From: an uncultured Isosphaeraceae bacterium
Lineage (GTDB): Bacteria; Planctomycetota; Planctomycetia; Isosphaerales; Isosphaeraceae
Direction of reading: 5' to 3'
Length of the DNA: 64,000 nt
NCBI GenBank assembly: GCA_945957605.1
Contig: CAMFLR010000002.1
Location: 124,001-188,000, forward strand
Each line of letters opens with the position of its first letter. The first letter of the stretch is position 1. Both the position numbers and the translations under genes were made by a program. The notes below the pieces were generated by a model. The model did not search any database. It was given only the letters and a program-made list of their open reading frames with translations, and had not been told where the DNA came from. Below are positions 1 through 64,000 of the stretch, piece by piece.

Positions 1-1
1 G

Positions 2-166
2 CACGCCTTGCATCCGCAAATCGGCGAAAGTGCCACAGCATACGCTCCAAACCTCCGCTATTTCGTCATCTGGAACTACGCGATCTTCTATCGGCCCATT
101 CCCGAGGGCATCGAAATCATCCGCATGATTCACGGTGCGCGAGATATTCCAAAGCTCTTCGGTTAA
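2..166 (+). CDS. RelE/ParE-family toxin, C-terminal part
   Basis: Only the last 54 codons lie in the window; the start is off the left edge. The readable tail contains FVIWNYAIFYRP followed by IEIIRMIHGARDI, which matches the C-terminal beta-sheet of ParE/RelE-type toxins, where a Y-x-I-F-Y-R-P strand precedes an I-x-R-V-x-H-G-x-R-D-I strand. Family members are either mRNA interferases (RelE) or gyrase inhibitors (ParE). This R-D-I ending is commoner in ParE-like proteins, but the subgroup cannot be fixed from a fragment. The partner antitoxin, normally directly upstream, would lie outside the window. Confidence 0.8.
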   Translation, partial: HALHPQIGESATAYAPNLRYFVIWNYAIFYRPIPEGIEIIRMIHGARDIPKLFG

Positions 167-326
167 CACGCAATGGCGAGGATAACATCGCCCAACCACC
201 AGTCGCGGCGACCGACTGAGCTTGCCCGATTGGAGCGATTCGGGTATCTGAACGGCCAAGGATTTTCGACCCGAGTCTGGGGTCGTGGTCGTCTTTCCGC
301 AGGCCCGTTCCTTCAAGGGTGATCCG

Positions 327-1628
327 ATGGATGTCGGCCGACTCGCACGTCGATATACCAAATTGATCGCCGCGTTTGCCGCGTGTCCTCTCCTCACGCT
401 CTCCGCTGGCTGCAACGCGGTCCCCGCGTCTGCCCGGATCATCCCTCAAAACACGGATTTCCGCACGCAGGCTACAACCTCGAGCGGGCTTGATAGCAAA
501 GTCACGTCGATCGACGAAATCGCCCAGGAAACTCCGGGCAAACCAAAGCTTGCATTCGACCAGCTCGACGAAATCTCGCCACTGCCGCCCTCGCTGAAAC
601 GTCCCGAAGGCGCCAAGCTCGACGAACCGCCGCCCGGAGTCGTAATTACCCCGCGACCCATCGATTTACCACGTCCAGCAAGCACGCCGACGATTCCGGA
701 ACCTGCGAAAGATCCAAGCGTGCGTCTCGTCGGACTGAACGTCGACGAATCGACAAAGCCGGCGCCGTCAGTCACGCTTACACCGGCCCCTGCTCCTGCC
801 GAAACGAAGCCAGACACCACTCCTCCCGCGACGCCCACTCCACTTCCTCCGGCCGAGGCCAAAAAAGAACCAGCGCCCAAGGCCGAGCCGCCCGCAGCCG
901 TCGTCGCGAAGCCCGAACCGGCCCCGACGCCTGAATCAGAGCCCCTTGTGAAGAAAACGCCCGAAGAAATCTGGCGTGAAGAGGTGCAGTCGCTTCGCGC
1001 AGTGGCTCGCGATCGTGCTCAGAGCCCGCAAACCGGCGGACCGAACTGGAATGTCCGCGAGCGGTTGCTGGCGTGGCTCTCGGAGCCCGATATCGACCCT
1101 GATGCTCGTTCGTCAGACGACGTCGCGCAAGGTCGCGCAGTGCTCAAGGGACTCGCCGCCGTTCTCGATCCCAAGGCGACGAACCACGGGTCCGAAATTC
1201 GCGAGGCGATCGCCACGCTCGAGTCGCACGCGCCGCTCGAAGTCACCGACCTCAAGCTCGTGCGCATGGTCCGCGGCTTCGGTGATATCGACCCGCTCGA
1301 ACCGCCGGTCCGCAAGTCGGGCCAGGCCGTTGTGCTCTATTCCGAGCTGAACGGCCTCGCCTATGAGCCGGCGGGAACCGGTTATCGTTCACGAGTTGCC
1401 GCGGAAGTTGAACTACTGCCAGAATCGAGTAACTCACCGGTCTGGAAGCACAGCCTCGGCACGGCCGAAGATGCTTGCCGCAAGCGCCGCCGCGATTTTT
1501 ATGTCGGCCATCGCTTTACGCTGCCTGAATCACTCGAAGCCGGCACTTACCGCCTTCGTCTGACCGAACGCGACCTCGTTGCCGATCATGTGGCGACGAA
1601 GGAAACGAGCATCACGATCCTGAAATAA
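327..1628 (+). CDS. Proline-rich lipoprotein, function unknown
   Basis: This is a predicted 433-residue envelope lipoprotein. The chosen ATG follows an AAGGGTG ribosome-binding site and gives a basic N-region, a hydrophobic stretch and a lipobox LSAGC with Cys29. An earlier in-frame ATG at 285 would add 14 residues before the signal and has no comparable site. Residues about 90-230 are low-complexity Pro/Ala/Lys/Glu linker. Residues about 235-433 form a compact domain that begins WREEVQSLRAVARDRA and ends in beta-rich sequence (ETSITILK). I recognise no named family. The layout suggests an outer-membrane-anchored protein with a flexible spacer and a distal globular domain. It is convergent with the tig-clpP operon. 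Confidence 0.75.
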   Translation: MDVGRLARRYTKLIAAFAACPLLTLSAGCNAVPASARIIPQNTDFRTQATTSSGLDSKVTSIDEIAQETPGKPKLAFDQLDEISPLPPSLKRPEGAKLDEPPPGVVITPRPIDLPRPASTPTIPEPAKDPSVRLVGLNVDESTKPAPSVTLTPAPAPAETKPDTTPPATPTPLPPAEAKKEPAPKAEPPAAVVAKPEPAPTPESEPLVKKTPEEIWREEVQSLRAVARDRAQSPQTGGPNWNVRERLLAWLSEPDIDPDARSSDDVAQGRAVLKGLAAVLDPKATNHGSEIREAIATLESHAPLEVTDLKLVRMVRGFGDIDPLEPPVRKSGQAVVLYSELNGLAYEPAGTGYRSRVAAEVELLPESSNSPVWKHSLGTAEDACRKRRRDFYVGHRFTLPESLEAGTYRLRLTERDLVADHVATKETSITILK

Positions 1629-1660
1629 AAAAACGCACTGGTCGTACTCAACCGGTGTGT
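1624..1660 (-). terminator. Intrinsic terminator, distal of two after clpP
   Basis: Read on the minus strand, ACACACCGGT and ACCAGTGCGT form a 10-bp stem (two G-U pairs) with an 8-base loop. A run of seven T and then ATTT follows. It lies past the first terminator of the minus-strand tig-clpP-clpP operon and next to the end of the convergent lipoprotein gene. Confidence 0.7.
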
Positions 1661-1746
1661 TGACCGTCACTTAGGGCACACTTGTGGAATACCGCCAGTG
1701 ACACCCGACGGTCCAATTTCGACCGTGACCCCAAACAGATCAGAAG

Positions 1747-1786
1747 CAAAAAAAACGCCTCGCCCCCAAACGTGGGAACGAGGCGT
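1747..1786 (-). terminator. Intrinsic terminator of the tig-clpP-clpP operon
   Basis: On the minus strand ACGCCTCG (1779-1786) pairs perfectly with CGAGGCGT (1755-1762) and is followed by eight T residues. The stem starts 38 bases beyond the stop of the last clpP gene. The loop carries TTCCCACG, also seen in the inverted repeat at 21408-21432. Confidence 0.85.
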
Positions 1787-1823
1787 CTCTTGAAACTCAA
1801 GTCTCAAAGATTGCGGAACGCAA

Positions 1824-2429
1824 TCAGGAGCCGGTGCCCGGCAGGATTGGCTGCCGCTCGATGACGTTGTCGATCAGGCCGTATTCCTTCGCCTCTTCGG
1901 GCGACATGAAGCGGTCGCGATCGGTATCTTCTTCGAGGCGGGCGAGCGTCTGGCCGGTGTGGCGCTGATAGATGCCATTGAGTTGCTTCTTCATGCGGAT
2001 GAATTCTTCCGCGTGAATCAGAATCTCGGTGGCAGTCCCTTCCATGCCGGCGAGCGGCTGGTGGATCATGATCCGGCCGTGCGGCAGGGCGAAACGCTTG
2101 TTCTTGGCACCGGCGGCGAGCAGGAGCGAGCCCATGCTGGCACACTGGCCGATGCAGTAAGTGGCGACGTCGCACGGCACGAATTGCATCGTGTCGTAGA
2201 TCGCCATGCCCGAGGTCACGCTACCGCCCGGGCTGTTGATATAGAGATGAATGTCGGCCTTCGAGTCTTGCTGGGCCAGCACAAGAAGCTGCGCCACGAC
2301 GACGTTCGCAACCTGGTCGTCGATGGCCGTACCCAGAATGATGATCCGGTCTTGAAGCAGGCGGGAATAGATATCCATCGCCCGCTCTTCGCGACCGTTC
2401 CGCTCGATGACGATCGGCACCAATGGCAT
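1824..2429 (-). CDS. clpP: ATP-dependent Clp protease proteolytic subunit (first paralogue)
   Basis: This 201-residue ClpP is the serine-protease chamber subunit that degrades substrates delivered by ClpX or ClpA/C. The serine motif [14 protein letters not shown], the histidine motif [11 protein letters not shown] and the aspartate region [15 protein letters not shown] are all intact, so the triad is complete. Length is normal for the family. AAAGGA precedes the ATG with about 10 bases spacing. It is the last gene of the minus-strand tig-clpP-clpP unit, 64 bases after the other clpP. No clpX or other ATPase is encoded in the window. Confidence 0.95.
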
Positions 2430-2493
2430 TGAGAATGTCCTTTAGGATTGGTTCGGTCGAATCGAAGTACGACGGAGAACGCGCGAAGACGGA

Positions 2494-3126
2494 TTAGCTC
2501 GTCGGGATGTTCTTGGTTTCCGAAACCGGGATGTGACCGACAACATCGTCGACGATGCCGTATTCCTTGGCCTGCAGGGCCGTCATGTAACGGTCGCGTT
2601 CGGTGTCTCGGGCCACCTTGTCGTAAGGCTGGCTGGTGTGCTTGGCGAGGATCTCGTTGATATCCTTCTTGTTCGCCAGGATTTCCTGGGCCTGAATCTC
2701 GATATCAGAGATCTGGCCGCCAACCTGTCCGTGCGGCTGGTGGATCATCACCTTCGAGTGCGGCAGGGCGAAGCGGCGCCCCTTGGTGCCGCCGGCGAGC
2801 AGAATCGCGGCGCCCGAGGCTGCCATGCCGATGCAATAGGTCGCAATCGGGCACTCGATGAACTGCATCGTGTCGTAGATCGCCAGCGTGCTATAGACGC
2901 TGCCGCCAGGGCTGTTGATGTACAGACTGATGCCCTGCGACTTGTTCTCATACTGCAAGAACAGGAACTTCATCACGAGCGAGTTCGCGACGGCATCGTT
3001 GATGACGCCTTCGAGAAACACGATCCGGTTCTCGAGGAGCAGGTCGCCGAGCGTCATCTGACGCTGCCGCGCGTAGTCGCGATAGCGCTGAAGTGAGGGA
3101 GGCGAAAGCGGCTGATCGAAGGTCAT
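2494..3126 (-). CDS. clpP: ATP-dependent Clp protease proteolytic subunit (second paralogue)
   Basis: This is a 210-residue ClpP paralogue. The ATG at 3126 follows AGAGGACC and starts MTFDQPLSPPS; upstream in-frame codons encode arginine-rich sequence foreign to ClpP and were excluded. The catalytic Ser sits in GMAASGAAILLAGG, where the usual Ser-Met-Gly is Ser-Gly-Ala. The His (KVMIHQPHGQ) and Asp (ARDTERDRYM) regions are present. The divergence around the serine and the longer N-terminus suggest a specialised subunit that may form mixed rings with the neighbouring ClpP, as multi-ClpP bacteria can do. That is inference. Confidence 0.93.
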   Translation of the reverse strand: MTFDQPLSPPSLQRYRDYARQRQMTLGDLLLENRIVFLEGVINDAVANSLVMKFLFLQYENKSQGISLYINSPGGSVYSTLAIYDTMQFIECPIATYCIGMAASGAAILLAGGTKGRRFALPHSKVMIHQPHGQVGGQISDIEIQAQEILANKKDINEILAKHTSQPYDKVARDTERDRYMTALQAKEYGIVDDVVGHIPVSETKNIPTS

Positions 3127-3466
3127 GTGCGACGGTCCTCTGGGACGCGGCCCGGGTACCACTGGGAAGCGGCGAGAACGGGCCATGCCGGTTGAGCGAA
3201 CGAACGAACAATTCGAGGCGCGGGGACCGATCGTGATCACAAACGCCGGGCGAATGCCCGCGGGTCATGCGGCGATCGAAACGGGCGACATTCGTTCGGA
3301 GCGATGAACTGGGGAAACCGACCCCAAACTTACCATTTGGGGGTCGTTTCCGCACATCTCATCTCGGTCGCGAGTTCCGACCCGTTGCTGGATCGTTCGC
3401 GCAACGGGCCGGAGAGTCAAGAGGTGAACACGCCGGACCGGCTGGTCCGGCGCCATTCCAATCCGT
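3127..3466 (-). promoter_or_regulatory. 340-base gap between tig and clpP with a long hairpin
   Basis: No gene is evident. At 3313-3351 the arms GGAAACCGACCCCAAA and TTTGGGGGTCGTTTCC form an inverted repeat with a 7-base loop and one bulge. There is no T-run on the minus strand, so it is not a classic terminator. It could attenuate or stabilise the transcript between tig and clpP, or mark the start of a separate clpP promoter region. A small hairpin CGGGCGAATGCCCG lies at 3248-3261. Confidence 0.5.
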
Positions 3467-4939
3467 TCAGGACGCGTCCGCGGCGTTCTCTTCCGCGGCG
3501 GGTTCTTCCTCGGTCGCCGTGCCGACGGTCTCGTCGAGCGTGGCGACTTCCTTTTCAGCGGCGAGGTCAACGTCCTCGAACTTGACGTACTCGATGATCT
3601 TGTCGATCGTCTTCCGTTCGAGAACCTGCGAAGCAAGCGCCTCGGCGAGGTTTTCCTTCTCCACCCGGGCACGAATCCGGCGGACCGACTCGTCCGACTT
3701 CCGCGCCAAGGCTTCGATTTCGTCCTCGATGTCGCTGTCTTCGACCTTGATGTCTTCCGCTTCGGCGATCTTCGCGAGCAGGAAGAAGCCCTTCAGGCTC
3801 TGCAGGGTCGATTCGTGTGCGTTCGCACGCAGCTCGGCCTCACGCGCCTTGATGTCGTTCGGGTTCAGGCCGCTCTGCTGCAGCTCATGAACGCGACGGC
3901 GAAGGGTCGCCTTTTCCTGACGCGAGACGAGGTCAGCGGGCAGGTCGATCGGCGTTCCGGCAACGAGCTGATCGATAATGTTCTCGCGAACCGCGTCACG
4001 CTTCTGGAACTCGAGACGACGCTCGAGAATGCCCTTGAGCGTCTCGCGAAGCTCTTCCTCGGAGTCGAATCCAAGGTCGCTCAGGAACTGACGGTTCACC
4101 TCGGGCAGACGCAAGGTCTTGAGGTCGTGAACCACGAACTCAACCTGGATCTTCTGGCCGCGGAGGCGGGCGTCGGGCGAAGACGAACCGATTTCCGCGT
4201 CGGCATTGCGGGATTCACCCGGCTTGATGCCGCCGAGAATCGTGTCGAGGTTCGGCACCTTGCCGTCCTGGAATCGCAGCTCGCTCTGAAGGCGGAACTG
4301 CACTTCCTTCGCTTCGTTGAGCGGCTCGCCGTCCTTCGAGAACTTGAGGTCGGCCGTCACGAAGTCGCCAGCAGCCGCGCCACCTTCGAGCTTGGGCACG
4401 AGCTGGGCATAGCTTTCGAGGAAGGTGCGGAACTGCGTGTCGACGTCGGCATCCGTGATCGTCTTGTTCGGCCGCTTCACGGTCAGCGACTTGTAGTCGG
4501 GAACCGCGAACTCGGGGCGCACCTCAACCTCGATCTCGAACTTCATCGGGCCGCTCTCGGGCAGCTCGATCGCCGCAACGTCAAGCTGCGGCTGCGAGAT
4601 CGGATTCAGCTTGTAGTCTTCGTCAAGCTGTTCCAGGCTGGTCATCAGCAAGGTTTGCTTGACCTGATTCGCCACTTCCTTACGGAACCGTCGCTCAACC
4701 AGCCCCTTGGGCGCGTGGCCGGGACGGAAACCCGGAACGTGGGCCTCGCGGGTCATTTCACCCAGCGATTCCTTGAACTGCTTCTCGACGTCTTCGCGAG
4801 GAATGGCGACCTTGACGTGCTTCTTGCAAGGTCCTACATCCTCGATCGAAACCTCGAGGGCGAGCTTGACCTTAGGTGTTTCCGTCTCCGTCTCAACAGC
4901 GGAGACGGGAGAGTCCAGGTCGTGTTCCCCGGTGCTCAT
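3467..4939 (-). CDS. tig: Trigger factor, ribosome-associated chaperone and prolyl isomerase
   Basis: Trigger factor binds at the ribosome exit tunnel and assists folding of nascent chains. The 490-residue protein has the N-terminal ribosome-binding domain with the signature GFRPGHAPKGLVERRF (close to the GFRxGxxP loop), a central FKBP-type segment (DFVTADLKFSKDGEPL) and a helical C-terminal chaperone domain. It ends in an acidic tail rich in Glu and Ala, which makes it longer than the common 430-450 residues. GAGGAAGG lies upstream of the ATG. It is first in the minus-strand unit with two clpP genes, the usual linkage of nascent-chain chaperone and protease. Confidence 0.95.
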   Translation of the reverse strand: MSTGEHDLDSPVSAVETETETPKVKLALEVSIEDVGPCKKHVKVAIPREDVEKQFKESLGEMTREAHVPGFRPGHAPKGLVERRFRKEVANQVKQTLLMTSLEQLDEDYKLNPISQPQLDVAAIELPESGPMKFEIEVEVRPEFAVPDYKSLTVKRPNKTITDADVDTQFRTFLESYAQLVPKLEGGAAAGDFVTADLKFSKDGEPLNEAKEVQFRLQSELRFQDGKVPNLDTILGGIKPGESRNADAEIGSSSPDARLRGQKIQVEFVVHDLKTLRLPEVNRQFLSDLGFDSEEELRETLKGILERRLEFQKRDAVRENIIDQLVAGTPIDLPADLVSRQEKATLRRRVHELQQSGLNPNDIKAREAELRANAHESTLQSLKGFFLLAKIAEAEDIKVEDSDIEDEIEALARKSDESVRRIRARVEKENLAEALASQVLERKTIDKIIEYVKFEDVDLAAEKEVATLDETVGTATEEEPAAEENAADAS

Positions 4940-5044
4940 CGACAGCCTTCCTCGAGCGTCAACCGGCCGGGATGGATCATTCCGCCATCACGCACCCGAC
5001 GCGTTCGAGCGTAAGCCGCCAGCCGGTATTTGACCAATAAAAAA

Positions 5045-5119
5045 TGGAGCGGGAGAAGGGATTTGAACCCTCGACAACCACGTTGGCAACGTGGCGCTCT
5101 ACCCCTGAGCTACTCCCGC
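5045..5119 (-). tRNA. tRNA-Gly (anticodon GCC)
   Basis: The minus strand folds as a full cloverleaf. The acceptor arms are GCGGGAG and CTCCCGC, the D-arm is AGCTCAGGGGTAGAGC, and the anticodon stem CCACG/CGTGG encloses TTGCCAA with anticodon GCC. The T-loop is TTCAAAT. The CCA end is genome-encoded at 5045-5047. Confidence 0.97.
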
Positions 5120-5200
5120 TCGTATACTAAACGGCCAAAAGCAGCCGTTTAGCGTGTACCAAATTGTCACAACAACCATTTGCTGGCCGAAGTAAGACTA

Positions 5201-5228
5201 AGTATAGAAACCTCAATCGAGATTGCAA
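5201..5228 (-). promoter_or_regulatory. Candidate promoter and leader hairpin of tRNA-Gly
   Basis: On the minus strand TTGCAA (5223-5228) and TATACT (5201-5206) are separated by 16 bases, about 80 bases before the mature tRNA 5' end. Between them and the tRNA, TAAACGGC and GCCGTTTA (5128-5151) form a perfect 8-bp hairpin around CAAAAGCA. It may be part of the precursor leader removed during 5' processing. Confidence 0.5.
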
Positions 5229-5503
5229 GAAGTTTCTAAGAAATCACCCAAAAGGTGATTGCAAACCCTTACAGTGAAATGATTTGAATTCACAGCTCCT
5301 GCGTTGCACAGCTCTCGGGTACTGCCACATTCCGACCGATTTTGCCCAGGCTCGCTTCGAGGGATTGCGACCGACTCCTTAGCGAGTTACGCTAACAATT
5401 AACTCATCTTCTTAACGTGGGAAATCACTCCCACGTTTTCCCGTGTGTTGCACCGTCCCCATCTCATTTCATTACTGATGCTGATGGCAAGGATTCGACG
5501 GCC
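5229..5503 (+). promoter_or_regulatory. Leader region upstream of the FHA gene
   Basis: No gene is evident. A perfect 9-bp hairpin AACGTGGGA/TCCCACGTT (5414-5437, loop AATCAC) is followed by TTTCCC. It could end a short upstream transcript or sit in the 5' leader of the FHA gene 66 bases downstream. A weaker hairpin AATCACC/GGTGATT lies at 5242-5260. No convincing sigma-70 promoter was found. Confidence 0.4.
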
Positions 5504-6181
5504 ATGGACTTTCAGCTTGTCGTCATTCGCGGAAGAAGTGCATCCACGGCGATCAAACTGCCCGACGGCGTTGTGACCGCAGGCCGGCAGGACGACTGCG
5601 AGGTGCGCATCAAGTCGTCCCAAGTCAGCCGCAAGCATTGCCAGCTTTTCGAAAAGCACGGCATGCTGCTCGTCAAAGATCTTGGCAGTTCGAACGGCAC
5701 GTTCGTCAACGGTAAGAAGGTCGAAGGCCAGCGCGTGATGGAACCGGGCGACGAACTCGGCATCGGCCCGATCGTCTTCCGCGTCGAAAAGATCGGCCAG
5801 CCGCTCCCGGACAAGCCCGAAACTCCCTCGGGTGCCAAGAAGGCCAGCGACACGGCCATTGCCGAAGCCGTCCCTCTCGCAGATGCCGTGGAAGTCGGCG
5901 GCGACGACGATTTCGAGATCGATTTCGACGAGGAACCGGTCGTCACGTCTCCGTCCGACGACTTCGATCTCGACTTTGGCGACGACGACGCAGCCGCACT
6001 CCTCAGCAATCCCGCCGAGAAGACTCCAGAACCCGCTGCGCCCGCCGCTCCTACGAAACCCGCCGCCAAGAAGAAGGAAGAAGAAGCCCCGCTCCCCACC
6101 GCCCCGGCCGAACAAGCCGGCAGCGGCGACGAGGCAGTGGCCGACTTCCTGTTCGGAATTAAACTTGATGACGACGAATGA
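5504..6181 (+). CDS. FHA-domain protein with acidic and Ala/Pro-rich tail
   Basis: This is a 225-residue cytoplasmic protein. Residues about 1-95 are a forkhead-associated domain, which binds phosphothreonine peptides: GxVTAGRQDDCEVRI, then SQVSRKHCQLF and LGSSNGTFVNGKKV are the three canonical FHA motifs, with the Arg and Ser-Arg-Lys-His binding residues present. Residues about 115-170 are strongly acidic (DDDFEIDFDEE and DDFDLDFGDDD), and residues about 175-205 are an Ala/Pro/Lys linker. The C-terminal GDEAVADFLFGIKLDDDE could be a short binding motif. The ATG at 5504 begins the FHA fold; an upstream in-frame ATG at 5417 overlaps the leader hairpin and is less likely. No kinase is adjacent. 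Confidence 0.85.
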   Translation: MDFQLVVIRGRSASTAIKLPDGVVTAGRQDDCEVRIKSSQVSRKHCQLFEKHGMLLVKDLGSSNGTFVNGKKVEGQRVMEPGDELGIGPIVFRVEKIGQPLPDKPETPSGAKKASDTAIAEAVPLADAVEVGGDDDFEIDFDEEPVVTSPSDDFDLDFGDDDAAALLSNPAEKTPEPAAPAAPTKPAAKKKEEEAPLPTAPAEQAGSGDEAVADFLFGIKLDDDE

Positions 6182-6232
6182 TGCCTGGTAATGGCATCGA
6201 TTCTCGCCAAGCTATCACTGTTAACAACGATA

Positions 6233-6264
6233 CGGGCGACCTCTCACAAGAGGCCGCCCGTTTT
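6233..6264 (+). terminator. Intrinsic terminator of the FHA gene
   Basis: CGGGCGACCTCT and AGAGGCCGCCCG form a 12-bp stem with one mismatch and a CACA loop. TTTTC follows directly. It lies about 50 bases after the FHA stop codon. Confidence 0.85.
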
Positions 6265-6679
6265 CGTGTTCGGTTGCGTGTAGATTGGTGCGTTTTGTGA
6301 CATACCATTGTCGCTGATCGATCTTGGACCGGCATCAATTTCGCAAGCCAAACGGGCGCCGACGCACACCTTTGTGGTTCGTGACCAAAAGTCACGGCAA
6401 ACAGCCTTGTTGCTTTGACGCACCATTCATGCATTCGAGATTGAATTTAGTGTTCTAGCGGTCAACATTTGGCAAATTCGAGCGTAGAAAGGGAGGTTCA
6501 CGGTGTCCCCGCGCAAGTGTTTGTGCGTTTTATGTACGTCGTGAGTTTTTTTGTTGACATACCCTCACCTGAGCTATAAATAGCAGCCTCTGCAAGTGGG
6601 TTTTTCGAGCCAGCGGGCATGCCGCCGCTGGCTTAGTGGGTCGGCTGGTTTTATCGCTTCATCTTCAGAGGATGCGTGT
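6265..6679 (+). promoter_or_regulatory. Upstream region and promoter of the dyad-less XRE regulator
   Basis: No gene is evident. A seven-T tract runs into GTTGACAT; TTGACA (6554-6559) serves as -35, and TATAAA/TAAATA (6575-6582) as -10 with 15-17 bases spacing. The transcript would start near 6588. The T7-GTTGAC arrangement recurs at 17649-17661 before another gene. The rest (6265-6540) is A/T-richer than the coding regions and shows no repeat I can identify. Confidence 0.6.
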
Positions 6680-7504
6680 ATGGCGCGACGTAAAAATGCT
6701 CCGGACCTCGTCAAAGTCAAATGTAGTGTCGCCGATCGGTTGCGCGAGATTCGTACTGAGCTCTACGGCGAGCGCGGAGGTCCCGAACTGGCGCGTCAGC
6801 TCAATCTGCCCGTTCGTACCTGGTATAACTACGAGGCAGGTGTCACCGTTCCGGCCGAAGTCATTCTTCGCCTGATCGAACTGACGTCGGTCGAAGCAAC
6901 CTGGTTGCTTCACGGTAGCGACCCCAAGTTCCGTCGCGACGCGGTTGGCTCGTCACTCGGCCAGCCAGGTGCTTCGGTTCAATCCGTTCTGCGCACCGCT
7001 TTGAAGCAACTCGAGCGGGGTGAAATCCCCCTGCGCGAAACGCCGCGGCTCTCGTCGGTCGTCTCGCAGGAAAGCGTCGAGGAAATCGCCAAGGGCACAG
7101 ATAAACATATCGTTCTCGTCGGTGTGGACGACTCGTTTCACGAGCCCCTCACATCCGACGCCGGTCCTCGCTTCATCGCCGCCCGACGCGAGTGGCAAGC
7201 CGCCGAAAGCGATCGCCGCTGTCTGCTCGTTCCCGACGATGCCATGGCGCCCTTGGTCGCACGAGGCGCGTACGTCGCCTACACCGACCAGGATCGGCCG
7301 CTGCTCGAGCTTGAAAATCGCCTGGTCGTCGTCTGGCGATCGGGGTATTCGCCGATTGTTCGCTGGTTCCAGCTTGCCGGACGCCTCGCCCTGCTCCGCG
7401 CAGAGAACGCCGCAACCAATCCGCCGAGCGAACTGATCGAGATCGATGGGTCGATCGATCCCGCACGCTTCCGCGCCGTCTCCTGGATCAGCACGCCCCG
7501 CTGA
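6680..7504 (+). CDS. XRE-type regulator with S24/LexA-like C-terminal domain lacking the catalytic dyad
   Basis: This is a 274-residue DNA-binding regulator. Residues about 15-75 form a helix-turn-helix of the CI/XRE type (LARQLNLPVRTWYNYEAG). Residues about 175-274 resemble the S24 peptidase fold of LexA/CI repressors. In those proteins a nucleophilic Ser lies in D-S-M-x-P and a Lys in V-K-R. Here the same places read DDAMAP (Ala188) and IVRWF (Arg228), so autocleavage should be impossible. The ATG at 6680 follows AGAGG. The gene is monocistronic with its own promoter, and converges on the P-II gene with a 28-base gap. The domain probably dimerises or senses a ligand; targets are unknown. 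Confidence 0.8.
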   Translation: MARRKNAPDLVKVKCSVADRLREIRTELYGERGGPELARQLNLPVRTWYNYEAGVTVPAEVILRLIELTSVEATWLLHGSDPKFRRDAVGSSLGQPGASVQSVLRTALKQLERGEIPLRETPRLSSVVSQESVEEIAKGTDKHIVLVGVDDSFHEPLTSDAGPRFIAARREWQAAESDRRCLLVPDDAMAPLVARGAYVAYTDQDRPLLELENRLVVVWRSGYSPIVRWFQLAGRLALLRAENAATNPPSELIEIDGSIDPARFRAVSWISTPR

Positions 7505-7532
7505 CTCCCCGCCTTCCACCCTCTCGAATTGT

Positions 7533-7844
7533 TCACCACTCGACATACTGATCAAGGCACGGCAGGACGATGATCTTGCCGTCGCCCATACGTCCGGTGC
7601 GCGCATGCGAGATGATCGCCTTCGTCGTCGCCGCCACGTCTTCATCGCGCACGAAGACCACAAGTTCGATCTTGGGCAAGAACGACGAGTTGTATTCACT
7701 CCCCAGGTAGCGATGCAGTCGCTCCTTCTGTCGGCCGAACCCCATTGCCTCGCGCACAGTTCCGCCCACGACGTCGATCGACTCGAGCGCCCGCAGTACG
7801 TTCGCAGCTTGAAACGGCTTGATCAGCGCAATGATTTGAACCAC
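7533..7844 (-). CDS. P-II family nitrogen-regulatory protein
   Basis: P-II proteins are trimeric sensors of ATP/ADP and 2-oxoglutarate that control nitrogen enzymes, transporters and kinases by T-loop contact. The 103-residue sequence has the family hallmarks: an N-terminal IALIKPF strand, GFGRQKERLHRYLGSEY entering the T-loop with the modifiable Tyr retained, FLPKIELVVFV, and the C-terminal ARTGRMGDGKI nucleotide-binding signature. The T-loop is otherwise divergent (LHRYLGSEYNSS). There is no glnA, amtB or glnD beside it, so its partner is not shown. It is transcribed convergently to the XRE-type regulator. Confidence 0.9.
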   Translation of the reverse strand: MVQIIALIKPFQAANVLRALESIDVVGGTVREAMGFGRQKERLHRYLGSEYNSSFLPKIELVVFVRDEDVAATTKAIISHARTGRMGDGKIIVLPCLDQYVEW

Positions 7845-8112
7845 GTTTTATGCATTCCGTAATGATTCGATGACCGTTCAACTTGCGGACGGATGACGTG
7901 ATCCTGTCGCTCGCTTCCGACCTCATGTTCTCCCCAAGAAATCGCCGCGAGACAAGGGGGCCGCACCTTGACAACGCCCCTGATCGAGGCGAGATTGGAC
8001 CCTGGCCTATCTTAATTGATTGCGTGAATTCCAGACGCCCTCGATCGGCCTAGCGATCGACCCGCAAACCGGGGCGCTGGAGTTTTGTTTGATACGAGCG
8101 AGGAGTGACTTC

Positions 8113-8841
8113 ATGCGGCGGATCGTGGCGATGATGGTCCCGTGCACCATGATTGTGGCCTTCGGCTGCAGCGGCATGGGTTACAACAACCGCATGGAGA
8201 AAACGCTCGAAGATCGTCGTTACCAGATGCGGCTCGACGAAAACCTTCAGCCCGCAGTCACCGAAGGCAAGCTCCGCGAGCTCGCGATCTTCGTCCGCCC
8301 GCCCAAGCCGCTCAATGCCTCAAAAGAATTCACCCTCGGCGAAGTGCAGCCGGGCGTCTTCGACGAAACCAAGAGCTTCTACGAAACGTCTAAAACCTTC
8401 CTGCACGTCCTCGCCCGCAAGAAGCAGGCCGCCAAGAAGCCTGCCGCCAAGGGTGCCGCTCCCGCCGAACCGCCCGCCCAGCGCGGCCCGTTCAACTCCG
8501 ATGTCGTCGCCGTCCTCAAAGCGGTTTTCGGCGATGACGAGAACATCGCCGTCGAGAAGTTCAAAGACGTCAGCGAGTATAAGCCCAACAATTACAAGCG
8601 CCTGCTCTTCGAGACCGGAGCCGACGCCACCAAGAAACGCGTCGAGGTCTATCTCTTCAAACAAGGCGACTACGACGTTGCACTCATCTTCGTCTACGAC
8701 CCCGCCGAGAAGAACGCGCTCTCGTCCAAGATCGCCCTCTGCCTCGAATCATTCGCTGTCGACGCCCGCGCTCAGGCGAAGTTCGTAAACCCGAACAGCA
8801 ACGGCGAAGAAGAAGCGACAGCCGGCGAAGCGAATTTCTAA
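8113..8841 (+). CDS. Lipoprotein, function unknown
   Basis: This is a 242-residue predicted lipoprotein. An AGGAG site 8 bases before the ATG fixes the start. A hydrophobic segment then ends in lipobox VAFGC with Cys19. The mature part has a region with many charged residues (MEKTLEDRRYQMRLDENL), a segment referring to PPKPLNASKEFTLGEVQ, a lysine/alanine/proline linker at about 100-120, and a mixed alpha/beta C-terminal part. I do not recognise a family. It ends before a strong terminator and seems to be transcribed alone. Confidence 0.7.
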   Translation: MRRIVAMMVPCTMIVAFGCSGMGYNNRMEKTLEDRRYQMRLDENLQPAVTEGKLRELAIFVRPPKPLNASKEFTLGEVQPGVFDETKSFYETSKTFLHVLARKKQAAKKPAAKGAAPAEPPAQRGPFNSDVVAVLKAVFGDDENIAVEKFKDVSEYKPNNYKRLLFETGADATKKRVEVYLFKQGDYDVALIFVYDPAEKNALSSKIALCLESFAVDARAQAKFVNPNSNGEEEATAGEANF

Positions 8842-8865
8842 GACCAACCTGCTCGATCAAACGAC

Positions 8866-8912
8866 AAACGCGTGTCGACGCAACCAGCGTCACACGCGTT
8901 TTTGTTTTATTT
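8866..8912 (+). terminator. Intrinsic terminator of the 8113-8841 lipoprotein gene
   Basis: AAACGCGTGT and ACACGCGTTT form a perfect outer stem. An inner GACGC/GCGTC stem closes a 5-base loop. TTGTTTTATTT follows. A second short hairpin CGGCCAAAAGCGGCCG (8923-8938) lies right after the csrA stop on the other strand and may end csrA transcripts. Confidence 0.85.
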
Positions 8913-8939
8913 GGCGATATAGCGGCCAAAAGCGGCCGA

Positions 8940-9182
8940 TCAGACGTCGTCGAGACGGTTCATGCTGCCTGAGTCGTGCAGGGCCTCGATCTCCGAGGAA
9001 TCCCACGCCTCACGCGCTTCCTTGTGTTCGCTGTCGTGCAGCAGCTCTTCGCGAACGACAACCACGTCATCGGGCGCTTCGATTCCAAGCCGGACGTGAT
9101 TGCGGTCAACCTTGACGACCGTGATGCGGATATCGGAGCCGATCACGATGCCTTCCAGCAGTTTGCGACTCAAGACCAGCAT
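8940..9182 (-). CDS. csrA: Carbon storage regulator CsrA
   Basis: CsrA is a small dimeric RNA-binding protein that binds GGA motifs in hairpins near ribosome-binding sites and alters translation or stability of mRNAs. The 80-residue sequence starts MLVLSRKLLEGIVIG and contains HVRLGIEAPDDV and VVREEL, keeping the Arg of the V-x-R-E-E RNA-binding motif. The C-terminal extension (EALHDSGSMNRLDDV) makes it longer than the usual 60-70 residues. GGGAGGAAATGG immediately before the ATG is a strong site and contains GGA, so autoregulation is possible. It is divergent from typA. Confidence 0.95.
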   Translation of the reverse strand: MLVLSRKLLEGIVIGSDIRITVVKVDRNHVRLGIEAPDDVVVVREELLHDSEHKEAREAWDSSEIEALHDSGSMNRLDDV

Positions 9183-9586
9183 CCATTTCCTCCCTGAAAT
9201 GTCGACTGGGGTGCCACGATCCATGAAGCTCCTGCTATTTCTACGTAAATCGGACTTCCCATGCGACAACAATTTGTTCCTACATTAACGAAACGGATCA
9301 GGAGCGTCCCTCCTCTCTTAACGACCGAGTGCGCCCTTTCTGAGGTTCATTTTCGCAACATCGCCAGACCACTTTTCCTAAAAGATTATTCTCATTTTCT
9401 TTACGTCATTTTCATCTTATGAACTTCTGATTGCATGCGATATTCGACCTTGTTTGAATGCCGGTTCAGGGGTATAATGTTCACTCAAACGCTAAGGTTT
9501 GCTCTCCCACTTGTATCAGCGAATTCTGTGTTTGCTGAATCCTACCTCGAAATAGGCCCGCCCTTCACTTTCGGCGGACTTACCAC
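9183..9586 (+). promoter_or_regulatory. Divergent csrA-typA region with typA promoter
   Basis: No gene is evident. TTGTTT (9450-9455) and TATAAT (9473-9478) with 17 bases between them make a good sigma-70 promoter, about 110 bases before typA. The A/T-rich stretch 9370-9430 could be the csrA promoter on the minus strand, but no clear boxes were found there. Confidence 0.65.
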
Positions 9587-11419
9587 ATGACGCGTCGCGA
9601 AGATATCCGGAACGTGGCGATCATTGCCCACGTCGACCACGGCAAAACCACCCTGGTCGACGCCATGCTCAAGCAGTCTGGCCAGTTCCGGGCCAGCCAG
9701 CTTCAGGGCGAGTGCATCCTCGACTCGAATGACCTCGAGCGCGAGCGCGGGATCACCATTCTCGCCAAGAACATCGCCATCAATTATGGCGAAACCAAAA
9801 TCAATATCATCGATACTCCTGGCCACGCCGACTTCGGTGGTGAAGTCGAACGTACCCTGCAAATGGCCGACGGTGCCCTCGTGCTCGTCGACTCTTTTGA
9901 AGGCCCGATGCCGCAGACGAAATTCGTTCTGCGCAAAGCCTTTGCGAACAAGATCCGGCCGATCGTCGTCATCAACAAGATCGACCGTCCCGACGCTCGC
10001 CCTGACGAAGTTCTCAACGAGATCTTCGACACCTTCGTCGAACTCGGGGCCGACGAGCAGCAGCTCGACTTCCCCTACATCTTTGCCTCAGGCCGTTCGG
10101 GCTTTGCCTCGCACGACGCCAAGGCCACCTCGGGCGACATCAAGCCGCTGCTCGACATGATCGTCCAGCACGTGCCGGGCCCCGAGGTCGACACCGACAG
10201 CGCCTTCCAGATGCTTTGCACGACGCTCGACTTCTCCGAGTACGTTGGCCGCATCGCCATCGGCCGGATCCAGTCGGGCCGAGTCAAGCGCGGTCAGAAG
10301 CTCTCGCTCATGAAGGCCGGCGACGTGACGAAGTCATGCACGGTCGACGGGTTGCTCGTCTTCGAAAAGCTCGGACGTGTTGACGTCGATTCGGCCGAAG
10401 CCGGCGATATCGTCGCGATCGTGGGCGCTTCAAGCGTTGACATCGGCGACACGCTGGCCGATGCCGAGAACGCAGTCGCCTTGCCGCGAATCGAAGTCGA
10501 CGAGCCGACCCTGAGCATGATGTTCACGGTGAACGACTCGCCGCTCACCGGCGAAGGCCAGTTCCTCACGTCGCGCCACCTTAAAGAGCGGCTCGACAAG
10601 GAGTTGCAGTCGAACGTCGCCCTTCGCGTCGAGCCGACTGAAGAACGCGACTCGTTCATGGTCTCCGGCCGTGGATTGCTGCACCTCTCCGTTCTCATCG
10701 AAACGATGCGCCGCGAAGGTTACGAGTTGGCCGTCGGCAAGCCCGAGGTCATCCTCAAGCGCATGAACGGCGTCGAGCACGAGCCGTACGAATACCTCGT
10801 CGTCGACGTGCCCAACGAGCAGATGGGTCCGGTGATGGAACTCGTCGGCTCGAAGCGCGGCGAAATGATCCGAATGGACGTGAAGGGCACTTACGCTCAC
10901 ATCGAATTCGTCATTCCCGCCCGCGGATTGCTCGGTCTGAAGACCCGCCTCTTGAGCGGTACTCAGGGCGAAGCGATCATGCACCACAACTTCCACGACT
11001 ACCGCCCGTTCCGCGGCGAAATTCCTCGCCGTCTCAACGGTGTGATGATCAGCATGTGCCGCGGTCAGGCCAACGCGTTCGCGCTCGACAGTCTCCAGCA
11101 GCGCGGAACGATGTTCGTGGCGCCTGGCGACGAAGTCTACGAAGGTATGGTGATCGCCGAAAATGCCCGGTCTGACGATATGAACGTCAACCCGTGCAAA
11201 GAGAAGAAGCTCACCAACATGCGTGCTTCGGGCTCGGATAAAAACATCCTGCTCAAGCCGCCCCGCGACATCACCCTCGAAATCGCACTCGAATACATCG
11301 AGTCCGACGAACTGGTCGAGATCACGCCGACCAAGATTCGCGTTCGCAAGAAGGAACTCAGCGAAGAAGGCCGTAAGCGTGCCGAGCGCGGCGGTGCCAA
11401 GCGCGGCGTGAGCGTCTAA
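9587..11419 (+). CDS. typA: Ribosome-associated GTPase TypA/BipA
   Basis: BipA is a translational GTPase of the EF-G class that binds the ribosome and aids ribosome assembly and stress adaptation. The 610-residue sequence has all G-motifs: G1 AHVDHGKTTL, switch I ERERGITILAKN, G3 DTPGHADFGGE and G4 NKIDRPDARPD. Domain II, the EF-G-like domains III and V, and the BipA-specific C-terminal domain (RGLLGLKTRLL, then TNMRASGSDKN) follow. Length is normal. It has its own promoter and terminator, so it is monocistronic. Confidence 0.97.
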   Translation: MTRREDIRNVAIIAHVDHGKTTLVDAMLKQSGQFRASQLQGECILDSNDLERERGITILAKNIAINYGETKINIIDTPGHADFGGEVERTLQMADGALVLVDSFEGPMPQTKFVLRKAFANKIRPIVVINKIDRPDARPDEVLNEIFDTFVELGADEQQLDFPYIFASGRSGFASHDAKATSGDIKPLLDMIVQHVPGPEVDTDSAFQMLCTTLDFSEYVGRIAIGRIQSGRVKRGQKLSLMKAGDVTKSCTVDGLLVFEKLGRVDVDSAEAGDIVAIVGASSVDIGDTLADAENAVALPRIEVDEPTLSMMFTVNDSPLTGEGQFLTSRHLKERLDKELQSNVALRVEPTEERDSFMVSGRGLLHLSVLIETMRREGYELAVGKPEVILKRMNGVEHEPYEYLVVDVPNEQMGPVMELVGSKRGEMIRMDVKGTYAHIEFVIPARGLLGLKTRLLSGTQGEAIMHHNFHDYRPFRGEIPRRLNGVMISMCRGQANAFALDSLQQRGTMFVAPGDEVYEGMVIAENARSDDMNVNPCKEKKLTNMRASGSDKNILLKPPRDITLEIALEYIESDELVEITPTKIRVRKKELSEEGRKRAERGGAKRGVSV

Positions 11420-11462
11420 AGGCTCACGCGAGTTCCCAGTTTTCGATCAGTATGAATGCATA

Positions 11463-11495
11463 CGAGCCCACTAATTCACAAGATTGGTGGGCTCG
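11463..11495 (+). terminator. Hairpin terminator after typA
   Basis: CGAGCCCACTAAT and ATTGGTGGGCTCG form a 13-bp stem with a 7-base loop, followed by CGTCATTTCCTT. The U-tract is weak. The hairpin is placed 44 bases past the typA stop and before the convergent nuclease gene, so it may serve both. Confidence 0.65.
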
Positions 11496-11572
11496 CGTCA
11501 TTTCCTTCCCGGCGACACTATGCTCCGCGTAGTTGCCCCTCTTCGACCGCTCTGCGGTCATTCCTTTCCCAA

Positions 11573-12178
11573 TCAATTCACCGGGTACGTCCCCGCCTTT
11601 TTCATCGCTTCCGACAGAACGCGCATCCGCGTGCGATACGCACCGGGCGGTTCAAACCCCAGCGGCCCCGCCTCTTTCGCGGCGGCGAGCATCTCCGCCG
11701 CGATTTCGGGGAAGCCATTATCCCCATAAATCGACACGCTCTCGGCAGCGAGCTTCGCCTTGATCACAAGTGTCGAATAATTCTTGCCATTGATGAACAA
11801 GTAAGAAAGCGACCGACCAAACGGATCAAGTGTCTTGCAGCGCAGAATCTCAACGTCGGTCGCCGTCGCGAACGCCCCGCGAGCAAACGCTTTCGCTTCC
11901 GGCCCAAACGACTGGTCGAACGGAATATTGTGCTCGACGTGGCGCGTCTCGGGGGTGTCGATCCCTAGAATTCGCACGATCTCTTCATCGCCGTTCGGCC
12001 ACTTGATGACGACGGAATCACCGTCGTCGATCGTAATGGTTTGGGGATCAACCTTGATCCGCTCATGCGTCGGCCGCGTCTGCGGCTTGGGTGCGGCCTT
12101 CGCAGTTGGCGCCTGTGCCTGAGCAACATGCGCGGCTAGCAGCGTCATCACAGCAATCAGAGCAGAAAACGTACGCAT
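11573..12178 (-). CDS. Exported thermonuclease-family (SNase-like) protein
   Basis: This is a 201-residue protein with a cleavable signal (about residues 1-22, ending AHVAQAQA), so it acts outside the cytoplasm. The SNase fold is shown by ITIDDGDSVVI, then RILGIDTPETR with the catalytic Arg and Glu, and LDPFGRSLSYLF with the second Arg. These match Arg35, Glu43 and Arg87 of staphylococcal nuclease, and the Asp ligand region is also kept. It probably hydrolyses extracellular DNA or RNA using calcium, for nutrient scavenging. It is monocistronic. Confidence 0.9.
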   Translation of the reverse strand: MRTFSALIAVMTLLAAHVAQAQAPTAKAAPKPQTRPTHERIKVDPQTITIDDGDSVVIKWPNGDEEIVRILGIDTPETRHVEHNIPFDQSFGPEAKAFARGAFATATDVEILRCKTLDPFGRSLSYLFINGKNYSTLVIKAKLAAESVSIYGDNGFPEIAAEMLAAAKEAGPLGFEPPGAYRTRMRVLSEAMKKAGTYPVN

Positions 12179-12279
12179 TCGCTGATGTCTCTGTGTGGGT
12201 GAATCGATCCAGTCCCGCCGGCCGCCCTCTGTCTAGTGGGCAGCCGGCATTCATGGACGATCATCCTACCAGAGTTTCA

Positions 12280-13125
12280 TCAAGCTTTTGTGTGGCTCTT
12301 AATGAAAGCGAGCCCGTCGCGGCAAAGGCCCATCGCGTCGGGAAACAGGTCGCGCCAAACGCGGGTCGCAGCCGCCAGCGCGGGCAGGGCCCGGCCGAAC
12401 GCCTCGATCGTCACGTAACCGCTGTAACCTGTTTCCTTGAGAGCCCGCCAGTAGCCATCCCAATCAATCTGTCCAGTGCCCGGAACGCCGCGATCATTTT
12501 CAGAGACGTGCACGTGAATCGTTTCAGCCGCACACGAGTGAATCGCATCAGCCTGCGACTTCTCTTCGATATGTGCGTGGAAGCTGTCGTACATCATCTT
12601 CAAATAGGGGTGATTCACCTCACGCACGAACCGCACAGCCTGAACTGCGGTCGTGAGGAAGTAAATTTCGAAGCGATTCAAATACTCGACCGCCATCTTG
12701 ATCCCGCGTGCCTGCGCCTTATCAGCCGCCTTCCGCAAGGTATCGACACCCGCCTTGAACTCATCTTCCGTGGGACCATTACCCGAAAAGACGCCAATCG
12801 CCGAATGAATCGGTCCGCAGAGCACCTCACAGCCAAACATCTGGCCGCATTCGAGCACGCGATCGAGGTAATCAACAGCCGCGGCACGAATCGCCGGGTC
12901 AGGAGAGATCGGATTCGCCTGCGGCCCCATGACCGTCACTGCCGTCGCGCCGAGGCCAAGCGACTTGAGCCGCTCACCCAACCGCATGTAGCCCGCGTGG
13001 TCGTCGGTATTGAAGATCGGGATCTCGACCGAATCAAATCCGAGCGCGGCAATCTGTTCGAGCAAGCCGTCATGCTCGGCCGTGACGTGATCGGCCCAGA
13101 GCAGCAAGTTCATCCCGGTCTTCAT
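12280..13125 (-). CDS. Sugar phosphate isomerase/epimerase (AP2 endonuclease-like TIM barrel)
   Basis: This is a 281-residue protein of the xylose-isomerase-like TIM-barrel superfamily, close to D-tagatose/D-psicose 3-epimerases. Visible parts are LGFDSVEIPIFN (beta2), the metal-ligand region MAVEYLNRFEIYFLT (Glu), MMYDSFHAHIEEKS (Asp/His), IHVHVSENDRGVPGTG (His) and VTIEAFGRALP (Glu). That is the E-D/H-H-E metal set of the 3-epimerases. Start ATG at 13125 gives MKTGMNLLLW after a GAGG site. A terminator of the upstream Gfo/Idh gene lies between them, so it may have its own promoter, but the context is the same sugar-use cluster. Confidence 0.85.
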   Translation of the reverse strand: MKTGMNLLLWADHVTAEHDGLLEQIAALGFDSVEIPIFNTDDHAGYMRLGERLKSLGLGATAVTVMGPQANPISPDPAIRAAAVDYLDRVLECGQMFGCEVLCGPIHSAIGVFSGNGPTEDEFKAGVDTLRKAADKAQARGIKMAVEYLNRFEIYFLTTAVQAVRFVREVNHPYLKMMYDSFHAHIEEKSQADAIHSCAAETIHVHVSENDRGVPGTGQIDWDGYWRALKETGYSGYVTIEAFGRALPALAAATRVWRDLFPDAMGLCRDGLAFIKSHTKA

Positions 13126-13188
13126 TGCACGCGCCCTCAAAAAAGTGCTGGCCCTGAGATCACCAGATCAAGGAATGTGTTCATGCCG

Positions 13189-13228
13189 AAAAAGCCAATC
13201 CTCCCGGTGCCTGCCCGAGAGGATTGGC
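13189..13228 (-). terminator. Intrinsic terminator after the Gfo/Idh/MocA gene
   Basis: On the minus strand GCCAATCCTC and GAGGATTGGC form a perfect 10-bp stem followed by TTTTT. It begins 18 bases past the stop of the oxidoreductase gene. Confidence 0.85.
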
Positions 13229-13245
13229 GAACATGGCTACCGAAT

Positions 13246-14391
13246 TCAAACCTGAATCACATCTTCCCACTTGTGCTGCTCAGCCGAGTCAAGCACGGCA
13301 TCGCAAACAGCCTGGGTTTCGAGTGCTTCACGGAAGGTCGGGCTCGTCGGCTGGCCGCTGGCGAGACCGGTCAGGAAGTCGGCCACCTGGTGCACAAACG
13401 TGTGCTCATAACCGATCTGCAAGCCCGGAACCCACCAATTCTTCATGTACGGGTGGTCGCCGTCTGTGATGTGGATCGACTTCCAGCCGCGCAGCGAGCC
13501 GGGCTGGCTGTACTCGAAGTATTCGAGGCGATGCAGGTCGTGGAGATCCCACTTGATCGAGCCCAACTCGCCGTTGATCTCGAAGGTGTAAAGTGCCTTG
13601 TGACCGCGTGCGTATCGGGTCGACTCGAACAGGCCGAGCGAGCCGTTCTCGAAGCGGCAGAAGAAGCTGCACGCGTCGTCGATCTTCACTGGTTCAACCT
13701 TGCCGGTGCCGGTGTGTGTGCGCTCCTTGACGAACGTTTCCGTCGTCGCACATACGTTCTTGATCGAGCCGTTGAGCCAGAGCGCCGTGTCGATGCAGTG
13801 GGCCAGCAGGTCGCCCGTCACGCCAGAGCCGGCCGAGGCCGCGTCAAGACGCCAGAGACCCGCACCACCTTGCGGCAGGTCGGCCGAAATCGTCCAGTCC
13901 TGCAGAAAGTTCGCCCGATAGTGGAAAATCCGCCCGAGTTTGCCTTCGTCGATCAGCTTCTTGGCGAGCGTCACGGCGGGCACGCGGCGGTAGTTGTACC
14001 AAACGGTGTTGGGAACGCCCGCCTTCTCGATGGCCTCAACCATCGGCGCGGCTTCCTTGAGCGTGCGAGCCAGCGGCTTTTCGCAAAGCACCATCTTGCC
14101 CGCCTGGGCGGCGGCAATGGCGATCGGCGCGTGCGTATCGTTGGGTGTGCAGATATCAACCGCGTCGATATCCTTGCGCTCGATGATCTTGCGCCAGTCG
14201 GTCTCAAACGACTCGTACTGCCACTTGTCGGCGAACGCTTTCGCACCCTCAGCGGTGCGGCCGCAAACCGCCTTCAAAACGGGGCGATACTCCAGGTCGA
14301 AGAAGTCATTCACTCGCTTGTAAGCGTTTGAATGCGTCCGACCCATGAAGCCGTAGCCGATCAAACCGATATTCAGGGGTTTCAGCGCCAT
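13246..14391 (-). CDS. Gfo/Idh/MocA-family NAD(P)-dependent oxidoreductase
   Basis: This 381-residue cytoplasmic dehydrogenase acts on a sugar, inositol or a derived polyol or glycoside. The N-terminal Rossmann fold is shown by [19 protein letters not shown], and the family signature [12 protein letters not shown] carries the catalytic Lys. The C-terminal alpha/beta dimerisation domain contains [21 protein letters not shown], which includes the usual Asp-x-x-x-His pair. The substrate cannot be read from sequence. It lies directly downstream of the 351-residue TIM-barrel gene on the same strand (54-base gap), in line with a stepwise oxidation/isomerisation pathway. Confidence 0.93.
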
Positions 14392-14445
14392 TGTTGATCC
14401 TATGTTCGCCCGTATGTGTTCAAAAGTGTTCGTGTGAAACGGCGA

Positions 14446-15501
14446 TTATTCCGTCCAGCCGTGGGCGTCACGCACGGCGACCATCGCGGCGAGAATGTCG
14501 TTCCACGTCTGCGGCTTGTGCATGACGGCATTGGGGAACATGCAGCCGTCCCAGCAAATGTGGCGGGTCTTCTTGGTGACGTTGCCCTTCTCATCACGCA
14601 GCCAGTAGCCGGCATACTTGACGATATCGAGCTTGCCGTTGGGATCGGTCGCCAGGCAGTGACGCCCCGTCTTGTCGTGCGAACCCGTGCCGTGAACCGT
14701 CGCATCGTTCTGGGCGACGTGGAAGTCGAGCGTCCAGGGGCGAAGCGCGTTCGTCACTGTCCGCAAAGCATCGTCGAGCTTCGACTTGTCCTGCCAGTCG
14801 TAACCTTCGGGCAGCAGACGGTCTTCGGGCGCGTTGTAGCCGAGCGTGTAGAGCAGCGTGTGAGCCATATCGGCCTGGAAGCCAACAGTATCCGGCTCGC
14901 CCACGCGTTCGAGCAGATCAACCATCTTCCGCCACGAATGCATGCCGCCCCAGCAAATCTCGCCTTCCGCCGCGAGCTTTTCGCCGTGGTCGCGAGCGAT
15001 CTTACCGGCTTGCTTGAAGGTCTCGGCGATGCGAGCCTGGTTGCCTTCGGGATCGGCGGCCCAGTCGCCAGGACCAGCAGCGGAGTCAATACGCACCACG
15101 CCGTAGGGACGAATCCCCAGCTCGCGCAGCTTCTTGGCGATCCGGCAGCCCTTGGTCACTTGCTCAAGAAACTTGGTGCGCCCTTCACCGGCATCGAGAG
15201 CGGCGCCACCACCCGTCGGCGGCCAGACCGGCGCGACGACCGAGCCAATAACGAGGTTCTTGGCCCGCACCTTATCGGCGAGCGCTTTGAGATCGTCGTC
15301 GCTGGAATCGATATCGACGTGCGGGGCGAACAGGAAGAGGTCGACACCATCGAACTTGATGCCGTCGACTTCGGCCGCGGCGGTCAGGTCGAGCATCGTG
15401 TCGAGGGAAATCGCCGGCTCAGAGCCTTCGCCCTTACCGACCACGCCCGGCCAGGCTGCGTTGTGAAGCTTCGGGAAATTGTTGGGATGGGTACCGCTCA
15501 T
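14446..15501 (-). CDS. Sugar isomerase/epimerase-like TIM-barrel protein
   Basis: This 351-residue protein has the look of the xylose-isomerase-like superfamily: [17 protein letters not shown] near the start, [19 protein letters not shown] (Glu) in the middle, [18 protein letters not shown] (Asp and His), and [27 protein letters not shown] near the end (His). It is longer than the 281-residue paralogue at 12280-13125 and clearly diverged. Planctomycetes often carry such genes beside Gfo/Idh oxidoreductases. No signal peptide is seen. The gene is next to the oxidoreductase and downstream of the cupin gene, all on the minus strand. The exact substrate is unknown. Confidence 0.8.
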
Positions 15502-15853
15502 CGAAAGAAGCCTCTTTCATCAATGAGAAAGGGAGTGTGCATTCACTCCAGCGACGATCCGACCAGAGCGTAACGGGCCATAACGCCCCGCCCCGTCCCT
15601 TGAAATCACAGTCGGAGGATGAGAAATTCCCCACCGTCCGCGAGACGTCCGACGGAAATTCAACTCAACCTGAAAGGCACAACCGCTGACAGAATGCCAG
15701 TCGCCCGCGCGTCAATCAAGAGACCGTTTCCAATTGCCCACCGCGGTTTCGCGAGGCAATTCACACTCATATAAACTGCCCGACCTCAGGACACCCTGGC
15801 GGCACGACATCGCCAGGCATCCTGAGGTCTGGGCGAGTGGTCACAAGCAGCGC
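15502..15853 (-). terminator. 352-base gap with a compound hairpin after the cupin gene
   Basis: At 15783-15828 the arms CCTCAGGAcacCCTGGCG and CGCCAGGcaTCCTGAGG form a long two-part stem. On the minus strand TCGGGCAGTTTATA follows. It lies 25-70 bases past the cupin stop and is a plausible terminator. The rest of the gap contains nothing I recognise; a promoter for 14446-15501 would be expected here. Confidence 0.6.
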
Positions 15854-17083
15854 TTACTTCGCGTGGTCGCCCACGTTCGGCAGCGAGGCGTGAGCATCGG
15901 GTCCAAAGTAACGCAGGGTGACGAAGTTCTCGACCCCCGTGTTCTTGTAGACCACGCCCGCCTTCGCTCGCTTGTCCGAGATGAACACTTCATCCTGTGT
16001 CGTTTCACCGAAGCGGATGAAGTTCGGGCTATCAACAGCCAAGCTGCCGATCGTTCCACAGCCCTGAACCACAACGACGCCCGAAGCACCCGGATCTTTG
16101 ATCTCGACCGACTGGCCGGGATAGACCGTCAGTTCGCGAGCGCTGAAGAGCTGCTTGCCGTCGACCTTGCCGTAGACGATCCACTTGTCGACGTGCCCCT
16201 GCCCTTCGCCGCCCGAGTGAACGATCGGCTCGAGGTAGTTGTTCGCCTTGAAGTGCTCGTCGACGTTCTTTTCCCAGTCGAGCTGGTCGACGATGAAGTC
16301 GAGGTCGTGGTGCTTGTCGGCCGGCATGTCCTTGACGAGCAGTTCCCAGGGAACGCGGCGGCCCTCAACCATCGACTGATACATACCGAAGACGTCCGAA
16401 CCCCACTGCGGCTCGTACGTGACGAGCGAGCCGGGGGCGTGCAACACGGCCGGCGGAATCAACCAGCCGGTGCCAGGCTTGAGCCGGTACGCCTTCGAGT
16501 AGTCGAGGATACCGTTATCCCCCTCGTTCCAGCGCTCCAGGCACTTGCGGATATCTTCCTTCTTCGTGCCGGGCTCGAAGCCCATGAACGTATAAGGGAA
16601 GTTATTGCCTGTCCAGTTGAGCTGGGGCGGGAAGTAGTACGACTCGGGCTTCCCTTCCTGACCAACCAACGCGGCCTGCTCGGCCGTCTGGTGCATGTGG
16701 TGCGGAATTGGGCCGAGATTATCGAAAAACTTGCTGTAAACCGGCCACTTTTTGTATTTCGACCACATTGCGTCACCGATCAACTCGGGACCAAACAGGT
16801 CGACGGCGTCTTTGAGCTTGAAGCGATCGCTGCCGTTGAAGACAAAGCTGTAGCCTTCGTCGGGGCCACGATTGTCGTTGGCTGCGGGGGTCGTCGACGC
16901 GAACCACCGTTCGTCGATACCGCCGCGATGCGTGCCGAGCGCGTAAAGGTCTTGCTTGGCGAGCTTGAGCCGGGCACCCGGCATCAAAAACGAGCGAGGA
17001 ACCCAGGTCGGGGCCAGTCGGAGAATACCTTCTCCAGCGTCAAGCGCCGCGCGGACGCGGGCGTTGAGGTTCTGATCGCTCAT
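15854..17083 (-). CDS. Phosphomannose-isomerase-like double cupin
   Basis: This is a 409-residue cytoplasmic cupin. PIPHHMHQTAEQA, then GKPESYYF, then GTGWLIPPAVLHAPGSL recreate the metal-site order His-x-His, Glu and His of class I mannose-6-phosphate isomerases. A second cupin-like segment (YPGQSVEIKDPGASGVVVVQGCGTIG) lies near the C-terminus. The likely role is ketose/aldose isomerisation or sugar sensing linked to the neighbouring TIM-barrel and Gfo/Idh genes; the substrate is not known. The ATG at 17083 follows GGGAG; an upstream TTG at 17104 would place the ribosome-binding site inside the gene and is less likely. Confidence 0.75.
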   Translation of the reverse strand: MSDQNLNARVRAALDAGEGILRLAPTWVPRSFLMPGARLKLAKQDLYALGTHRGGIDERWFASTTPAANDNRGPDEGYSFVFNGSDRFKLKDAVDLFGPELIGDAMWSKYKKWPVYSKFFDNLGPIPHHMHQTAEQAALVGQEGKPESYYFPPQLNWTGNNFPYTFMGFEPGTKKEDIRKCLERWNEGDNGILDYSKAYRLKPGTGWLIPPAVLHAPGSLVTYEPQWGSDVFGMYQSMVEGRRVPWELLVKDMPADKHHDLDFIVDQLDWEKNVDEHFKANNYLEPIVHSGGEGQGHVDKWIVYGKVDGKQLFSARELTVYPGQSVEIKDPGASGVVVVQGCGTIGSLAVDSPNFIRFGETTQDEVFISDKRAKAGVVYKNTGVENFVTLRYFGPDAHASLPNVGDHAK

Positions 17084-17753
17084 CCGTCGACATCTCCCAC
17101 TCAAACCGGCCCGGTATTCAACCGTTTAGCCGGTGAAAGTTCGTTTACCAGGCTCAAATCGATCACTGCGTGAAGGGACCGCACGCACGCGCGTTCGGGG
17201 ACCGTTTGTTGTAGAGGCGCCGTGGCATGAATGCAAGCAAAAAACGGCGGTTGGAGCGATCTGGCGGCGACACAATCGATTTCCGTCCAGACTCCTAATT
17301 ACATCATGTGTTGATCCGCGTCACGCGGAAAACGACAAACCGCTGACATATCGCTGTTAACGAAATAAGCAGGACGTCCCAAAACGGATGCACATGACGC
17401 ACCGCCGCGATTTCAGTGTTCCGTCGAGTTTGTACAATCTCGAGAAATCCAGATCGTACAGAACCGCAGAAAATAAAGAATATGTGAAGTCTTCGCACTC
17501 TCCGAGCGAATTAAGAAATCAATGCATGGCATATGACTTGCATCTTTAACATTTACTTGCTCATCCTCTCCGCTCCCCGTCCTGGGGACTCATCAGTCCT
17601 AAAGAATTCTTAGTATATCCGCATCTGAGGGATATCCAGATGTCTGGTTTTTTTGTTGACGTTAGGTCCAGGAGGTTTATTTATATTGAGTGACATTGAG
17701 CGCCGTGCACACTGACGTTCATCGTACGCTCGATTGTCTACGGAGCGATGTTC
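17084..17753 (+). promoter_or_regulatory. 670-base divergent region with a T7-GTTGAC promoter
   Basis: I see no convincing gene. Near the right end a seven-T tract leads to GTTGACGT (TTGACG, 17656-17661); TATTTA (17678-17683) is a possible -10 with 16 bases spacing. The layout is the same as at 6547-6582. A small hairpin CATCTG/CAGATG (17622-17642) sits just before it. The left part should hold the cupin promoter on the minus strand, which I could not define. Confidence 0.5.
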
Positions 17754-17978
17754 ATGAGCCAAAGAGCCGGAACGCGTTCGTTGTGGCGTAACTTTATCTT
17801 AGGAGGGCTAATTTCCGCGTATCTGTTCAGTGGCTGCAGTGGCCCAGCGCCCGAGCAGGTGGCATCCGAAGCAGGTAAGTCGATCGAAGACTCGACGACG
17901 AAGGGCCGGCCTCTCCCCAGATCGAAGACGAAGCACGAAGCCGCACCGAAGGCGCGGCTGAAAGCAGGCGAAGGTTGA
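17754..17978 (+). CDS. Small lipoprotein
   Basis: This is a 74-residue predicted lipoprotein. A GGAG site 8 bases before the ATG at 17754 selects this start over the ATG at 17748. The N-terminus has basic residues, a hydrophobic segment (FILGGLISAYLF) and lipobox LFSGC with Cys28. The mature part is only about 46 residues and rich in Lys, Ala and Pro. It lies 104 bases before the DUF1559 gene on the same strand. Short lipoproteins next to DUF1559 genes are common in planctomycetes, in my recollection, but their role is not known. Confidence 0.7.
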   Translation: MSQRAGTRSLWRNFILGGLISAYLFSGCSGPAPEQVASEAGKSIEDSTTKGRPLPRSKTKHEAAPKARLKAGEG

Positions 17979-18082
17979 TCATTTGAGCCTCACATCGGTC
18001 GTTTCAGACCACTTCGGCTCAACTGTTCATATGAGTTAGCGTCGGTATCCTTTCTTACTCTCGTTCTGAGAGGAGCAGACTC

Positions 18083-19177
18083 ATGCGCTTTCGGGGAACC
18101 CGTGTGAGGTCGAGCGGTTTCACGCTCATCGAATTGTTAGTGGTCATCGCCATCATCGCCGTCCTTATCGCATTGCTTTTGCCGGCGGTTCAGGCGGCCC
18201 GCGAGGCGGCTCGACGGGCTCAGTGTGTCAACAATTTGAAGCAACTGGCGCTTGCCGTTGCGAACTACGAGTCCGCGAACAACGTCTATCCCTCCGCCGA
18301 GCTCGACTGTACCTGCGAAGACGCAGCGGCCGGCACCGTCCACAACGGACCAAGTGTCTTCGTCGCGATTTGCCCGCAGATGGAACAGTCGGTGATCTAC
18401 AACGCCTACAACTTTGCAGGAAGTTGGCGGGCGGGCAGCAACATCACCGTCGCGAACGCCGCGCTCAACAACCTGTTTTGCCCGAGCGATCCTGCCGTCG
18501 CGCAGAAAACCCCGCTCGCGCCCATTTTCTTCACCGGCGCACTGCCTGCCCCCACCGGCACCACACTGCAGCAGGCTCACACAAGTTACGCAGGCAACAC
18601 CGGCATTTACTGGTCCGACTATCGCGGTTCGACCCTGAACGACCCCTGCTACAGCGTGTTTGTGGGGAGTGCCAGAGGAACGATCATCGGCGACGGCACC
18701 ATCAACAACGCTTCAGTCACCGACGGCCTGAGCAACACCTTCATGTTCAGCGAGCAGGCGTTTGGTATGCTCTGCCAGAACTGCCCGAGCATCTCGCAAC
18801 AACTCATCCGCCAGTGGCACGCCGGCTTCTACTACAACACCGAGTTTGACGCGGAATATCCGATCAACGCACTAAAACGTGTGCCAGTCGCGACCTTCCC
18901 CGTCGGCTACAACACCGGCGGCGACTGGGTGCTTCTCGAGAGCGTTTCGAGCTATCACGCCGGCGGAGCCAACTTCGCGTTCTGCGACGGATCCGTGAAG
19001 TTCATCAAGGAAACGATTGCAAGCTGGGGGCCGTACAACACCTCATCGGGTGACCCTGTCGGCTTCACCTACGGCGGCACCTGCGGCGAAAACCAGATCG
19101 GCTCTGCCAAACCGCTGATTTATCAGGCGTTGGCGACCCGCAACGGCGGTGAAGTGATTAGCGCCGACTCGTTCTAA
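18083..19177 (+). CDS. DUF1559 protein with type II/IV prepilin-like N-terminus
   Basis: This 364-residue protein belongs to the large planctomycete DUF1559 family. The N-terminal [17 protein letters not shown] is a prepilin peptidase site (Gly-Phe with Glu at +5) joined to the hydrophobic helix, which continues as [16 protein letters not shown], the usual family start. The C-terminal [19 protein letters not shown] is the H-x9-D-G-S motif of the family. Two Cys pairs (DCTCED and MLCQNC) may form disulfides. It is likely exported through a type II-like secretion/pseudopilus system or is surface-displayed; the true function is unknown. GAGGAG precedes the ATG. Confidence 0.95.
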
Positions 19178-19200
19178 ACTGAGGGGAGAAATCCGAATCG

Positions 19201-19245
19201 CCACGAACATCTTCCCGCGAAAAGTCGCCAGGAGGATGTTCGTGG
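19201..19245. terminator. Shared hairpin terminator between convergent genes
   Basis: CCACGAACATC (19201-19211) and GATGTTCGTGG (19235-19245) form a perfect 11-bp stem with a 23-base loop. It lies between the DUF1559 gene and the convergent glycosyltransferase gene. There is no long T-run on either side. Confidence 0.6.
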
Positions 19246-19253
19246 TGCGCGCC

Positions 19254-21335
19254 CTATTGGGTTTTTGAAGCCGCGAACAACGGGTTGAGCCGATCGCAAT
19301 CGGCCTGGTTGAGTTCATAGACGAAGATGGAGTAACCAACCTTGGCGATTGGCTTGAGCGTGGAGAAGTAGCCAAACGCCGGACCTTGCTCGCCCGTCGC
19401 ATTCCAGGCAACCGACACGGTTTGCACGGGATTTCCGCTGTCGTAAAAGCGGAACGGCAGACCGCGCACGAACGAAGCGCTGACAGCGTAAAGTCCGGGA
19501 CGCAGCTTTTCGGCAAGGCCAAGCGTTCCCGGATGCTCGCCTGGAGATGTCGACACAACGGTTCCTGGAGGAGCCGGGGGCAGAAACCACGCAAACGGCT
19601 CCCCACGAAGCAGGAAAATGTTGGGATTTATTTGACCGAAGTAGGCGAAGCCAACAGCCTGGCCCGGTCTGTTCTTGGCAACCCAACGCTGCAGGCCGAC
19701 GAGGTCTTGTCCCCAGTCGAGATTGCTGTCAATGAGGTGCTCGTCACCGCGATTCGGACCGCCTGAAATCCAGTTGAAGTTCGCGAGATAGCTGGGATGA
19801 ATCAACGCGGTTTGCAGAGTCGTCAATCCCAGCCCGAGCACGACAAATCCCACGCCAATCCAACGCTTCTTTCCGGCCCACGACCCAACCCACGGCACAA
19901 CTTTCCCAACTCCCACAAACACAAACGGAAACACCGGGAGGACGTATCTTAGACCGAGGTTGATGTCGGTGAGAAAGCTCATCGCGAACAGCACAATCGC
20001 CGGAAACACGAGCACGGTGAACTCATCAAACCACGCAGCGCGCGACCGTTTTACTGCAATTAACGCAGCCCCAGAAAGGGCGACCAACAGCCACGTTCCT
20101 TCCGGCACCTTGTACACAAGGCATGCGAGATAGTAGTACCACCAGCCAGAACGCCTCAGTGTCCCATCGAGATAGACAGGGTATCCGGTGCGCTCGTCGG
20201 CTGGTGCATCGGGCTTGACCCAGCGCATCGGGATCCCCTCAGTCTCAAGGCGCTGATCGTCGAATCCGAGTAAATACTGCGACGGCAACGGTGTCGGAAT
20301 CGTCCCCAGAAATGTCCCGCGAAACTTGTTGATCCGGTGCTGCCAGGCGAGTGCAAGCAACCCGTTCGCACTCGATGGACGTCCTTTCGTAAGTTCAGCA
20401 GACGTGATCGGCCGCGTGAGCGATTCGCTTGCAAACTCGAACGAGCCGAGCGGTTTACCAACGCCTTCGAACCCATAACCCACGTTGATCACTAGAACAC
20501 TCAGAACGACAACCGCTGCCCCCTGCCCCGCGGCTTTGAGCAACAGTCGCCAAAAGCCCACCCAGTCGCGTTCAATGACGATCCGCATCACCCAGAGCAT
20601 CGGCCAGTAGGCATATAGCAGCACCGCGCTGAACTTTGTAAGTTGCGCGATTCCCAGCGCAATCCCCGCAATGATCGTCCATTTCCACGAAGGCTCGCGA
20701 AGATAGCGCCAGAAGACGTAAGTCGCCGCCAGACTAATCGCGGCGCCCGCGGCGTCACTTGTGATTAATCGCGCGTGCGCAAGGACGTTCGGACAAACAC
20801 ACCACAGCGCGAGACTCAATAACCCGCCGGCTCGACCATAAAGCCGACTCGACCAAAGGTAGATAAACACGCCGCCGAATGCGGAGAACAACGGCATCAC
20901 CATGCGGCCAAGCGTCATCATCTCGAAGTAGCGCGGAGCGTTGAGAAACGCGAAAAACTCGCCAAACACCGACTGCCGTTCGGCCGCCCACGCTTGGAGG
21001 TTGTATAGCTCGTCGGTGATCGGATTAGCCCAGAGCACTGGCAGAGCTGCGATGAGCTTCGTAAGCGGCGGATTATGGTGATAAAGCTTGAACGTCCCTT
21101 TTTGCCAGTAGGAAATCCCGGCGGGCAAGTGAGCAATTTCATCAACGGTGGGATTCTCGCGCCGCAAACTGTCGGCGGCGAGCGCGTAATGCAACGCGAG
21201 CAGCAGCACGATGACGATCGCTGCGCGCGGTCGAGTCAGCCAGCTTGATGATTCTGCTGGCCCAGCCGGGACTTCCAGCTCAACAACCTTGGGAGCAGCC
21301 TTGGCGGCACGATTTCGCTTCGATGACTGTGCCAT
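19254..21335 (-). CDS. ArnT/PMT-type lipid-linked glycosyltransferase
   Basis: This 693-residue polytopic membrane protein of the GT-C (GT39/83-like) class transfers a sugar from a polyprenyl-phosphate donor to lipid or protein. The first periplasmic loop has the acidic motif RRENPTVDEIAHLPAG and then YHHNPPLTKLIAALP, which matches the D-E-a and N-x-P-L motifs of ArnT. About 10-12 hydrophobic segments follow (for example AAIVIVLLLALHYALAA and ATYVFWRYL). The C-terminal 150 residues are a soluble domain, as in other PMT-like enzymes. The ATG at 21335 is chosen over an in-frame TTG two codons upstream. The acceptor is unknown. Confidence 0.85.
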   Translation of the reverse strand: MAQSSKRNRAAKAAPKVVELEVPAGPAESSSWLTRPRAAIVIVLLLALHYALAADSLRRENPTVDEIAHLPAGISYWQKGTFKLYHHNPPLTKLIAALPVLWANPITDELYNLQAWAAERQSVFGEFFAFLNAPRYFEMMTLGRMVMPLFSAFGGVFIYLWSSRLYGRAGGLLSLALWCVCPNVLAHARLITSDAAGAAISLAATYVFWRYLREPSWKWTIIAGIALGIAQLTKFSAVLLYAYWPMLWVMRIVIERDWVGFWRLLLKAAGQGAAVVVLSVLVINVGYGFEGVGKPLGSFEFASESLTRPITSAELTKGRPSSANGLLALAWQHRINKFRGTFLGTIPTPLPSQYLLGFDDQRLETEGIPMRWVKPDAPADERTGYPVYLDGTLRRSGWWYYYLACLVYKVPEGTWLLVALSGAALIAVKRSRAAWFDEFTVLVFPAIVLFAMSFLTDINLGLRYVLPVFPFVFVGVGKVVPWVGSWAGKKRWIGVGFVVLGLGLTTLQTALIHPSYLANFNWISGGPNRGDEHLIDSNLDWGQDLVGLQRWVAKNRPGQAVGFAYFGQINPNIFLLRGEPFAWFLPPAPPGTVVSTSPGEHPGTLGLAEKLRPGLYAVSASFVRGLPFRFYDSGNPVQTVSVAWNATGEQGPAFGYFSTLKPIAKVGYSIFVYELNQADCDRLNPLFAASKTQ

Positions 21336-21407
21336 GCACAAGGACTCTCATGGAATGACGTGAACTTATTCCGCGTTGTTCTTGAATCATCGCCATCTCC
21401 CATTCCT

Positions 21408-21432
21408 CGTTCCCATGCTCCGCGTGGGAACG
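21408..21432. repeat. Short inverted repeat CGTTCCCA-N9-TGGGAACG
   Basis: This is a perfect 8-bp inverted repeat, CGTTCCCA and TGGGAACG, around TGCTCCGCG. It is preceded by CCT, giving CTCGTTCCCATG. Part of it (CTCGTTCCCACG) is also in the loop of the tig-clpP terminator at 1747-1786. Such short intergenic palindromes are widespread in bacterial genomes, but only a genome search can show whether this one is repeated. Confidence 0.5.
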
Positions 21433-21469
21433 GCATTGCGGCCGTTCTTTCGCGGGAAGGGAGTGGCCG

Positions 21470-21510
21470 AAGATTCGCTCCCGCACATGAGCATGGGAGC
21501 GAAGAATCTT
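21470..21510 (-). terminator. Hairpin after xylB operon
   Basis: On the minus strand AAGATTCTTCGCTCCC and GGGAGCGAATCTT form a stem with a small bulge and a 12-base loop, 11 bases past the xylB stop. No T-run follows, so it is either a weak terminator or an RNA stabiliser at the end of the six-gene operon. Confidence 0.5.
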
Positions 21511-21520
21511 CCGATCTAGA

Positions 21521-23056
21521 TTACCCGGAAACCAGGTCGCTCATCGACTTGAATGTCGAGCGCAAATCGGTGTAAAGCTTGCGATAGATCGGATAGGCGC
21601 GATCGTAAACCGCCGCGTTCTTGGCGCTTTTGGGAGTAGTGTCGACCACCCGAATCGTGGCATCACACGCTTCAGGAACGCTCGAAAATCCACCCGTCCC
21701 CACCTGGGCCAGCAGCGCGACGCCAAAGGCCGGACCTTCGCTGGCGTTGATCGTGCAAACATCCTGACCGTAGATGTCGGCCTGAATTTGCCGCCAGAGC
21801 GCCCCGCGTGCACCACCACCCGAGAGCCGAATCTCGCTCAGACTCACACCCATCTCGCGGATCAGCTCAAGGCTATCACGCATCGCGTAAGTAGCACCTT
21901 CGAGCACCGATCGCACCAGATGCGGCCGACCATGTCGCACGGTGAGACCAATCCACCCGCCCTTGGCGTCGGGATCAAAGTGCGGCGTGCGCTCGCCGGT
22001 GAGATAGGGCAGGAAAAACAAGCCTTCCGAGCCCGGTTCGACCTGCGCGGCTTCGTTCGTGAGCAGTTCGTATGGGTCGATACCCTTCGCCTTGGCTGCC
22101 TGCACCGCGTCTTGCCCAAGGTTGTTTCGCAGCCACTGAAACGAGCCGCCAGCCGAAAGGACGACGCCCATCACATGCCACGCCCCCGGCACAGCGTGAC
22201 AACCACGCTGCAAGCGGCCGAGCGGGTCGAAACCAGGCTCGGGCGTATGCGCGAAAACAACGCCCGATGTCCCCATCGTCGCCGAGACCGCGCCGGGACG
22301 AACAATCCCATTTCCCACTGCGCCGGCCGGCTGATCGCCGCCGCCGCCAACAACCGGCGTCCCTTCGGCGAGACCGGTCGCATCCGCGCCAATCTTGCTC
22401 AGCTTGGCCGAGACCTCGTAGCTCTCGTGACATTCCGGCAACAGCGAGGGATCGAGATCAAGCTTGGCAAGTAGCTCCTTGCTCCAGCGACGATTTGCCA
22501 CATCGAGCAGCAGCGTGCCCGAAGCGTCGCTCACCTCGCTCGCGTAAGTGCCGGTCAGCCGATAGCGAACATAATCCTTGGGCAGGAGCACCTGCTTCAC
22601 CTTCGCCCAGTTTTCTGGTTCATGATTGCGAAGCCAGAGAATCTTGGGCGCAGTGAAACCGGTCAAAGCAAGATTGCCGACCATCCGAATCAGCGACTCA
22701 CGGCCCCCCGCGCGGCTCTCAATCTCGGCGCATTCGGCGGCCGTACGCTGGTCGTTCCAGAGCAACGCCGGACGAATCACCTTGCCGTTGGCATCAAGAA
22801 ACACCGAGCCGTGCATCTGCCCCGAAAGGCCGACGCCTGTCACGTCTCCCGGCTTGAGGCCGCCTTTGTCGAGCACGGCTCGAATGGTGGTTTTGGTCGC
22901 TTCCCACCAGAGTTCAGGATCTTGCTCCGACCAGCCCGGACGCGGAAAGCTGCACGGATACTCGGCCGAGGCGCTCGCGAGAATCGCCCCCGATGCGTCA
23001 ATCGCCAGGGTTTTCGTGCCCGACGTTCCGATATCGATCCCCAGCGTTACACCCAC
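21521..23056 (-). CDS. xylB: Xylulokinase (FGGY family)
   Basis: Xylulokinase phosphorylates D-xylulose to D-xylulose 5-phosphate with ATP. The 511-residue protein has the N-terminal GVTLGIDIGTSGTKTL phosphate-binding loop, VGLSGQMHGSVFLD (typical of XylB), LLWNDQRTAAECAEI, and the C-terminal FGGY signature region EIRLSGGGARGALWRQI. GGGAGG lies 7 bases before a GTG at 23056, which starts M-G-V-T-L-G-I-D-I-G; a further upstream start would add residues unlike the family. It overlaps the end of the UlaG-like gene by 10 bases, suggesting translational coupling. Confidence 0.9.
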   Translation of the reverse strand: MGVTLGIDIGTSGTKTLAIDASGAILASASAEYPCSFPRPGWSEQDPELWWEATKTTIRAVLDKGGLKPGDVTGVGLSGQMHGSVFLDANGKVIRPALLWNDQRTAAECAEIESRAGGRESLIRMVGNLALTGFTAPKILWLRNHEPENWAKVKQVLLPKDYVRYRLTGTYASEVSDASGTLLLDVANRRWSKELLAKLDLDPSLLPECHESYEVSAKLSKIGADATGLAEGTPVVGGGGDQPAGAVGNGIVRPGAVSATMGTSGVVFAHTPEPGFDPLGRLQRGCHAVPGAWHVMGVVLSAGGSFQWLRNNLGQDAVQAAKAKGIDPYELLTNEAAQVEPGSEGLFFLPYLTGERTPHFDPDAKGGWIGLTVRHGRPHLVRSVLEGATYAMRDSLELIREMGVSLSEIRLSGGGARGALWRQIQADIYGQDVCTINASEGPAFGVALLAQVGTGGFSSVPEACDATIRVVDTTPKSAKNAAVYDRAYPIYRKLYTDLRSTFKSMSDLVSG

Positions 23057-23913
23057 GGCCCAACCTCCCAGCGCTCCCCGCACCGCAACACCTTGGGCGT
23101 CACCCCCGCCGGCAATCGGCGAGCCGCCTCTTCAAAGGTCGCGACCGGAACGGTATTGAACGTAAACATATCGTAATGATGGGGAACAACGAACCGAGGC
23201 CGCACCGCGCTCGCCAGCCCAACCGCCTCGTCGCTCGACATATTCCCCGCAACGCCTCGCTTCGGGTCGCGACCGTTGATCGGCAGGAACAGCACGTCGA
23301 ACTTCTGCGACTGAAGCGTCTCGGCCAGGCCGTCGTACGCGAGAGTATCGCCGCTGTGATAGAGCCGCAGCCCCGCCACTTCGACGACGAACCCCAAATA
23401 AAGATGATGGCCCGACTCGTCCCTGTCGAGCCCTTCGTGGGCGGAAGGAATCGCCCGGATCGTAAAACCGGCGATTTCGAGCACGTCACCCTGGTCGATT
23501 CCGGCCAGGTGGGGAGTGTCGATTCCCAGAGATTCTGCATGCCCCGTCAATGATTTGGGCAGGACGAGCTTCGCGTTCGAATTCGCCTGCAACAAAGCCG
23601 GCGCCGTTCCGGGATCGAGATGATCGGAATGCTTGTGGCTCGTCAAAACCGCGTCGACTCGGGTCATTTCATGACCGCGAAAAGGCGCCTCGGTCATGCG
23701 AATGTGAGGCTTGTTCGTCGAGGCGTATTTGGTTGTGAGATGTTCCGAGAGATACGGATCGATGACGATTAGGCCGGACCGCGACTTGATGACGTAACCG
23801 CTCTGGCCCAGCCACCAGACCGCCAGAATGCCTGGCGCCGGCGACGTCGTGGCGATTTCGTCCAGCAAGGCCAGTCCCGATTTGACGGGCTTGATGAGGT
23901 TGGATTGCATCAT
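23047..23913 (-). CDS. UlaG-like MBL-fold metal hydrolase
   Basis: This 288-residue protein is related to UlaG, the L-ascorbate 6-phosphate lactonase, and to other MBL-fold hydrolases. VWWLGQSGYVIKSRSG and IVIDPYLSEH open the fold, TSHKHSDHLDP is the H-x-H-x-D-H metal motif, then IPSAHEG, YHSGDT and PHHYDMF complete the site. The family's action on phosphorylated lactones fits the next gene, xylulokinase, which overlaps it by 10 bases; ascorbate- or pentose-related sugar use is possible. It follows the 175-residue membrane protein by three bases. Substrate is inferred only from family and context. Confidence 0.8.
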   Translation of the reverse strand: MMQSNLIKPVKSGLALLDEIATTSPAPGILAVWWLGQSGYVIKSRSGLIVIDPYLSEHLTTKYASTNKPHIRMTEAPFRGHEMTRVDAVLTSHKHSDHLDPGTAPALLQANSNAKLVLPKSLTGHAESLGIDTPHLAGIDQGDVLEIAGFTIRAIPSAHEGLDRDESGHHLYLGFVVEVAGLRLYHSGDTLAYDGLAETLQSQKFDVLFLPINGRDPKRGVAGNMSSDEAVGLASAVRPRFVVPHHYDMFTFNTVPVATFEEAARRLPAGVTPKVLRCGERWEVGPWV

Positions 23914-23916
23914 GAA

Positions 23917-24444
23917 TTATTCTTGATCCGAATTCGGGCGAGGTGGTTCTACTCGCTTCTTCTTGGAATCGATCCAGAGCGCGATCCAGCCTCCAACGAC
24001 CGCGTGAGCGACTGTCGCCAAACCGTGGCCTGTGCCAAAGAACGCGACGCGGACAACCGACGGATTGATTTCGAACCACATTCCTCGCCAAGGAAAATTG
24101 GGATTATACGGTCTCTGTGAAGAGAGAGCCTGACTTTGAAAATTACGAACCCAATAGTCGAAAAGAATGTCGAAGAGACGCCCAGTAAGAATGAAAGTAC
24201 TGGAGCCGGTGGGGTCCATATTTGAGAATAACAGGTAAGCAAAGCCGAGGACGGCCGCCCCTTTGCAAAACACTCGGCGTTCGTCGACCCATGCCGCGAT
24301 CGCAGCCACTGCGACAAGGGTGACTGCGCCGGTGTATATCACATTCATCAGGAAGATCGTGGGATATCGCATTGCCGCGATACCGAGAGCGCAATATCCC
24401 ACACCGGCCATGAGCCACGAAAGCTTGATCCGCGTATGGCTCAT
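23917..24444 (-). CDS. Single-module membrane protein of an apparently duplicated family
   Basis: This 175-residue membrane protein has two hydrophobic segments at the N-terminus (SWLMAGVGYCALGIAA and VTLVAVAAIAAW), one after the W-V-D-E motif (GAAVLGFAYLLFS) and one near the C-terminus (VAHAVVGGWIALWID). The conserved stretch MRYPT... WVDERRVFCKGAAVLGFAY aligns to both halves of the neighbouring 391-residue protein. Its ATG overlaps that gene's stop by four bases (ATGA), and the UlaG-like gene follows at once. I recognise no named domain. Small multigene families of this build occur in planctomycetes, from memory. Confidence 0.75.
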   Translation of the reverse strand: MSHTRIKLSWLMAGVGYCALGIAAMRYPTIFLMNVIYTGAVTLVAVAAIAAWVDERRVFCKGAAVLGFAYLLFSNMDPTGSSTFILTGRLFDILFDYWVRNFQSQALSSQRPYNPNFPWRGMWFEINPSVVRVAFFGTGHGLATVAHAVVGGWIALWIDSKKKRVEPPRPNSDQE

Positions 24445-25616
24445 TCGGCGACTCCGGACTCTTTGCGAGCAATCATTACACTCTCAGGCATCGCTTCGCG
24501 TCTTTCGACGGTAACTTGCGGATCCAATTGAGAGCGATCACCGAGTTGGGAATTCAATCTTCTGTCGTTCACCCGGCGTTTAACCCAACAGGCGAACAGC
24601 CCTCCCATCAAGCCGAACAATAAAGCAAGAAACGCCCCGCCAATCGCAATTTGACGTCCCAGCGGATCCAATCTGCCCTCCGAGAGCGCCTCAAACAATC
24701 GCTCGTCCGGCGATTGAGGGCGGGGATATTGCCACAAACGAACTCGCACCAGAATCTCACCCAAGAGTCGTCTCGTCAAAACACGGTCTGGACGGATTGG
24801 ATCGTAAAGCAATGCTGCAAAGGCCGAGTATCCACATCCGAATATTGTCATCCCTTTGAAGAAACTCGCCTCGCGATCAATCGACGCCTCAAGGGCTGAG
24901 CCCAGAAGCAGGAGAACTGACGCCGTCGAAGCCAATGCGACGATCCAACGCGCCGGGTAACGAAACGCGACCGCTAAGAGAGCAACCATTAATAACAGGA
25001 TCCCAACCTTGATATTGCGCGATCGTTTTGGCGTCGTCGGCGTCACGCTGCATGAGATCGTGGACGGAAGAGCTTGGTCACGTCGTCTCTGCCAAACTGC
25101 AGCGATGCCTCCGAGCATGCCGAATGCTAAGGCGAAAACCAAATTGCCCATTTCGACCAATGGAAAGCGCAAGCTCTCCGAAAAGATGGTATCGATCTCG
25201 CGTGAATAGAGAGCGAACTGGTCTGCGTTCGGGCGTGTGTCGAAAGGAGACGACGAACCGTCAATCGACCGAGCGTAGCTGTCGCCACTCTCGAGCAAGA
25301 CACGTATTGAATGTTCGAACATTGGGTGCTGGAATACTCGGTCTAAAAGCTTAGTCGTGATAAGTATTTCATCGTTGCTCTTCGCTTCAATCACGATGGC
25401 GAAGAAGTATCCCAACCCAACGATCGCCACACCTTTGAAAAAAACGGCCTGCTCATCAACCCACCCAACGACCGCACACGTAAGCAGAACAAAGAACGTA
25501 CCAGTCCAAACAGATGCACACGCAAATGGCGTCGGATTTCGTAGCGCACCAAACATCAGCGCGCAGAATCCGATAAATAACATTAACCATGCGGTTTTGC
25601 CCTGAACCACCTTCAC
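24441..25616 (-). CDS. Two-module membrane protein of the same family
   Basis: This 391-residue protein is a tandem duplication. Module A (about 1-190) has RNPTPF..., WVDEQAVFFKGVAIVGLGY and a distal LVFALAFGMLGGIAAVW. Module B (about 200-391) has RYPARW..., SIDREASFFKGMTIFGCGY and FLALLFGLMGGLFACW. Each module carries two N-terminal membrane helices, the (W/S)-(V/I)-D-(E/R)-x4-FFKG motif, a third helix, a soluble stretch with T-x-(K/R)-L-L-(D/G), and a fourth helix. It is translationally coupled on both sides: its ATG overlaps the MetE-like stop and its stop overlaps the next ATG. Function unknown. Confidence 0.75.
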   Translation of the reverse strand: MKVVQGKTAWLMLFIGFCALMFGALRNPTPFACASVWTGTFFVLLTCAVVGWVDEQAVFFKGVAIVGLGYFFAIVIEAKSNDEILITTKLLDRVFQHPMFEHSIRVLLESGDSYARSIDGSSSPFDTRPNADQFALYSREIDTIFSESLRFPLVEMGNLVFALAFGMLGGIAAVWQRRRDQALPSTISCSVTPTTPKRSRNIKVGILLLMVALLAVAFRYPARWIVALASTASVLLLLGSALEASIDREASFFKGMTIFGCGYSAFAALLYDPIRPDRVLTRRLLGEILVRVRLWQYPRPQSPDERLFEALSEGRLDPLGRQIAIGGAFLALLFGLMGGLFACWVKRRVNDRRLNSQLGDRSQLDPQVTVERREAMPESVMIARKESGVAE

Positions 25617-26638
25617 ATCTTCACTCCCAACTCCCTCCGCACAATCTTTACCCCCTCAACCATCGCCTTGCTCTTCGCAATCGCCACATGACGCGCCGTC
25701 TGCGAAAACCCGCAATCAGGCGTTACCGAAACACGCTCAGCCGGCACATATTTCAAAACGGTACGCAGCCGCTCGGCCACGAGTTCTGCCGGTTCAATCC
25801 AGGTATTCTTGACATCGACCAATCCCACCGCCACGTCGATGTTGTCGGGCAATTGCGCCAGCAGTTCGACCTCGGCCATTTCACGACTGGCAAATTCGAG
25901 CGTAAGCTGGTTCACCTTCACCTGACCGATGTGTGGAAACAGCCCCGCATAGCTCCGCCAGCCGACGGCGCGTGCCCGATAATTGCCGAAGCACATATGC
26001 ATACTGATGTAGGCATCAACGCCTTCCACCGTGCGGGCAATGACATCAAGAAAGTGGCCGGGCTCGTCAGGATGGCACGCGAAGCTTGGTTCGTCGAGTT
26101 GCAGGAAGTCGATGCCCGCAGCAACGCACGCTTTCAACTCGGCGTTTACGATCGGAATCAACGCTTCGGTAACGGCGTTGCGATCGCGATACACCTCGCC
26201 GCCACCGATGCAGCCCGCCAGCGTAAATGCGCCGGGAACAGGCATCTTGATGGGAGCGTCGGTCGCCTCGCGGAACCGCTTGTATTCCTCGATCAGCCCC
26301 AGGCCTTTCGGCGCAGTCACAGGCGCAATACAAACATATTTGGAACGCTGGTCGTGCGCCGGAGCGCCCCACTTGCGCTGGGTGGGAATCGGCTTCAAAC
26401 CAGTCAAGTAATCATAGAAGCCGAGGTTGAAATCGATGCGCTGCATCTCGCCGTCAGTGATGCGGTCGAGACCGGCGCGAAGCTGGTCGTCGACCGCGAC
26501 TTGCACCGCGTCGCGCACGGCTTCGGCGCGATCGAGCGGGCCGAAGCGCTCGGGCGACTCGGCCACATCCGCGATGAATTTTTCGTACCAACCCGGAAAC
26601 GACCAGCTACCGATCACGGTCGCGGGGATCAACATCAT
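25613..26638 (-). CDS. MetE-core (cobalamin-independent methionine synthase-like) protein
   Basis: This 341-residue protein corresponds to the catalytic C-terminal barrel of MetE, without the N-terminal half. The zinc site appears complete: YISMHMCFGN (His-x-Cys), TLEFASREM (Glu) and TPDCGFSQTARHV (Cys). The start region ATVIGSWSFPGWY and the motif QLDEPSF are typical of the family. Stand-alone cores use methyl donors other than triglutamated folate in some microbes, so homocysteine or another thiol may be the acceptor. No corrinoid protein lies nearby. The ATG at 26638 follows GGGG; a TTG at 26653 overlapping the previous stop is the alternative. The next gene overlaps by four bases. Confidence 0.85.
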   Translation of the reverse strand: MMLIPATVIGSWSFPGWYEKFIADVAESPERFGPLDRAEAVRDAVQVAVDDQLRAGLDRITDGEMQRIDFNLGFYDYLTGLKPIPTQRKWGAPAHDQRSKYVCIAPVTAPKGLGLIEEYKRFREATDAPIKMPVPGAFTLAGCIGGGEVYRDRNAVTEALIPIVNAELKACVAAGIDFLQLDEPSFACHPDEPGHFLDVIARTVEGVDAYISMHMCFGNYRARAVGWRSYAGLFPHIGQVKVNQLTLEFASREMAEVELLAQLPDNIDVAVGLVDVKNTWIEPAELVAERLRTVLKYVPAERVSVTPDCGFSQTARHVAIAKSKAMVEGVKIVRRELGVKM

Positions 26639-26649
26639 CTGCCCCAAGA

Positions 26650-28524
26650 TCAAGGTTTGCCGACAACTTTATCGACGGAGTCGACGGAGATCGGATGATA
26701 GAAGGGCCGAGCCTTGGCGTAAATTGCCTTCGCTCGCGCCTTGCCGGCGTCGGTTTTCACCAGTTCCTTGTAGAGTGGCATCAGGAACTTGCGACGGCCG
26801 ATCGTCGTCAGGAATTCTTCGAGACGGGCAAACGCCGGCTCATAATTATTGCGCACGCACATCAACAGCCACTGGGCTGCGATTTCGGAGTTGCCCCGCT
26901 TCGTCAGACCGAAGGCGTCGTCGAGATCCTTCATCTTTCCTTGAGGCAGGTTCTCGGGAAGTGCACGAAGGAACTGGAGCCACTCGTGGGTTGTCCAGTC
27001 ATTGGTGGGAATCGAACTCGCCATCAAGCCGCCGGCAAACGCATCGGCCGCCTTGCGAATCGCTTGCAACTTGGGCGAGTGCGGCTCGGTGTATTTCCCC
27101 TTGAGGTCAGCCTGTTCCAGCCAGGCGTCAAGGTCGATTGTCGCCGCGGCTTGCGGATTTTTGGGGAAGAGATTCGCCTTCAAATCCGCGACGAAATCGG
27201 CGGTTGTGATCGTCTTGAACGCGTGGCGAGCAAAATAGCCCTTGAGCCACTCATCAAATTCAGCGCGGCCGAAAGCGTTTTCCAGCGTCTTCAGAAAGAG
27301 CGCCCCCTTTTCATAAGGAACGCGGGTCATCCCTTCGTCTGGGTCGCGCCCTTCGAGGTTCACGTGCAAGATCTGGTCGATCGGCTTGTGCGACGCCAGT
27401 TCTTCCTTCAACTCGCCAAAGCCGAGCACCTCTTCAACCTGAGCCACATCCTTGCCGTAAATCTCCTCGATGATTCGCCGCTCGCCGTAGGTGGTGAACC
27501 CTTCATTGAGCCAGAAGTCGCGCCAGGTGGCGTTCGTCACGAGATTGCCCGACCAGGAGTGCGCCAGTTCATGCGCGATCAAGGCGACCAGCGACCGATC
27601 GCCCGCAATGACCGTCGGCGTCGCGAAGGTTAGTCGCGGATTTTCCATTCCGCCAAACGGGAAGCTGGGCGGCAGGACGAGAATGTCGTAGCGTTCCCAG
27701 CGATAGGGGCCAAACTTCCGCTCGGCGGCTTCAACCATCTTTTCGGTGTCGGCGAATTCCCAGGCTGCCTTTTCGACGACCGAAGGCTCGGCCCAAACGC
27801 CCGTGCGCGGACCAATTTCCTTGAACTTGAGATCGCCAACTGCCAGCGCAACTAAATAGGAAGGGATCGATTCGTTCATCGTGAAGATGAACGCCCCGTC
27901 CTTGCCGCGCGGCTCGCGCTCGGCACTCATCACGGCCTGCAAGCCTTCGGGGACGTGAATCGTCGCCTTGTATGTGACGCGAATGCCGGGGGAATCCTGC
28001 AACGGAATCCACGAGCGGGCGTGAATCGCTTCAGACTGTGTGAACATGAAAGGATGCTTGCCGCCTGCGGTTCGCGCGGGGTCGAGCCACTGCACGGCCG
28101 AGGCTTGAGGCGACGTCTTGTAGCTGATCCGAACGAATTTCGCTTTTTCCGGCAGCGTCACTTCGAGCGCGGCGCCGAGAATCGGATCGGCGCGATTGAG
28201 GTGGAATGTCGTCTCGGCAAGTTTGTCGGCCGTCACGCCCGCTTCAACCTTGTTGATCGTCAAATCGCGCGTGTCGAGCACGAGCAGGCCTTCGCTCTTG
28301 CGCTCGATCGTGAGCAGCGCCTGGCCGCTCAGCGTCTTGGTCGCGAAGTCGACAGTCAAATCAAGATCGACGTGGCGAACCACTGCCACGTCGGGATTGC
28401 CGAACGAATGCTTGTCCAACCGATCCGACGGATTTCCCACGCCCTGCGCAAAGGCCGGCATTTCAACAACTCCCAGCAGCATCGCATGAACCACGACAGC
28501 CAGCACCAGCGACCAAACCCGCAT
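26650..28524 (-). CDS. Exported M1-family metallo-aminopeptidase
   Basis: This 624-residue zinc peptidase is of the aminopeptidase N / leukotriene A4 hydrolase type. A signal peptide (about 1-27, ending EMPAFAQ) points to a periplasmic or secreted enzyme. FGGMENPRLTFATP is the G-x-M-E-N exopeptidase motif, and LIAHELAHSWSGNLVTNATWRDFWLNEGF gives H-E-x-x-H with the second zinc Glu. The C-terminal helical domain is present, so it looks full length. GGAGA precedes the ATG at 28524; a farther upstream in-frame start is rejected because the signal peptide begins here. It is the first gene of the six-gene minus-strand operon. Confidence 0.92.
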   Translation of the reverse strand: MRVWSLVLAVVVHAMLLGVVEMPAFAQGVGNPSDRLDKHSFGNPDVAVVRHVDLDLTVDFATKTLSGQALLTIERKSEGLLVLDTRDLTINKVEAGVTADKLAETTFHLNRADPILGAALEVTLPEKAKFVRISYKTSPQASAVQWLDPARTAGGKHPFMFTQSEAIHARSWIPLQDSPGIRVTYKATIHVPEGLQAVMSAEREPRGKDGAFIFTMNESIPSYLVALAVGDLKFKEIGPRTGVWAEPSVVEKAAWEFADTEKMVEAAERKFGPYRWERYDILVLPPSFPFGGMENPRLTFATPTVIAGDRSLVALIAHELAHSWSGNLVTNATWRDFWLNEGFTTYGERRIIEEIYGKDVAQVEEVLGFGELKEELASHKPIDQILHVNLEGRDPDEGMTRVPYEKGALFLKTLENAFGRAEFDEWLKGYFARHAFKTITTADFVADLKANLFPKNPQAAATIDLDAWLEQADLKGKYTEPHSPKLQAIRKAADAFAGGLMASSIPTNDWTTHEWLQFLRALPENLPQGKMKDLDDAFGLTKRGNSEIAAQWLLMCVRNNYEPAFARLEEFLTTIGRRKFLMPLYKELVKTDAGKARAKAIYAKARPFYHPISVDSVDKVVGKP

Positions 28525-29025
28525 CGTAAGTGTCTCCACCGCGCCGGCGTTGCATTTGCTCAACACCGCCTGGATTCCTTGAAACGCAGCCGACCGTTCT
28601 CCTCCCAAGAATCTAACCAGGCACGTCCTATGACTCTAGTGCCCTATGCATGTTCTCGGGCCGATCTGATACGATGGTTGGGTGCAAGCGAGGAATTTAG
28701 AAAAAAAGCGCCAACAGCCAATTGCATCCATCCCGTAGTTGTAGGTACGGTAGGGGAGTTGTTGAACAATTGCCCCACCTCATCCCACGGTAGGGGCTCG
28801 TCTGGAGGTCGCCGAGGCTTTCAGCGAGGGAGTAATCGGGGATGCCTTCCTGACGGGAGTCTGTCTGACGTAAGTTCAGGAAAGACTTCTCCTTCCGCCT
28901 CGAACCTCGCCTTCGCCTCGCGGTCTGGTTACATACAACACCACTTACCTCAGGCTCAACGCGGGACCTGGTCGTTCGCAGTTTGATCGACCGGCCACCG
29001 GAGTCCTCGAAACGGAGACGACTTG
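28525..29025 (+). promoter_or_regulatory. 501-base divergent region between the M1 and DUF1501 genes
   Basis: No gene is evident. It should hold promoters for both flanking operons, but I found no strong sigma-70 pair. The decamer ACGGTAGGGG occurs twice (around 28748 and 28784), once next to GAGTTGTTGAACAATTG, which contains the palindrome TTGTTGAACAA. These could be operator-like sites. GGAG lies shortly before the DUF1501 ATG at 29026. Confidence 0.4.
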
Positions 29026-30336
29026 ATGAAGGGCGGCATAATCGGTCGTGGCCTGTTCACCCGGCGCGGATTCCTCACCGTGGGCGCCGCTGGTTTCGGT
29101 CTCAGCCTCGGCGACTATTTCGCCATGAAGGCGAAGGCGGACCAGAAGAATTTCGGGCCGATCGCGGCAAAGGCCGACTCGATCATCCATATCTTCCTGC
29201 CAGGTGGTATCGCCCACCAGGAAACGTTCGACCCCAAGCCGTTCGCTCCGGTCGAATATCGCGGTGAACTCCGCCACATCCCGACGAAGATCGACGGCGA
29301 GTTCTTCAGCGAAACGCTGCCGCAGACCGCTCAGATCGCCGACAAGCTCACCGTCATCCGCTCGATGACCCACGGCGAAGCGGCCCACGAGCGCGGCACG
29401 CACAACATGTTCACGGGCTATCGTCCCAGCCCGGCACTCATGTATCCCAGCATGGGTAGCGTCGTCTCGCACGAATACGGCCCGCGCAACAACCTGCCGC
29501 CGTATGTTTGCGTTCCGACTCAGCCGAACGTCTATGCCGGCACCGGCTACCTCAGCTCGAGCTTCTCGCCATTCAGCCTCGGTGCGGACCCCGCGAACAA
29601 CGGCTTCCGCGTGCAAGACCTGAACCTGCCGGGCGGCATCAACGACTCGCGCTTCGCCACCCGCCGTCACGTCCTCGAAGCCGTCAACGACCATTTCCAG
29701 AAGAAGGAAAAGGCCGACGGTCTCGCCGCGATGGACACCTTCTACGACCGGGCTTACAGCCTGATCAGCTCGCAGAAGGCCCGCGAAGCGTTCAATATCG
29801 ACGCCGAGCCCGCCGCGATTCGCGACGAATACGGCCGCAACACCGCCGGTCAGCGTATGCTGATGGCTCGCCGCCTCGTTGAAGCCGGCGTTCGCTTCGT
29901 CGCCCTCCAGTACGGCGGTTGGGACCTTCACACCAACATCGCCGCCGGCATGCGAAGCCAGATGCCCGCGTTCGACCAGGGTTATGCGGCGTTGATTCGC
30001 GACCTCGATCGTCGTGGTCTGCTCAACCGCACGATCGTCATGGTGTCCTCGGAATTCGGCCGCACGCCGAAGATCAACAAGGATGCCGGCCGCGACCACT
30101 GGCCGAAAGTCTTCAGCGTCGTCCTCGCGGGCGGCGGCGTGAAGAAGGGTTTTGTCTTCGGTGCCTCGAACGCCACCGCGACCGAGCCTGAACGCGACCC
30201 GATCGGCCCTGAAGACCTCGCGACCACGCTGTACCATCAGCTTGGCATCGTCGCCGACAAGGAACTGATGGCGCCGGGCAACCGCCCCATCGAAATCGTC
30301 GACGGTGGCAAGGTTCGCAACGAACTGCTCGGTTAA
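29026..30336 (+). CDS. DUF1501 protein with Tat-type signal
   Basis: This 436-residue exported protein is of the sulfatase-like DUF1501 family, abundant in planctomycetes. The N-terminus has a twin-arginine signal, FTRRGFLTVGAAGFG, so it is probably exported folded. Family features are IIHIFLPGGIAHQETFDPKP, VIRSMTHGEAAHERGTHNMFTGY, YPSMGSVVSHEYG and VMVSSEFGRTPKINKDAGRDHWPK, the last two resembling alkaline-phosphatase-superfamily metal-site regions. The ATG at 29026 follows GGAG; a TTG one codon earlier is less likely. It opens the 29-38 kb run of exported proteins, where DUF1501 and DUF1549/DUF1553 genes are commonly paired. No activity has been proven for the family to my knowledge. Confidence 0.95.
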   Translation: MKGGIIGRGLFTRRGFLTVGAAGFGLSLGDYFAMKAKADQKNFGPIAAKADSIIHIFLPGGIAHQETFDPKPFAPVEYRGELRHIPTKIDGEFFSETLPQTAQIADKLTVIRSMTHGEAAHERGTHNMFTGYRPSPALMYPSMGSVVSHEYGPRNNLPPYVCVPTQPNVYAGTGYLSSSFSPFSLGADPANNGFRVQDLNLPGGINDSRFATRRHVLEAVNDHFQKKEKADGLAAMDTFYDRAYSLISSQKAREAFNIDAEPAAIRDEYGRNTAGQRMLMARRLVEAGVRFVALQYGGWDLHTNIAAGMRSQMPAFDQGYAALIRDLDRRGLLNRTIVMVSSEFGRTPKINKDAGRDHWPKVFSVVLAGGGVKKGFVFGASNATATEPERDPIGPEDLATTLYHQLGIVADKELMAPGNRPIEIVDGGKVRNELLG

Positions 30337-30357
30337 GTTAGAATCTGATATGTCGAC

Positions 30358-30392
30358 GTCGCGGACGGGTGGCACTTCCATCCGTCCGCGAC
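30358..30392 (+). other. Intercistronic hairpin, DUF1501 to PPC gene
   Basis: GTCGCGGACGG (30358-30368) and CCGTCCGCGAC (30382-30392) form a perfect 11-bp stem with a 13-base loop. There is no T-run. It may stabilise upstream mRNA or act as a weak terminator. Confidence 0.65.
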
Positions 30393-30582
30393 ACGGCATG
30401 TGCTAAAGATCTCTCTGATCAACGCGTTTGAATTCTAAAATCACGCGCTTGCCGATCGAAACGCCGCACTTGCCTCCCGCCTTTGGCTTTGGTCTTGCTA
30501 GTCGTCTGATATTCGCGGCCTGCACGAGTCTGACCGACGCGACGACCTGCCGCGACTCCCTACCTCGACCGGGATCATCCCC

Positions 30583-33027
30583 ATGCGTTCCAAATCCTTC
30601 CTCGCCTTCGTGCTCCTCTCCCTGACAACGAGCGCGGTCCACGCCGCATCGCCGGCCCTCAGCGCCATCCGGCCTCTGGGCGGACAGCGTGGCACGGAGC
30701 TCGAAATCGTCTTGTCGGGAGACCGGCTGGCCGACGCCAAGGAAGTGATGTTCTATCAGCCGGGAATCACGGTGACGAAGATCACCCCCGTGAACAACCA
30801 GGCGATCAAGGTAGTCGTCAAGATCGCCCCAGACTGCCGCCTCGGCCTGTTCGACCTTCGCCTTCGCACCGCGACCGGTCTGAGCGAGCTGCGAACCTTC
30901 AGCGTCGGCTCGCTCAAGGAAGCGAACGAAGTCGAGCCGAACAACGACTTCATCAAGCCGCAAGTCATCGCGATGAACAGCGTTGTCAACGGCATCGCCG
31001 ACAACGAAGACGTCGACTATTACGAGGTGACGGCGAAGAAGGGCGAGCGAATCACCGCCGAAGTCGAAGGCATTCGCAACGGCATCTCGATGTTCGACCC
31101 GTACGTGGCGATCATGGACGCCAAGCGATTCGAGCTGTCGTCGAGCGACGACTCTGCCCTGATCTTCCAGGACGGCTTTGCCTCAATCGTCGTCCCGTCC
31201 GACGGTAAGTACATTGTCCAGGTCCGCGAAAGTGCCTATGCCGGCAACGGCGCCTGCCTTTATCGTCTGCACATCGGCAACTACCCCCGCGCCACCGCGA
31301 CAGTTCCCGCCGGCGGCAAGCTCGGCGACACGGTGAACGTCAAGTGGATTGGCGACGTGATGGGCGACCGCACGACCGCGGTCAAACTGCCGGCCACCTT
31401 TGAGAAGAACTTCGGCATCGCCAATCAAGACGATCGGGGCATCTCCCCCTACCCCAATGTCTTCCGCCTCAGCACGTTCGGCAATGTCATCGAAACCGAG
31501 CCCAACGACGAACAGGCCAAGGCGAACGTCTTCGAAGCCCCGATGGCCGTGAACGGCGTGATCGGCAAGGTTGAAGACAACGACTACTTCGTTTTCAAGG
31601 CGAAGAAGGGGCAGGTTTTCGACATCCGGGCAATCGCCCGTGCCCTTCGTTCCCCGCTCGACCCGGTCTTGCACATCATCAAGAAGGGCGGCCCCTACCT
31701 CGCCGGTAACGACGACGGCGAAGGCCCCGACAGCTACATTCGCTTCACCGCTCCCGACGACGGCGAATACATCCTCTGGCTGCACGACCATCTCAAGAAG
31801 GGCGGCCCCGACTACTTCTACCGGATCGAAGTCGCCCCCGTCGCCGCCAAGCTCGTCACCAGCGTCCCCAACGAAAGCATGCAGCGCGGTACGGGTGCGA
31901 TCAACGTCGCCGTCCCGCGTGGCAATCGCCAGTCGATCCTCGTCAACGTCTCGCGAGCCGATTTCGGTGGCGACCTCAAAATCACGCTGCCCAACTTGCC
32001 TGCCGGCATGACGCTCGACGCCGATCCCATGTACGCCAACCTTGCGACGATGCCCGTGCTGCTCACGGCCGCCGCCGATGCACCGGTCGCCGGCTCGATG
32101 TCGACCGTCGTGGGCACGCACGTCGATCCCAAGGTGCAAATCCCTTGCGAGTTCAACCAGACGATCGAGCTCGTTCTGGGTGCCAACAACGTCAACTTCT
32201 GGGGACGCGTCGCCGAGAAGCTGCCCGTCGCCGTTACCGATGAGGCCCCCTTCACCGTCGAGATCGTCGAGCCCAAGGTTCCCCTCGTTCGCGGCGGCTC
32301 GATGAACCTCAAGGTCATCGCCAAGCGTAAAGCTGGCTTCACCGCGCCGATTTCGGTGTATCTCCCCTGGAATCCTCCAGGCGTCGGCTCTGCGGGCGGC
32401 GTGGTGATCCCCGAGAAGGCGAACGAAGCCCTGATCCCGCTCAACGCCGACGGCGGTGCCGAGTTGAAGACCTGGCGCATCGTCGTTGACGCCACGACGA
32501 CCGTTCCCACCGGCCCGATCAAGGTTTCGACCCAGCTCGCGAAGCTCACAATCGCCTCGCAGTTCGTGACCCTCGGCTTCCAGGCCGCGAGCGTCGAACA
32601 GGGCAAGGAAACCGACCTCGTAGCGACGGTTAATAAGGCAGTCGATTTCCCCGGTGAAGCCCAGGTGACGCTGATCGGCCTCCCCAACAAGGTGACGACC
32701 GACGTCAAGAAGATCACCAAGGACTCGAAGGAAATCGTCTTCCACCTGAAGACCGACAAGGTTTCGCCGGCCGGCAACCACCAGAACTTGTTCTGCCAGT
32801 TGGTCGTCACGCAGAACGGCGAGCCGATCATTCATAACCTTGGTACGGGCACGTTGCGAGTCGATGTTCCCCTGCCGCCCAAGCCCGCGCCTGCGGCTGC
32901 TCCGGCCCCTGCACCTGCTGCAGCGGCTCCCAAGCCCGCCGCACCGGCCCCGCCGGTCGAAAAACGGCTCACCCGCCTCGAAAAGCTTCGGCTCGAAGCG
33001 GCGGAAAAAGCCAAGTCCGGCAAGTAA
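30583..33027 (+). CDS. Exported PPC-domain beta-sandwich protein
   Basis: This is an 814-residue secreted protein. The signal peptide is about residues 1-21 (ending AVHAASPA). Residues about 22-110 resemble an IPT/TIG-like Ig fold (IRPLGGQRGTELEIVLSG). Two pre-peptidase C-terminal (PPC) domains follow: EVEPNNDFIKPQVI ... GIADNEDVDYYEVTAKKGERI and ETEPNDEQAKANVF ... GKVEDNDYFVFKAKKGQVFDI. The rest is Ig-like beta-sandwich sequence, then an Ala/Pro-rich region and a basic tail KLRLEAAEKAKSGK. PPC domains often bind carbohydrate or help export. It is second in the DUF1501 block. Likely a large adhesive or scaffold protein. Confidence 0.85.
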   Translation: MRSKSFLAFVLLSLTTSAVHAASPALSAIRPLGGQRGTELEIVLSGDRLADAKEVMFYQPGITVTKITPVNNQAIKVVVKIAPDCRLGLFDLRLRTATGLSELRTFSVGSLKEANEVEPNNDFIKPQVIAMNSVVNGIADNEDVDYYEVTAKKGERITAEVEGIRNGISMFDPYVAIMDAKRFELSSSDDSALIFQDGFASIVVPSDGKYIVQVRESAYAGNGACLYRLHIGNYPRATATVPAGGKLGDTVNVKWIGDVMGDRTTAVKLPATFEKNFGIANQDDRGISPYPNVFRLSTFGNVIETEPNDEQAKANVFEAPMAVNGVIGKVEDNDYFVFKAKKGQVFDIRAIARALRSPLDPVLHIIKKGGPYLAGNDDGEGPDSYIRFTAPDDGEYILWLHDHLKKGGPDYFYRIEVAPVAAKLVTSVPNESMQRGTGAINVAVPRGNRQSILVNVSRADFGGDLKITLPNLPAGMTLDADPMYANLATMPVLLTAAADAPVAGSMSTVVGTHVDPKVQIPCEFNQTIELVLGANNVNFWGRVAEKLPVAVTDEAPFTVEIVEPKVPLVRGGSMNLKVIAKRKAGFTAPISVYLPWNPPGVGSAGGVVIPEKANEALIPLNADGGAELKTWRIVVDATTTVPTGPIKVSTQLAKLTIASQFVTLGFQAASVEQGKETDLVATVNKAVDFPGEAQVTLIGLPNKVTTDVKKITKDSKEIVFHLKTDKVSPAGNHQNLFCQLVVTQNGEPIIHNLGTGTLRVDVPLPPKPAPAAAPAPAPAAAAPKPAAPAPPVEKRLTRLEKLRLEAAEKAKSGK

Positions 33028-33040
33028 TTCACCACGCCAT

Positions 33041-33078
33041 CGTTGAACTCGCAGCCTTCAAACGTTGCGGGTTCAACG
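33041..33078 (+). other. Intercistronic hairpin, PPC gene to DUF1549 gene
   Basis: CGTTGAACTCGCA (33041-33053) and TGCGGGTTCAACG (33066-33078) form a 13-bp stem with one G-U pair and a 12-base loop, 14 bases past the stop codon. No T-run follows. Confidence 0.65.
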
Positions 33079-33144
33079 CGTTCTGTACAACACCGATCAC
33101 GCCCCGACGACGCGAAGACGGGTCCCTGAGTGAGAGAGGTTCTG

Positions 33145-35592
33145 ATGTCCCTGAACCAACGCACCGTCCGGCATGCCCTGGTCCTGGCTCTCAGCCTGGC
33201 GGTGACGCCGTGCCTGATGGCCGCCGACGCCACGCTGACGAAGCTGCAAGTCTTCCCAGCCGAGGTCAACCTATCGACCGCACAAGATCGGCAGTCGATG
33301 GTTGTCCAGGCCCTTTATAGCGACGGCATCACCCGCGACGTGACCAACCAAACGAAGGTCGCCCCCGCGAACCCCGCGCTGATCCGCTACGAAGCCAGCA
33401 CGCTTTATCCTGTCGCCGACGGCAAGTCGACGCTCGCCTTCAGCTTTGGCGGCCAGACGGTGAACGTGCCGCTCGAAGTGACTCGCGCTAAGGAATCGCC
33501 GGCGCTGTCGTTCCGGCTCGACGTCATGCCCGTCTTCATGCGGGCCGGTTGCAACACCGGTAGCTGCCACGGCGCAGCCCGCGGTAAAGACGGCTTCCGT
33601 CTCTCCCTCTTCGGCTTCGATCCCGAAGGCGACCACTACCGCCTCACCCGCGAATTCTCCGGCCGCCGCATCAATCTCGCGGTTCCGGCCGATAGCACGC
33701 TGATCGAAAAGTCGCTTGGCACCGTTCAGCACACCGGCGGCAAGCGATTCGAGGCGAATAGCGAGCTGAACCAGATCCTCCTGAGCTGGATCGGCAACGG
33801 CGTCCCCAACGACGATCCCAGCAAGCTGCCGACCGTCGTCAACGTCGAGCTTTATCCCAAGAACGGCGTGCTCGATGGCGAAAAGGCCACCCAGCAGATG
33901 ACCGTTCGGGCCAAGTATTCCGACGGCACCGACCGCGACGTGACGAAATTCGCCATCTTCCTCACGAACAACGAAACGTCGGCCGCCGTTAGCCCCGATG
34001 GTCTCGTCACCGCCGGCGCTCGTGGCGAAGCGTTCGTCATGGCTCGCTACAGCACCTTCACGGTCGGCTCGCAGTTCATCGTTCTCCCCAAGGCACTCAA
34101 GTTCGAGTATCCCAAGGAGCCCGAAGGCAACTACATCGACAAGCTCGTCGCCGCCAAGCTCCAGAAGCTCCGCATCGCTCCCTCCGAAATCTGCACCGAC
34201 GAAGTTTTCCTCCGTCGCGTCTATCTCGACATCGTTGGCGTGCCGCCGACCGTCGAAGAATACAACAAGTTCATGAGCTCGACCGCCGCCGACAAGCGAG
34301 CGAAGCTGGTCGACGAACTGCTGGGCCGCAAGGAATTTGCTGAGATCTGGGTCAACAAGTGGGCCGAACTGCTCCAGGTTCGCTCGGTGCAGAACCAGAT
34401 CAGCTACAAGGCGATGTTCCTGTATTACAACTGGCTCGTCGAAAAGCTCTCCAAGAACATGCCGATGGACGAGATGGTCCAGGAGCTTTTGGGAGCGAAC
34501 GGCGGCACGTTCAAGAATCCCGCGACGAACTTCTATCAGGGCACGACCGACACCCTCGCTCTCACCGAGAACGTCGCCCAGGTTTTCATGGGCATGCGAG
34601 TTCAATGCGCCCAGTGCCACAATCACCCGTTCGACCGCTGGACGCAGGACGATTACTACGGCTTTGCTGCGTTCTTCTCGCAAATCGGCCGCAAGCAGGG
34701 TGAAGACTATCGCGAGACGATCATCTTCAACTCGGGCGGCGGCGAGGTGAACCATCCTGTACGCGGCACTGCAATGAAGCCGAAGTTTCTCGGCGGTGCC
34801 GTACCGGACGTTGCGGGCAAAGATCGTCGCGTGATGCTGGCCAAGTGGCTCGCTTCGCCCGAGAATCCCTGGTTCGCTTCGACGTTCGCCAACCGCGTTT
34901 GGGCGCACTTCAACGGTGTCGGCATCGTCGAACCGATCGACGACGTCCGCGTCAGCAATCCAGCCACGAACCCTGAATTGCTCGAAGAACTCGGCAAGCG
35001 ATTCACGGCGTCGAAGTACGACCTCAAGGGGCTCGTGCGCGACATCTGCAACTCGCGAACCTACCAGCGTTCAACCCAGCGCAACGATTCGAACGCGACC
35101 GACGAGCGCAACTTCGCCCACGCGTCGCTCCGCCGCATCAAGGCCGAGAACCTGCTCGACAGCCTCACGTGCGTCACCGAGACGAAGGATAAGTTCCAGG
35201 GCTTGCCCCTCGGTGCCCGCGCTGTGCAACTTGCCGACGGCAACAGCTCGACCTACTTCCTCACCACCTTCGGCCGCGCGACGCGTGAAACCCCGTGCTC
35301 GTGCGAAGTGAAGATGGAGCCGACGCTTTCGCAAGCCCTCCACCTGCTGAATGGCGACACCACGAACGCCAAGATTCAGCAGGGTGGCGTGGCGAAGAAG
35401 CTGATCGACGCCAAGAAGCCGGCCGGTGAAGCGATTACCGAGCTTTACCTTCGCACCCTGAGCCGCAAGCCGACAAAGGACGAGCTCGACAAGCTCTTGC
35501 CGACGATGGCCGAAGGCTCGAACAAGCAGCAGGCGCTTGAAGATATCTTCTGGGCCTTGCTCAATAGCCGTGAGTTCCTGTTCAACCATTGA
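33145..35592 (+). CDS. DUF1549/DUF1553 protein with Ig-like domains and heme-type motifs
   Basis: This is an 815-residue exported protein (signal about 1-26, ending PCLMAADA). Two Ig-like (Big2-type) domains are marked by VQALYSDGITRDVT and VRAKYSDGTDRDVT. Between them lies CNTGSCHG (C136, C141, H142), a C-x4-C-H variant of a c-type heme motif, followed by KDGFRLSLFGFDPEGDHYRL. The DUF1549 part has a classic CAQCH (C488, C491, H492) in QCAQCHNHPFDRW. DUF1553 is at the C-terminus (NRVWAHFNGVGIVEPIDD ... LLNSREFLFNH). These proteins are thought to be extracytoplasmic redox or binding factors. Start chosen by signal and by GAGAGAGG. Confidence 0.93.
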   Translation: MSLNQRTVRHALVLALSLAVTPCLMAADATLTKLQVFPAEVNLSTAQDRQSMVVQALYSDGITRDVTNQTKVAPANPALIRYEASTLYPVADGKSTLAFSFGGQTVNVPLEVTRAKESPALSFRLDVMPVFMRAGCNTGSCHGAARGKDGFRLSLFGFDPEGDHYRLTREFSGRRINLAVPADSTLIEKSLGTVQHTGGKRFEANSELNQILLSWIGNGVPNDDPSKLPTVVNVELYPKNGVLDGEKATQQMTVRAKYSDGTDRDVTKFAIFLTNNETSAAVSPDGLVTAGARGEAFVMARYSTFTVGSQFIVLPKALKFEYPKEPEGNYIDKLVAAKLQKLRIAPSEICTDEVFLRRVYLDIVGVPPTVEEYNKFMSSTAADKRAKLVDELLGRKEFAEIWVNKWAELLQVRSVQNQISYKAMFLYYNWLVEKLSKNMPMDEMVQELLGANGGTFKNPATNFYQGTTDTLALTENVAQVFMGMRVQCAQCHNHPFDRWTQDDYYGFAAFFSQIGRKQGEDYRETIIFNSGGGEVNHPVRGTAMKPKFLGGAVPDVAGKDRRVMLAKWLASPENPWFASTFANRVWAHFNGVGIVEPIDDVRVSNPATNPELLEELGKRFTASKYDLKGLVRDICNSRTYQRSTQRNDSNATDERNFAHASLRRIKAENLLDSLTCVTETKDKFQGLPLGARAVQLADGNSSTYFLTTFGRATRETPCSCEVKMEPTLSQALHLLNGDTTNAKIQQGGVAKKLIDAKKPAGEAITELYLRTLSRKPTKDELDKLLPTMAEGSNKQQALEDIFWALLNSREFLFNH

Positions 35593-35601
35593 TTTCTCTC
35601 A

Positions 35602-35636
35602 CCGGCCCGCACCGCTCTGATGCGACTGCGGGCCGG
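35602..35636 (+). other. Intercistronic hairpin, DUF1549 gene to WD40 gene
   Basis: CCGGCCCGCA (35602-35611) and TGCGGGCCGG (35627-35636) form a perfect 10-bp GC-rich stem with a 15-base loop, 10 bases past the stop. No T-run follows. Confidence 0.65.
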
Positions 35637-35686
35637 CTTCTCACATTCCCGCCGACGACGCCCACCGTTTTCCGAGGTTCGCTCCC

Positions 35687-38044
35687 ATGCGATTCCGTTT
35701 GACCCTCGCCTCGGCCGCATTCGTGCTGGCCGCCTCGCTTGCGCCGACCTTCGCGGCCGACGACAAGGCCAAGCCGAAGGTGAGCTTCGAGAACGTTTCG
35801 ACGATCTTCCGCGCCAAGTGCAATAGCTGCCACAATGCCGACAAGCAAAAGGGCGGTCTGAACCTTGAAACCTACGGCAGCGCCATGCAAGGCGGAGCCG
35901 GCGGCAAGGTCGTCGAGGCGGGCGACTCCGACGGGTCACGCCTGTTCACGCTCGTCAACCACACCGAAGAACCGAAGATGCCGCCGATGCAGCCCAAGCT
36001 GCCCGACGCGGACATCGCGCTCATCAAGCAGTGGATCGACGCCGGCGCCCCCGAAACCGCCGGCTCGGCCGTCGCGGTGAAAGCGAAGCCGAAGTTCGAG
36101 TTCAAGCTCGATCCCTCCGCGATGGGCAAGCCGGTCGGACCGCCCGCGATGCCCGAAGGCGTTGCTACGGAACCGGTCGTCATCAGCTCGAAACCGACCG
36201 CCATCCTGGCACTCGCCGCCAGCCCGTGGGCTCCCTTGGTCGCGATCGGCGGACACAAGCAGGTTCTGCTTTACAACACTGCACAGATGCGGCTTGTGGG
36301 CGTCTTCCCGTTCCCTGAAGGCACGATCCACGTCCTCAAGTTCAGCCGCAACGGTTCGCTGTTGCTCGCAGCCGGCGGACGCGGCGGCCAGTCGGGCGGC
36401 GCGGTTGTGTACGACGTCAAGAACGGCAAGCGCGTCTTCGAGATCGTCAAGGAATACGACGCCGTGCTCGCGGCCGACATCAGCCCCGACCACAGCCAGA
36501 TCGCCCTCGGCGGCCCAGGCCGTATCGTCAAGGTTTACTCGACGGCCGACGGCCAGCCGATGTTCGAGATGAAGAAACACACGGAGTGGATCACCGCGAT
36601 CGAGTTCAGCCCCGACGGCGTTTTGCTCGCCACCGGCGACCGCAACAACGGCCTGTTCGTCTGGGAGGCCAACACCGGCCGCGAATACTTTGAGTTGCGT
36701 GGCCATGCGTTGATGATCACCGACGTCGACTGGCGGCTCGACTCGAACGTGCTCGCATCGGCTTCCGAGGACGGCTCGATTCGTCTTTGGGAAATGGAAA
36801 ACGGCGGCCAGATCAAGACCTGGGGCGCCCACGGCGGCGGCACGTCTTCGGTCCGGTTCGCCAAGGACGGCCGGCTCGTCACTAGCGGCCGCGACCGCGT
36901 CACCCGCCTCTGGGACCAGAATGGCGGCAAGCAACGCGACTTTGAAGGCTTCAACGACCTGGCCCTCCGCTCGGTCTTCACCTTCGACGACGCTGGCGTG
37001 ATCGGCGGCGACTGGTCCGGCGAAGTCCGCATCTGGAACGCGAAGGACGGGGTCCGCGTCGGCAACTTCAGCGCAAATCCCGCCACCGTCGCCACTCGCC
37101 TCGAAACCGCCAAGGCCGCCCTCGGCGCCGCCACTACCGCGGCCGAAAACGCCAAGAAAGAACTCGCGCCGCTTCAAGCCGCCGTCGCCGAGAAGACCGC
37201 GGCCGCAACCAAAGCGGGCCAGGCCTTCGCCGCGGCGCAAGGAGTCGTCGCCCAGAAGACGGCCGAAGTCGCTGCTTTTGAAAAGGCTCTGGCTGAAAAG
37301 ACTGCGGCTGAAACGAACGCCATCGCCGCCTTGACCAAGGCTCAAGCCGCAGCGAAAACCGCAGCCGACGCCAAGGCAGTGGCCGACAAAGCAGTCGTCG
37401 ACACGACGAACGCCGAAAAGACGTCGGCCCAAACACTGACGGACAGCAAGACCGCGGTTGAGAAGGCGCTGAAGGACAAGCTGGCGATCGACAACGACCT
37501 CAAGACTGCGGCCGAAGCCGTGAAGAAGACCACCGACGCAGCCAGCGCCGCCAAGGCGAACACCGCGCTCAACTTGCTGGTCGTGCAGTCGAACGAGCGT
37601 ACAGCCGCCCTCACCGCCGCCACCCGTCGCCAGTCTGAGCTACAAACCGCTTACGAAGCCTCCGTCGCCGCCAAGGCCGCTGCTCCCAAGGCTGTCGAAC
37701 TGGCGAATGGTCAGGTCAAAGCAGCAACCGACGCCGTCGCTCCGGTTCAAGCCGCTGTCACCAAAGCCCAGGCCGACAAGGCTGCGGCCGCGAAGCCGGT
37801 TGCCGACGCCAAGGCTGCGGTTGTCGTCGCGACCAACGCGATGAACGCCGCCAAGCCCGCCGCCGACGCCGGTAACGCTGCCAAGGCCGCCGCCGAAAAA
37901 ACTCTGGCCGACAAGACCGCTGCGGTGGGGCCGATCGTCGCCAAAGCCGAGCAGCTTCGACTCGAAAGCGAAGCCCTCGCGGCCGAGAAGTCGGCAGCCG
38001 ACAAGAACAAAGCCGCCATGAACACGAAGGCCCCCAAGGGCTAA
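35687..38044 (+). CDS. Cytochrome c-like / WD40 protein with Ala/Lys coiled tail
   Basis: This is a 785-residue exported protein with signal peptide (about 1-23, ending PTFAADD). Residues about 30-125 are a planctomycete cytochrome-type domain (PSCyt1): CNSCH at 45-49 binds heme, and MPPMQPKLPDADIALIKQWIDAGAPE follows. Residues about 160-455 hold WD40 repeats (for example HTEWITAIEFSPDG...LLATGDRNNGLFVWE and SASEDGSIRLWEM), probably a six- or seven-bladed propeller. Residues about 460-785 are an unusually long Ala/Lys/Thr-rich helix, likely coiled coil, ending AMNTKAPKG. It is the last of the four-gene exported block. Confidence 0.9.
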   Translation: MRFRLTLASAAFVLAASLAPTFAADDKAKPKVSFENVSTIFRAKCNSCHNADKQKGGLNLETYGSAMQGGAGGKVVEAGDSDGSRLFTLVNHTEEPKMPPMQPKLPDADIALIKQWIDAGAPETAGSAVAVKAKPKFEFKLDPSAMGKPVGPPAMPEGVATEPVVISSKPTAILALAASPWAPLVAIGGHKQVLLYNTAQMRLVGVFPFPEGTIHVLKFSRNGSLLLAAGGRGGQSGGAVVYDVKNGKRVFEIVKEYDAVLAADISPDHSQIALGGPGRIVKVYSTADGQPMFEMKKHTEWITAIEFSPDGVLLATGDRNNGLFVWEANTGREYFELRGHALMITDVDWRLDSNVLASASEDGSIRLWEMENGGQIKTWGAHGGGTSSVRFAKDGRLVTSGRDRVTRLWDQNGGKQRDFEGFNDLALRSVFTFDDAGVIGGDWSGEVRIWNAKDGVRVGNFSANPATVATRLETAKAALGAATTAAENAKKELAPLQAAVAEKTAAATKAGQAFAAAQGVVAQKTAEVAAFEKALAEKTAAETNAIAALTKAQAAAKTAADAKAVADKAVVDTTNAEKTSAQTLTDSKTAVEKALKDKLAIDNDLKTAAEAVKKTTDAASAAKANTALNLLVVQSNERTAALTAATRRQSELQTAYEASVAAKAAAPKAVELANGQVKAATDAVAPVQAAVTKAQADKAAAAKPVADAKAAVVVATNAMNAAKPAADAGNAAKAAAEKTLADKTAAVGPIVAKAEQLRLESEALAAEKSAADKNKAAMNTKAPKG

Positions 38045-38074
38045 TCGCGTTCTGGCATCAATCCGACTCGAGAC

Positions 38075-38121
38075 AAAACCTGCCATGACCGTTCCTCCCC
38101 GGGACAGTCACGGCAGGTTTT
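38075..38121 (+). terminator. Intrinsic terminator of the DUF1501-WD40 block
   Basis: AAAACCTGCC(a)TGAC and GTCA(c)GGCAGGTTTT form a long stem with a large GC-rich loop, followed by TTATTT. It also lies at the end of the convergent S41 peptidase gene and can act both ways. Confidence 0.8.
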
Positions 38122-39243
38122 TTATTTGATGCCCTGCGGTGATTGCGGTCCAGCCTTCAGCGCATTCAATTCCGACTCCTTCGCAGCGATCGCACGATCC
38201 AGGTCATCGGCCAGACTGTGAGAGCCTGCATGCCTTGCCCGCGCCTTCTTCAGGGCGAGAAGATGAGCCGTAAGCAATGCCTGGTCGGCCGGAACGGTGA
38301 CGTCGGGCTTCACACCGACTCCCTCCCAGTCGGTCTTGGTCACCGGGTTGATCGAGCGAGAGAAGGGAATGCTTGCGCGGAAATGATCGCCAATCCGCTG
38401 CGGTCTCGTTCCATGAGCACCGCCGCCAGTCCTTTCGCCCACAATCGTCGCACGCCCGAGCGCCTGCAAGTCGTACGCAAGCGATTCAGGGGCAGAGAAC
38501 GTCCGGCTGCTTGTCAGGATGTACAAGTCTTGATTTGCGACTTTCTTCCCTGGAACGACCGGATAGGTCCAGTACTGGCGTGTCTTATTCTCAGACCGGT
38601 TGAATTGATCTTCGAGATGTGTTTCCTCTTCAAAGAAATAGCTACAGAGAAGTGTCACGCCCGTCGGCGTCCCGCCGCCGTTCTGGCGAAGGTCGAGAAT
38701 AATCGCCTCGCTGTTGGCGAGGAATGTCGCCGCCGCCGCAACCGTATCGCCGGCCCACTCGCCCGGATAAAAGCCGTCAACCTGAAGGAGACCGACCGCC
38801 CCCTCCAACCGCTCGACCTTCCGGTACTGGTAGTTCCGCCGCCTCCCCGTCTCGCGGAAGCGGCGAACATCCTCAGGGTCGGGCGGCTTCTGGTCCGCAT
38901 CCTTGGGAATCGCGACGGCTGAGAAATCGACGCCGAGGTGGCCGTCCTTGCTGACCTCTTTGAGATGAGCGGTCAGAACTCGCGCGAACTCCCGGCCGCT
39001 CGTAACACCGTCGTACTCCTTCCGCACCTGTCGTTCGCGAATCGCCTGCTCCATCTTCTTCGCCGCATCCGGGAACACGTAGGTGCTTCCGAGCTTCTCG
39101 AGCAACTCATCGATCACTACAGCCCGCGTGGTCGCATCAATGACAATATCGGGTAAATCGGCAGGAGCTTGAGCGATCGCAGAATTCGGCACCAAGAGTG
39201 ATAGTAAGGCCAGGAACAGAAGAGCCGCGCGGCCGTTCAACAT
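38122..39243 (-). CDS. Exported S41-family (IRBP/tricorn-like) serine peptidase
   Basis: This 373-residue exported peptidase has signal residues about 1-24 (ending NSAIAQA). The helical N-terminal domain (DELLEKLGSTYVFPDAAKKMEQAIR) resembles retinol-binding-protein-like S41 members. The catalytic domain has GAVGLLQVDGFYPGEW, AIILDLRQNGGGTP, LYILTSSRTFSAPESLAYDL with the nucleophile Ser in the T-F-S motif, and ATIVGERTGGGAHG. No PDZ domain is seen, consistent with this S41 subgroup. The GGAGG site about 11 bases upstream supports this ATG. It probably cleaves C-termini of envelope proteins. Apparently monocistronic. Confidence 0.9.
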   Translation of the reverse strand: MLNGRAALLFLALLSLLVPNSAIAQAPADLPDIVIDATTRAVVIDELLEKLGSTYVFPDAAKKMEQAIRERQVRKEYDGVTSGREFARVLTAHLKEVSKDGHLGVDFSAVAIPKDADQKPPDPEDVRRFRETGRRRNYQYRKVERLEGAVGLLQVDGFYPGEWAGDTVAAAATFLANSEAIILDLRQNGGGTPTGVTLLCSYFFEEETHLEDQFNRSENKTRQYWTYPVVPGKKVANQDLYILTSSRTFSAPESLAYDLQALGRATIVGERTGGGAHGTRPQRIGDHFRASIPFSRSINPVTKTDWEGVGVKPDVTVPADQALLTAHLLALKKARARHAGSHSLADDLDRAIAAKESELNALKAGPQSPQGIK

Positions 39244-39390
39244 GATGGATCGTGCCTCCGAACTGGTGTTTTCCGCGCGTGCATCACAGCCATAAGCCGA
39301 TCGGCAGTGCGCCGTCTATTCCAGGTTCGGATCAACCACACAGATCTTGAGGAAGCGATCTCCGGCAAGACTTCACTACTCGAATGCCAA

Positions 39391-40167
39391 TTACCGACCC
39401 AGCAACAAACTTTGATTGAATCCATACCGCTGACTGGGATCGCCAATCGTATCAACATACCAGGAAACGACGCCCAGGTGGGCCGAACGCGTCGGTATCA
39501 CCAATCCAACAATCGACGCGTCTTGCGGAACTTGAATGTCGACCACACCAGGCACACCAGAAGTACCACCAAACGCACTCAAGCCCGACGCCCAGTAATT
39601 CTCGACGCGACTCGCATACGATCCCGGCGACAGTTCGCGAAACACGGCGTCATGCGTAAACGTCGCGGCGTCAAGGCACGTGATCTGAGCCACGCGCACG
39701 CCCCTTGCCCCAACAATCGTTCGCGTAGCCGACGCCACAACCATCGAGCCCGCACTCTGGCCAACGAAGTGCAGCCGAGCCGGGTCGAATCCTGCGGCCA
39801 GCAAGGTTGCCCCAAGTCGCTGCCCTTGCTCGATCGCTTCCTTCGTATTTTCGCGCTGCCTATGGCTCACAATCGTCGTGGCGTTCCAGTCCCACTCGAG
39901 GACGGTAAACGCCCCCGCACCGTAGCGCCGCGCGAGTGCTTCGGCGAGGCGCTGGGCCATCGTGAAATGCACGATCGCCGAGCCGGGATTCACTCCGTGA
40001 GCGAAAACCACGGTCGGACGCGAGACATCAGGCGGATCGAACGGGCGCTGGCCAACAGTACGATTGACAAGCAAACCGGTCGCAGGATCGCCGCCGGCTG
40101 CAACGAGCGTCATCCGGTGTCCGCTCGTAATCGTCATCGACAAAAGCAGCATGAGCGGCGCGTTCAT
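39391..40167 (-). CDS. Lipase-like alpha/beta hydrolase
   Basis: This 258-residue hydrolase has a hydrophobic start (MNAPLMLLLSMTI), so it may be exported or membrane-associated. TVVFAHGVNPGSA is the oxyanion strand with the HG pair. LHFVGQSAGSMVVASA carries the G-x-S-x-G nucleophile elbow with the Ser, and VAQITCLDAATFTHDA is the strand after it, which may hold the catalytic Asp. IPTRSAHLGVVSWYVD near the end gives the probable catalytic His. This order matches class-3-like and pancreatic-lipase-like hydrolases. The substrate is unknown. Confidence 0.75.
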   Translation of the reverse strand: MNAPLMLLLSMTITSGHRMTLVAAGGDPATGLLVNRTVGQRPFDPPDVSRPTVVFAHGVNPGSAIVHFTMAQRLAEALARRYGAGAFTVLEWDWNATTIVSHRQRENTKEAIEQGQRLGATLLAAGFDPARLHFVGQSAGSMVVASATRTIVGARGVRVAQITCLDAATFTHDAVFRELSPGSYASRVENYWASGLSAFGGTSGVPGVVDIQVPQDASIVGLVIPTRSAHLGVVSWYVDTIGDPSQRYGFNQSLLLGR

Positions 40168-40239
40168 ATCGGCACCCGTTGCGAATCAAGATGAGCCATC
40201 CCAAGGGAGCGGATCCTTCCACTTCCTCTATCGGCCAAA

Positions 40240-41160
40240 TCAATTCGCGACTTCAGTCTTGGATGAACCACTTGCTAACTCACCTCGCAAACGGAGGAGC
40301 GCGAGATCCTTTTTCTTCGCCTCCACCATCATGTCAAAATCGAACTTACCCGCCGATTCGATCGTAGCCAGAAACTCGCATGCATCAGCAGCATCAATAT
40401 AATCCGCATGATGCCCCACCCTACCGCCTGGCGACTGGCTGCTGATATGCGTCTTGGGTAGCCCATCGACGCGCCGCCAACTTGCAAAACACCGCCTGAT
40501 CAACTCCTCGTCGCTAAACGAGGGCGATGGCAGAATCGTATGATGAAACCAATCAAAAACAACAGGGAATCCAGTCGCATCCGAAAGCGACAGCACCTCG
40601 GCCGCTGAAAACACCGAGTCATCATTCTCGATGACAAGCCGCCGGCGCACCGCCTCTGACAATCCCGCCGTCGCCACTTCAAATCGCTTGAGTGCTTGCT
40701 TTCTATCCCCATACGCCCCGCCAACGTGGAGCACAATCTTCCCCGAAGCGTCGCCATGAACGAGGTCGAGTAGCCGTGCCGACGCCTCGAGTTCAGCAAT
40801 CGACGCCGCCACCACCTTGGCATCAGGCGAGTTCAGCACAGTGTACTGACCAGGGTGCATGGAAAGCCGAAAACCATTGGCATCACTGATATTCTTCAGC
40901 CGCTTGAACGACTCTTCAAATTCGTTCCACCACGCAAGCTCGTTGCAAGGGTGCGAGGCGAACGGAATCGTCTGGCTGCTCAGGCGATAAAGCGAGATCC
41001 CATTCGCCGCGTTGAATGCGAAAATACGCTCTTGTTCAGCCAGATTCGCCGCGATCAGCGAACGCAGCCGATCCGGAGACGCGTTCGCTACCCGACACGT
41101 GCGCGACGTGTTTGCTTCAATCGTGTAATTCGCGCCGACATAACCCAGGTGTCGTAACAC
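40240..41160 (-). CDS. uvsE: UV damage endonuclease UvsE
   Basis: UvsE nicks DNA 5' of UV photoproducts and starts alternative excision repair. The 306-residue TIM-barrel protein has the family motifs: HLGYVGANYTIEANTSRTCRV at the start, YRLSSQTIPFASHPCNE, FRLSMHPGQYTVLNSPD (His and Glu/Asp metal-site regions), VLHVGGAYGDRKQALKRF, LVIENDDSVF and VVFDWFHHTILPSPSF (metal ligands). A GTG at 41160, preceded by GGGGAG with 9 bases spacing, fits the family start; a farther upstream ATG would run through the inverted repeat 41185-41219 and adds unrelated residues. Confidence 0.92.
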   Translation of the reverse strand: MLRHLGYVGANYTIEANTSRTCRVANASPDRLRSLIAANLAEQERIFAFNAANGISLYRLSSQTIPFASHPCNELAWWNEFEESFKRLKNISDANGFRLSMHPGQYTVLNSPDAKVVAASIAELEASARLLDLVHGDASGKIVLHVGGAYGDRKQALKRFEVATAGLSEAVRRRLVIENDDSVFSAAEVLSLSDATGFPVVFDWFHHTILPSPSFSDEELIRRCFASWRRVDGLPKTHISSQSPGGRVGHHADYIDAADACEFLATIESAGKFDFDMMVEAKKKDLALLRLRGELASGSSKTEVAN

Positions 41161-41184
41161 GGCCAACCGCTCCCCGGTCGCAAT

Positions 41185-41219
41185 CGAATGCCCTTGTTTT
41201 AGACCTAAACGGGCATTCG
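41185..41219. terminator. Inverted repeat after the acyl-CoA operon
   Basis: CGAATGCCC (41185-41193) and GGGCATTCG (41211-41219) form a perfect 9-bp stem with a 17-base loop containing TTGTTTTAGACC. It lies between the acyl-CoA synthetase stop and the uvsE start, both on the minus strand. It can separate the two transcripts. Confidence 0.55.
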
Positions 41220-41229
41220 GCAACCGGAG

Positions 41230-42900
41230 CTACGCGGTCGCGATATCCGAGACATCGCCCAACTCGTATTTATCAATTCCTTGGGCTTTGAGTACGTGCT
41301 TCCGAACTTTACCCGTCACCGTTTTCGGCAACGAGTCGACAATCTCGACGTAAGTCGGCACTTTGAAATGTGCAATCTGCCCGCGGCAGAAGTCGAAAAC
41401 TTCGTCCGCCTCCATTGAAAGACCAGGCTTGGGAACAATCCACGCCGAAATCACCTCGCCATATTTCTTGTCCGGTAGCCCAACAACAGCAACCTCACCC
41501 ACTTTGGGATGATGGTGGAGATATTCTTCAACTTCGGGAGGATAGACGTTTTCACCCCCTCGTATGATTAATTCTTTGCAGCGACCAACGATTCGATAAT
41601 TGCCGTCCTCACACTCGCGAGCCAGGTCACCAGTCGCAAGCCAACCATCGGCGTCCATCACGCGGGCCGTCGCCTCAGAGTTGTGATAGTACCCCACCAT
41701 CACGCCATGACCTCGCGTCAGCAACTCGCCAGGCTCGCCTCTGGGAACATCCTGGCGCGTTGCGGGATCGACGATTCGAGCCTCAACACCGCGAATCACC
41801 CGGCCGACCGTCCCCACGCGCACCTCGATCGAGTCATCGGCCGAGGTCATCGTGATAATCGGCGACGCCTCGGTGAGTCCGTACCCAATCGTGATCTGCT
41901 TCGCTCCGAGCCGATGCACCACCGCATTCATGAGCGGCAGCGGACACGGGCTTCCCGCCATGATTCCCGTGCGCAGGCTCGAGGTGTCATAATCACTCAG
42001 GTTGGGATGATCGAGCTCGCTTATGAACATCGTTGGCACACCATAAACCGACGTGCACCGTTCGCGGTCAATCGCCGATAGCGTTGCCTCGGGATCAAAT
42101 GTTGGCGCTGGCACCACGATTGCCGCTCCGCTCACCACGCACGCGAGCGTCCCCAAAACACATCCAAAACAATGATAAAACGGCACCGGCACGCAAACGC
42201 GATCGTCTGCCGTGTACTTCGTACGCTCGCTCACCATGAACGCATTCATCAGCACATTTCGGTGCGTCAACATCGCCCCTTTGGGCAAACCAGTCGTTCC
42301 CGACGTAAACTGAATGTTGTAAACATCATTGGGTTTGACGGCATTCAAGCGTTCATCAAAACCAGCGGGCGCGTCCCCCGACTCCAACTCGCTCCAATTA
42401 ATCCAACCTGCGCTGGGTTTTGCTCCCAACGAAACAAGCCGCCGAAGCGCAGGTAATGCCGCCGACGACCACTCGCGGTTCTCTCGCACCTCGGGAATAA
42501 TCGATTCGATCATTGCTACAAAATTTGATGTTTTGAACGATTCTCCGACGATCAGCGTGACGACATCACCAAGCCGAAGTGTTTCCTCAAGTTCATGCGT
42601 GCGATAGGCCGGGTTGATGTTCACCAGCACCGCGCCGATCCGACCAACCGCAAACTGCGTGACCACCCATTCGGGGACATTCATCGACCAGATGCCGACA
42701 TGCTCGCCCGTCGCAACGCCGCGCTTCATCAATTGGCCGGCGACCACATCAACCCGCCGATCGAGTTCGTTCCAACTCCAACGCAGGCCAAGCTTCGGAA
42801 AAACCACCGCATCGTGCGTCGGAAACTTGGCGGCCGTGGCGCGTAGCACTTCACCGACGGTCAGACCATCGACCCAGGGCCTCGGGATACACTCGGGCAT
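41230..42900 (-). CDS. Acyl-CoA synthetase (AMP-forming), FadD-like
   Basis: This 556-residue enzyme activates a carboxylic acid to its CoA thioester through an acyl-AMP. The P-loop-like A3 motif is YNIQFTSGTTGLPKGAMLTHRN. The A5 region YGLTEASPIITMT, the A7/A8 stretch WLATGDLARECEDGNYRIVGRCKELIIRGGENVYPPEVEE, and the A10 PKTVTGKVRK with the catalytic Lys are all intact. The ATG at 42900 follows AAGGAG. It is last in the six-gene acyl-CoA operon, 23 bases after the hydratase gene, so it likely primes the cluster's substrate, perhaps a branched or medium-chain acid. Substrate not predictable from sequence. Confidence 0.92.
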   Translation of the reverse strand: MPECIPRPWVDGLTVGEVLRATAAKFPTHDAVVFPKLGLRWSWNELDRRVDVVAGQLMKRGVATGEHVGIWSMNVPEWVVTQFAVGRIGAVLVNINPAYRTHELEETLRLGDVVTLIVGESFKTSNFVAMIESIIPEVRENREWSSAALPALRRLVSLGAKPSAGWINWSELESGDAPAGFDERLNAVKPNDVYNIQFTSGTTGLPKGAMLTHRNVLMNAFMVSERTKYTADDRVCVPVPFYHCFGCVLGTLACVVSGAAIVVPAPTFDPEATLSAIDRERCTSVYGVPTMFISELDHPNLSDYDTSSLRTGIMAGSPCPLPLMNAVVHRLGAKQITIGYGLTEASPIITMTSADDSIEVRVGTVGRVIRGVEARIVDPATRQDVPRGEPGELLTRGHGVMVGYYHNSEATARVMDADGWLATGDLARECEDGNYRIVGRCKELIIRGGENVYPPEVEEYLHHHPKVGEVAVVGLPDKKYGEVISAWIVPKPGLSMEADEVFDFCRGQIAHFKVPTYVEIVDSLPKTVTGKVRKHVLKAQGIDKYELGDVSDIATA

Positions 42901-42923
42901 CGGCGCCGCTCCTTTTGTGTGGT

Positions 42924-43724
42924 TCAGTTCGAAACGTCCCACCTCGGCCGCCGCTTCTCGATAAACGCCGTGATCCCCTCGATCGCCTCGTCCGACACGC
43001 GAATCGCCGCGCTCACCGCCGCCGCGCCACGCAGGTCGCGCGGCGAACGTGTCAATTGAGAGAGTTGCGTCTTCGTCGTCGCCACGGCAATCGGCCCGAG
43101 CCGCGCAAACGCAGCCCCCTGCTCCACCGCCGCCGACAGACAGTCATCCGCTTTTACGACGCGATTCACCAGTCCCCACTGAAGTGCGTCGCTCGCCGAA
43201 ATCGACTCGCCCGTGAGCAAAAGCTGCCGGGCCCGCCGCTCGCCGACAAGCCGTACCAAGTCGTGCATCACGATCGCCGCAACCATTCCTCGCTTCACTT
43301 CAGGATAGCCGAACGACACGCCCTCTACCGCGATCACGAGGTCGCATGCCATCGCCAGACCTGCCCCGCCTGCCATCGCATCTCCACCGATCGCTCCAAT
43401 GATCGGTTTGGGACAATCATGAATTTGCGCGATCAGATCCGCATACGATTGAGCGGAGATGATCGCCGCACGTTCTCCTTCGCTCGCGCTGAAGCTAGCG
43501 GGACGGTGAGCTTCTTTCAGATCCATTCCAGCCGAAAAGACCGGCGGTGCCCCGGTGAGCACCATCGCACGCACCTGCGAATCGAGCCGGCTGGCGTCAA
43601 TCGCCTGGCTGATCTGATTCATCAAGCTGGATGAAAGCGCGTTCCGCCGTTCGGGCCGGTTGAGCGTGATCACAGCCACAACGCCGCGTTTCTCGACGAG
43701 AACCTCACCCGCCCCGTTGCTCAT
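42924..43724 (-). CDS. Enoyl-CoA hydratase/isomerase family protein (LiuC-like)
   Basis: This 266-residue crotonase-fold protein has LNRPERRNALSSSL, FSAGMDLKEAHRP (oxyanion region), GGDAMAGGAGLAMACDLVIAV and SFGYPEVKRGMVAAI. The second catalytic Glu (in YPEV) is present. The first, normally in G-G-x-E-L, is Gly here (GGAGL), as in methylglutaconyl-CoA hydratases of the LiuC/GnyH type. That, and the methylcrotonyl-CoA carboxylase-like gene in the operon, points to leucine or isoprenoid degradation. Its ATG overlaps the stop of the AtuA-C gene (ATGA). Confidence 0.85.
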   Translation of the reverse strand: MSNGAGEVLVEKRGVVAVITLNRPERRNALSSSLMNQISQAIDASRLDSQVRAMVLTGAPPVFSAGMDLKEAHRPASFSASEGERAAIISAQSYADLIAQIHDCPKPIIGAIGGDAMAGGAGLAMACDLVIAVEGVSFGYPEVKRGMVAAIVMHDLVRLVGERRARQLLLTGESISASDALQWGLVNRVVKADDCLSAAVEQGAAFARLGPIAVATTKTQLSQLTRSPRDLRGAAAVSAAIRVSDEAIEGITAFIEKRRPRWDVSN

Positions 43725-44053
43725 GATCCCCGATCCTCCGGCGCATCGAGCTGCAATTCCAACACCAGGGTGCCCAGTGCCTTCCCCTGCGTGTCGAGTC
43801 GTAAAGACCGGCTCGCGCCGCCCGACAACGCATTCTCAATCACAAAATTAAACGCATGAATTCCTGGCAGTTCATAGCGAGTGACATTGCCGATCCCCAT
43901 CGGTGCGAAGTACGACGCCACTCGCTCGGCGGTAAGCACACGTGCCAGCCACTCAAATGCCGCAGCACTATTCGCAACTACGCCAATATTGGAGCGATTT
44001 CCCTTATCGCCACTCCGCGCGTGCGCAAGATCGCCAAGCCGAATTCGCTTCAT
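43721..44053 (-). CDS. AtuA C-terminal-like (ferredoxin-fold) protein
   Basis: This 110-residue protein starts MKRIRLGDLAHARSGDKGN, the conserved start of the AtuA C-terminal ferredoxin-fold domain. In many AtuA proteins it is fused to the large domain. Here it is a separate gene joined by ATGA overlaps both to the AtuA gene before it (44050-44053) and to the hydratase after it (43721-43724). GGGAGTGGG precedes the ATG. The pair is expected to work as one complex in acyclic-terpene or branched acyl-CoA degradation, where the exact reaction is still not settled. Confidence 0.85.
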   Translation of the reverse strand: MKRIRLGDLAHARSGDKGNRSNIGVVANSAAAFEWLARVLTAERVASYFAPMGIGNVTRYELPGIHAFNFVIENALSGGASRSLRLDTQGKALGTLVLELQLDAPEDRGS

Positions 44054-45417
44054 GTCGCCCACTCCCGCGCCGTGCGCACTTGAACTTTGGGCGCCACCAG
44101 ATAGCGAGGCACCAGCGCCGGCCAGTAGCCAAACGCCGGTTTCGGCTGCGGCCGGCCGCTCGCATAACCCGCAATTCCCGGCGGTCCTGCCGTGATGAGC
44201 GGTGCAATCTCGCGGCAAAACCGCTCAATCGCCGCACGCCGCGCATCGCGAACCGTCACCCGCAGCATCACCTCATACGGCGGACTCACGCGAACCACGC
44301 CCGGCGCAACATCCCCCGCACCAATCACCTCGACCAGCGAATTCTCGAGCACAAAGCCCGCCCGTTCGACACGATCGATCACAATCCGACCGGCCGCGCG
44401 TGCCTTCGCCTCGGCATCGCGGCCAACCACCGCCACCATGCCGCTTGCAGTCCAGCCGTCGCGATAAACGGCCGAAAGCTTGAGCTCGCGCCCCGGCGCC
44501 GTGCCTCGCGCGCCCGTAACGGCCACGCGATCGGCAGCGTCTTGAGCCATACGCACATTTGTGAGATCAACATTCACATCCGGCGTGCGATAACATGCGG
44601 GGTCGTCGATCTCATACACGAGTTGTTCGGCAACAGTCGCGGTCGTCACCAGACCACCCGAACGATCGGGCTTGGTGATCGTGCAGGCACCATCGGAGCC
44701 AAGTTCAGCGATCGGATAGCCAATCGACGCGAAATCTTGGACGTTTGACCAATCATGCCACAGACCACCCGTCGCCTGTGCGCCACATTCAATCAGATGT
44801 CCGGCGACACTCGACGTTGCGAGATGATCCCAGTCGTCCCATTTCCAGCCGAATTTCGCCGCGGCCGGCCCCACCGTAAGCGACGCGTCGGCCACGCGCC
44901 CGGTGATAACGACCTTCGCCGCACCAGCAAGTGCTTCAGCAATTTCCCTCGCACCAAGATAAGCATTTGCACAAACGAGGCGATCGACGACGGTCGAAAT
45001 CGGTTCGCCTGTTTCCATGTGCGGGAACAGAATACCTTCACTGATCCATGTTGGAATCCAACTCAGCAGATCATCCCCGGTCACCACGCCAATGGGCCAA
45101 TCTTCAAGTCCCGCCGCGACGAGATCCTGAGCCGCCGCGTGAGCGCATGCTTCGGGGTTGAGTCCGCCGGCGTTCGTCACGATCGCCGGCCCACCGCGCT
45201 CCTTGAGAAATGGGGCGAGTCGCGGCATCAGTTCGGGAAAATCGGTCACGAACCCTGCCGCTGGATTCTTGGAACGCACGTGCGCCAGAATCGCCATCGT
45301 CAGCTCGGCGAGATATTCGAGCGTGAGCACGTCGAGCGAACCGCTTTTGACGATCGCCACGGGCGCATCGAGGTTATCGCCCCAGAAACCTGCTCCGTTC
45401 CCAATCCTCAGGCTCAT
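44050..45417 (-). CDS. Acyclic terpene utilisation AtuA-family protein (DUF1446)
   Basis: This 455-residue protein of the DUF1446/AtuA family starts SLRIGNGAGFWGDNLDAP, the family opening. It continues with LEYLAELTMAIL, VTNAGGLNPEACA, VVITGRVADASLTVGPAAAKFGW and GHLIECGAQATGG. Family members are needed for growth on citronellol and similar acyclic terpenes in Pseudomonas. The enzyme activity is not firmly known. It lacks the C-terminal ferredoxin-like domain, which is the next gene. The ATG at 45417 follows GGAGG. It lies 23 bases after the carboxylase beta gene. Confidence 0.9.
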   Translation of the reverse strand: MSLRIGNGAGFWGDNLDAPVAIVKSGSLDVLTLEYLAELTMAILAHVRSKNPAAGFVTDFPELMPRLAPFLKERGGPAIVTNAGGLNPEACAHAAAQDLVAAGLEDWPIGVVTGDDLLSWIPTWISEGILFPHMETGEPISTVVDRLVCANAYLGAREIAEALAGAAKVVITGRVADASLTVGPAAAKFGWKWDDWDHLATSSVAGHLIECGAQATGGLWHDWSNVQDFASIGYPIAELGSDGACTITKPDRSGGLVTTATVAEQLVYEIDDPACYRTPDVNVDLTNVRMAQDAADRVAVTGARGTAPGRELKLSAVYRDGWTASGMVAVVGRDAEAKARAAGRIVIDRVERAGFVLENSLVEVIGAGDVAPGVVRVSPPYEVMLRVTVRDARRAAIERFCREIAPLITAGPPGIAGYASGRPQPKPAFGYWPALVPRYLVAPKVQVRTAREWAT

Positions 45418-45440
45418 GGCGGTTCTCGCCTCCACCCGGC

Positions 45441-47078
45441 TCAGGTTTGAAACACGCCCACCGAGTTCGTCGCGTTCGGCCGCTCGCGCGCGGCGATGGC
45501 AAACGCTTCAATCAAAATATCACGCGTCGCCGTTGGGTCGATTATGGCGTCGATCCACCCTCGCGCCGCGGCGTAACGAATGTCCGTCTCCTGATCGTAC
45601 CGCGCACGGAGTTCGTCGCTCATCGCTTTCATGCTATCGTCGTCCACCGCGCGACCTGCCCGCTTTTCGGCTGCCACACGGACGTCGAGCATCGTTCGCG
45701 CCGCTTGCTGGGCTCCCATCACGGCATAACGCGCGCCGGGCCAGGCGAAGAGAAAGCGGGGATCAAACGCACGTCCACAAAGTGCATAGTGTCCGGCACC
45801 AAAAGAGTGACCAAGAATCACCGTGATTTTCGGCACTGTCGCATTGCTGACGGCATTCACCAACTTTGCGCCTCGGCGAATGATCCCCGAACGCTCGGCA
45901 TCGCGGCCCACGTCAAACCCATTTACGTCCTGAAGGAATAACAGCGGAGTTCGGGCCTGGTTGCATTCCATGACGAACCGCGCCGCCTTATCGGCACTGT
46001 CGCCGTAAATCACACCGCCAAATTGCATCGGCCCACCGCCCTGCGGTTTGAATCGCAAGCGCTGGTTGGCCACAATCCCCACCGCGCGACCTCCCAGACG
46101 CGCAAACCCACACACAAGCGTGCGACCAAACTCCGCGCGGTATTCGTCGAAGCGTCCGCCGTCGACAATCGCCGCGAGCACATCGCGCATGTCATATTGC
46201 GCTGAAGGATCGCCCTTCACGAGATCGAGCACCGACTCAATCGGCCGCGAAGGAGGATCGATTTCGTTCGAAGCGAAAACGTCACTCGGATCAGGCTGCA
46301 AGTAACCGATCAATCGACGCAGCCGATCGAGACATGCGTCATCATTAGGCTCGAGATAATCGATCGTGCCGCTGACGCCCGCGTGCATCCCTGCGCCGCC
46401 GAGTTCTTCATGGCCGACGTCCTGACCAATCGCCGCCTTCACGAGCGCCGGACCAGCAAGATACAGGCCCGAACCTTCGGTCATCAGCACGGTGTCGCAG
46501 AGCACGGGCAAGTAAGCACCGCCCGCGACACAGTTACCCATGATCGCTGCGAACTGCGGAATGCCTTCCGCCGAGAGAACTGCGTTGTTGCGAAAAATTC
46601 GGCCGAAATCGTCCTCGTCGGGAAATACTTCGTCCTGCATTGGTAGAAAAACGCCGGAGGAATCAACCAGATAGACAAGCGGCAGCGCGTTCGTTCGCGC
46701 AATAGTTTGAGCACGTAAAATCTTCTTGATCGTCATCGGAAAACACGCGCCGGCCTTCACCGTTGCATCGTTCGCGACGATCATCACCCTACGGCCCGAC
46801 ACGAGGCCGGTCCCGGTGACAACTCCCGCCCCCGGCGCGCCACCCCACTCTTCATACATCCCGTGCGCGGCCCAGAGACCGAATTCGAGAAACTTCGAAC
46901 CTGAATCGATCAGCTTGCCAATCCGTTCCCGCGCGGTGAGGCGTCCTTTGTCGTGCTGCCGCTTGATTGCCTCGGCGCCGCCGCCCAGTCGAATGGTCTC
47001 TTCCTCAGAATGAAATCGCTGCGATACTTCGCGCAGCGATAATTCCGCACCAGCCTGGCGAGCGTCTCGAAGCGACAC
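45441..47078 (-). CDS. Acyl-CoA carboxylase beta subunit, methylcrotonyl-CoA type
   Basis: This is the 545-residue carboxyltransferase subunit of a biotin-dependent acyl-CoA carboxylase. Key parts are HDKGRLTARERIGKLID, YLVDSSGVFLPMQDEVFPDEDDFGRIF (very close to methylcrotonyl-CoA carboxylase), MGNCVAGGAYLPVLCD (the oxyanion G-G-A-Y), VGHEELGGAGMHAGVSGTID, and VILGHSFGAGHYALCGRAFDP. It starts with GTG preceded by GGGAGG. The partner alpha subunit with biotin carboxylase and biotin carrier is not in the cluster, so it must be encoded elsewhere. Geranyl-CoA, methylcrotonyl-CoA or a related thioester is the likely substrate. Confidence 0.92.
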   Translation of the reverse strand: MSLRDARQAGAELSLREVSQRFHSEEETIRLGGGAEAIKRQHDKGRLTARERIGKLIDSGSKFLEFGLWAAHGMYEEWGGAPGAGVVTGTGLVSGRRVMIVANDATVKAGACFPMTIKKILRAQTIARTNALPLVYLVDSSGVFLPMQDEVFPDEDDFGRIFRNNAVLSAEGIPQFAAIMGNCVAGGAYLPVLCDTVLMTEGSGLYLAGPALVKAAIGQDVGHEELGGAGMHAGVSGTIDYLEPNDDACLDRLRRLIGYLQPDPSDVFASNEIDPPSRPIESVLDLVKGDPSAQYDMRDVLAAIVDGGRFDEYRAEFGRTLVCGFARLGGRAVGIVANQRLRFKPQGGGPMQFGGVIYGDSADKAARFVMECNQARTPLLFLQDVNGFDVGRDAERSGIIRRGAKLVNAVSNATVPKITVILGHSFGAGHYALCGRAFDPRFLFAWPGARYAVMGAQQAARTMLDVRVAAEKRAGRAVDDDSMKAMSDELRARYDQETDIRYAAARGWIDAIIDPTATRDILIEAFAIAARERPNATNSVGVFQT

Positions 47079-47099
47079 GAATCACGCCCTCCCAACAGT

Positions 47100-48284
47100 T
47101 CAAGCCAGGCGTTCAACCACCATCGCCACGGCGTTGCCGCCGCCGAGACAGAGCGACGCTACACCATAGCGACCGCCAGTGCGTTTGAGCGCGTGCAGTA
47201 GCGTGACCAGCACACGAGCACCGCTGGCACCAATTGGATGCCCCAGCGCAATTGCTCCGCCGTAGCGATTTACCCGTTCTGGATCGATTTCCAAACCGCG
47301 AACGGAGGCGAGCATCTGTGACGCAAACGCTTCGTTGATCTCAAAAAGATCAATGTCTTTGATATTCAGCTTTGCCTTCGCCAATGCGCGTCGTACGGCT
47401 TCGATCGGTGCAACAAACAGATCGCGCGGTTCGGTCCCTGCGGTTGCAGATGCGAGGATTCTCGCCAGCGGAGACGTTTCAAGTCGCACATCAGGCGACG
47501 CCACAACCAGCATCGCCGCGCCGTCGCTTAAGGTTGAGGCGTTTCCCGCGGTTACGATTCCATCCTTCGTAAACGCGGGCGAAAGTTTTGCGAGACTTTC
47601 AACCGTCGTATCGCTGCGTGGACCTTCATCCGTCGCGACTTCGGTCGGCCCGCCACGCTTGGAAGCAATCGGCACTGGCTCAATCTCTTCGCGAAACACG
47701 CCCGCCGCAACCGCTTCGCTTGCGCGTCGTTGGCTTTCGGCGGCGAATGTGTCAAGGTCGGAACGCGTAAGCCCGCACTGCTTTGCTGTGTGCTCAGCCG
47801 CCATTCCCATCGGCCAAGACTCAAATGCACACGTCAAACCATCGTGCAATAATGAGTCGACTAGCGGCTGATCTCCCACCTTCCAGCCGGCGCGTCCTTG
47901 CCGCAACACGTGCGGCGCATTGCTCATGCTTTCGATGCCGCCGGCGAGGACTACACGCGAGTCACCTGCGCGGATCGCCGAATCTGCCAGCATCACGGCA
48001 CGCAAGCCGGAACCGCAGACCATGTTGACGGTCAATGCACTCGCGGTCGCCGGCATTCCCGCGCCGATTGCGACCTGCCGCGCAGGCGCCTGGCCGAGAC
48101 CGGCCGGCAACACGCAGCCGACGATCGCTTCGTCGATTGTTGCGGGATCGATTCCTGCTCGAGTGATCGCACCTCGCGCGGCGACCACGCCAAGTTCGAC
48201 GGCTGACTTGCTCGCCAGGCCACCGAGAAAGCGGCCGATCGGAGTCCGGCACGCCGAGATGATGAGAGGGAACGCTTCGGCCAT
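47100..48284 (-). CDS. Acetyl-CoA acetyltransferase (thiolase)
   Basis: This 394-residue thiolase cleaves 3-ketoacyl-CoA to acetyl-CoA, or condenses two acetyl-CoA. NMVCGSGLRAVMLAD has the acyl-accepting Cys, GGAIALGHPIGASGARVL the catalytic His, and VASLCLGGGNAVAMVVE the second Cys. Length is typical. The ATG at 48284 follows GAAGGTGG; upstream in-frame codons add unrelated residues. It opens the minus-strand six-gene operon and lies 21 bases ahead of the carboxylase beta gene, so it probably gives the last step of the pathway. Confidence 0.93.
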   Translation of the reverse strand: MAEAFPLIISACRTPIGRFLGGLASKSAVELGVVAARGAITRAGIDPATIDEAIVGCVLPAGLGQAPARQVAIGAGMPATASALTVNMVCGSGLRAVMLADSAIRAGDSRVVLAGGIESMSNAPHVLRQGRAGWKVGDQPLVDSLLHDGLTCAFESWPMGMAAEHTAKQCGLTRSDLDTFAAESQRRASEAVAAGVFREEIEPVPIASKRGGPTEVATDEGPRSDTTVESLAKLSPAFTKDGIVTAGNASTLSDGAAMLVVASPDVRLETSPLARILASATAGTEPRDLFVAPIEAVRRALAKAKLNIKDIDLFEINEAFASQMLASVRGLEIDPERVNRYGGAIALGHPIGASGARVLVTLLHALKRTGGRYGVASLCLGGGNAVAMVVERLA

Positions 48285-48488
48285 GCCGCCACCTTCTGCA
48301 ATTGGCTTTTGCCCCGAGATCGACGCGTTATGTCGATAACTCAGCCCCCATCGGGATTTTAGAGTCACCCGGCCACGCGGTCAACGATGCAAATCATCAT
48401 CCGTCGGCGAAACCGGGGCGTCTCGCTGGGGTTACATTCGTGTTGCTTGGTGATTCATGTGCAGCCGTTTTCGTGGGGAGCCACTCAT

Positions 48489-49316
48489 ATGCGGTCTCGT
48501 GCAACCATCGCCACTCTGCTCGCCGTTGCCGCCTTCGGATTGCCGCACGCGCGGGGGCAAGTTGCCGGCGGTGAGTTGCGTGAACTGTTTCAGCGACTCG
48601 ACGCGAATAACGACCAAACGATCGAAGCCAGCGAAGTTCCCGAAGCCGCGAGCGCAGCGTTCGACAAGCTTCTGAGACTCGGCGACACGAACAAAAACGG
48701 CAAGCTCGAAGCCGATGAACTTCGCGAACTCGCGAGGCACATGGCGGCAGGCCAGGTCGGCGGTGGCGCGGGACCGGCCGCCCGAATCAAGGCGATGGAT
48801 AAAGATAAAGACGGCAGGGTGAGCAAGTCGGAATTCACAGGCATTCCGGCGAATTTTGATCGCTTCGACAAGAACAAGGATGGTTTCATCGACGCCGACG
48901 AGTTGAAAGCACTCAATCCAGCCGCCGGAGCGCCGGCGGTTCCAGCCGCAGGCATGGCTGCGATCGATAAGAACGGCGACGGTAAGATTAGCCGCGAGGA
49001 GTTCCCTGGTCCGGCCGCTGCGTTCGACCGGCTTGATACAAACAAAGACGGCCAGCTCGATAAGGATGAAGCCGCAAAACTTGCGACGCTGCGAAATCAG
49101 CGCTTGAATGCCATGGATAAGAATGGCGACAAGAAGCTCTCGCGCGACGAATACCAAGGGCCGCCCGCTCTCTTTGATCGCCTCGATGCCGATAAAGATG
49201 GATTCGTATCCTTTGAAGAGTTGAAGCGGTTGCAGGGCATGTTCGGCGGCGATGCGAAGCCGAAGGCTAAAGCCGAACCGGAAAAGAAGGCCGAAGCGAA
49301 GAAGCCGAGTGCGTGA
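48489..49316 (+). CDS. Exported EF-hand protein with eight calcium loops
   Basis: This 275-residue protein has a signal peptide (about 1-24, ending HARGQ) and eight EF-hand-type loops, among them DTNKNGKLEADE, DKDKDGRVSKSE, DKNKDGFIDADE, DKNGDGKISREE, DTNKDGQLDKDE and DADKDGFVSFEE. The first (DANNDQTIEASE) and seventh (DKNGDKKLSRDE) are less canonical. It ends in a Lys/Ala/Glu tail. Multi-EF-hand exported proteins are common in planctomycetes and probably bind extracytoplasmic calcium, with structural or signalling roles. GGGGAG precedes the ATG, which is far better than the earlier in-frame ATG at 48387. It is divergent from the thiolase operon. Confidence 0.9.
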   Translation: MRSRATIATLLAVAAFGLPHARGQVAGGELRELFQRLDANNDQTIEASEVPEAASAAFDKLLRLGDTNKNGKLEADELRELARHMAAGQVGGGAGPAARIKAMDKDKDGRVSKSEFTGIPANFDRFDKNKDGFIDADELKALNPAAGAPAVPAAGMAAIDKNGDGKISREEFPGPAAAFDRLDTNKDGQLDKDEAAKLATLRNQRLNAMDKNGDKKLSRDEYQGPPALFDRLDADKDGFVSFEELKRLQGMFGGDAKPKAKAEPEKKAEAKKPSA

Positions 49317-49369
49317 CCTCGCGGCCGCCTGAAAACTTGCCACTCCAGCGCTACCCACGCGACAAACGG

Positions 49370-49395
49370 CCGACGCATTGCCTAGAATGCGTCGG
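49370..49395 (+). terminator. Perfect hairpin after the EF-hand gene
   Basis: CCGACGCATT and AATGCGTCGG form a perfect 10-bp stem with a 6-base loop. There is no T-run after it. It lies between the EF-hand and FIST genes and overlaps in-frame codons upstream of the true FIST start. Confidence 0.55.
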
Positions 49396-49443
49396 TGCCT
49401 GTGCTCGACGCAGGCGTGGGGCGTCGTCAGAGGAGTTGGCAGG

Positions 49444-50592
49444 ATGATTCAGTGCGTCGAAGGGCTTTCAACGGCGCGTCATTCCGAGACGGCATTCGCG
49501 GAAGTTGTCGCCAAGCTCAAGGCTGGGCTCAACGGACTTTCAAGCGATCTCACCGTCATTTTCTCGACGCAACATCACGCCGATAAACTCGCGGAATTCG
49601 GCAAATCCCTCCGCGCGAACGGTCTCGGCCGGGTCGTCATCGGCTGCACGTGCGAGTCGATTGTCGGCGAAGGCGAGGAAATCGAAGGTACGACGGGGCT
49701 GTCGATCTGGACCGCCAGCCTTCCGGATGTCGAGCTCATCCCGTTCTCCGTCGAAGGCGACGCCGGCTGGCCTGCAAATGGCGGGGCCGAAACGCCAGCC
49801 GGGATGATCCTGCTCGCCGATCCTTTCCGCTTCCCGATCGACAATTTCTTCCACCGGATCGCGCTCGAACGACCGGGGACGCGAATCATGGGTGGTATGG
49901 CCAGCGGCGCGAGAACGCCGGGGCAGAATCAACTTCTACTCGATGAAGCGACGCACGCCGAAGGCGCAGTCGGCGTGATCATTCGCGGCAACGTCGCAAT
50001 TCGAAGTGTCGTCAGCCAGGGATGCCGGCCGATTGGCGAGACGATGCTGATCACCAAGAAGACCGACCGCAACATCATCAGCGAACTGGGCCGCCGCCCC
50101 GCCCTCGAAGTTGTGCAGGAAGTTTTCGAGGGCGTGTCCGAGGCCGAACAGGAAATGATGCGCAGCGGACTGCACGTCGGCCGCGTGATCAACGAATATC
50201 AAGAATCGTTCGGCCCGGGCGATTTCCTCGTGCGCAACGTGATGGGGGCCGACCCATCGGGTGGCCTGGCGATCAGCGACCTCGTCAAAGTCGGCCAGAC
50301 GGTGCAATTTCACGTGCGCGACGCCGAAACGGCCGACGAGGACCTGCGCAACCTGCTCATCCGGGCGCGGGCCGATGGTCCTGCCGCCGGTGCGTTAATT
50401 TTCACCTGCAACGGACGCGGATCGCGGCTGTTCATGGAGCCGCATCACGACGTGAAGGCAGTTCGCGAGCAGTTTGGCCCCATCGCAGCGGCGGGATTCT
50501 TCGCAATGGGAGAACTTGGGCCTGTCGGCGGACAGAACTTCATGCACGGCTTCACAGCCAGCGTGGTGCTCTTCAGCGAGCCCATTTCCTGA
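49444..50592 (+). CDS. FIST-domain sensory protein
   Basis: This 382-residue cytoplasmic protein has both FIST N and FIST C parts. FIST N: FAEVVAKLKAGLNG, VIGCTCESIVGEGEEIEG and LSIWTASLPDVELIPF. FIST C: GRRPALEVVQEVF, FLVRNVMGADPSGGLAISDLVKVGQTVQFHVRDAETADEDL and FTCNGRGSRLF. These domains are thought to bind small ligands such as amino acids and usually act with histidine kinases or chemotaxis proteins. The kinase/NtrC unit at 50979-54390 is close by on the other strand, but a link is only possible, not shown. The ATG at 49444 follows GGAGTTGGCAGG. Confidence 0.88.
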   Translation: MIQCVEGLSTARHSETAFAEVVAKLKAGLNGLSSDLTVIFSTQHHADKLAEFGKSLRANGLGRVVIGCTCESIVGEGEEIEGTTGLSIWTASLPDVELIPFSVEGDAGWPANGGAETPAGMILLADPFRFPIDNFFHRIALERPGTRIMGGMASGARTPGQNQLLLDEATHAEGAVGVIIRGNVAIRSVVSQGCRPIGETMLITKKTDRNIISELGRRPALEVVQEVFEGVSEAEQEMMRSGLHVGRVINEYQESFGPGDFLVRNVMGADPSGGLAISDLVKVGQTVQFHVRDAETADEDLRNLLIRARADGPAAGALIFTCNGRGSRLFMEPHHDVKAVREQFGPIAAAGFFAMGELGPVGGQNFMHGFTASVVLFSEPIS

Positions 50593-50610
50593 ACCAAATT
50601 CATCATCAAC

Positions 50611-50844
50611 TTAAACTGACTCGACTCGCACTTTCTGCCGGAATACCAGGCCAACCACAAACGCACCAACGATGATTGCCGAGCCGAGTTCACCACTCGG
50701 CGTCGGAGCCGCATAGCGATGCACTCGCGCGACCGACGGCTTCGACATCCGATGAGGCTGAGCAGTCATTTTACCAACGGCGTAAGACGCGCTAACCAAA
50801 ACCACAAGTGTTGCCAGGAAAGACATCATAGGTCGGAGTCGCAT
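50611..50844 (-). CDS. Small membrane protein with two hydrophobic segments
   Basis: This is a 77-residue protein. The ATG at 50844 follows GGAG. It has an N-terminal hydrophobic segment (MMSFLATLVVLVSASYAVG) and a C-terminal one (LGSAIIVGAFVVGLVFRQK) after PTPSGE. The C-terminal pattern of short proline-containing sequence, hydrophobic helix and basic end recalls PEP-CTERM-type sorting signals, but the canonical P-E-P is absent. It is convergent to the FIST gene. Function unknown; coding is likely but not certain. Confidence 0.5.
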   Translation of the reverse strand: MRLRPMMSFLATLVVLVSASYAVGKMTAQPHRMSKPSVARVHRYAAPTPSGELGSAIIVGAFVVGLVFRQKVRVESV

Positions 50845-50978
50845 AGGTCGCTCCATTTTCTTTGCTTACACAAGGCGTGATGCCCACTGTACTACGTGGA
50901 ATGAGTCGTTGTTATAAACGTCTCGCGAATTCACCATGGCATCAAAACCACGTTGTGATTCCGCAACAACGGGTGGTT

Positions 50979-51647
50979 TTACGTTCGCACAGACCGCGTA
51001 CGGAACCTCGGCCCTTCGTTTTTGCGACGGTCGAGACGCGCAAATACCGCAATAATTCCCGAAATCGCCACAATTCCAATCACAAGTACGTTGCGCCGCG
51101 GGTCGTGATACGCAATCGCCAGCAGGAGCGTTCCGAACCCAACGGCAAGCCCAACCGCCTCGAGCAACACACAAAATCCGTGGCGTCGCCGCTTGGGTTC
51201 GAGGGTGACAACCCAAAGTCCCGCCGCCGTGACCGCGAGTCCAAACCCTCCGACTAAAAACCACGCCGTCGGCAAGGTACCAGCCCGTGCCGCGCCGCTC
51301 GATTCCTTCGCCGGGAACATTTGCCGCACAACGACCATGCCTTCAAGCAGCAACGCCCAGATTCCAAAAATCAATGCGAGCAACCGAAGACCCAATGCGC
51401 GCGCCGGGTCGACGACACTCCAAATCTCCTCCTGCTCTCGCTTTTTGACTTCCTTTGCGAAGGCTTTTGATGAAGGTGGCGGCAACTCTGGCGATTCTTC
51501 TCCTTGAATCCCCAGCGCCTGGCGGTGAAGCTCATATCGGCATTCCTCGCACCAGTCGAAGTGCAGGCGGCCGTCAGGTGCTCGCTCCGTTTTGAGCGCC
51601 TTGGAAAGTCGCCCGCACCGCTTGCAGTTCCTGGGCGTTCCTTTCAT
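50979..51647 (-). CDS. Zinc-ribbon membrane protein coupled to the NtrC-type regulator
   Basis: This 222-residue protein has an N-terminal zinc ribbon (C8, C11 in CKRC; C33, C36 in CEEC), a linker rich in Pro and Glu (about 45-70) and four predicted membrane helices: GLRLLALIFGIWALLLEGM, AWFLVGGFGLAVTAAGLWVV, GFCVLLEAVGLAVGFGTLLL and VLVIGIVAISGIIAVFA. Its start overlaps the stop of the response regulator by four bases (ATGA), so it is translated with the two-component pair. The role is unknown: the zinc ribbon faces the cytoplasm if the N-terminus is inside, so it could bind nucleic acid or a partner protein. Confidence 0.75.
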   Translation of the reverse strand: MKGTPRNCKRCGRLSKALKTERAPDGRLHFDWCEECRYELHRQALGIQGEESPELPPPSSKAFAKEVKKREQEEIWSVVDPARALGLRLLALIFGIWALLLEGMVVVRQMFPAKESSGAARAGTLPTAWFLVGGFGLAVTAAGLWVVTLEPKRRRHGFCVLLEAVGLAVGFGTLLLAIAYHDPRRNVLVIGIVAISGIIAVFARLDRRKNEGPRFRTRSVRT

Positions 51648-53065
51648 CCCTGATCGCCTTCCGCCCGGCCCGGCGCGTGATCTTCAAGCTTGCGATAAAG
51701 CGACGACAGCCCCAATCCTAGCCGACGCGCCGCCTCGCGTTTATCTCCGCCACAGTCATCCAGCACGCGACGAACATGGGCACGTTCATATTGCTCCAGC
51801 GCTTCACGCAAGTCGTCGGATGTACTGAGCTGAACTGCGTCGTCTCCGCCGGGTCCCAAAACCTCAGCGGGAAAATCACGAGGCGTGAGCACCGGGCCAT
51901 CGGCCAGGATAATCGCACGTTCAAGCGCATTATCCAACTCACGAACATTCCCTCGCCACGGCGCACTCGCGAGGCGTTTCACCGCCGCGTTATCGATCCG
52001 AGGAGCTGGCCGCCCCAATCGCGAAGCATGCCGCGCCAATAGCACAGTCACCAGTTCGGGAATATCTCCTCGTCGCTCGCGCAAGGCCGGCATATTCACG
52101 GCCACCACATTCAGGCGGTAATAAAGATCCGAACGAAAACGACCGGCATTCACCTCAGCAAACAAGTCCTTGTTCGTTGCTGCCAGAACTCGCGCTGCGA
52201 TGGCAACGGGTCGCGTCGCCCCGACCGGTAGCACTTCCTTGGTCTCGATCGCACGCAAAAGTTTCGCCTGAGTCGCCAGAGGCAACTCGCCGATCTCATC
52301 GAGAAATACAGTCCCACGCCCCGCTGCGACGAACAGCCCGGCTCTATCGCGATCTGCCCCCGTAAACGCTCCACGCACATGCCCGAAAAGCTGACTTTCC
52401 AGCAATTCGTTGGGAATCGCCGCGCAATTCACCGCGAGAAACGGGGCCTCCGGCTCCTGCCCGAGCGCATGCAGGGCACGTGCAACCAGTTCCTTGCCGG
52501 TTCCAGACTCACCGGTGATCAGCACGTTACTCCGCGTCGGCCCGAGTTTTCTCAGCATCGCCTTCACGGCGATCATCGATGCACTCTCACCCACCAGCGT
52601 TTCCAGATTCACGGGAGCATGCAGTGCTCGCCGCAACGCCTGGTTTTCCTGAAGCAGGCGACGAAAGCTCATCAACCGATCAAGCTTCGTGAGCAGCTCC
52701 TCGAAGATCACTGGCTTCATCAAATAATCGTGCGCACCGCGATGGAACGCCGCGACCGCATTCTCAACCGTCGCATACGCCGTGATCATCAGCACCAGCG
52801 TTTCCGGTCGAGTTTTGAGCAGGCGATCGAGCAAGTCGAGGCCATCGAGACCCGGCAACTGTACGTCGCAAAGCGCGATATCTGGCTCGAACGACTGCAC
52901 GAGCGCCAGCCCGCGTTCGGCGTCTCCCGCGACTGCCACCTCGAATCCTTCACCGGTCAAAAATTCTTCGAGTGTTGACGCGATAACTTCTTCATCATCG
53001 ACAATCAGCACCCGGCCGCGTCGCGTTGGAGATGAGTCCCCGCTCGCCCCTTGCGACCGATTCAT
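51644..53065 (-). CDS. NtrC-family sigma-54-dependent response regulator
   Basis: This 473-residue transcription activator has three parts. The receiver (about 18-130) has LIVDDEEVIAS, the phospho-acceptor Asp in LCDVQLPGLDGLDLL and the conserved Lys in YLMKPV. The AAA+ domain has GESGTGKELVARAL (Walker A), the sigma-54 contact loop VRGAFTGADRDRAG and GTVFLDEIGEL (Walker B). A Fis-type helix-turn-helix, RRLGLGLSSLYRKLEDH, is at the C-terminus. It should activate sigma-54 promoters when phosphorylated by the adjacent kinase, whose stop overlaps its ATG. No sigma-54 promoter was identified in the window. Confidence 0.95.
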   Translation of the reverse strand: MNRSQGASGDSSPTRRGRVLIVDDEEVIASTLEEFLTGEGFEVAVAGDAERGLALVQSFEPDIALCDVQLPGLDGLDLLDRLLKTRPETLVLMITAYATVENAVAAFHRGAHDYLMKPVIFEELLTKLDRLMSFRRLLQENQALRRALHAPVNLETLVGESASMIAVKAMLRKLGPTRSNVLITGESGTGKELVARALHALGQEPEAPFLAVNCAAIPNELLESQLFGHVRGAFTGADRDRAGLFVAAGRGTVFLDEIGELPLATQAKLLRAIETKEVLPVGATRPVAIAARVLAATNKDLFAEVNAGRFRSDLYYRLNVVAVNMPALRERRGDIPELVTVLLARHASRLGRPAPRIDNAAVKRLASAPWRGNVRELDNALERAIILADGPVLTPRDFPAEVLGPGGDDAVQLSTSDDLREALEQYERAHVRRVLDDCGGDKREAARRLGLGLSSLYRKLEDHAPGRAEGDQG

Positions 53066-54390
53066 CGTCCAACCTCGCTGGCCGCCGCTGGCTCGGCTGT
53101 GATCACGAGTGCCGGCAGCCTCACCGTGAAGGTCGTACCAACACCGGGCGCCGACACAAACGTAAGCTCGCCCCCCTGCTCTTCAACAATGCGGCGACTC
53201 ACAAATAATCCCAATCCTGTGCCTTGCGGCTTCGTCGTGAAATAAGGCGTAAAAACCCGGTGATGGTCGCTCGCTTCGATCCCACGTCCATCGTCCTGAA
53301 TCCGCAGAACGACACCATCGCCTTCAATCGAAGCGCCAAGGCGAATCTCGCCTCCTTTTCCGGTGGCGTCGACAGCGTTGAGCAGCAGATTCAGCACGAC
53401 CTGGACGATATGATCGCGCGCCCCACGGACCATGGGAAGATCACCATCCACTTCGTTGTGAATGGCTCGGTCCTTCGTGCGCAAATAGTATTTGGCAATT
53501 CCGAGCGCTTCTTCAACGGCATCATGCAGCCGGATCTTGGCGATGGTCGTCGACGCTGGCCGCGAGAAATCGACCAGTTCGCGAATCGTCCGCTGGATGC
53601 GAGTAAGCTGTCGATCGGCGAGATCGAGCTTATCAGCGGTGTACTGATCGGGATTGCGGCGACGCAGCATCTGCAAAAGTGATGACAATGCCGCCAACGG
53701 ATTACCCACCTCGTGCGCAATCCCCGCGGCGAGCAATCCAAACGCCGCCATTTTTTCTTGATGAATCACGCGTGCCTGCGCTTCACGGAGGGCGTCTGAA
53801 CGCTCGGCCACGCGCTGTTCAAGCTCGTCACGACTCTTTTGCAGATCTGCATTCGCCCGCGACAGGCTTAGGCCGGTCGAGCGGAGAATCCCCGATAATG
53901 ATGAGCTGGCCCAGGTCGCCCATGCGAGAATCACCGCCATTTGCTGCACTTCCGACGCCGATCCCACGGGCCATTCGAGCGACCAGGCGAGTATCACAAA
54001 GCTCAGGGCGTGCATCGCCGACGTGATCCAGGCGGTGATCGACCCGAAACGAATCGACACGCAGATCGCCGAGAGCAGAAAGTACCATCGAAATGGGCTG
54101 GCAAGTTGCGTGTCTTGATAGCAAAGCAACGTGATGAACACCGACTCCATGAGCGAAACAAACAGCGGCCAGCGGCCCAGAAAGACTTCGCCCATGCGGT
54201 GAAACACGGTGTCGAGCGCGGCGAAGCCGGCTCCAAGCGCCAAAAACGCCCGAACGGCCGACGGGTTGTGCAAGCCGGTTCGCGTTTGCACGAGGACATA
54301 GCCCATCGCCACGCCAAACCAGCGCAACTGGACGACGATCGAGCCTGTCGCCAGTTCCCAGCCCAGTTTTTCCGGCCGCTCTGCCGCCAT
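53062..54390 (-). CDS. Membrane histidine kinase, partner of the NtrC-type regulator
   Basis: This 442-residue kinase has about five or six membrane helices in the first 175 residues (for example SIVVQLRWFGVAMGYVLV and AVILAWATWASSSLSG), with no large periplasmic domain. A coiled linker (SRANADLQKSRDELEQRV) leads to the H-box GIAHEVGNPLAALSSLL, the N-box NLLLNAVDATGKG, and the G-boxes DDGRGIEASD and TGLGLFVSRRIVEEQGG. The H-box is of the NtrB/HisKA type that pairs with NtrC regulators. The stimulus is likely sensed in or near the membrane. It opens the three-gene unit; its stop overlaps the regulator ATG by four bases. Confidence 0.93.
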   Translation of the reverse strand: MAAERPEKLGWELATGSIVVQLRWFGVAMGYVLVQTRTGLHNPSAVRAFLALGAGFAALDTVFHRMGEVFLGRWPLFVSLMESVFITLLCYQDTQLASPFRWYFLLSAICVSIRFGSITAWITSAMHALSFVILAWSLEWPVGSASEVQQMAVILAWATWASSSLSGILRSTGLSLSRANADLQKSRDELEQRVAERSDALREAQARVIHQEKMAAFGLLAAGIAHEVGNPLAALSSLLQMLRRRNPDQYTADKLDLADRQLTRIQRTIRELVDFSRPASTTIAKIRLHDAVEEALGIAKYYLRTKDRAIHNEVDGDLPMVRGARDHIVQVVLNLLLNAVDATGKGGEIRLGASIEGDGVVLRIQDDGRGIEASDHHRVFTPYFTTKPQGTGLGLFVSRRIVEEQGGELTFVSAPGVGTTFTVRLPALVITAEPAAASEVGR

Positions 54391-54554
54391 CGCCGTGAGT
54401 TTTCCAAATGTCGATCTTGGCCGCGCCGCCCGCTTCGCCGCATACTCAGAGAAGTGGATTCTTCATTATAGACACCCTCGACGCCCCGGCACATCGCTTA
54501 CCCGACTCTTGTGAACGCGTCGATCATCCCTAATTCACCAAGCGCGAGGTCCCG

Positions 54555-54842
54555 ATGCTCTCCAACGCCTGGCGCATCGTTCTCTTGAGTGCGATTCTCG
54601 TCCTGACATCCGGCCCCATTTACGCCTCAGGCGGCCGGCAACGCGTCGTCTATTGGTGCCCCTATCACGGTTGGACGGCGCGTCCCCACGCTCACCAGCA
54701 GTCGGCCACCACCTATAGACCAACGCCCACGTATACAGTTCCTGCTGCGCCGGCGAGTACGTATCGGCCGATTTACGGCCCGGCGTATGGCCCTCCCGGT
54801 AGCAGCGGCGCGGGTTATCCGCTCGGTGCCTGGCCGTATTGA
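54555..54842 (+). CDS. Small exported Tyr/Pro-rich protein
   Basis: This 95-residue protein starts at an ATG after GAGG and has a signal peptide (about 1-25, ending GPIYASGG). The mature part has a single Cys in YWCPYHGWTARPHAH, then repeats rich in Tyr, Pro, Thr and Gly (YRPTPTYTVPAAP, YRPIYGPAYGPPG), and ends GYPLGAWPY. It recalls planctomycete YHG-type secreted proteins and could be a surface or cell-wall protein. No family can be named. Confidence 0.6.
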   Translation: MLSNAWRIVLLSAILVLTSGPIYASGGRQRVVYWCPYHGWTARPHAHQQSATTYRPTPTYTVPAAPASTYRPIYGPAYGPPGSSGAGYPLGAWPY

Positions 54843-54967
54843 CCCGAAGTTCAGCACAGTTTGACGGGACATTCCCCGTCGCCCGACTGACCTCGGGTCC
54901 GTATGATAGATCTGCCGCCGAACGAAACCGCCGCTAGCGCTGCTCCCGAATCTCGATCGAGGACGCG

Positions 54968-56659
54968 ATGGATAAACACCGCTGTTGTGCCGTTCTCACG
55001 CTCACATGCCTCGGATTCGCTTTGAGCCAGGCTGCAATAGCACAAGACCTTGCGACGGTTTCGAAATCGCTCAAGGCGGAAGATATCCTCAACGATATCA
55101 AGGTTCTGGCATCCGACGCATTTGAAGGTCGCGGTCCCGGCACGCCCGGCGAAGAAAAAACCGTCGCCTACCTGACGACTCGGTTCAAGGCCCTCGGCCT
55201 CGCGCCTGGCAATCCCAACGGAACTTATGTTCAAGAAGTTCCGCTCGTCGGCTACACCGCCAAGTCGACATCCGGAGCCATTCAGGTCGGTGCGACCACG
55301 ATCGACCTCAAGACCAACGACGACTGGATCGCCGTTTCTCGCCGCCTTGCGAACGACAGCGTGCGTGTCGACGGTTCCGACGTCGTCTTTGTCGGCCACG
55401 GAGTCGTGGCGCCTGAATATGGTTGGGATGATTACAAAGATATCGACGTCCGCGGCAAGACGCTGATCATGCTGATCGGCGACCCGCCCGTTCCCGACCC
55501 CGCCAAGTCCGACTCGCTCGACCCGAACGTTTTCAAAGGGCGAGCGATGACATATTACGGGCGCTGGACGTACAAGTACGAAATCGCCTCGCAAAAAGGG
55601 GCCGCGGCGGCGTTGATTATTCATGAAACCGGCCCGGCTGGATATCCGTACTCGGTCGTCGTTGGCAGTTGGGGACGCGAAAATGTCGACATCCCCGCCG
55701 CCGACAACGGCGCTTCACGCGTTGCCGTTGAAGGTTGGCTGAGCGGTGCCAAGGCCGAAGCTCTGCTCAAAGCGAGCGGCCAAGACCTGGCCGCACTCAA
55801 AAAAGCCGCCATTTCCCGCTCGTTCAAGCCGGTCTCGCTGCACGCCAAGGCGAAGTTCGAAGTGAACAACGTCGTCCGGCAGATCAAATCGCACAATGTC
55901 GTTGCCAAAGTCGACGGCTCAGATGCGAACTTGAAAAACGAGTACATTGTTTACACGGCGCACTGGGATCATCTGGGCCGCGATCCGAACCTAAAAGGCG
56001 ACCAGATCTACAACGGCGCGGCCGACAATGCTTCGGGTGTGGCGGCGACGCTCGAAGTCGCCGACGGCTTCGCTCGCTTGAATCCGCGTCCCAAGCGATC
56101 AGTTTTGTTTCTCGCTGTGACGGCCGAGGAAAAGGGATTGCTGGGCGCGAAATACTATGCGACGCATCCGCTTTACCCGCTGGCCAAAACACTCGCAGAC
56201 ATCAATATGGACGTGATCAACCTCTGGGGCCGGACCAAGGACATCACGAGCGTCGGCCTGGGAAATACCACGCTCGACGATCTGCTGATCGCCCACGCCG
56301 GCCGTTACGGCCGAACGGTGATTCCCGATGCCGAGCCCGAAAAAGGTTTGTTTTATCGCTCGGACCATTTCGAGTTCGCCAAGCTCGGCGTGCCTGCGCT
56401 GAACGTGAAAGGTGGCGTCGACTACATCGATAAACCACCTGGCTACGCGCAGCAGAAGCGCGATGAATACACACAAAAGGACTATCACAAGGTCTCCGAC
56501 GACGTGAAGCCGGACTGGGATCTCTCCGGTGCACTCGAAGACGTTCGGTTGGCGTTTGAGATTGGCTACGACCTTGCGAACACAGCGACGTTCCCCGAAT
56601 GGAAGCCCGGCACCGAGTTCAAGGCGGCGCGCGACGCGATGATGAAAGCCGGCAAGTAA
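54968..56659 (+). CDS. Exported M28-family zinc aminopeptidase
   Basis: This 563-residue enzyme has a signal (about 1-25, ending AIAQDL). [23 protein letters not shown] opens the fold. A PA (protease-associated) domain lies inside (about 115-245). The M28 metal site is complete: [11 protein letters not shown] (His and Asp region), [16 protein letters not shown] (bridging Asp), [15 protein letters not shown] (catalytic Glu and zinc Glu), [10 protein letters not shown] (Asp), and the late His ([18 protein letters not shown]). Such peptidases trim peptides outside the cytoplasm. It stands alone between divergent genes and precedes the glycosyltransferase pair by 57 bases. Confidence 0.92.
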
Positions 56660-56716
56660 GCGAACGCTGAATTTGTCGGCGTCAAACCAATTCACAACAC
56701 GGGATGTTGCCTCTTC

Positions 56717-58612
56717 GTGACGACCACGACATCGGATTCCGCAGCCCCTCCCAACGGGCGATCGCTGGTGATCGCCGGCATCGTCACGCTCGCGATCGCC
56801 GCCGTCGGCGCAGGGCTCGACGTTCAGTTCGGCTGGCTCGCTCATGTTCATCAATTCATCGCCCACCAGTTCTACGAGGTTCCCCAACTCGCAAAGCTGA
56901 GGGCCCCCTCGCAGCTCGCGCTCTTGCGTGTACACCTCGCCATCTGGATGGGATTGCTCGGGATTGGCCTGATTGCCGCGTCGAGAATCAACCATCACGG
57001 CCGAATGTGGCTGGCAATTTTCCTGGTTGGTTACGCGATTCGAGCGACCGCCTGGATCATCGGCGGCAACTTGCCGATGGTCTCGGGCGATAGTCCGCAC
57101 TACGTCGAGATCGCGTCGTCGATTCTTAAAGGCGAAGGGCCGGTCAAGCATTACGTCGAAAGCTTCTTTCGTGATTACCCCGCGATTCGTGAAAACAAGG
57201 GCGTGCTCGACGACTGGGCTACGCCGCTTTACGGCTACGTTCTCGCGCTGTCCTATCGCGTTCTTGGCGTCGTGCCGGGCGAGTCGCTCGAAGCAACCGT
57301 TGCCGTCGACAAGCTCGTCAGTTTCAAGCTCAACCTGCTGTGTTTGCCGCTTATCTATCTGTTCGCGCGACGACGGTTCAATCACGATATTGCACTCGGC
57401 GCGATGGCGTTACTGGCCATTTTACCGGTCCACGCGATATACGCGGGGCTTGACCTGCGCGAAAGCCTTGTTGCCTTCACGAGTTTGCTTGCGGTTTGGT
57501 TGACGACCGAAATCTGGGCGACTCGCGGCAAGGCGGTTTGGGGTTGGGTAATCGCCGCAGGAATTGCTTGTGGTGCGGCGATTTTGGCGAGAAATACAGC
57601 GATAGCCATCGTTGCCACGCTCGGCATTCACGGCCTGATCTGGCACCGCAAGTCGATTGCGCCGATGATTGCCTGGGGAATCGTCACCATCGCTGTCATC
57701 ACGCCGTGGGCGATTGCGACGCAGAGGGTTTATGGCGAACCGTTCTATACTTATACAAAGTATTTTCAGTACACTTTTTCATGGACAGTCCATCACTATC
57801 AAGAAGGAATTCCTCGCGCTTCGGATTTCTACAACGCGACAAACGCGGCATCAATTGCTCGCGTGAAAATGAAATCGCTCCTGATCGTCATCGGCTATTC
57901 GACGATGATCATGAGCTTGCCGCTCGTTCTCGCGTTCTTCCGCAGGCTGCGCGAAAAGCCGCGGAATGATACCGATAAACTGGTCGCCTTGCTGCTTGCA
58001 GTCTTTGTCGCTGCAACTCTGGCGAACATTGCCGACGTCACCCAGGTGGCGCAACTCGGCCGTTATTATTTGCCGATCTTCGTAGTGATGCTTCCAACTG
58101 CGGCATGTGGGCTGGCTGACTGGTGGCGGCGATGGAGTTTGCCCAGCGGTTGCCGCCCCATGTTCGCGACTGTTTTGATCGCGCTGCTTTGGGCCGACCC
58201 AACCTGGGCGTATGATGCGACTTGGTTTACGAAACCGTATCAACTCCACTGGCCTGCCCTTCGCGCGGCGGGAGATTTCGCCAAGGCTCATCCCGAACTT
58301 GTGCCGGCCGACGCCCGAATCATGACGTGGTTTCCCTGGGAATTTCGGCTCGCGAGCGATCGCACCACAATCCTCATGCCCCGCAATTTCGATCCGCGAC
58401 GCATGGAAGCCGTGATGCGGCAGTACGGCGTCACGCACGTGCTTTGGGGTTCGTTCGAGACACCACAGAATATCGATGTCGAGCGATTCGGCCCGTTTCT
58501 TACCAGCAGTCGCGTCTCGCTTGGACTCAGTGACTCGCGCGCGATTTTCACGTCGCCGCCCGACCAGCCGTTCGGCGTCACGCTTTACCGGCTCCGCGGA
58601 GCCAATCCATGA
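56717..58612 (+). CDS. Polytopic GT39-like glycosyltransferase (first of pair)
   Basis: This is a 631-residue polytopic membrane protein. The start is a GTG at 56717. An acidic motif after the second helix, MVSGDSPHYVEIASSILKGEGP, resembles the first-loop Asp/Glu motif of lipid-phosphate-sugar transferases. About 11 hydrophobic segments follow (for example GWVIAAGIACGAAILARNTAIAI and VVMLPTAACGLADWW). A C-terminal soluble part (about 510-631) follows. Its stop overlaps the next gene's ATG by four bases (ATGA), so they are translated together. The likely role is glycan addition at the envelope; substrate unknown. Confidence 0.8.
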   Translation: MTTTTSDSAAPPNGRSLVIAGIVTLAIAAVGAGLDVQFGWLAHVHQFIAHQFYEVPQLAKLRAPSQLALLRVHLAIWMGLLGIGLIAASRINHHGRMWLAIFLVGYAIRATAWIIGGNLPMVSGDSPHYVEIASSILKGEGPVKHYVESFFRDYPAIRENKGVLDDWATPLYGYVLALSYRVLGVVPGESLEATVAVDKLVSFKLNLLCLPLIYLFARRRFNHDIALGAMALLAILPVHAIYAGLDLRESLVAFTSLLAVWLTTEIWATRGKAVWGWVIAAGIACGAAILARNTAIAIVATLGIHGLIWHRKSIAPMIAWGIVTIAVITPWAIATQRVYGEPFYTYTKYFQYTFSWTVHHYQEGIPRASDFYNATNAASIARVKMKSLLIVIGYSTMIMSLPLVLAFFRRLREKPRNDTDKLVALLLAVFVAATLANIADVTQVAQLGRYYLPIFVVMLPTAACGLADWWRRWSLPSGCRPMFATVLIALLWADPTWAYDATWFTKPYQLHWPALRAAGDFAKAHPELVPADARIMTWFPWEFRLASDRTTILMPRNFDPRRMEAVMRQYGVTHVLWGSFETPQNIDVERFGPFLTSSRVSLGLSDSRAIFTSPPDQPFGVTLYRLRGANP

Positions 58613-60261
58613 GCGACGTTGAAGCGAAGCCGAAATTGCCGGTCGCGGCGATTGTTGGATTGGTTTTCATTCTCATTTTTAACGTTCTCTGGCGCTGGCA
58701 TACGATTGGTCCAATTCCGCTGCTAGGGTTCCTCGAAGGCAGCATCATTCGCTCGGGCGAGACCGAACCGCTTGATTGCGACGAAGCTCTTTACGCCTAC
58801 ATGGGGCATCGGATCAACGACGGCGCGGCGATGTATCGCGACCTCACCGAGAACAAACCGCCGCTGGGTTACTGGCTGTTTGCGCTCGCCGATAAGCTGG
58901 GCGGTTACACCGAGTTGACCTTTCGTGTGATGCCGATCGTCTATGTGTCAGCGTCGATTATTTTCGTCTGGTGGATCGGCCTGATGCTGCGCGGAGGCTT
59001 TGCGGCGTGCCTCGCATCGCTGTTATTTTCGATTGCAAGCTGCGACCCATATGTGTTCGGCAACGGGTCGAACATGGAACATTTTCTCAATTGTTTTTCT
59101 CTTGGCTCGCTTGCGTTCGCGGTGAAGTATGCGATCACACCGCACAGAAAGTTTGCGCTCATCGCGGGAATCTTTCTCGGGCTCGCCGCATTGATCAAGC
59201 CGTTTGCGCTGACTCACGGGCTCGTCTTCGCGTCGGTGCTCGCAGTGCCATCGCGGCCGAACCGGCTCGTCGATCTCGGAGCATTGGCGGCAGGATTTCT
59301 CCTACCTTGCGTCATTTCGTTGCTCGTGCTCGTCGCCCAAGGATCAGTCCGCGACGCTTATGCCGACATCGTCCTATACGCCGCCGCACTAGCGAGCGAC
59401 GTTCCGCCCGATCTCAAAGCCCCGCCACGATTGATTCGCCTGGTCACTGGAAACGCCGATCCCGCGGGCATCCTCCCCTGGCCGTTCGGCAAGACGGATT
59501 ATCTAGTCTGGTGGGGCGCAGGACTCTGGCCGCTCTGGCTGTGCAGTGTTCCTGCAACCATCCGACTCTTCTGGCGTGGATCAACCACACCGCGGCGACT
59601 CGTTGGCGCGTTCACGCTGTCGTGCTGGTTACAAGTGTTTGCGCCGGGACAGTTCTGGCAGCACTATTACATGCTCGTCGTTCCTGGCGCGAGCTTGACG
59701 GTTGCACTTTGGTTTGTCGATGCCATCACTGGATTGAAAGCTCGCAATAAGCTCTCAGTGATCGTTGCAATCGCACTCATCGCCGCACTCTCTTGGACGC
59801 TCCGCATTCAGGTCCGCGATTACATGCAAAAGACGCCCGATGAGATCACGTCGCAGTTCAAGGGCGGCCGGCAATGGGTTGAGCTGCGCAAGCTGTCCCG
59901 CGAAATCGCGCGACGGAAAGACATCTGGCAATCACCCAAGTTCTTTCTTTGGGGATGGCAGAGCAACTTATATTTTTACGCAAATCTCGACGGCGTGAGC
60001 CGGCAATTGTTCGTCAACGACTTGCTCAAGAACCACGCGAACGACTATCATCCCGTTGCCGCACCGCGAATCGCCGAGATGATTCGTGATGTCAGTGCAA
60101 ATCCTCCGGCGCTCATTTTCTGCGGCTACCCGCCCTTCCCCGAGCTTCACGCGTTCCTGAAGGAACACTACCTGCCATCACGTTTGGGACCAACGTCGCC
60201 GAACGGTCTCGGCCTCTGGGTCGAGATCGAGAAGTACGGCGCGTTTGAATCACATCCGTAA
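58609..60261 (+). CDS. Polytopic GT39-like glycosyltransferase (second of pair)
   Basis: This 550-residue polytopic membrane protein is of the same GT-C class as the previous gene but more canonical. TEPLDCDEALYAYMGHRI and LTENKPPLGYWLFALADKL match the D-E motif and N-K-P-P-L motif of PMT/ArnT-type enzymes. About ten hydrophobic helices follow, and the C-terminal part ends in LWVEIEKYGAFESHP. Its ATG overlaps the previous stop. The transferase pair ends seven bases before the convergent GT4 gene, so no room is left for a separate terminator. Probably these genes build the same envelope glycan. Confidence 0.85.
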   Translation: MSDVEAKPKLPVAAIVGLVFILIFNVLWRWHTIGPIPLLGFLEGSIIRSGETEPLDCDEALYAYMGHRINDGAAMYRDLTENKPPLGYWLFALADKLGGYTELTFRVMPIVYVSASIIFVWWIGLMLRGGFAACLASLLFSIASCDPYVFGNGSNMEHFLNCFSLGSLAFAVKYAITPHRKFALIAGIFLGLAALIKPFALTHGLVFASVLAVPSRPNRLVDLGALAAGFLLPCVISLLVLVAQGSVRDAYADIVLYAAALASDVPPDLKAPPRLIRLVTGNADPAGILPWPFGKTDYLVWWGAGLWPLWLCSVPATIRLFWRGSTTPRRLVGAFTLSCWLQVFAPGQFWQHYYMLVVPGASLTVALWFVDAITGLKARNKLSVIVAIALIAALSWTLRIQVRDYMQKTPDEITSQFKGGRQWVELRKLSREIARRKDIWQSPKFFLWGWQSNLYFYANLDGVSRQLFVNDLLKNHANDYHPVAAPRIAEMIRDVSANPPALIFCGYPPFPELHAFLKEHYLPSRLGPTSPNGLGLWVEIEKYGAFESHP

Positions 60262-60268
60262 ACGGTCG

Positions 60269-61420
60269 TTATGCAGGAACAAGTTCGGCCGTGGCGGGCG
60301 ATTGAGCGATGCTCATGTAATGGTCGCGCAAGCCGCCCATGATTGCTTCCCACGTCTGCGTCACCGCGTAACGTCGTGCAGCCTCGGCGTATTCATGCCG
60401 CAATTGGACGTTGTCGACCAGTTCGACGAGCGCTTCGGCGAACGATTCGGGTGGTTGGTCGGCAGCGATTAGACGCCCAAATTTGTGATCTTGCACGATA
60501 TCGCTCACTCCGCCCGCACCGACCGCGACCACGGGCAGGCCCGATGCCATCGCTTCGAGTACCACGTTGCCGAATGTCTCGGTCAGGCTGGCGAATGCGA
60601 AAATATCGGCGGCGGCGTAGTGGTCGGCCAGATCTTCGCCCGAGCGATATCCGGCGAACTTCGCTTGCGAACCGAGCTTCGCTTCGAGTTCACCGCGCGA
60701 TGGGCCGTCCCCAACGAACAACAGCTTCGCTTGCGGCCGCGTCTCGGCGACGATCGCCAGCGCTTTCGCCAGGTAGTCGATATTCTTCTCGGGCGCAAGC
60801 CGGCTGACGTGTCCAATCACCACATCGCCTGGCGCGAATCCAAGAGCTTCACGCACGGCAGTTCGGCCGGTTCGTCCCGGATGGAACAGATGGCCGTCGA
60901 CACCGCGTGGCCAAAGCACCAGGTTACCGAAGCCACGTGCTTCGAGGTCGGCGATGGTCGGCCGTGAGGGGACGTACGTTTCGCGGACCTGGGAATGGAA
61001 CCAGCGGAGGTAGCGCCAGATTCCTCCGCGCGCGAAACCAACGCGGTAATGATCGCTGTAATGGTCCCAGTTCGTGTGAAAGCTGGAAACAACCGGGTAG
61101 CCGCGGCGCTTGCAGTGGTGCAACATGCAAAGGCCGAGCGTTGCCTCGGTGGCGATGTGCACGAGGTCGGGCTTGAAGCGGTCGATTGCCTTGCTCACGC
61201 CGAAAAACGGGGGCACGGGCAGTTTGACGTCCTTGTACCATGGGAGCGCAATCGACTTGACCGTGACGTGCTCGGCAAGGTCCGATGGGGTGCCGTAATC
61301 GGGATGGACGACCTGAACGGTGTCGCCCGCGCTCGTCATGTGCCGCACGAGTTGCCCTAGCGTGCGGGAAACTCCGTTCACCTGCGGAGCGTACGTCTCG
61401 GTGATCAAGGTCAGTCGCAT
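60269..61420 (-). CDS. GT4-family glycosyltransferase
   Basis: This 383-residue cytoplasmic or membrane-associated GT-B enzyme is of the GDP-mannose-dependent alpha-mannosyltransferase-like group. RLTLITETYAPQVNGVSRTL opens the fold. VVIGHVSRLAPEKNIDYLAKALAIV and LLFVGDGPSRGELE give the donor-binding region. FAFASLTETFGNVVLEAMASGLPVVA holds the E-x7-E retaining motif (E-T-F-G-N-V-V-L-E). The ATG at 61420 starts the Rossmann domain; residues upstream are not like the family. It faces the glycosyltransferase pair and is divergent from the aldolase. Confidence 0.92.
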   Translation of the reverse strand: MRLTLITETYAPQVNGVSRTLGQLVRHMTSAGDTVQVVHPDYGTPSDLAEHVTVKSIALPWYKDVKLPVPPFFGVSKAIDRFKPDLVHIATEATLGLCMLHHCKRRGYPVVSSFHTNWDHYSDHYRVGFARGGIWRYLRWFHSQVRETYVPSRPTIADLEARGFGNLVLWPRGVDGHLFHPGRTGRTAVREALGFAPGDVVIGHVSRLAPEKNIDYLAKALAIVAETRPQAKLLFVGDGPSRGELEAKLGSQAKFAGYRSGEDLADHYAAADIFAFASLTETFGNVVLEAMASGLPVVAVGAGGVSDIVQDHKFGRLIAADQPPESFAEALVELVDNVQLRHEYAEAARRYAVTQTWEAIMGGLRDHYMSIAQSPATAELVPA

Positions 61421-61597
61421 GGCGGCCTTTCTCTTCGTGCTACCACGGAAGGGACCCGCGCCGGTAATCGCCAATCGTTCACAACATCTTAACAGGTCGC
61501 GTCTTGTTGCTCGGTGTCGGTCGTGTCAAACTCTCGTGAAATTTTCGAGAGCCACCGACACCCTCTCCCGATTTCCCCACATTTTTCGGAGTGAACG

Positions 61598-62395
61598 TTG
61601 AAAATCAACCCCGTCAAACGGGCCCTCAAGGCGGGCAAACCGCAGGTTGGTACCTGGCTCTCGCTGGGCAGCGTCGTGGCAAGCCGCTTTCTGGCTCGCA
61701 CCGGGCTCCCCTGGCTCACCGTCGACATGGAGCACTCGCACACCGACATCCAAACCGCCGCCATGATGTTCGGCGCCATTGCCGACGCAGGTTGCGTGCC
61801 GCTCGCCCGCGTTCCTCACGGCCGGCACGACTGGATCAAAATGGCGCTCGATTGCGGCGCGATGGGAATCGTCGCCCCCATGGTCATGACGCCCGAAGAA
61901 GCCCGCACGATCGTCGCGGCTTGCAAGTATCCCCCCAAAGGCAATCGCTCCGTCGGCGGCGGTCTCCACGCCATGAACTTCGGCGCCACCGCTGAAGAGT
62001 ATTACAAGAACGCCGACGACGAGATCCTCGTCATCATTCAGGCCGAACACATCGACGCCGTGAATATCGCCGACGAGATCTACGCAGTCCCGGGAATTGA
62101 CGCCGTCTTTATCGGTCCCAATGACCTTGCCGCCTCGATGCGCGGTCCCGACGGATCGCCCCCCTCGAAGGAATATCACGAAGAGACGATGCAGCGCGTC
62201 CGCGAGGCATGCAAACGCCAGGGCGTACCCTCGGGCTTGCACGTATTTTCAATTGAAGACGCAAAGCGACGGATTAGTGAGGGTTGGCAATTCATTGCCG
62301 TAAATTCGGAACTCAAGTTCATGCTCAGCGGCGCAGCCGAGCTCGCCAAAGCAATCCACCCCGAACTCATGAGCGGTGAACTCGCCAAGTATTGA
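61598..62395 (+). CDS. HpcH/HpaI-family aldolase
   Basis: This 265-residue class II pyruvate aldolase cleaves or forms 2-keto-3-deoxy acids, such as 4-hydroxy-2-oxo-heptanedioate or 2-keto-3-deoxy-sugar acids. Key motifs are TWLSLGSVVASRFLA, WLTVDMEHSH (Asp/Glu), PLARVPHGRHDWIK (catalytic Arg), IIQAEHIDAVNIADEI (metal Glu) and VFIGPNDLAASM (metal Asp). The start is a TTG at 61598 with GGAG 6 bases before it. The next gene follows 46 bases later on the same strand. It may take part in sugar-acid breakdown, but has no close pathway partner. Confidence 0.92.
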   Translation: MKINPVKRALKAGKPQVGTWLSLGSVVASRFLARTGLPWLTVDMEHSHTDIQTAAMMFGAIADAGCVPLARVPHGRHDWIKMALDCGAMGIVAPMVMTPEEARTIVAACKYPPKGNRSVGGGLHAMNFGATAEEYYKNADDEILVIIQAEHIDAVNIADEIYAVPGIDAVFIGPNDLAASMRGPDGSPPSKEYHEETMQRVREACKRQGVPSGLHVFSIEDAKRRISEGWQFIAVNSELKFMLSGAAELAKAIHPELMSGELAKY

Positions 62396-62441
62396 CACGT
62401 TTTGCGCCAGATCAGGCAATCACTGGGATTCGCATATTCAC

Positions 62442-63314
62442 ATGAGGTATTTCACTTTCATGCATATCTCCACTCTCCGCTCGATCGTTTTGGCATGCGT
62501 TGTCGCGGGCGGCCCTGCGGCGGCGTTTGGCGAGATCCACATTTACAGCATGGATCACGAGAACGGCCGCCTGATCAAGCTCAAGGAAGACGGCACCCTG
62601 CTCTGGGATTGCCCCAATCGCAACGGCCACGACGTGCAGCTTCTGCCCAACGGCAACGTGCTGATCGTCACCGGCAAGGTGCAGGAAATCACGCCTGATA
62701 AGAAAGTCGTATGGGAACTCGGCGCTCCGACAGTCAAATTCGCCGAGTCAGCCCAGCGCCTGCCGAACGGTCATACCGTCATTGGCGACGCTGCCCAGAT
62801 GGCGATCATCGAAGTCGACGCCGATAAGAAAGTCGTTTGGCGGTATGACGTTGCGAACAACAACAAACGCAAGTCACCGACGATGCGCCAGATGCGTCGC
62901 TTGCCGAACGGCAATACCCTCATTTGCGCCAGCACCGAAGACGAGGTGATCGAGGTCTCGCCGTCCAAGGAAATCGTCTGGCGTTACAAGCTGCCGTTCC
63001 CCTATCTTGCGACTCGCTTCGAGAATGGTAATACGCTCATCAGCAGCGGCACGGGATACGGTAGCCCCGTGGGTTACTTCCTCGTTGAAGTCGACCCAAA
63101 GGGTGAAGTCGTTTGGAAATACGGCGGTGAAGGCAGCCCGGCCGACCAGCACCTGAAGTGGCCCTCGGGCTTCGTTCGTCACAATGGGCTGACGTACATT
63201 TCCGAAGCCCAGAACGCGGCGATTCGCGTTGTGTCGACGGACAAGAAGACGGTACGGGTGATCAAGAGCAAGGACATGAAGCACCCCTGCACGCTCGTGA
63301 TCGTCGACGAATAA
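62442..63314 (+). CDS. Exported beta-propeller protein (arylsulfotransferase/PQQ-like)
   Basis: This is a 290-residue exported protein. The ATG at 62442 gives a signal (about 1-29, ending GPAAAFG); an in-frame ATG at 62460, six codons later, would also give a valid signal and is preceded by GAGG. The mature protein has six or so repeats of the type LxxDGTLLWDCPN, ITPDKKVVWELG, EVDADKKVVWRYD, EVSPSKEIVWRYK and EVDPKGEVVWKYG, with RLPNGNTLI between them. This K-x-V-W-x(Y/L) repeat matches arylsulfotransferase/PQQ-like propellers, where each blade ends in a Trp. Ligand unknown. It ends at a strong terminator. Confidence 0.8.
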   Translation: MRYFTFMHISTLRSIVLACVVAGGPAAAFGEIHIYSMDHENGRLIKLKEDGTLLWDCPNRNGHDVQLLPNGNVLIVTGKVQEITPDKKVVWELGAPTVKFAESAQRLPNGHTVIGDAAQMAIIEVDADKKVVWRYDVANNNKRKSPTMRQMRRLPNGNTLICASTEDEVIEVSPSKEIVWRYKLPFPYLATRFENGNTLISSGTGYGSPVGYFLVEVDPKGEVVWKYGGEGSPADQHLKWPSGFVRHNGLTYISEAQNAAIRVVSTDKKTVRVIKSKDMKHPCTLVIVDE

Positions 63315-63357
63315 TGGCGGGCGGAATTCTCTGAAAACCCAACGTACCAAAAAACTT

Positions 63358-63393
63358 ACGGCAGCCGACTCGAAAGAGTTGGCTGCCGTTTTT
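63358..63393. terminator. Intrinsic terminator between convergent genes
   Basis: ACGGCAGCCGACTC and GAGTTGGCTGCCGT form a 14-bp stem with one G-U pair and a GAAA loop, followed by TTTTG on the plus strand. The convergent PEP-CTERM gene ends 30 bases downstream, so the hairpin may end it as well. Confidence 0.9.
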
Positions 63394-63423
63394 GCGTTGC
63401 CTGGAATCACTCAGAAAAGAGCG

Positions 63424-64000
63424 TTAGGCGGCCTTGCGGCGGAGACGGAAGGCACCGAAAGCAACCACGCCCGAGATCAGGCCGACAACGGTCGCCGGTT
63501 CGGGAACGCCGGTCGGCGGCGTCGAGAACGTGGCGGAGTCCGAAACGGCGGCACCGGGGCCACCGGTCTGGGTGAAGCTGATCGTGAAGCTCGCGGCCTG
63601 CGCGGCTCCATTGTAGCCGGCAGCAACGAGAACCGAGCCCGGAGTGTAGTTACCGATCGCGAAGAAGGTAACCTGGGCATTCTGGCCGCTCGTCGAGCTC
63701 AGAAGCGAGATCGAGGTCGCGGTGAAGGTGCCGAAGGCGGGCGAACCGAAAGTCAACGCGCCGGGGTTGGCCATGTCGAGAGTCGAACCACCGAGATCGC
63801 GGTTGCCGCCGCCGGAGATGGGATTGAGGGCGAAGTCACCGGTGCCGTTACCCGATAGAACGATATCACCGATGGTGAAGGTCGTTCCGGCAACCGTGAT
63901 GTCGCTGTTGGACGCGGTCGGCCCGCCGGTGTCGGCTACGCCCTGTGTACCAGCGGCGATTACGCCGGCCTGCGTCGTGTTGACGGCAAAGGCGGCCAGT
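63424..64000 (-). CDS. PEP-CTERM-sorted exported protein, N-terminus beyond the edge
   Basis: The reading frame is open from 63424 to the right edge, giving about 192 visible residues. The leftmost-coded C-terminus is VPEPATVVGLISGVVAFGAFRLRRKAA, a canonical PEP-CTERM signal: P-E-P, a hydrophobic helix and a basic end. Such proteins are cut and anchored by an exosortase. The visible N-terminal end LAAFAVNTTQAGV looks like the last part of a signal peptide, so only a few tens of residues should be missing. The middle is Gly/Thr/Ser-rich beta-type sequence. No exosortase is in the window. Confidence 0.85.
   Translation of the reverse strand, partial: LAAFAVNTTQAGVIAAGTQGVADTGGPTASNSDITVAGTTFTIGDIVLSGNGTGDFALNPISGGGNRDLGGSTLDMANPGALTFGSPAFGTFTATSISLLSSTSGQNAQVTFFAIGNYTPGSVLVAAGYNGAAQAASFTISFTQTGGPGAAVSDSATFSTPPTGVPEPATVVGLISGVVAFGAFRLRRKAA

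Follow-up and report, generated by a model that had tools for sequence, protein, structure and literature searches.

A LexA-fold regulator of the Isosphaeraceae that is predicted not to cleave itself and probably controls its own gene

The gene described here, A, lies in a 64,000-nucleotide stretch of an Isosphaeraceae genome (the window) and encodes a protein with an N-terminal helix-turn-helix (HTH) and a C-terminal domain of the S24 fold (Table 1). We think it reasonably likely that its product is a non-proteolytic repressor of its own gene, in which the S24 domain would now serve dimerisation and possibly the binding of a partner or ligand. The three elements that mark self-cleaving S24 proteins are lost from the protein, and a palindrome overlaps the -10 of its promoter. 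The same genome also encodes a paralog, B, with which A is compared below.

Table 1. Features of gene A and its upstream region (window coordinates)
Feature	Position	Strand	Remarks
-35-like element TTGACA of the putative own promoter	6554..6559	+	TTGA recurs with near-constant spacing to the palindrome
Palindrome, candidate auto-operator	6573..6584	+	GCTATAAATAGC; overlaps -10; conserved in relatives
Regulator gene, family A	6680..7504	+	274 aa, ATG start; ortholog matches full-length from residue 1
XRE-type HTH	6725..6922	+	residues 16-81; HTH_31 in 44/44 aligned members
Conserved predicted helix	6977..7015	+	residues 100-112, inside an otherwise variable linker
S24/LexA-fold C-terminal domain	7166..7501	+	residues 163-274; profiles, PDB match, predicted structure
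Ala188, where S24 peptidases have the nucleophile Ser (LexA S119)	7241..7243	+	codon GCC
Arg228, where S24 peptidases have the general base Lys (LexA K156)	7361..7363	+	codon CGC

The reading frame is already open upstream from a GTG at 6596; the tblastn match in every A ortholog begins at residue 1 of the window protein, which makes the ATG at 6680 the likely start. Searched alone against Pfam, the window protein gave HTH_31 at E=0.015 and Peptidase_S24 at E=0.25, all under the curated cut-offs. Among the 44 aligned family members, Peptidase_S24 was matched at E<=0.1 by 43 (best 8.5e-14), the one exception being the window protein itself, and all 44 matched the PHROG family phrog_4, a "transcriptional repressor". 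The DNA-binding family of LexA (winged HTH, PF01726) was not among the window protein's matches at E<=1, and none of the defence and NCBIfam models matched A (E<=1) or B. The segment R46-E52 of the HTH (RTWYNYE) is invariant across the 44 aligned A and B proteins. The sole PDB match to the HTH part was 434 Cro, and it was weak (E=0.26); AlphaFold modelled this part with low confidence, both together with the C-domain and when it was folded alone (pLDDT 52.7). Thus the HTH assignment rests on sequence profiles together with the 434 Cro match, in which, as we read the alignment, R46 falls on Gln29, the residue of 434 Cro that reads a G. The order of an XRE HTH followed by an S24-like fold, recognised in the first-pass annotation, is borne out by the family profiles, the PDB match and the predicted structure.

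A search of the PDB with the family profile returned LexA structures as top matches, the best being the S119A fragment 1jhc (E=5e-4), and in this alignment A188 lies under S119 and R228 under K156, exactly the two replacements that the annotation had read from the letters. The C-domain was predicted with good confidence (residues 161-270, pLDDT 83-93) and, compared structurally, it matched the folds of both LexA and CI, as the annotation had anticipated: Foldseek found LexA, UmuD and lambda CI C-domains (E 2.4e-4) and VIA-align gave Z values of up to 10.2 (rmsd 3.6, 96 residues). The structural matches also include the phage 186 structure 2fjr (Z 6.1) and 4n31 (Z 7.5). We considered that the true Ser and Lys might lie elsewhere in the fold and rejected this, as the profiles put A188 and R228 on S119 and K156 and the structural matches span the whole domain; the profile and structural alignments of the window protein's S24 domain suggested no other Ser-Lys pair.

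Self-cleavage of S24 proteins is described as requiring the Ser, the Lys and an Ala-Gly bond (PMC8565304). The scissile bond, which the first-pass annotation had not mentioned, is missing too: no Ala-Gly or Cys-Gly occurs 33-39 residues before Ala188, and the nearest Ala-Gly, at residue 161, is 27 residues before it. Such a dipeptide was present in this span in 7/7 LexA rows and in 4/5 Lys-bearing relatives from outside the family, compared to 4/32 A and 2/20 B proteins, where it stands at unaligned places. The same losses extend through the relatives. At position 188, the 32 other A orthologs have 27 Ala, 2 Ser, 1 Thr, 1 His and 1 Asp, and the 20 B paralogs have 12 Ala and 8 Ser. Position 228 is Arg in 31/32 A orthologs, the one Gly belonging to an aberrant copy (L030), and in 20/20 B proteins. 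The substitutions noted in the window protein therefore recur in its orthologues and paralogs, with Arg at the Lys position in 51/52 relatives and, at the Ser position, 39 Ala, 10 Ser and 3 others. The eight B proteins that keep Ser have lost Lys and, in 8/8, Ala-Gly. The aberrant copy was excluded from the cleavage-bond count, from the residue comparison of wider relatives and from the tree described below.

The window protein is thus, by its sequence, without all three elements of the S24 signature. The same Lys-to-Arg change, K156R, is employed in E. coli as an uncleavable LexA (PMC5760743). The claim that the protein cannot be switched off by RecA-style self-cleavage gains support from the three lost elements, this precedent and the same loss in relatives, which support the prediction that it is incapable of self-cleavage. 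Furthermore, the Ser position drifts while the Arg is held, which suggests that the fixed Arg228 has acquired a new role. It might serve sensing: the cleft with Arg228 and the nearby Asp186/187 would be a pocket for a ligand, or phosphorylation would set the activity of the protein. We consider this sensing model unlikely, at about one chance in four. Position 228 does seem selected for a non-catalytic purpose, and the LexA of Synechocystis, without cleavage site and Ser, has been proposed to be tuned by phosphorylation of Ser173 (PMC7567884). However, the gene neighbourhood suggests no ligand, and Arg228 could be purely structural, for example in a salt bridge.

Orthologs of A, one of them aberrant, were found in 33/37 Isosphaeraceae genomes and paralog B in 34/37, as counted by hand from a search of these genomes (G000-G036) aided by translations. 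Outside the family, one of 22 class-mates was matched, through the HTH only, and a wider search of 246 genomes of the phylum at E<=1e-6 gave 21 with a match, the genome studied here included. The S24-bearing relatives outside the family are of two kinds, one with Arg, in which the Ser position is taken by Ser, Asp, Glu, Ala, Pro or Cys, the other with Ser and Lys, and with Ala-Gly in 4/5. In a tree of 70 S24 domains, from which six duplicate, near-copy or badly cut rows had been excluded, Ser accompanies Lys in 11/11 rows, and among the 59 Arg rows Ala occurs 40 times, Ser 11 times and Glu three times, with Thr, His, Pro, Asp and Cys once each; with the aberrant Gly copy left aside, every row has either Lys or Arg at 228. 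The tree requires one or two Lys/Arg changes, many of its forks being open and its long branches meeting, and a single Lys-to-Arg origin is compatible with it. In 8/8 genomes searched with PF00717, a canonical LexA with Ala-Gly, GxSM and Lys is present separately, so A is not the LexA of its genome, a candidate identity that we rejected.

Could A instead be a decaying relic, with a degenerating S24 domain and no regulatory role? Variation is free in the linker and at the Ser position, the copy in G020 (L030) is long and aberrant with Gly at 228, and 4/37 genomes are without A. Set against this, an A frame of normal appearance persists in 32/37 genomes, there is almost no change in the HTH and at Arg228 over many genera, and roughly half of the family genomes have the conserved promoter. 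We regard decay as very improbable.

The gene order around A is clpP, clpP, tig (-), FHA (+), A (+), PII (-), a gene with no Pfam match (+) and csrA (-), where FHA and PII were named by Pfam and clpP, tig and csrA by reading translations. Across loci L001-L030, some of which are cut, an FHA gene adjoins A in 27/30 and PII in 25/30; the aberrant locus is without both, and L025-L027 and L029 are without PII. Both clpP genes and tig are present in 10/10 loci that reach that far, and csrA in 8/11 long loci. The A family had no match among 50,697 phage records. The observation that the gene does not stand beside phage genes thus holds in this conserved neighbourhood as well as in the phage-record search.

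A regulator of this kind could be switched by a protein partner, an antirepressor for which the S24 fold would be the docking surface. We give this docking model roughly one chance in three. It has precedents in phage 186, where Tum inhibits CI (PMC7708051), and in the Gifsy repressors, which are described as uncleaved upon induction (PMC3121763) and as acted on by antirepressors; the phage 186 structure is itself among the matches of the C-domain, and the FHA domain encoded next to A could bind a phosphorylated partner. On the other hand, no candidate antirepressor gene is found among A's neighbours, and the adjacency of FHA is mere synteny inside a generally conserved block.

The upstream regions of A differ widely from one another; what stays alike is TTGA at -35 and, over the -10, a 12-bp block whose consensus is the palindrome of Table 1. 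The 15 aligned promoter rows were picked for holding the 12-bp block, so only the sharp drop in conservation outside it is informative. The outer three arm pairs of the palindrome are complementary in 15, 12 and 13 of the 15 rows, and the inner pairs 4/9, 5/8 and 6/7 in 7, 11 and 1, so it is not strictly symmetric. In Singulisphaera acidiphila and its sister, the block reads GCCATATAAGGC, with both arms changed (GCC-N6-GGC), and a second copy, GCTATCAGTAGC, lies 10 bp further. The general form GCY-N6-RGC with an AT-rich core was found in 22/33 A upstreams, counts that are not independent because some of these genomes are closely related, compared to 0.56 on average under a Markov model (at most 4 in 1000). 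In two loci (L007 and L008) the match lies at -194, so the form is at the -10 location in 20/33. The strict form is missing in 11/33, and four of the 13 upstreams without it at the -10 carry a variant in one arm base.

The palindrome is rare elsewhere. The pattern GCTWWAAATAGC occurs once in the 8.84-Mb genome of A, at the A promoter, whereas a control pattern occurs seven times. In ten genomes, GCTWWAAAWAGC has 14 sites: five genomes have it at the A promoter, which accounts for 5/7 of their sites (36 for the controls), and the remaining five have 7 sites, 0 of them at their A promoter. Of the two other sites in the genome of A itself, one falls inside a long open frame and the second in the space between frames. 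A pattern combining the palindrome with the -35 element was found at 48 places in 45 family genomes, with 30 genomes having at least one. In 21/45 it is found 106-139 bp upstream of the start of A, oriented with the promoter in 20 of these and reversed in one (G016), and in those 21 genomes 22/27 places are the A promoter. A palindrome over the gene's own -10 that is rare elsewhere points to autoregulation, and A probably controls its own gene through it, as judged from these sequence comparisons.

Because the palindrome overlaps the -10, part of its conservation is promoter conservation. It might therefore be merely the -10 of a conserved strong promoter, or else the site of another regulator such as B or a paralog consisting of the HTH only, with A acting elsewhere. 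The nearly fixed spacing from TTGA would fit the former. As for the latter, B shares the recognition helix of A and those of the HTH-only paralogs are closely similar, yet the B promoters are without the palindrome, a discrepancy that also counts against our own reading. Indeed, the AT-core form was found in 1/20 B upstreams, and upstreams of HTH paralogs gave one GCY-N6-RGC match in eight and the AT-core form in 0/8. A general promoter motif, moreover, would recur; in Singulisphaera the two arms changed together, and lexA promoters carry a different element. We judge this promoter-or-foreign-site explanation doubtful, about as improbable as the sensing model, and prefer autoregulation by A.

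Two other explanations of the upstream region were rejected. The palindrome does not look like a LexA box, as 6/8 lexA upstreams displayed carry the different element TGTACATTA, and an RNA leader was not supported, as 17 leaders fold no better than shuffles (mean z 0.03). The six Isosphaeraceae lexA upstreams that share TGTACATTA (L098, L100, L101, L102, L103 and L105, 6/8) make this element a candidate LexA box. The 5' leader of A in the window has a strong 9-bp inverted repeat at 6608-6633 (AGCCAGCGG...CCGCTGGCT), and by eye the leaders of relatives are without a common structure. In genus g7 (L091, L093 and L094), A has a shortened linker and a length of about 250 aa, and the palindrome GCCTTAAATAGC stands upstream in 3/3 genomes.

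The search for further targets covered the window and 13 syntenic loci, where the A promoter is the sole position at which a GCY-N6-RGC site recurs; in 4/14 loci, unlike matches to this form lie between the convergent ends of csrA and the gene after PII. The free-core motif is too degenerate for searching. Inspection of 12/26 pattern places outside the A promoter revealed no common target, and one of them, which abuts the end of a contig in G035, is perhaps a truncated duplicate of the A promoter. Other targets of A probably exist; the absence of another recurrent target among the places searched is odd for a transcription factor.

The own-genome paralog B lies at L044:3246-4049 (G000:C2:394302-395045), and 19 further B loci were collected (L045-L063). 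In 17/22 loci B, which also has Arg for Lys, follows closely behind suf genes for Fe-S assembly that lie on its own strand, and in 7/20 B genes a GC-rich palindrome, CCCG...CGGG, starts 20-25 bp before the GTG start. A role for B as suf regulator is not favoured, because a SufR-like gene (TIGR02702, E=7e-18, below the model cut-off) precedes the suf genes in the genome of A, and homologs do likewise in the other loci reaching it. Upstream of the SufR-like gene, loci L189, L191, L196 and L200 have an AT-rich palindrome, TTTTCGCAA...TTGCGAAAA or GCGAAAAA, which is clear by eye in these 4/13 loci, with related forms in other suf loci, and is possibly a SufR operator. In L078, L081 and L088 (G000:C12, G015:C115 and G036:C1), an A-type HTH is fused behind another domain, which may be SnoaL/NTF2-like. 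The remaining paralogs, of about 90-120 aa, consist of the HTH alone; together these proteins form a lineage-specific HTH expansion. Finally, L118 (G000:C1:905599-905826) is a long open frame with two apparent tandem S24-like stretches near its end; it matches Pfam S24 at E=2e-4, below the cut-off, with weak SMC/AAA matches.

In the mechanism that we propose for an autoregulating A, the protein would pair into a dimer through its retained S24 fold, as LexA and CI do, and bind DNA in that form, and its former active site would have a structural use or provide a binding pocket around the fixed Arg. The dimer would bind the 12-bp palindrome over its own -10 as half-site-N6-half-site; the operators of phage 434 also have an N6 core between half-sites. 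Binding would repress the gene and so keep the concentration of the regulator set. Release would come from a reversible cause, such as a partner or antirepressor protein, a ligand or a modification, or from Clp-type proteolysis, and not from RecA-stimulated self-cleavage. The different signal that the first-pass annotation called for, such as a ligand or protein contact, is one option; the data are matched equally well by a protein that answers to no inducer and does nothing more than set its own level.

Several known systems come close to A. The LexA of Synechocystis sp. PCC 6803, described as having Asp for Ser, Gly-Gly for Ala-Gly and functions outside SOS (PMC3091678, PMC7567884), is likewise a non-cleaving LexA-fold regulator. 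However, it is its genome's own LexA, while the eight A-bearing genomes checked have a separate canonical one; moreover, the accounts of it consulted here describe the Ser loss and mention no Lys loss, whereas A has both residues replaced and an XRE-type HTH. Phage CI-type repressors (phrog_4) share the order of HTH then S24 with A, but A is a chromosomal locus conserved through a bacterial family, has no phage-record match and has lost the catalytic elements. Similarly, 186 CI and the Gifsy repressors are prophage genes inactivated by an antirepressor, and A is chromosomal with a non-phage neighbourhood. Streptococcus pyogenes SipA, a signal-peptidase-like protein of the LexA/signal-peptidase fold represented by the match 4n31, has both catalytic residues replaced, as A does (Asp48 and Gly85; PMC12984324), but serves pilus assembly and not DNA-binding regulation. 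The non-canonical LexA of Bacteroidetes, whose HTH is of the CI type and for which a phage origin has been proposed (PMC8565304), and IrvR of Streptococcus mutans, which autocleaves without RecA (PMC7101444), are chromosomal S24-family regulators like A; according to these accounts they retain Ser, Lys and Ala-Gly, which A does not.

Non-cleaving LexA-fold regulators, doubly replaced catalytic residues, as in SipA, and uncleaved phage repressors are thus already known one by one. A core chromosomal family that is without all three elements and combines a fixed Arg, an intact LexA and a near-unique auto-operator did not appear among the literature titles inspected. At title level, the search also returned nothing on Isosphaeraceae LexA, and nothing relevant on transcriptional regulators of Singulisphaera acidiphila, on helix-turn-helix proteins of planctomycetes or Isosphaera, or on LexA/SOS repressors of Planctomycetes.

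We tentatively suggest, as a history with perhaps one chance in three of being right, that an old planctomycete lineage of the S24 fold dropped proteolysis by fixing the Lys-to-Arg change, after which the Ser and the cleavage bond decayed and the dead site was re-used around the Arg for reversible sensing or docking. The Isosphaeraceae would then have ended up with two core regulators, A and B, beside an intact LexA, with A wired to itself through one operator that is mostly the sole genomic copy.

S24 regulators are readily assumed, by homology, to be self-cleaving SOS or phage repressors, and genes such as A should not be labelled prophage repressors or SOS genes. A whole family in which the catalytic dyad is lost yet the Arg is fixed is a natural experiment on the role of this fold without catalysis, and the conserved palindrome in front of A opens this question to direct testing.
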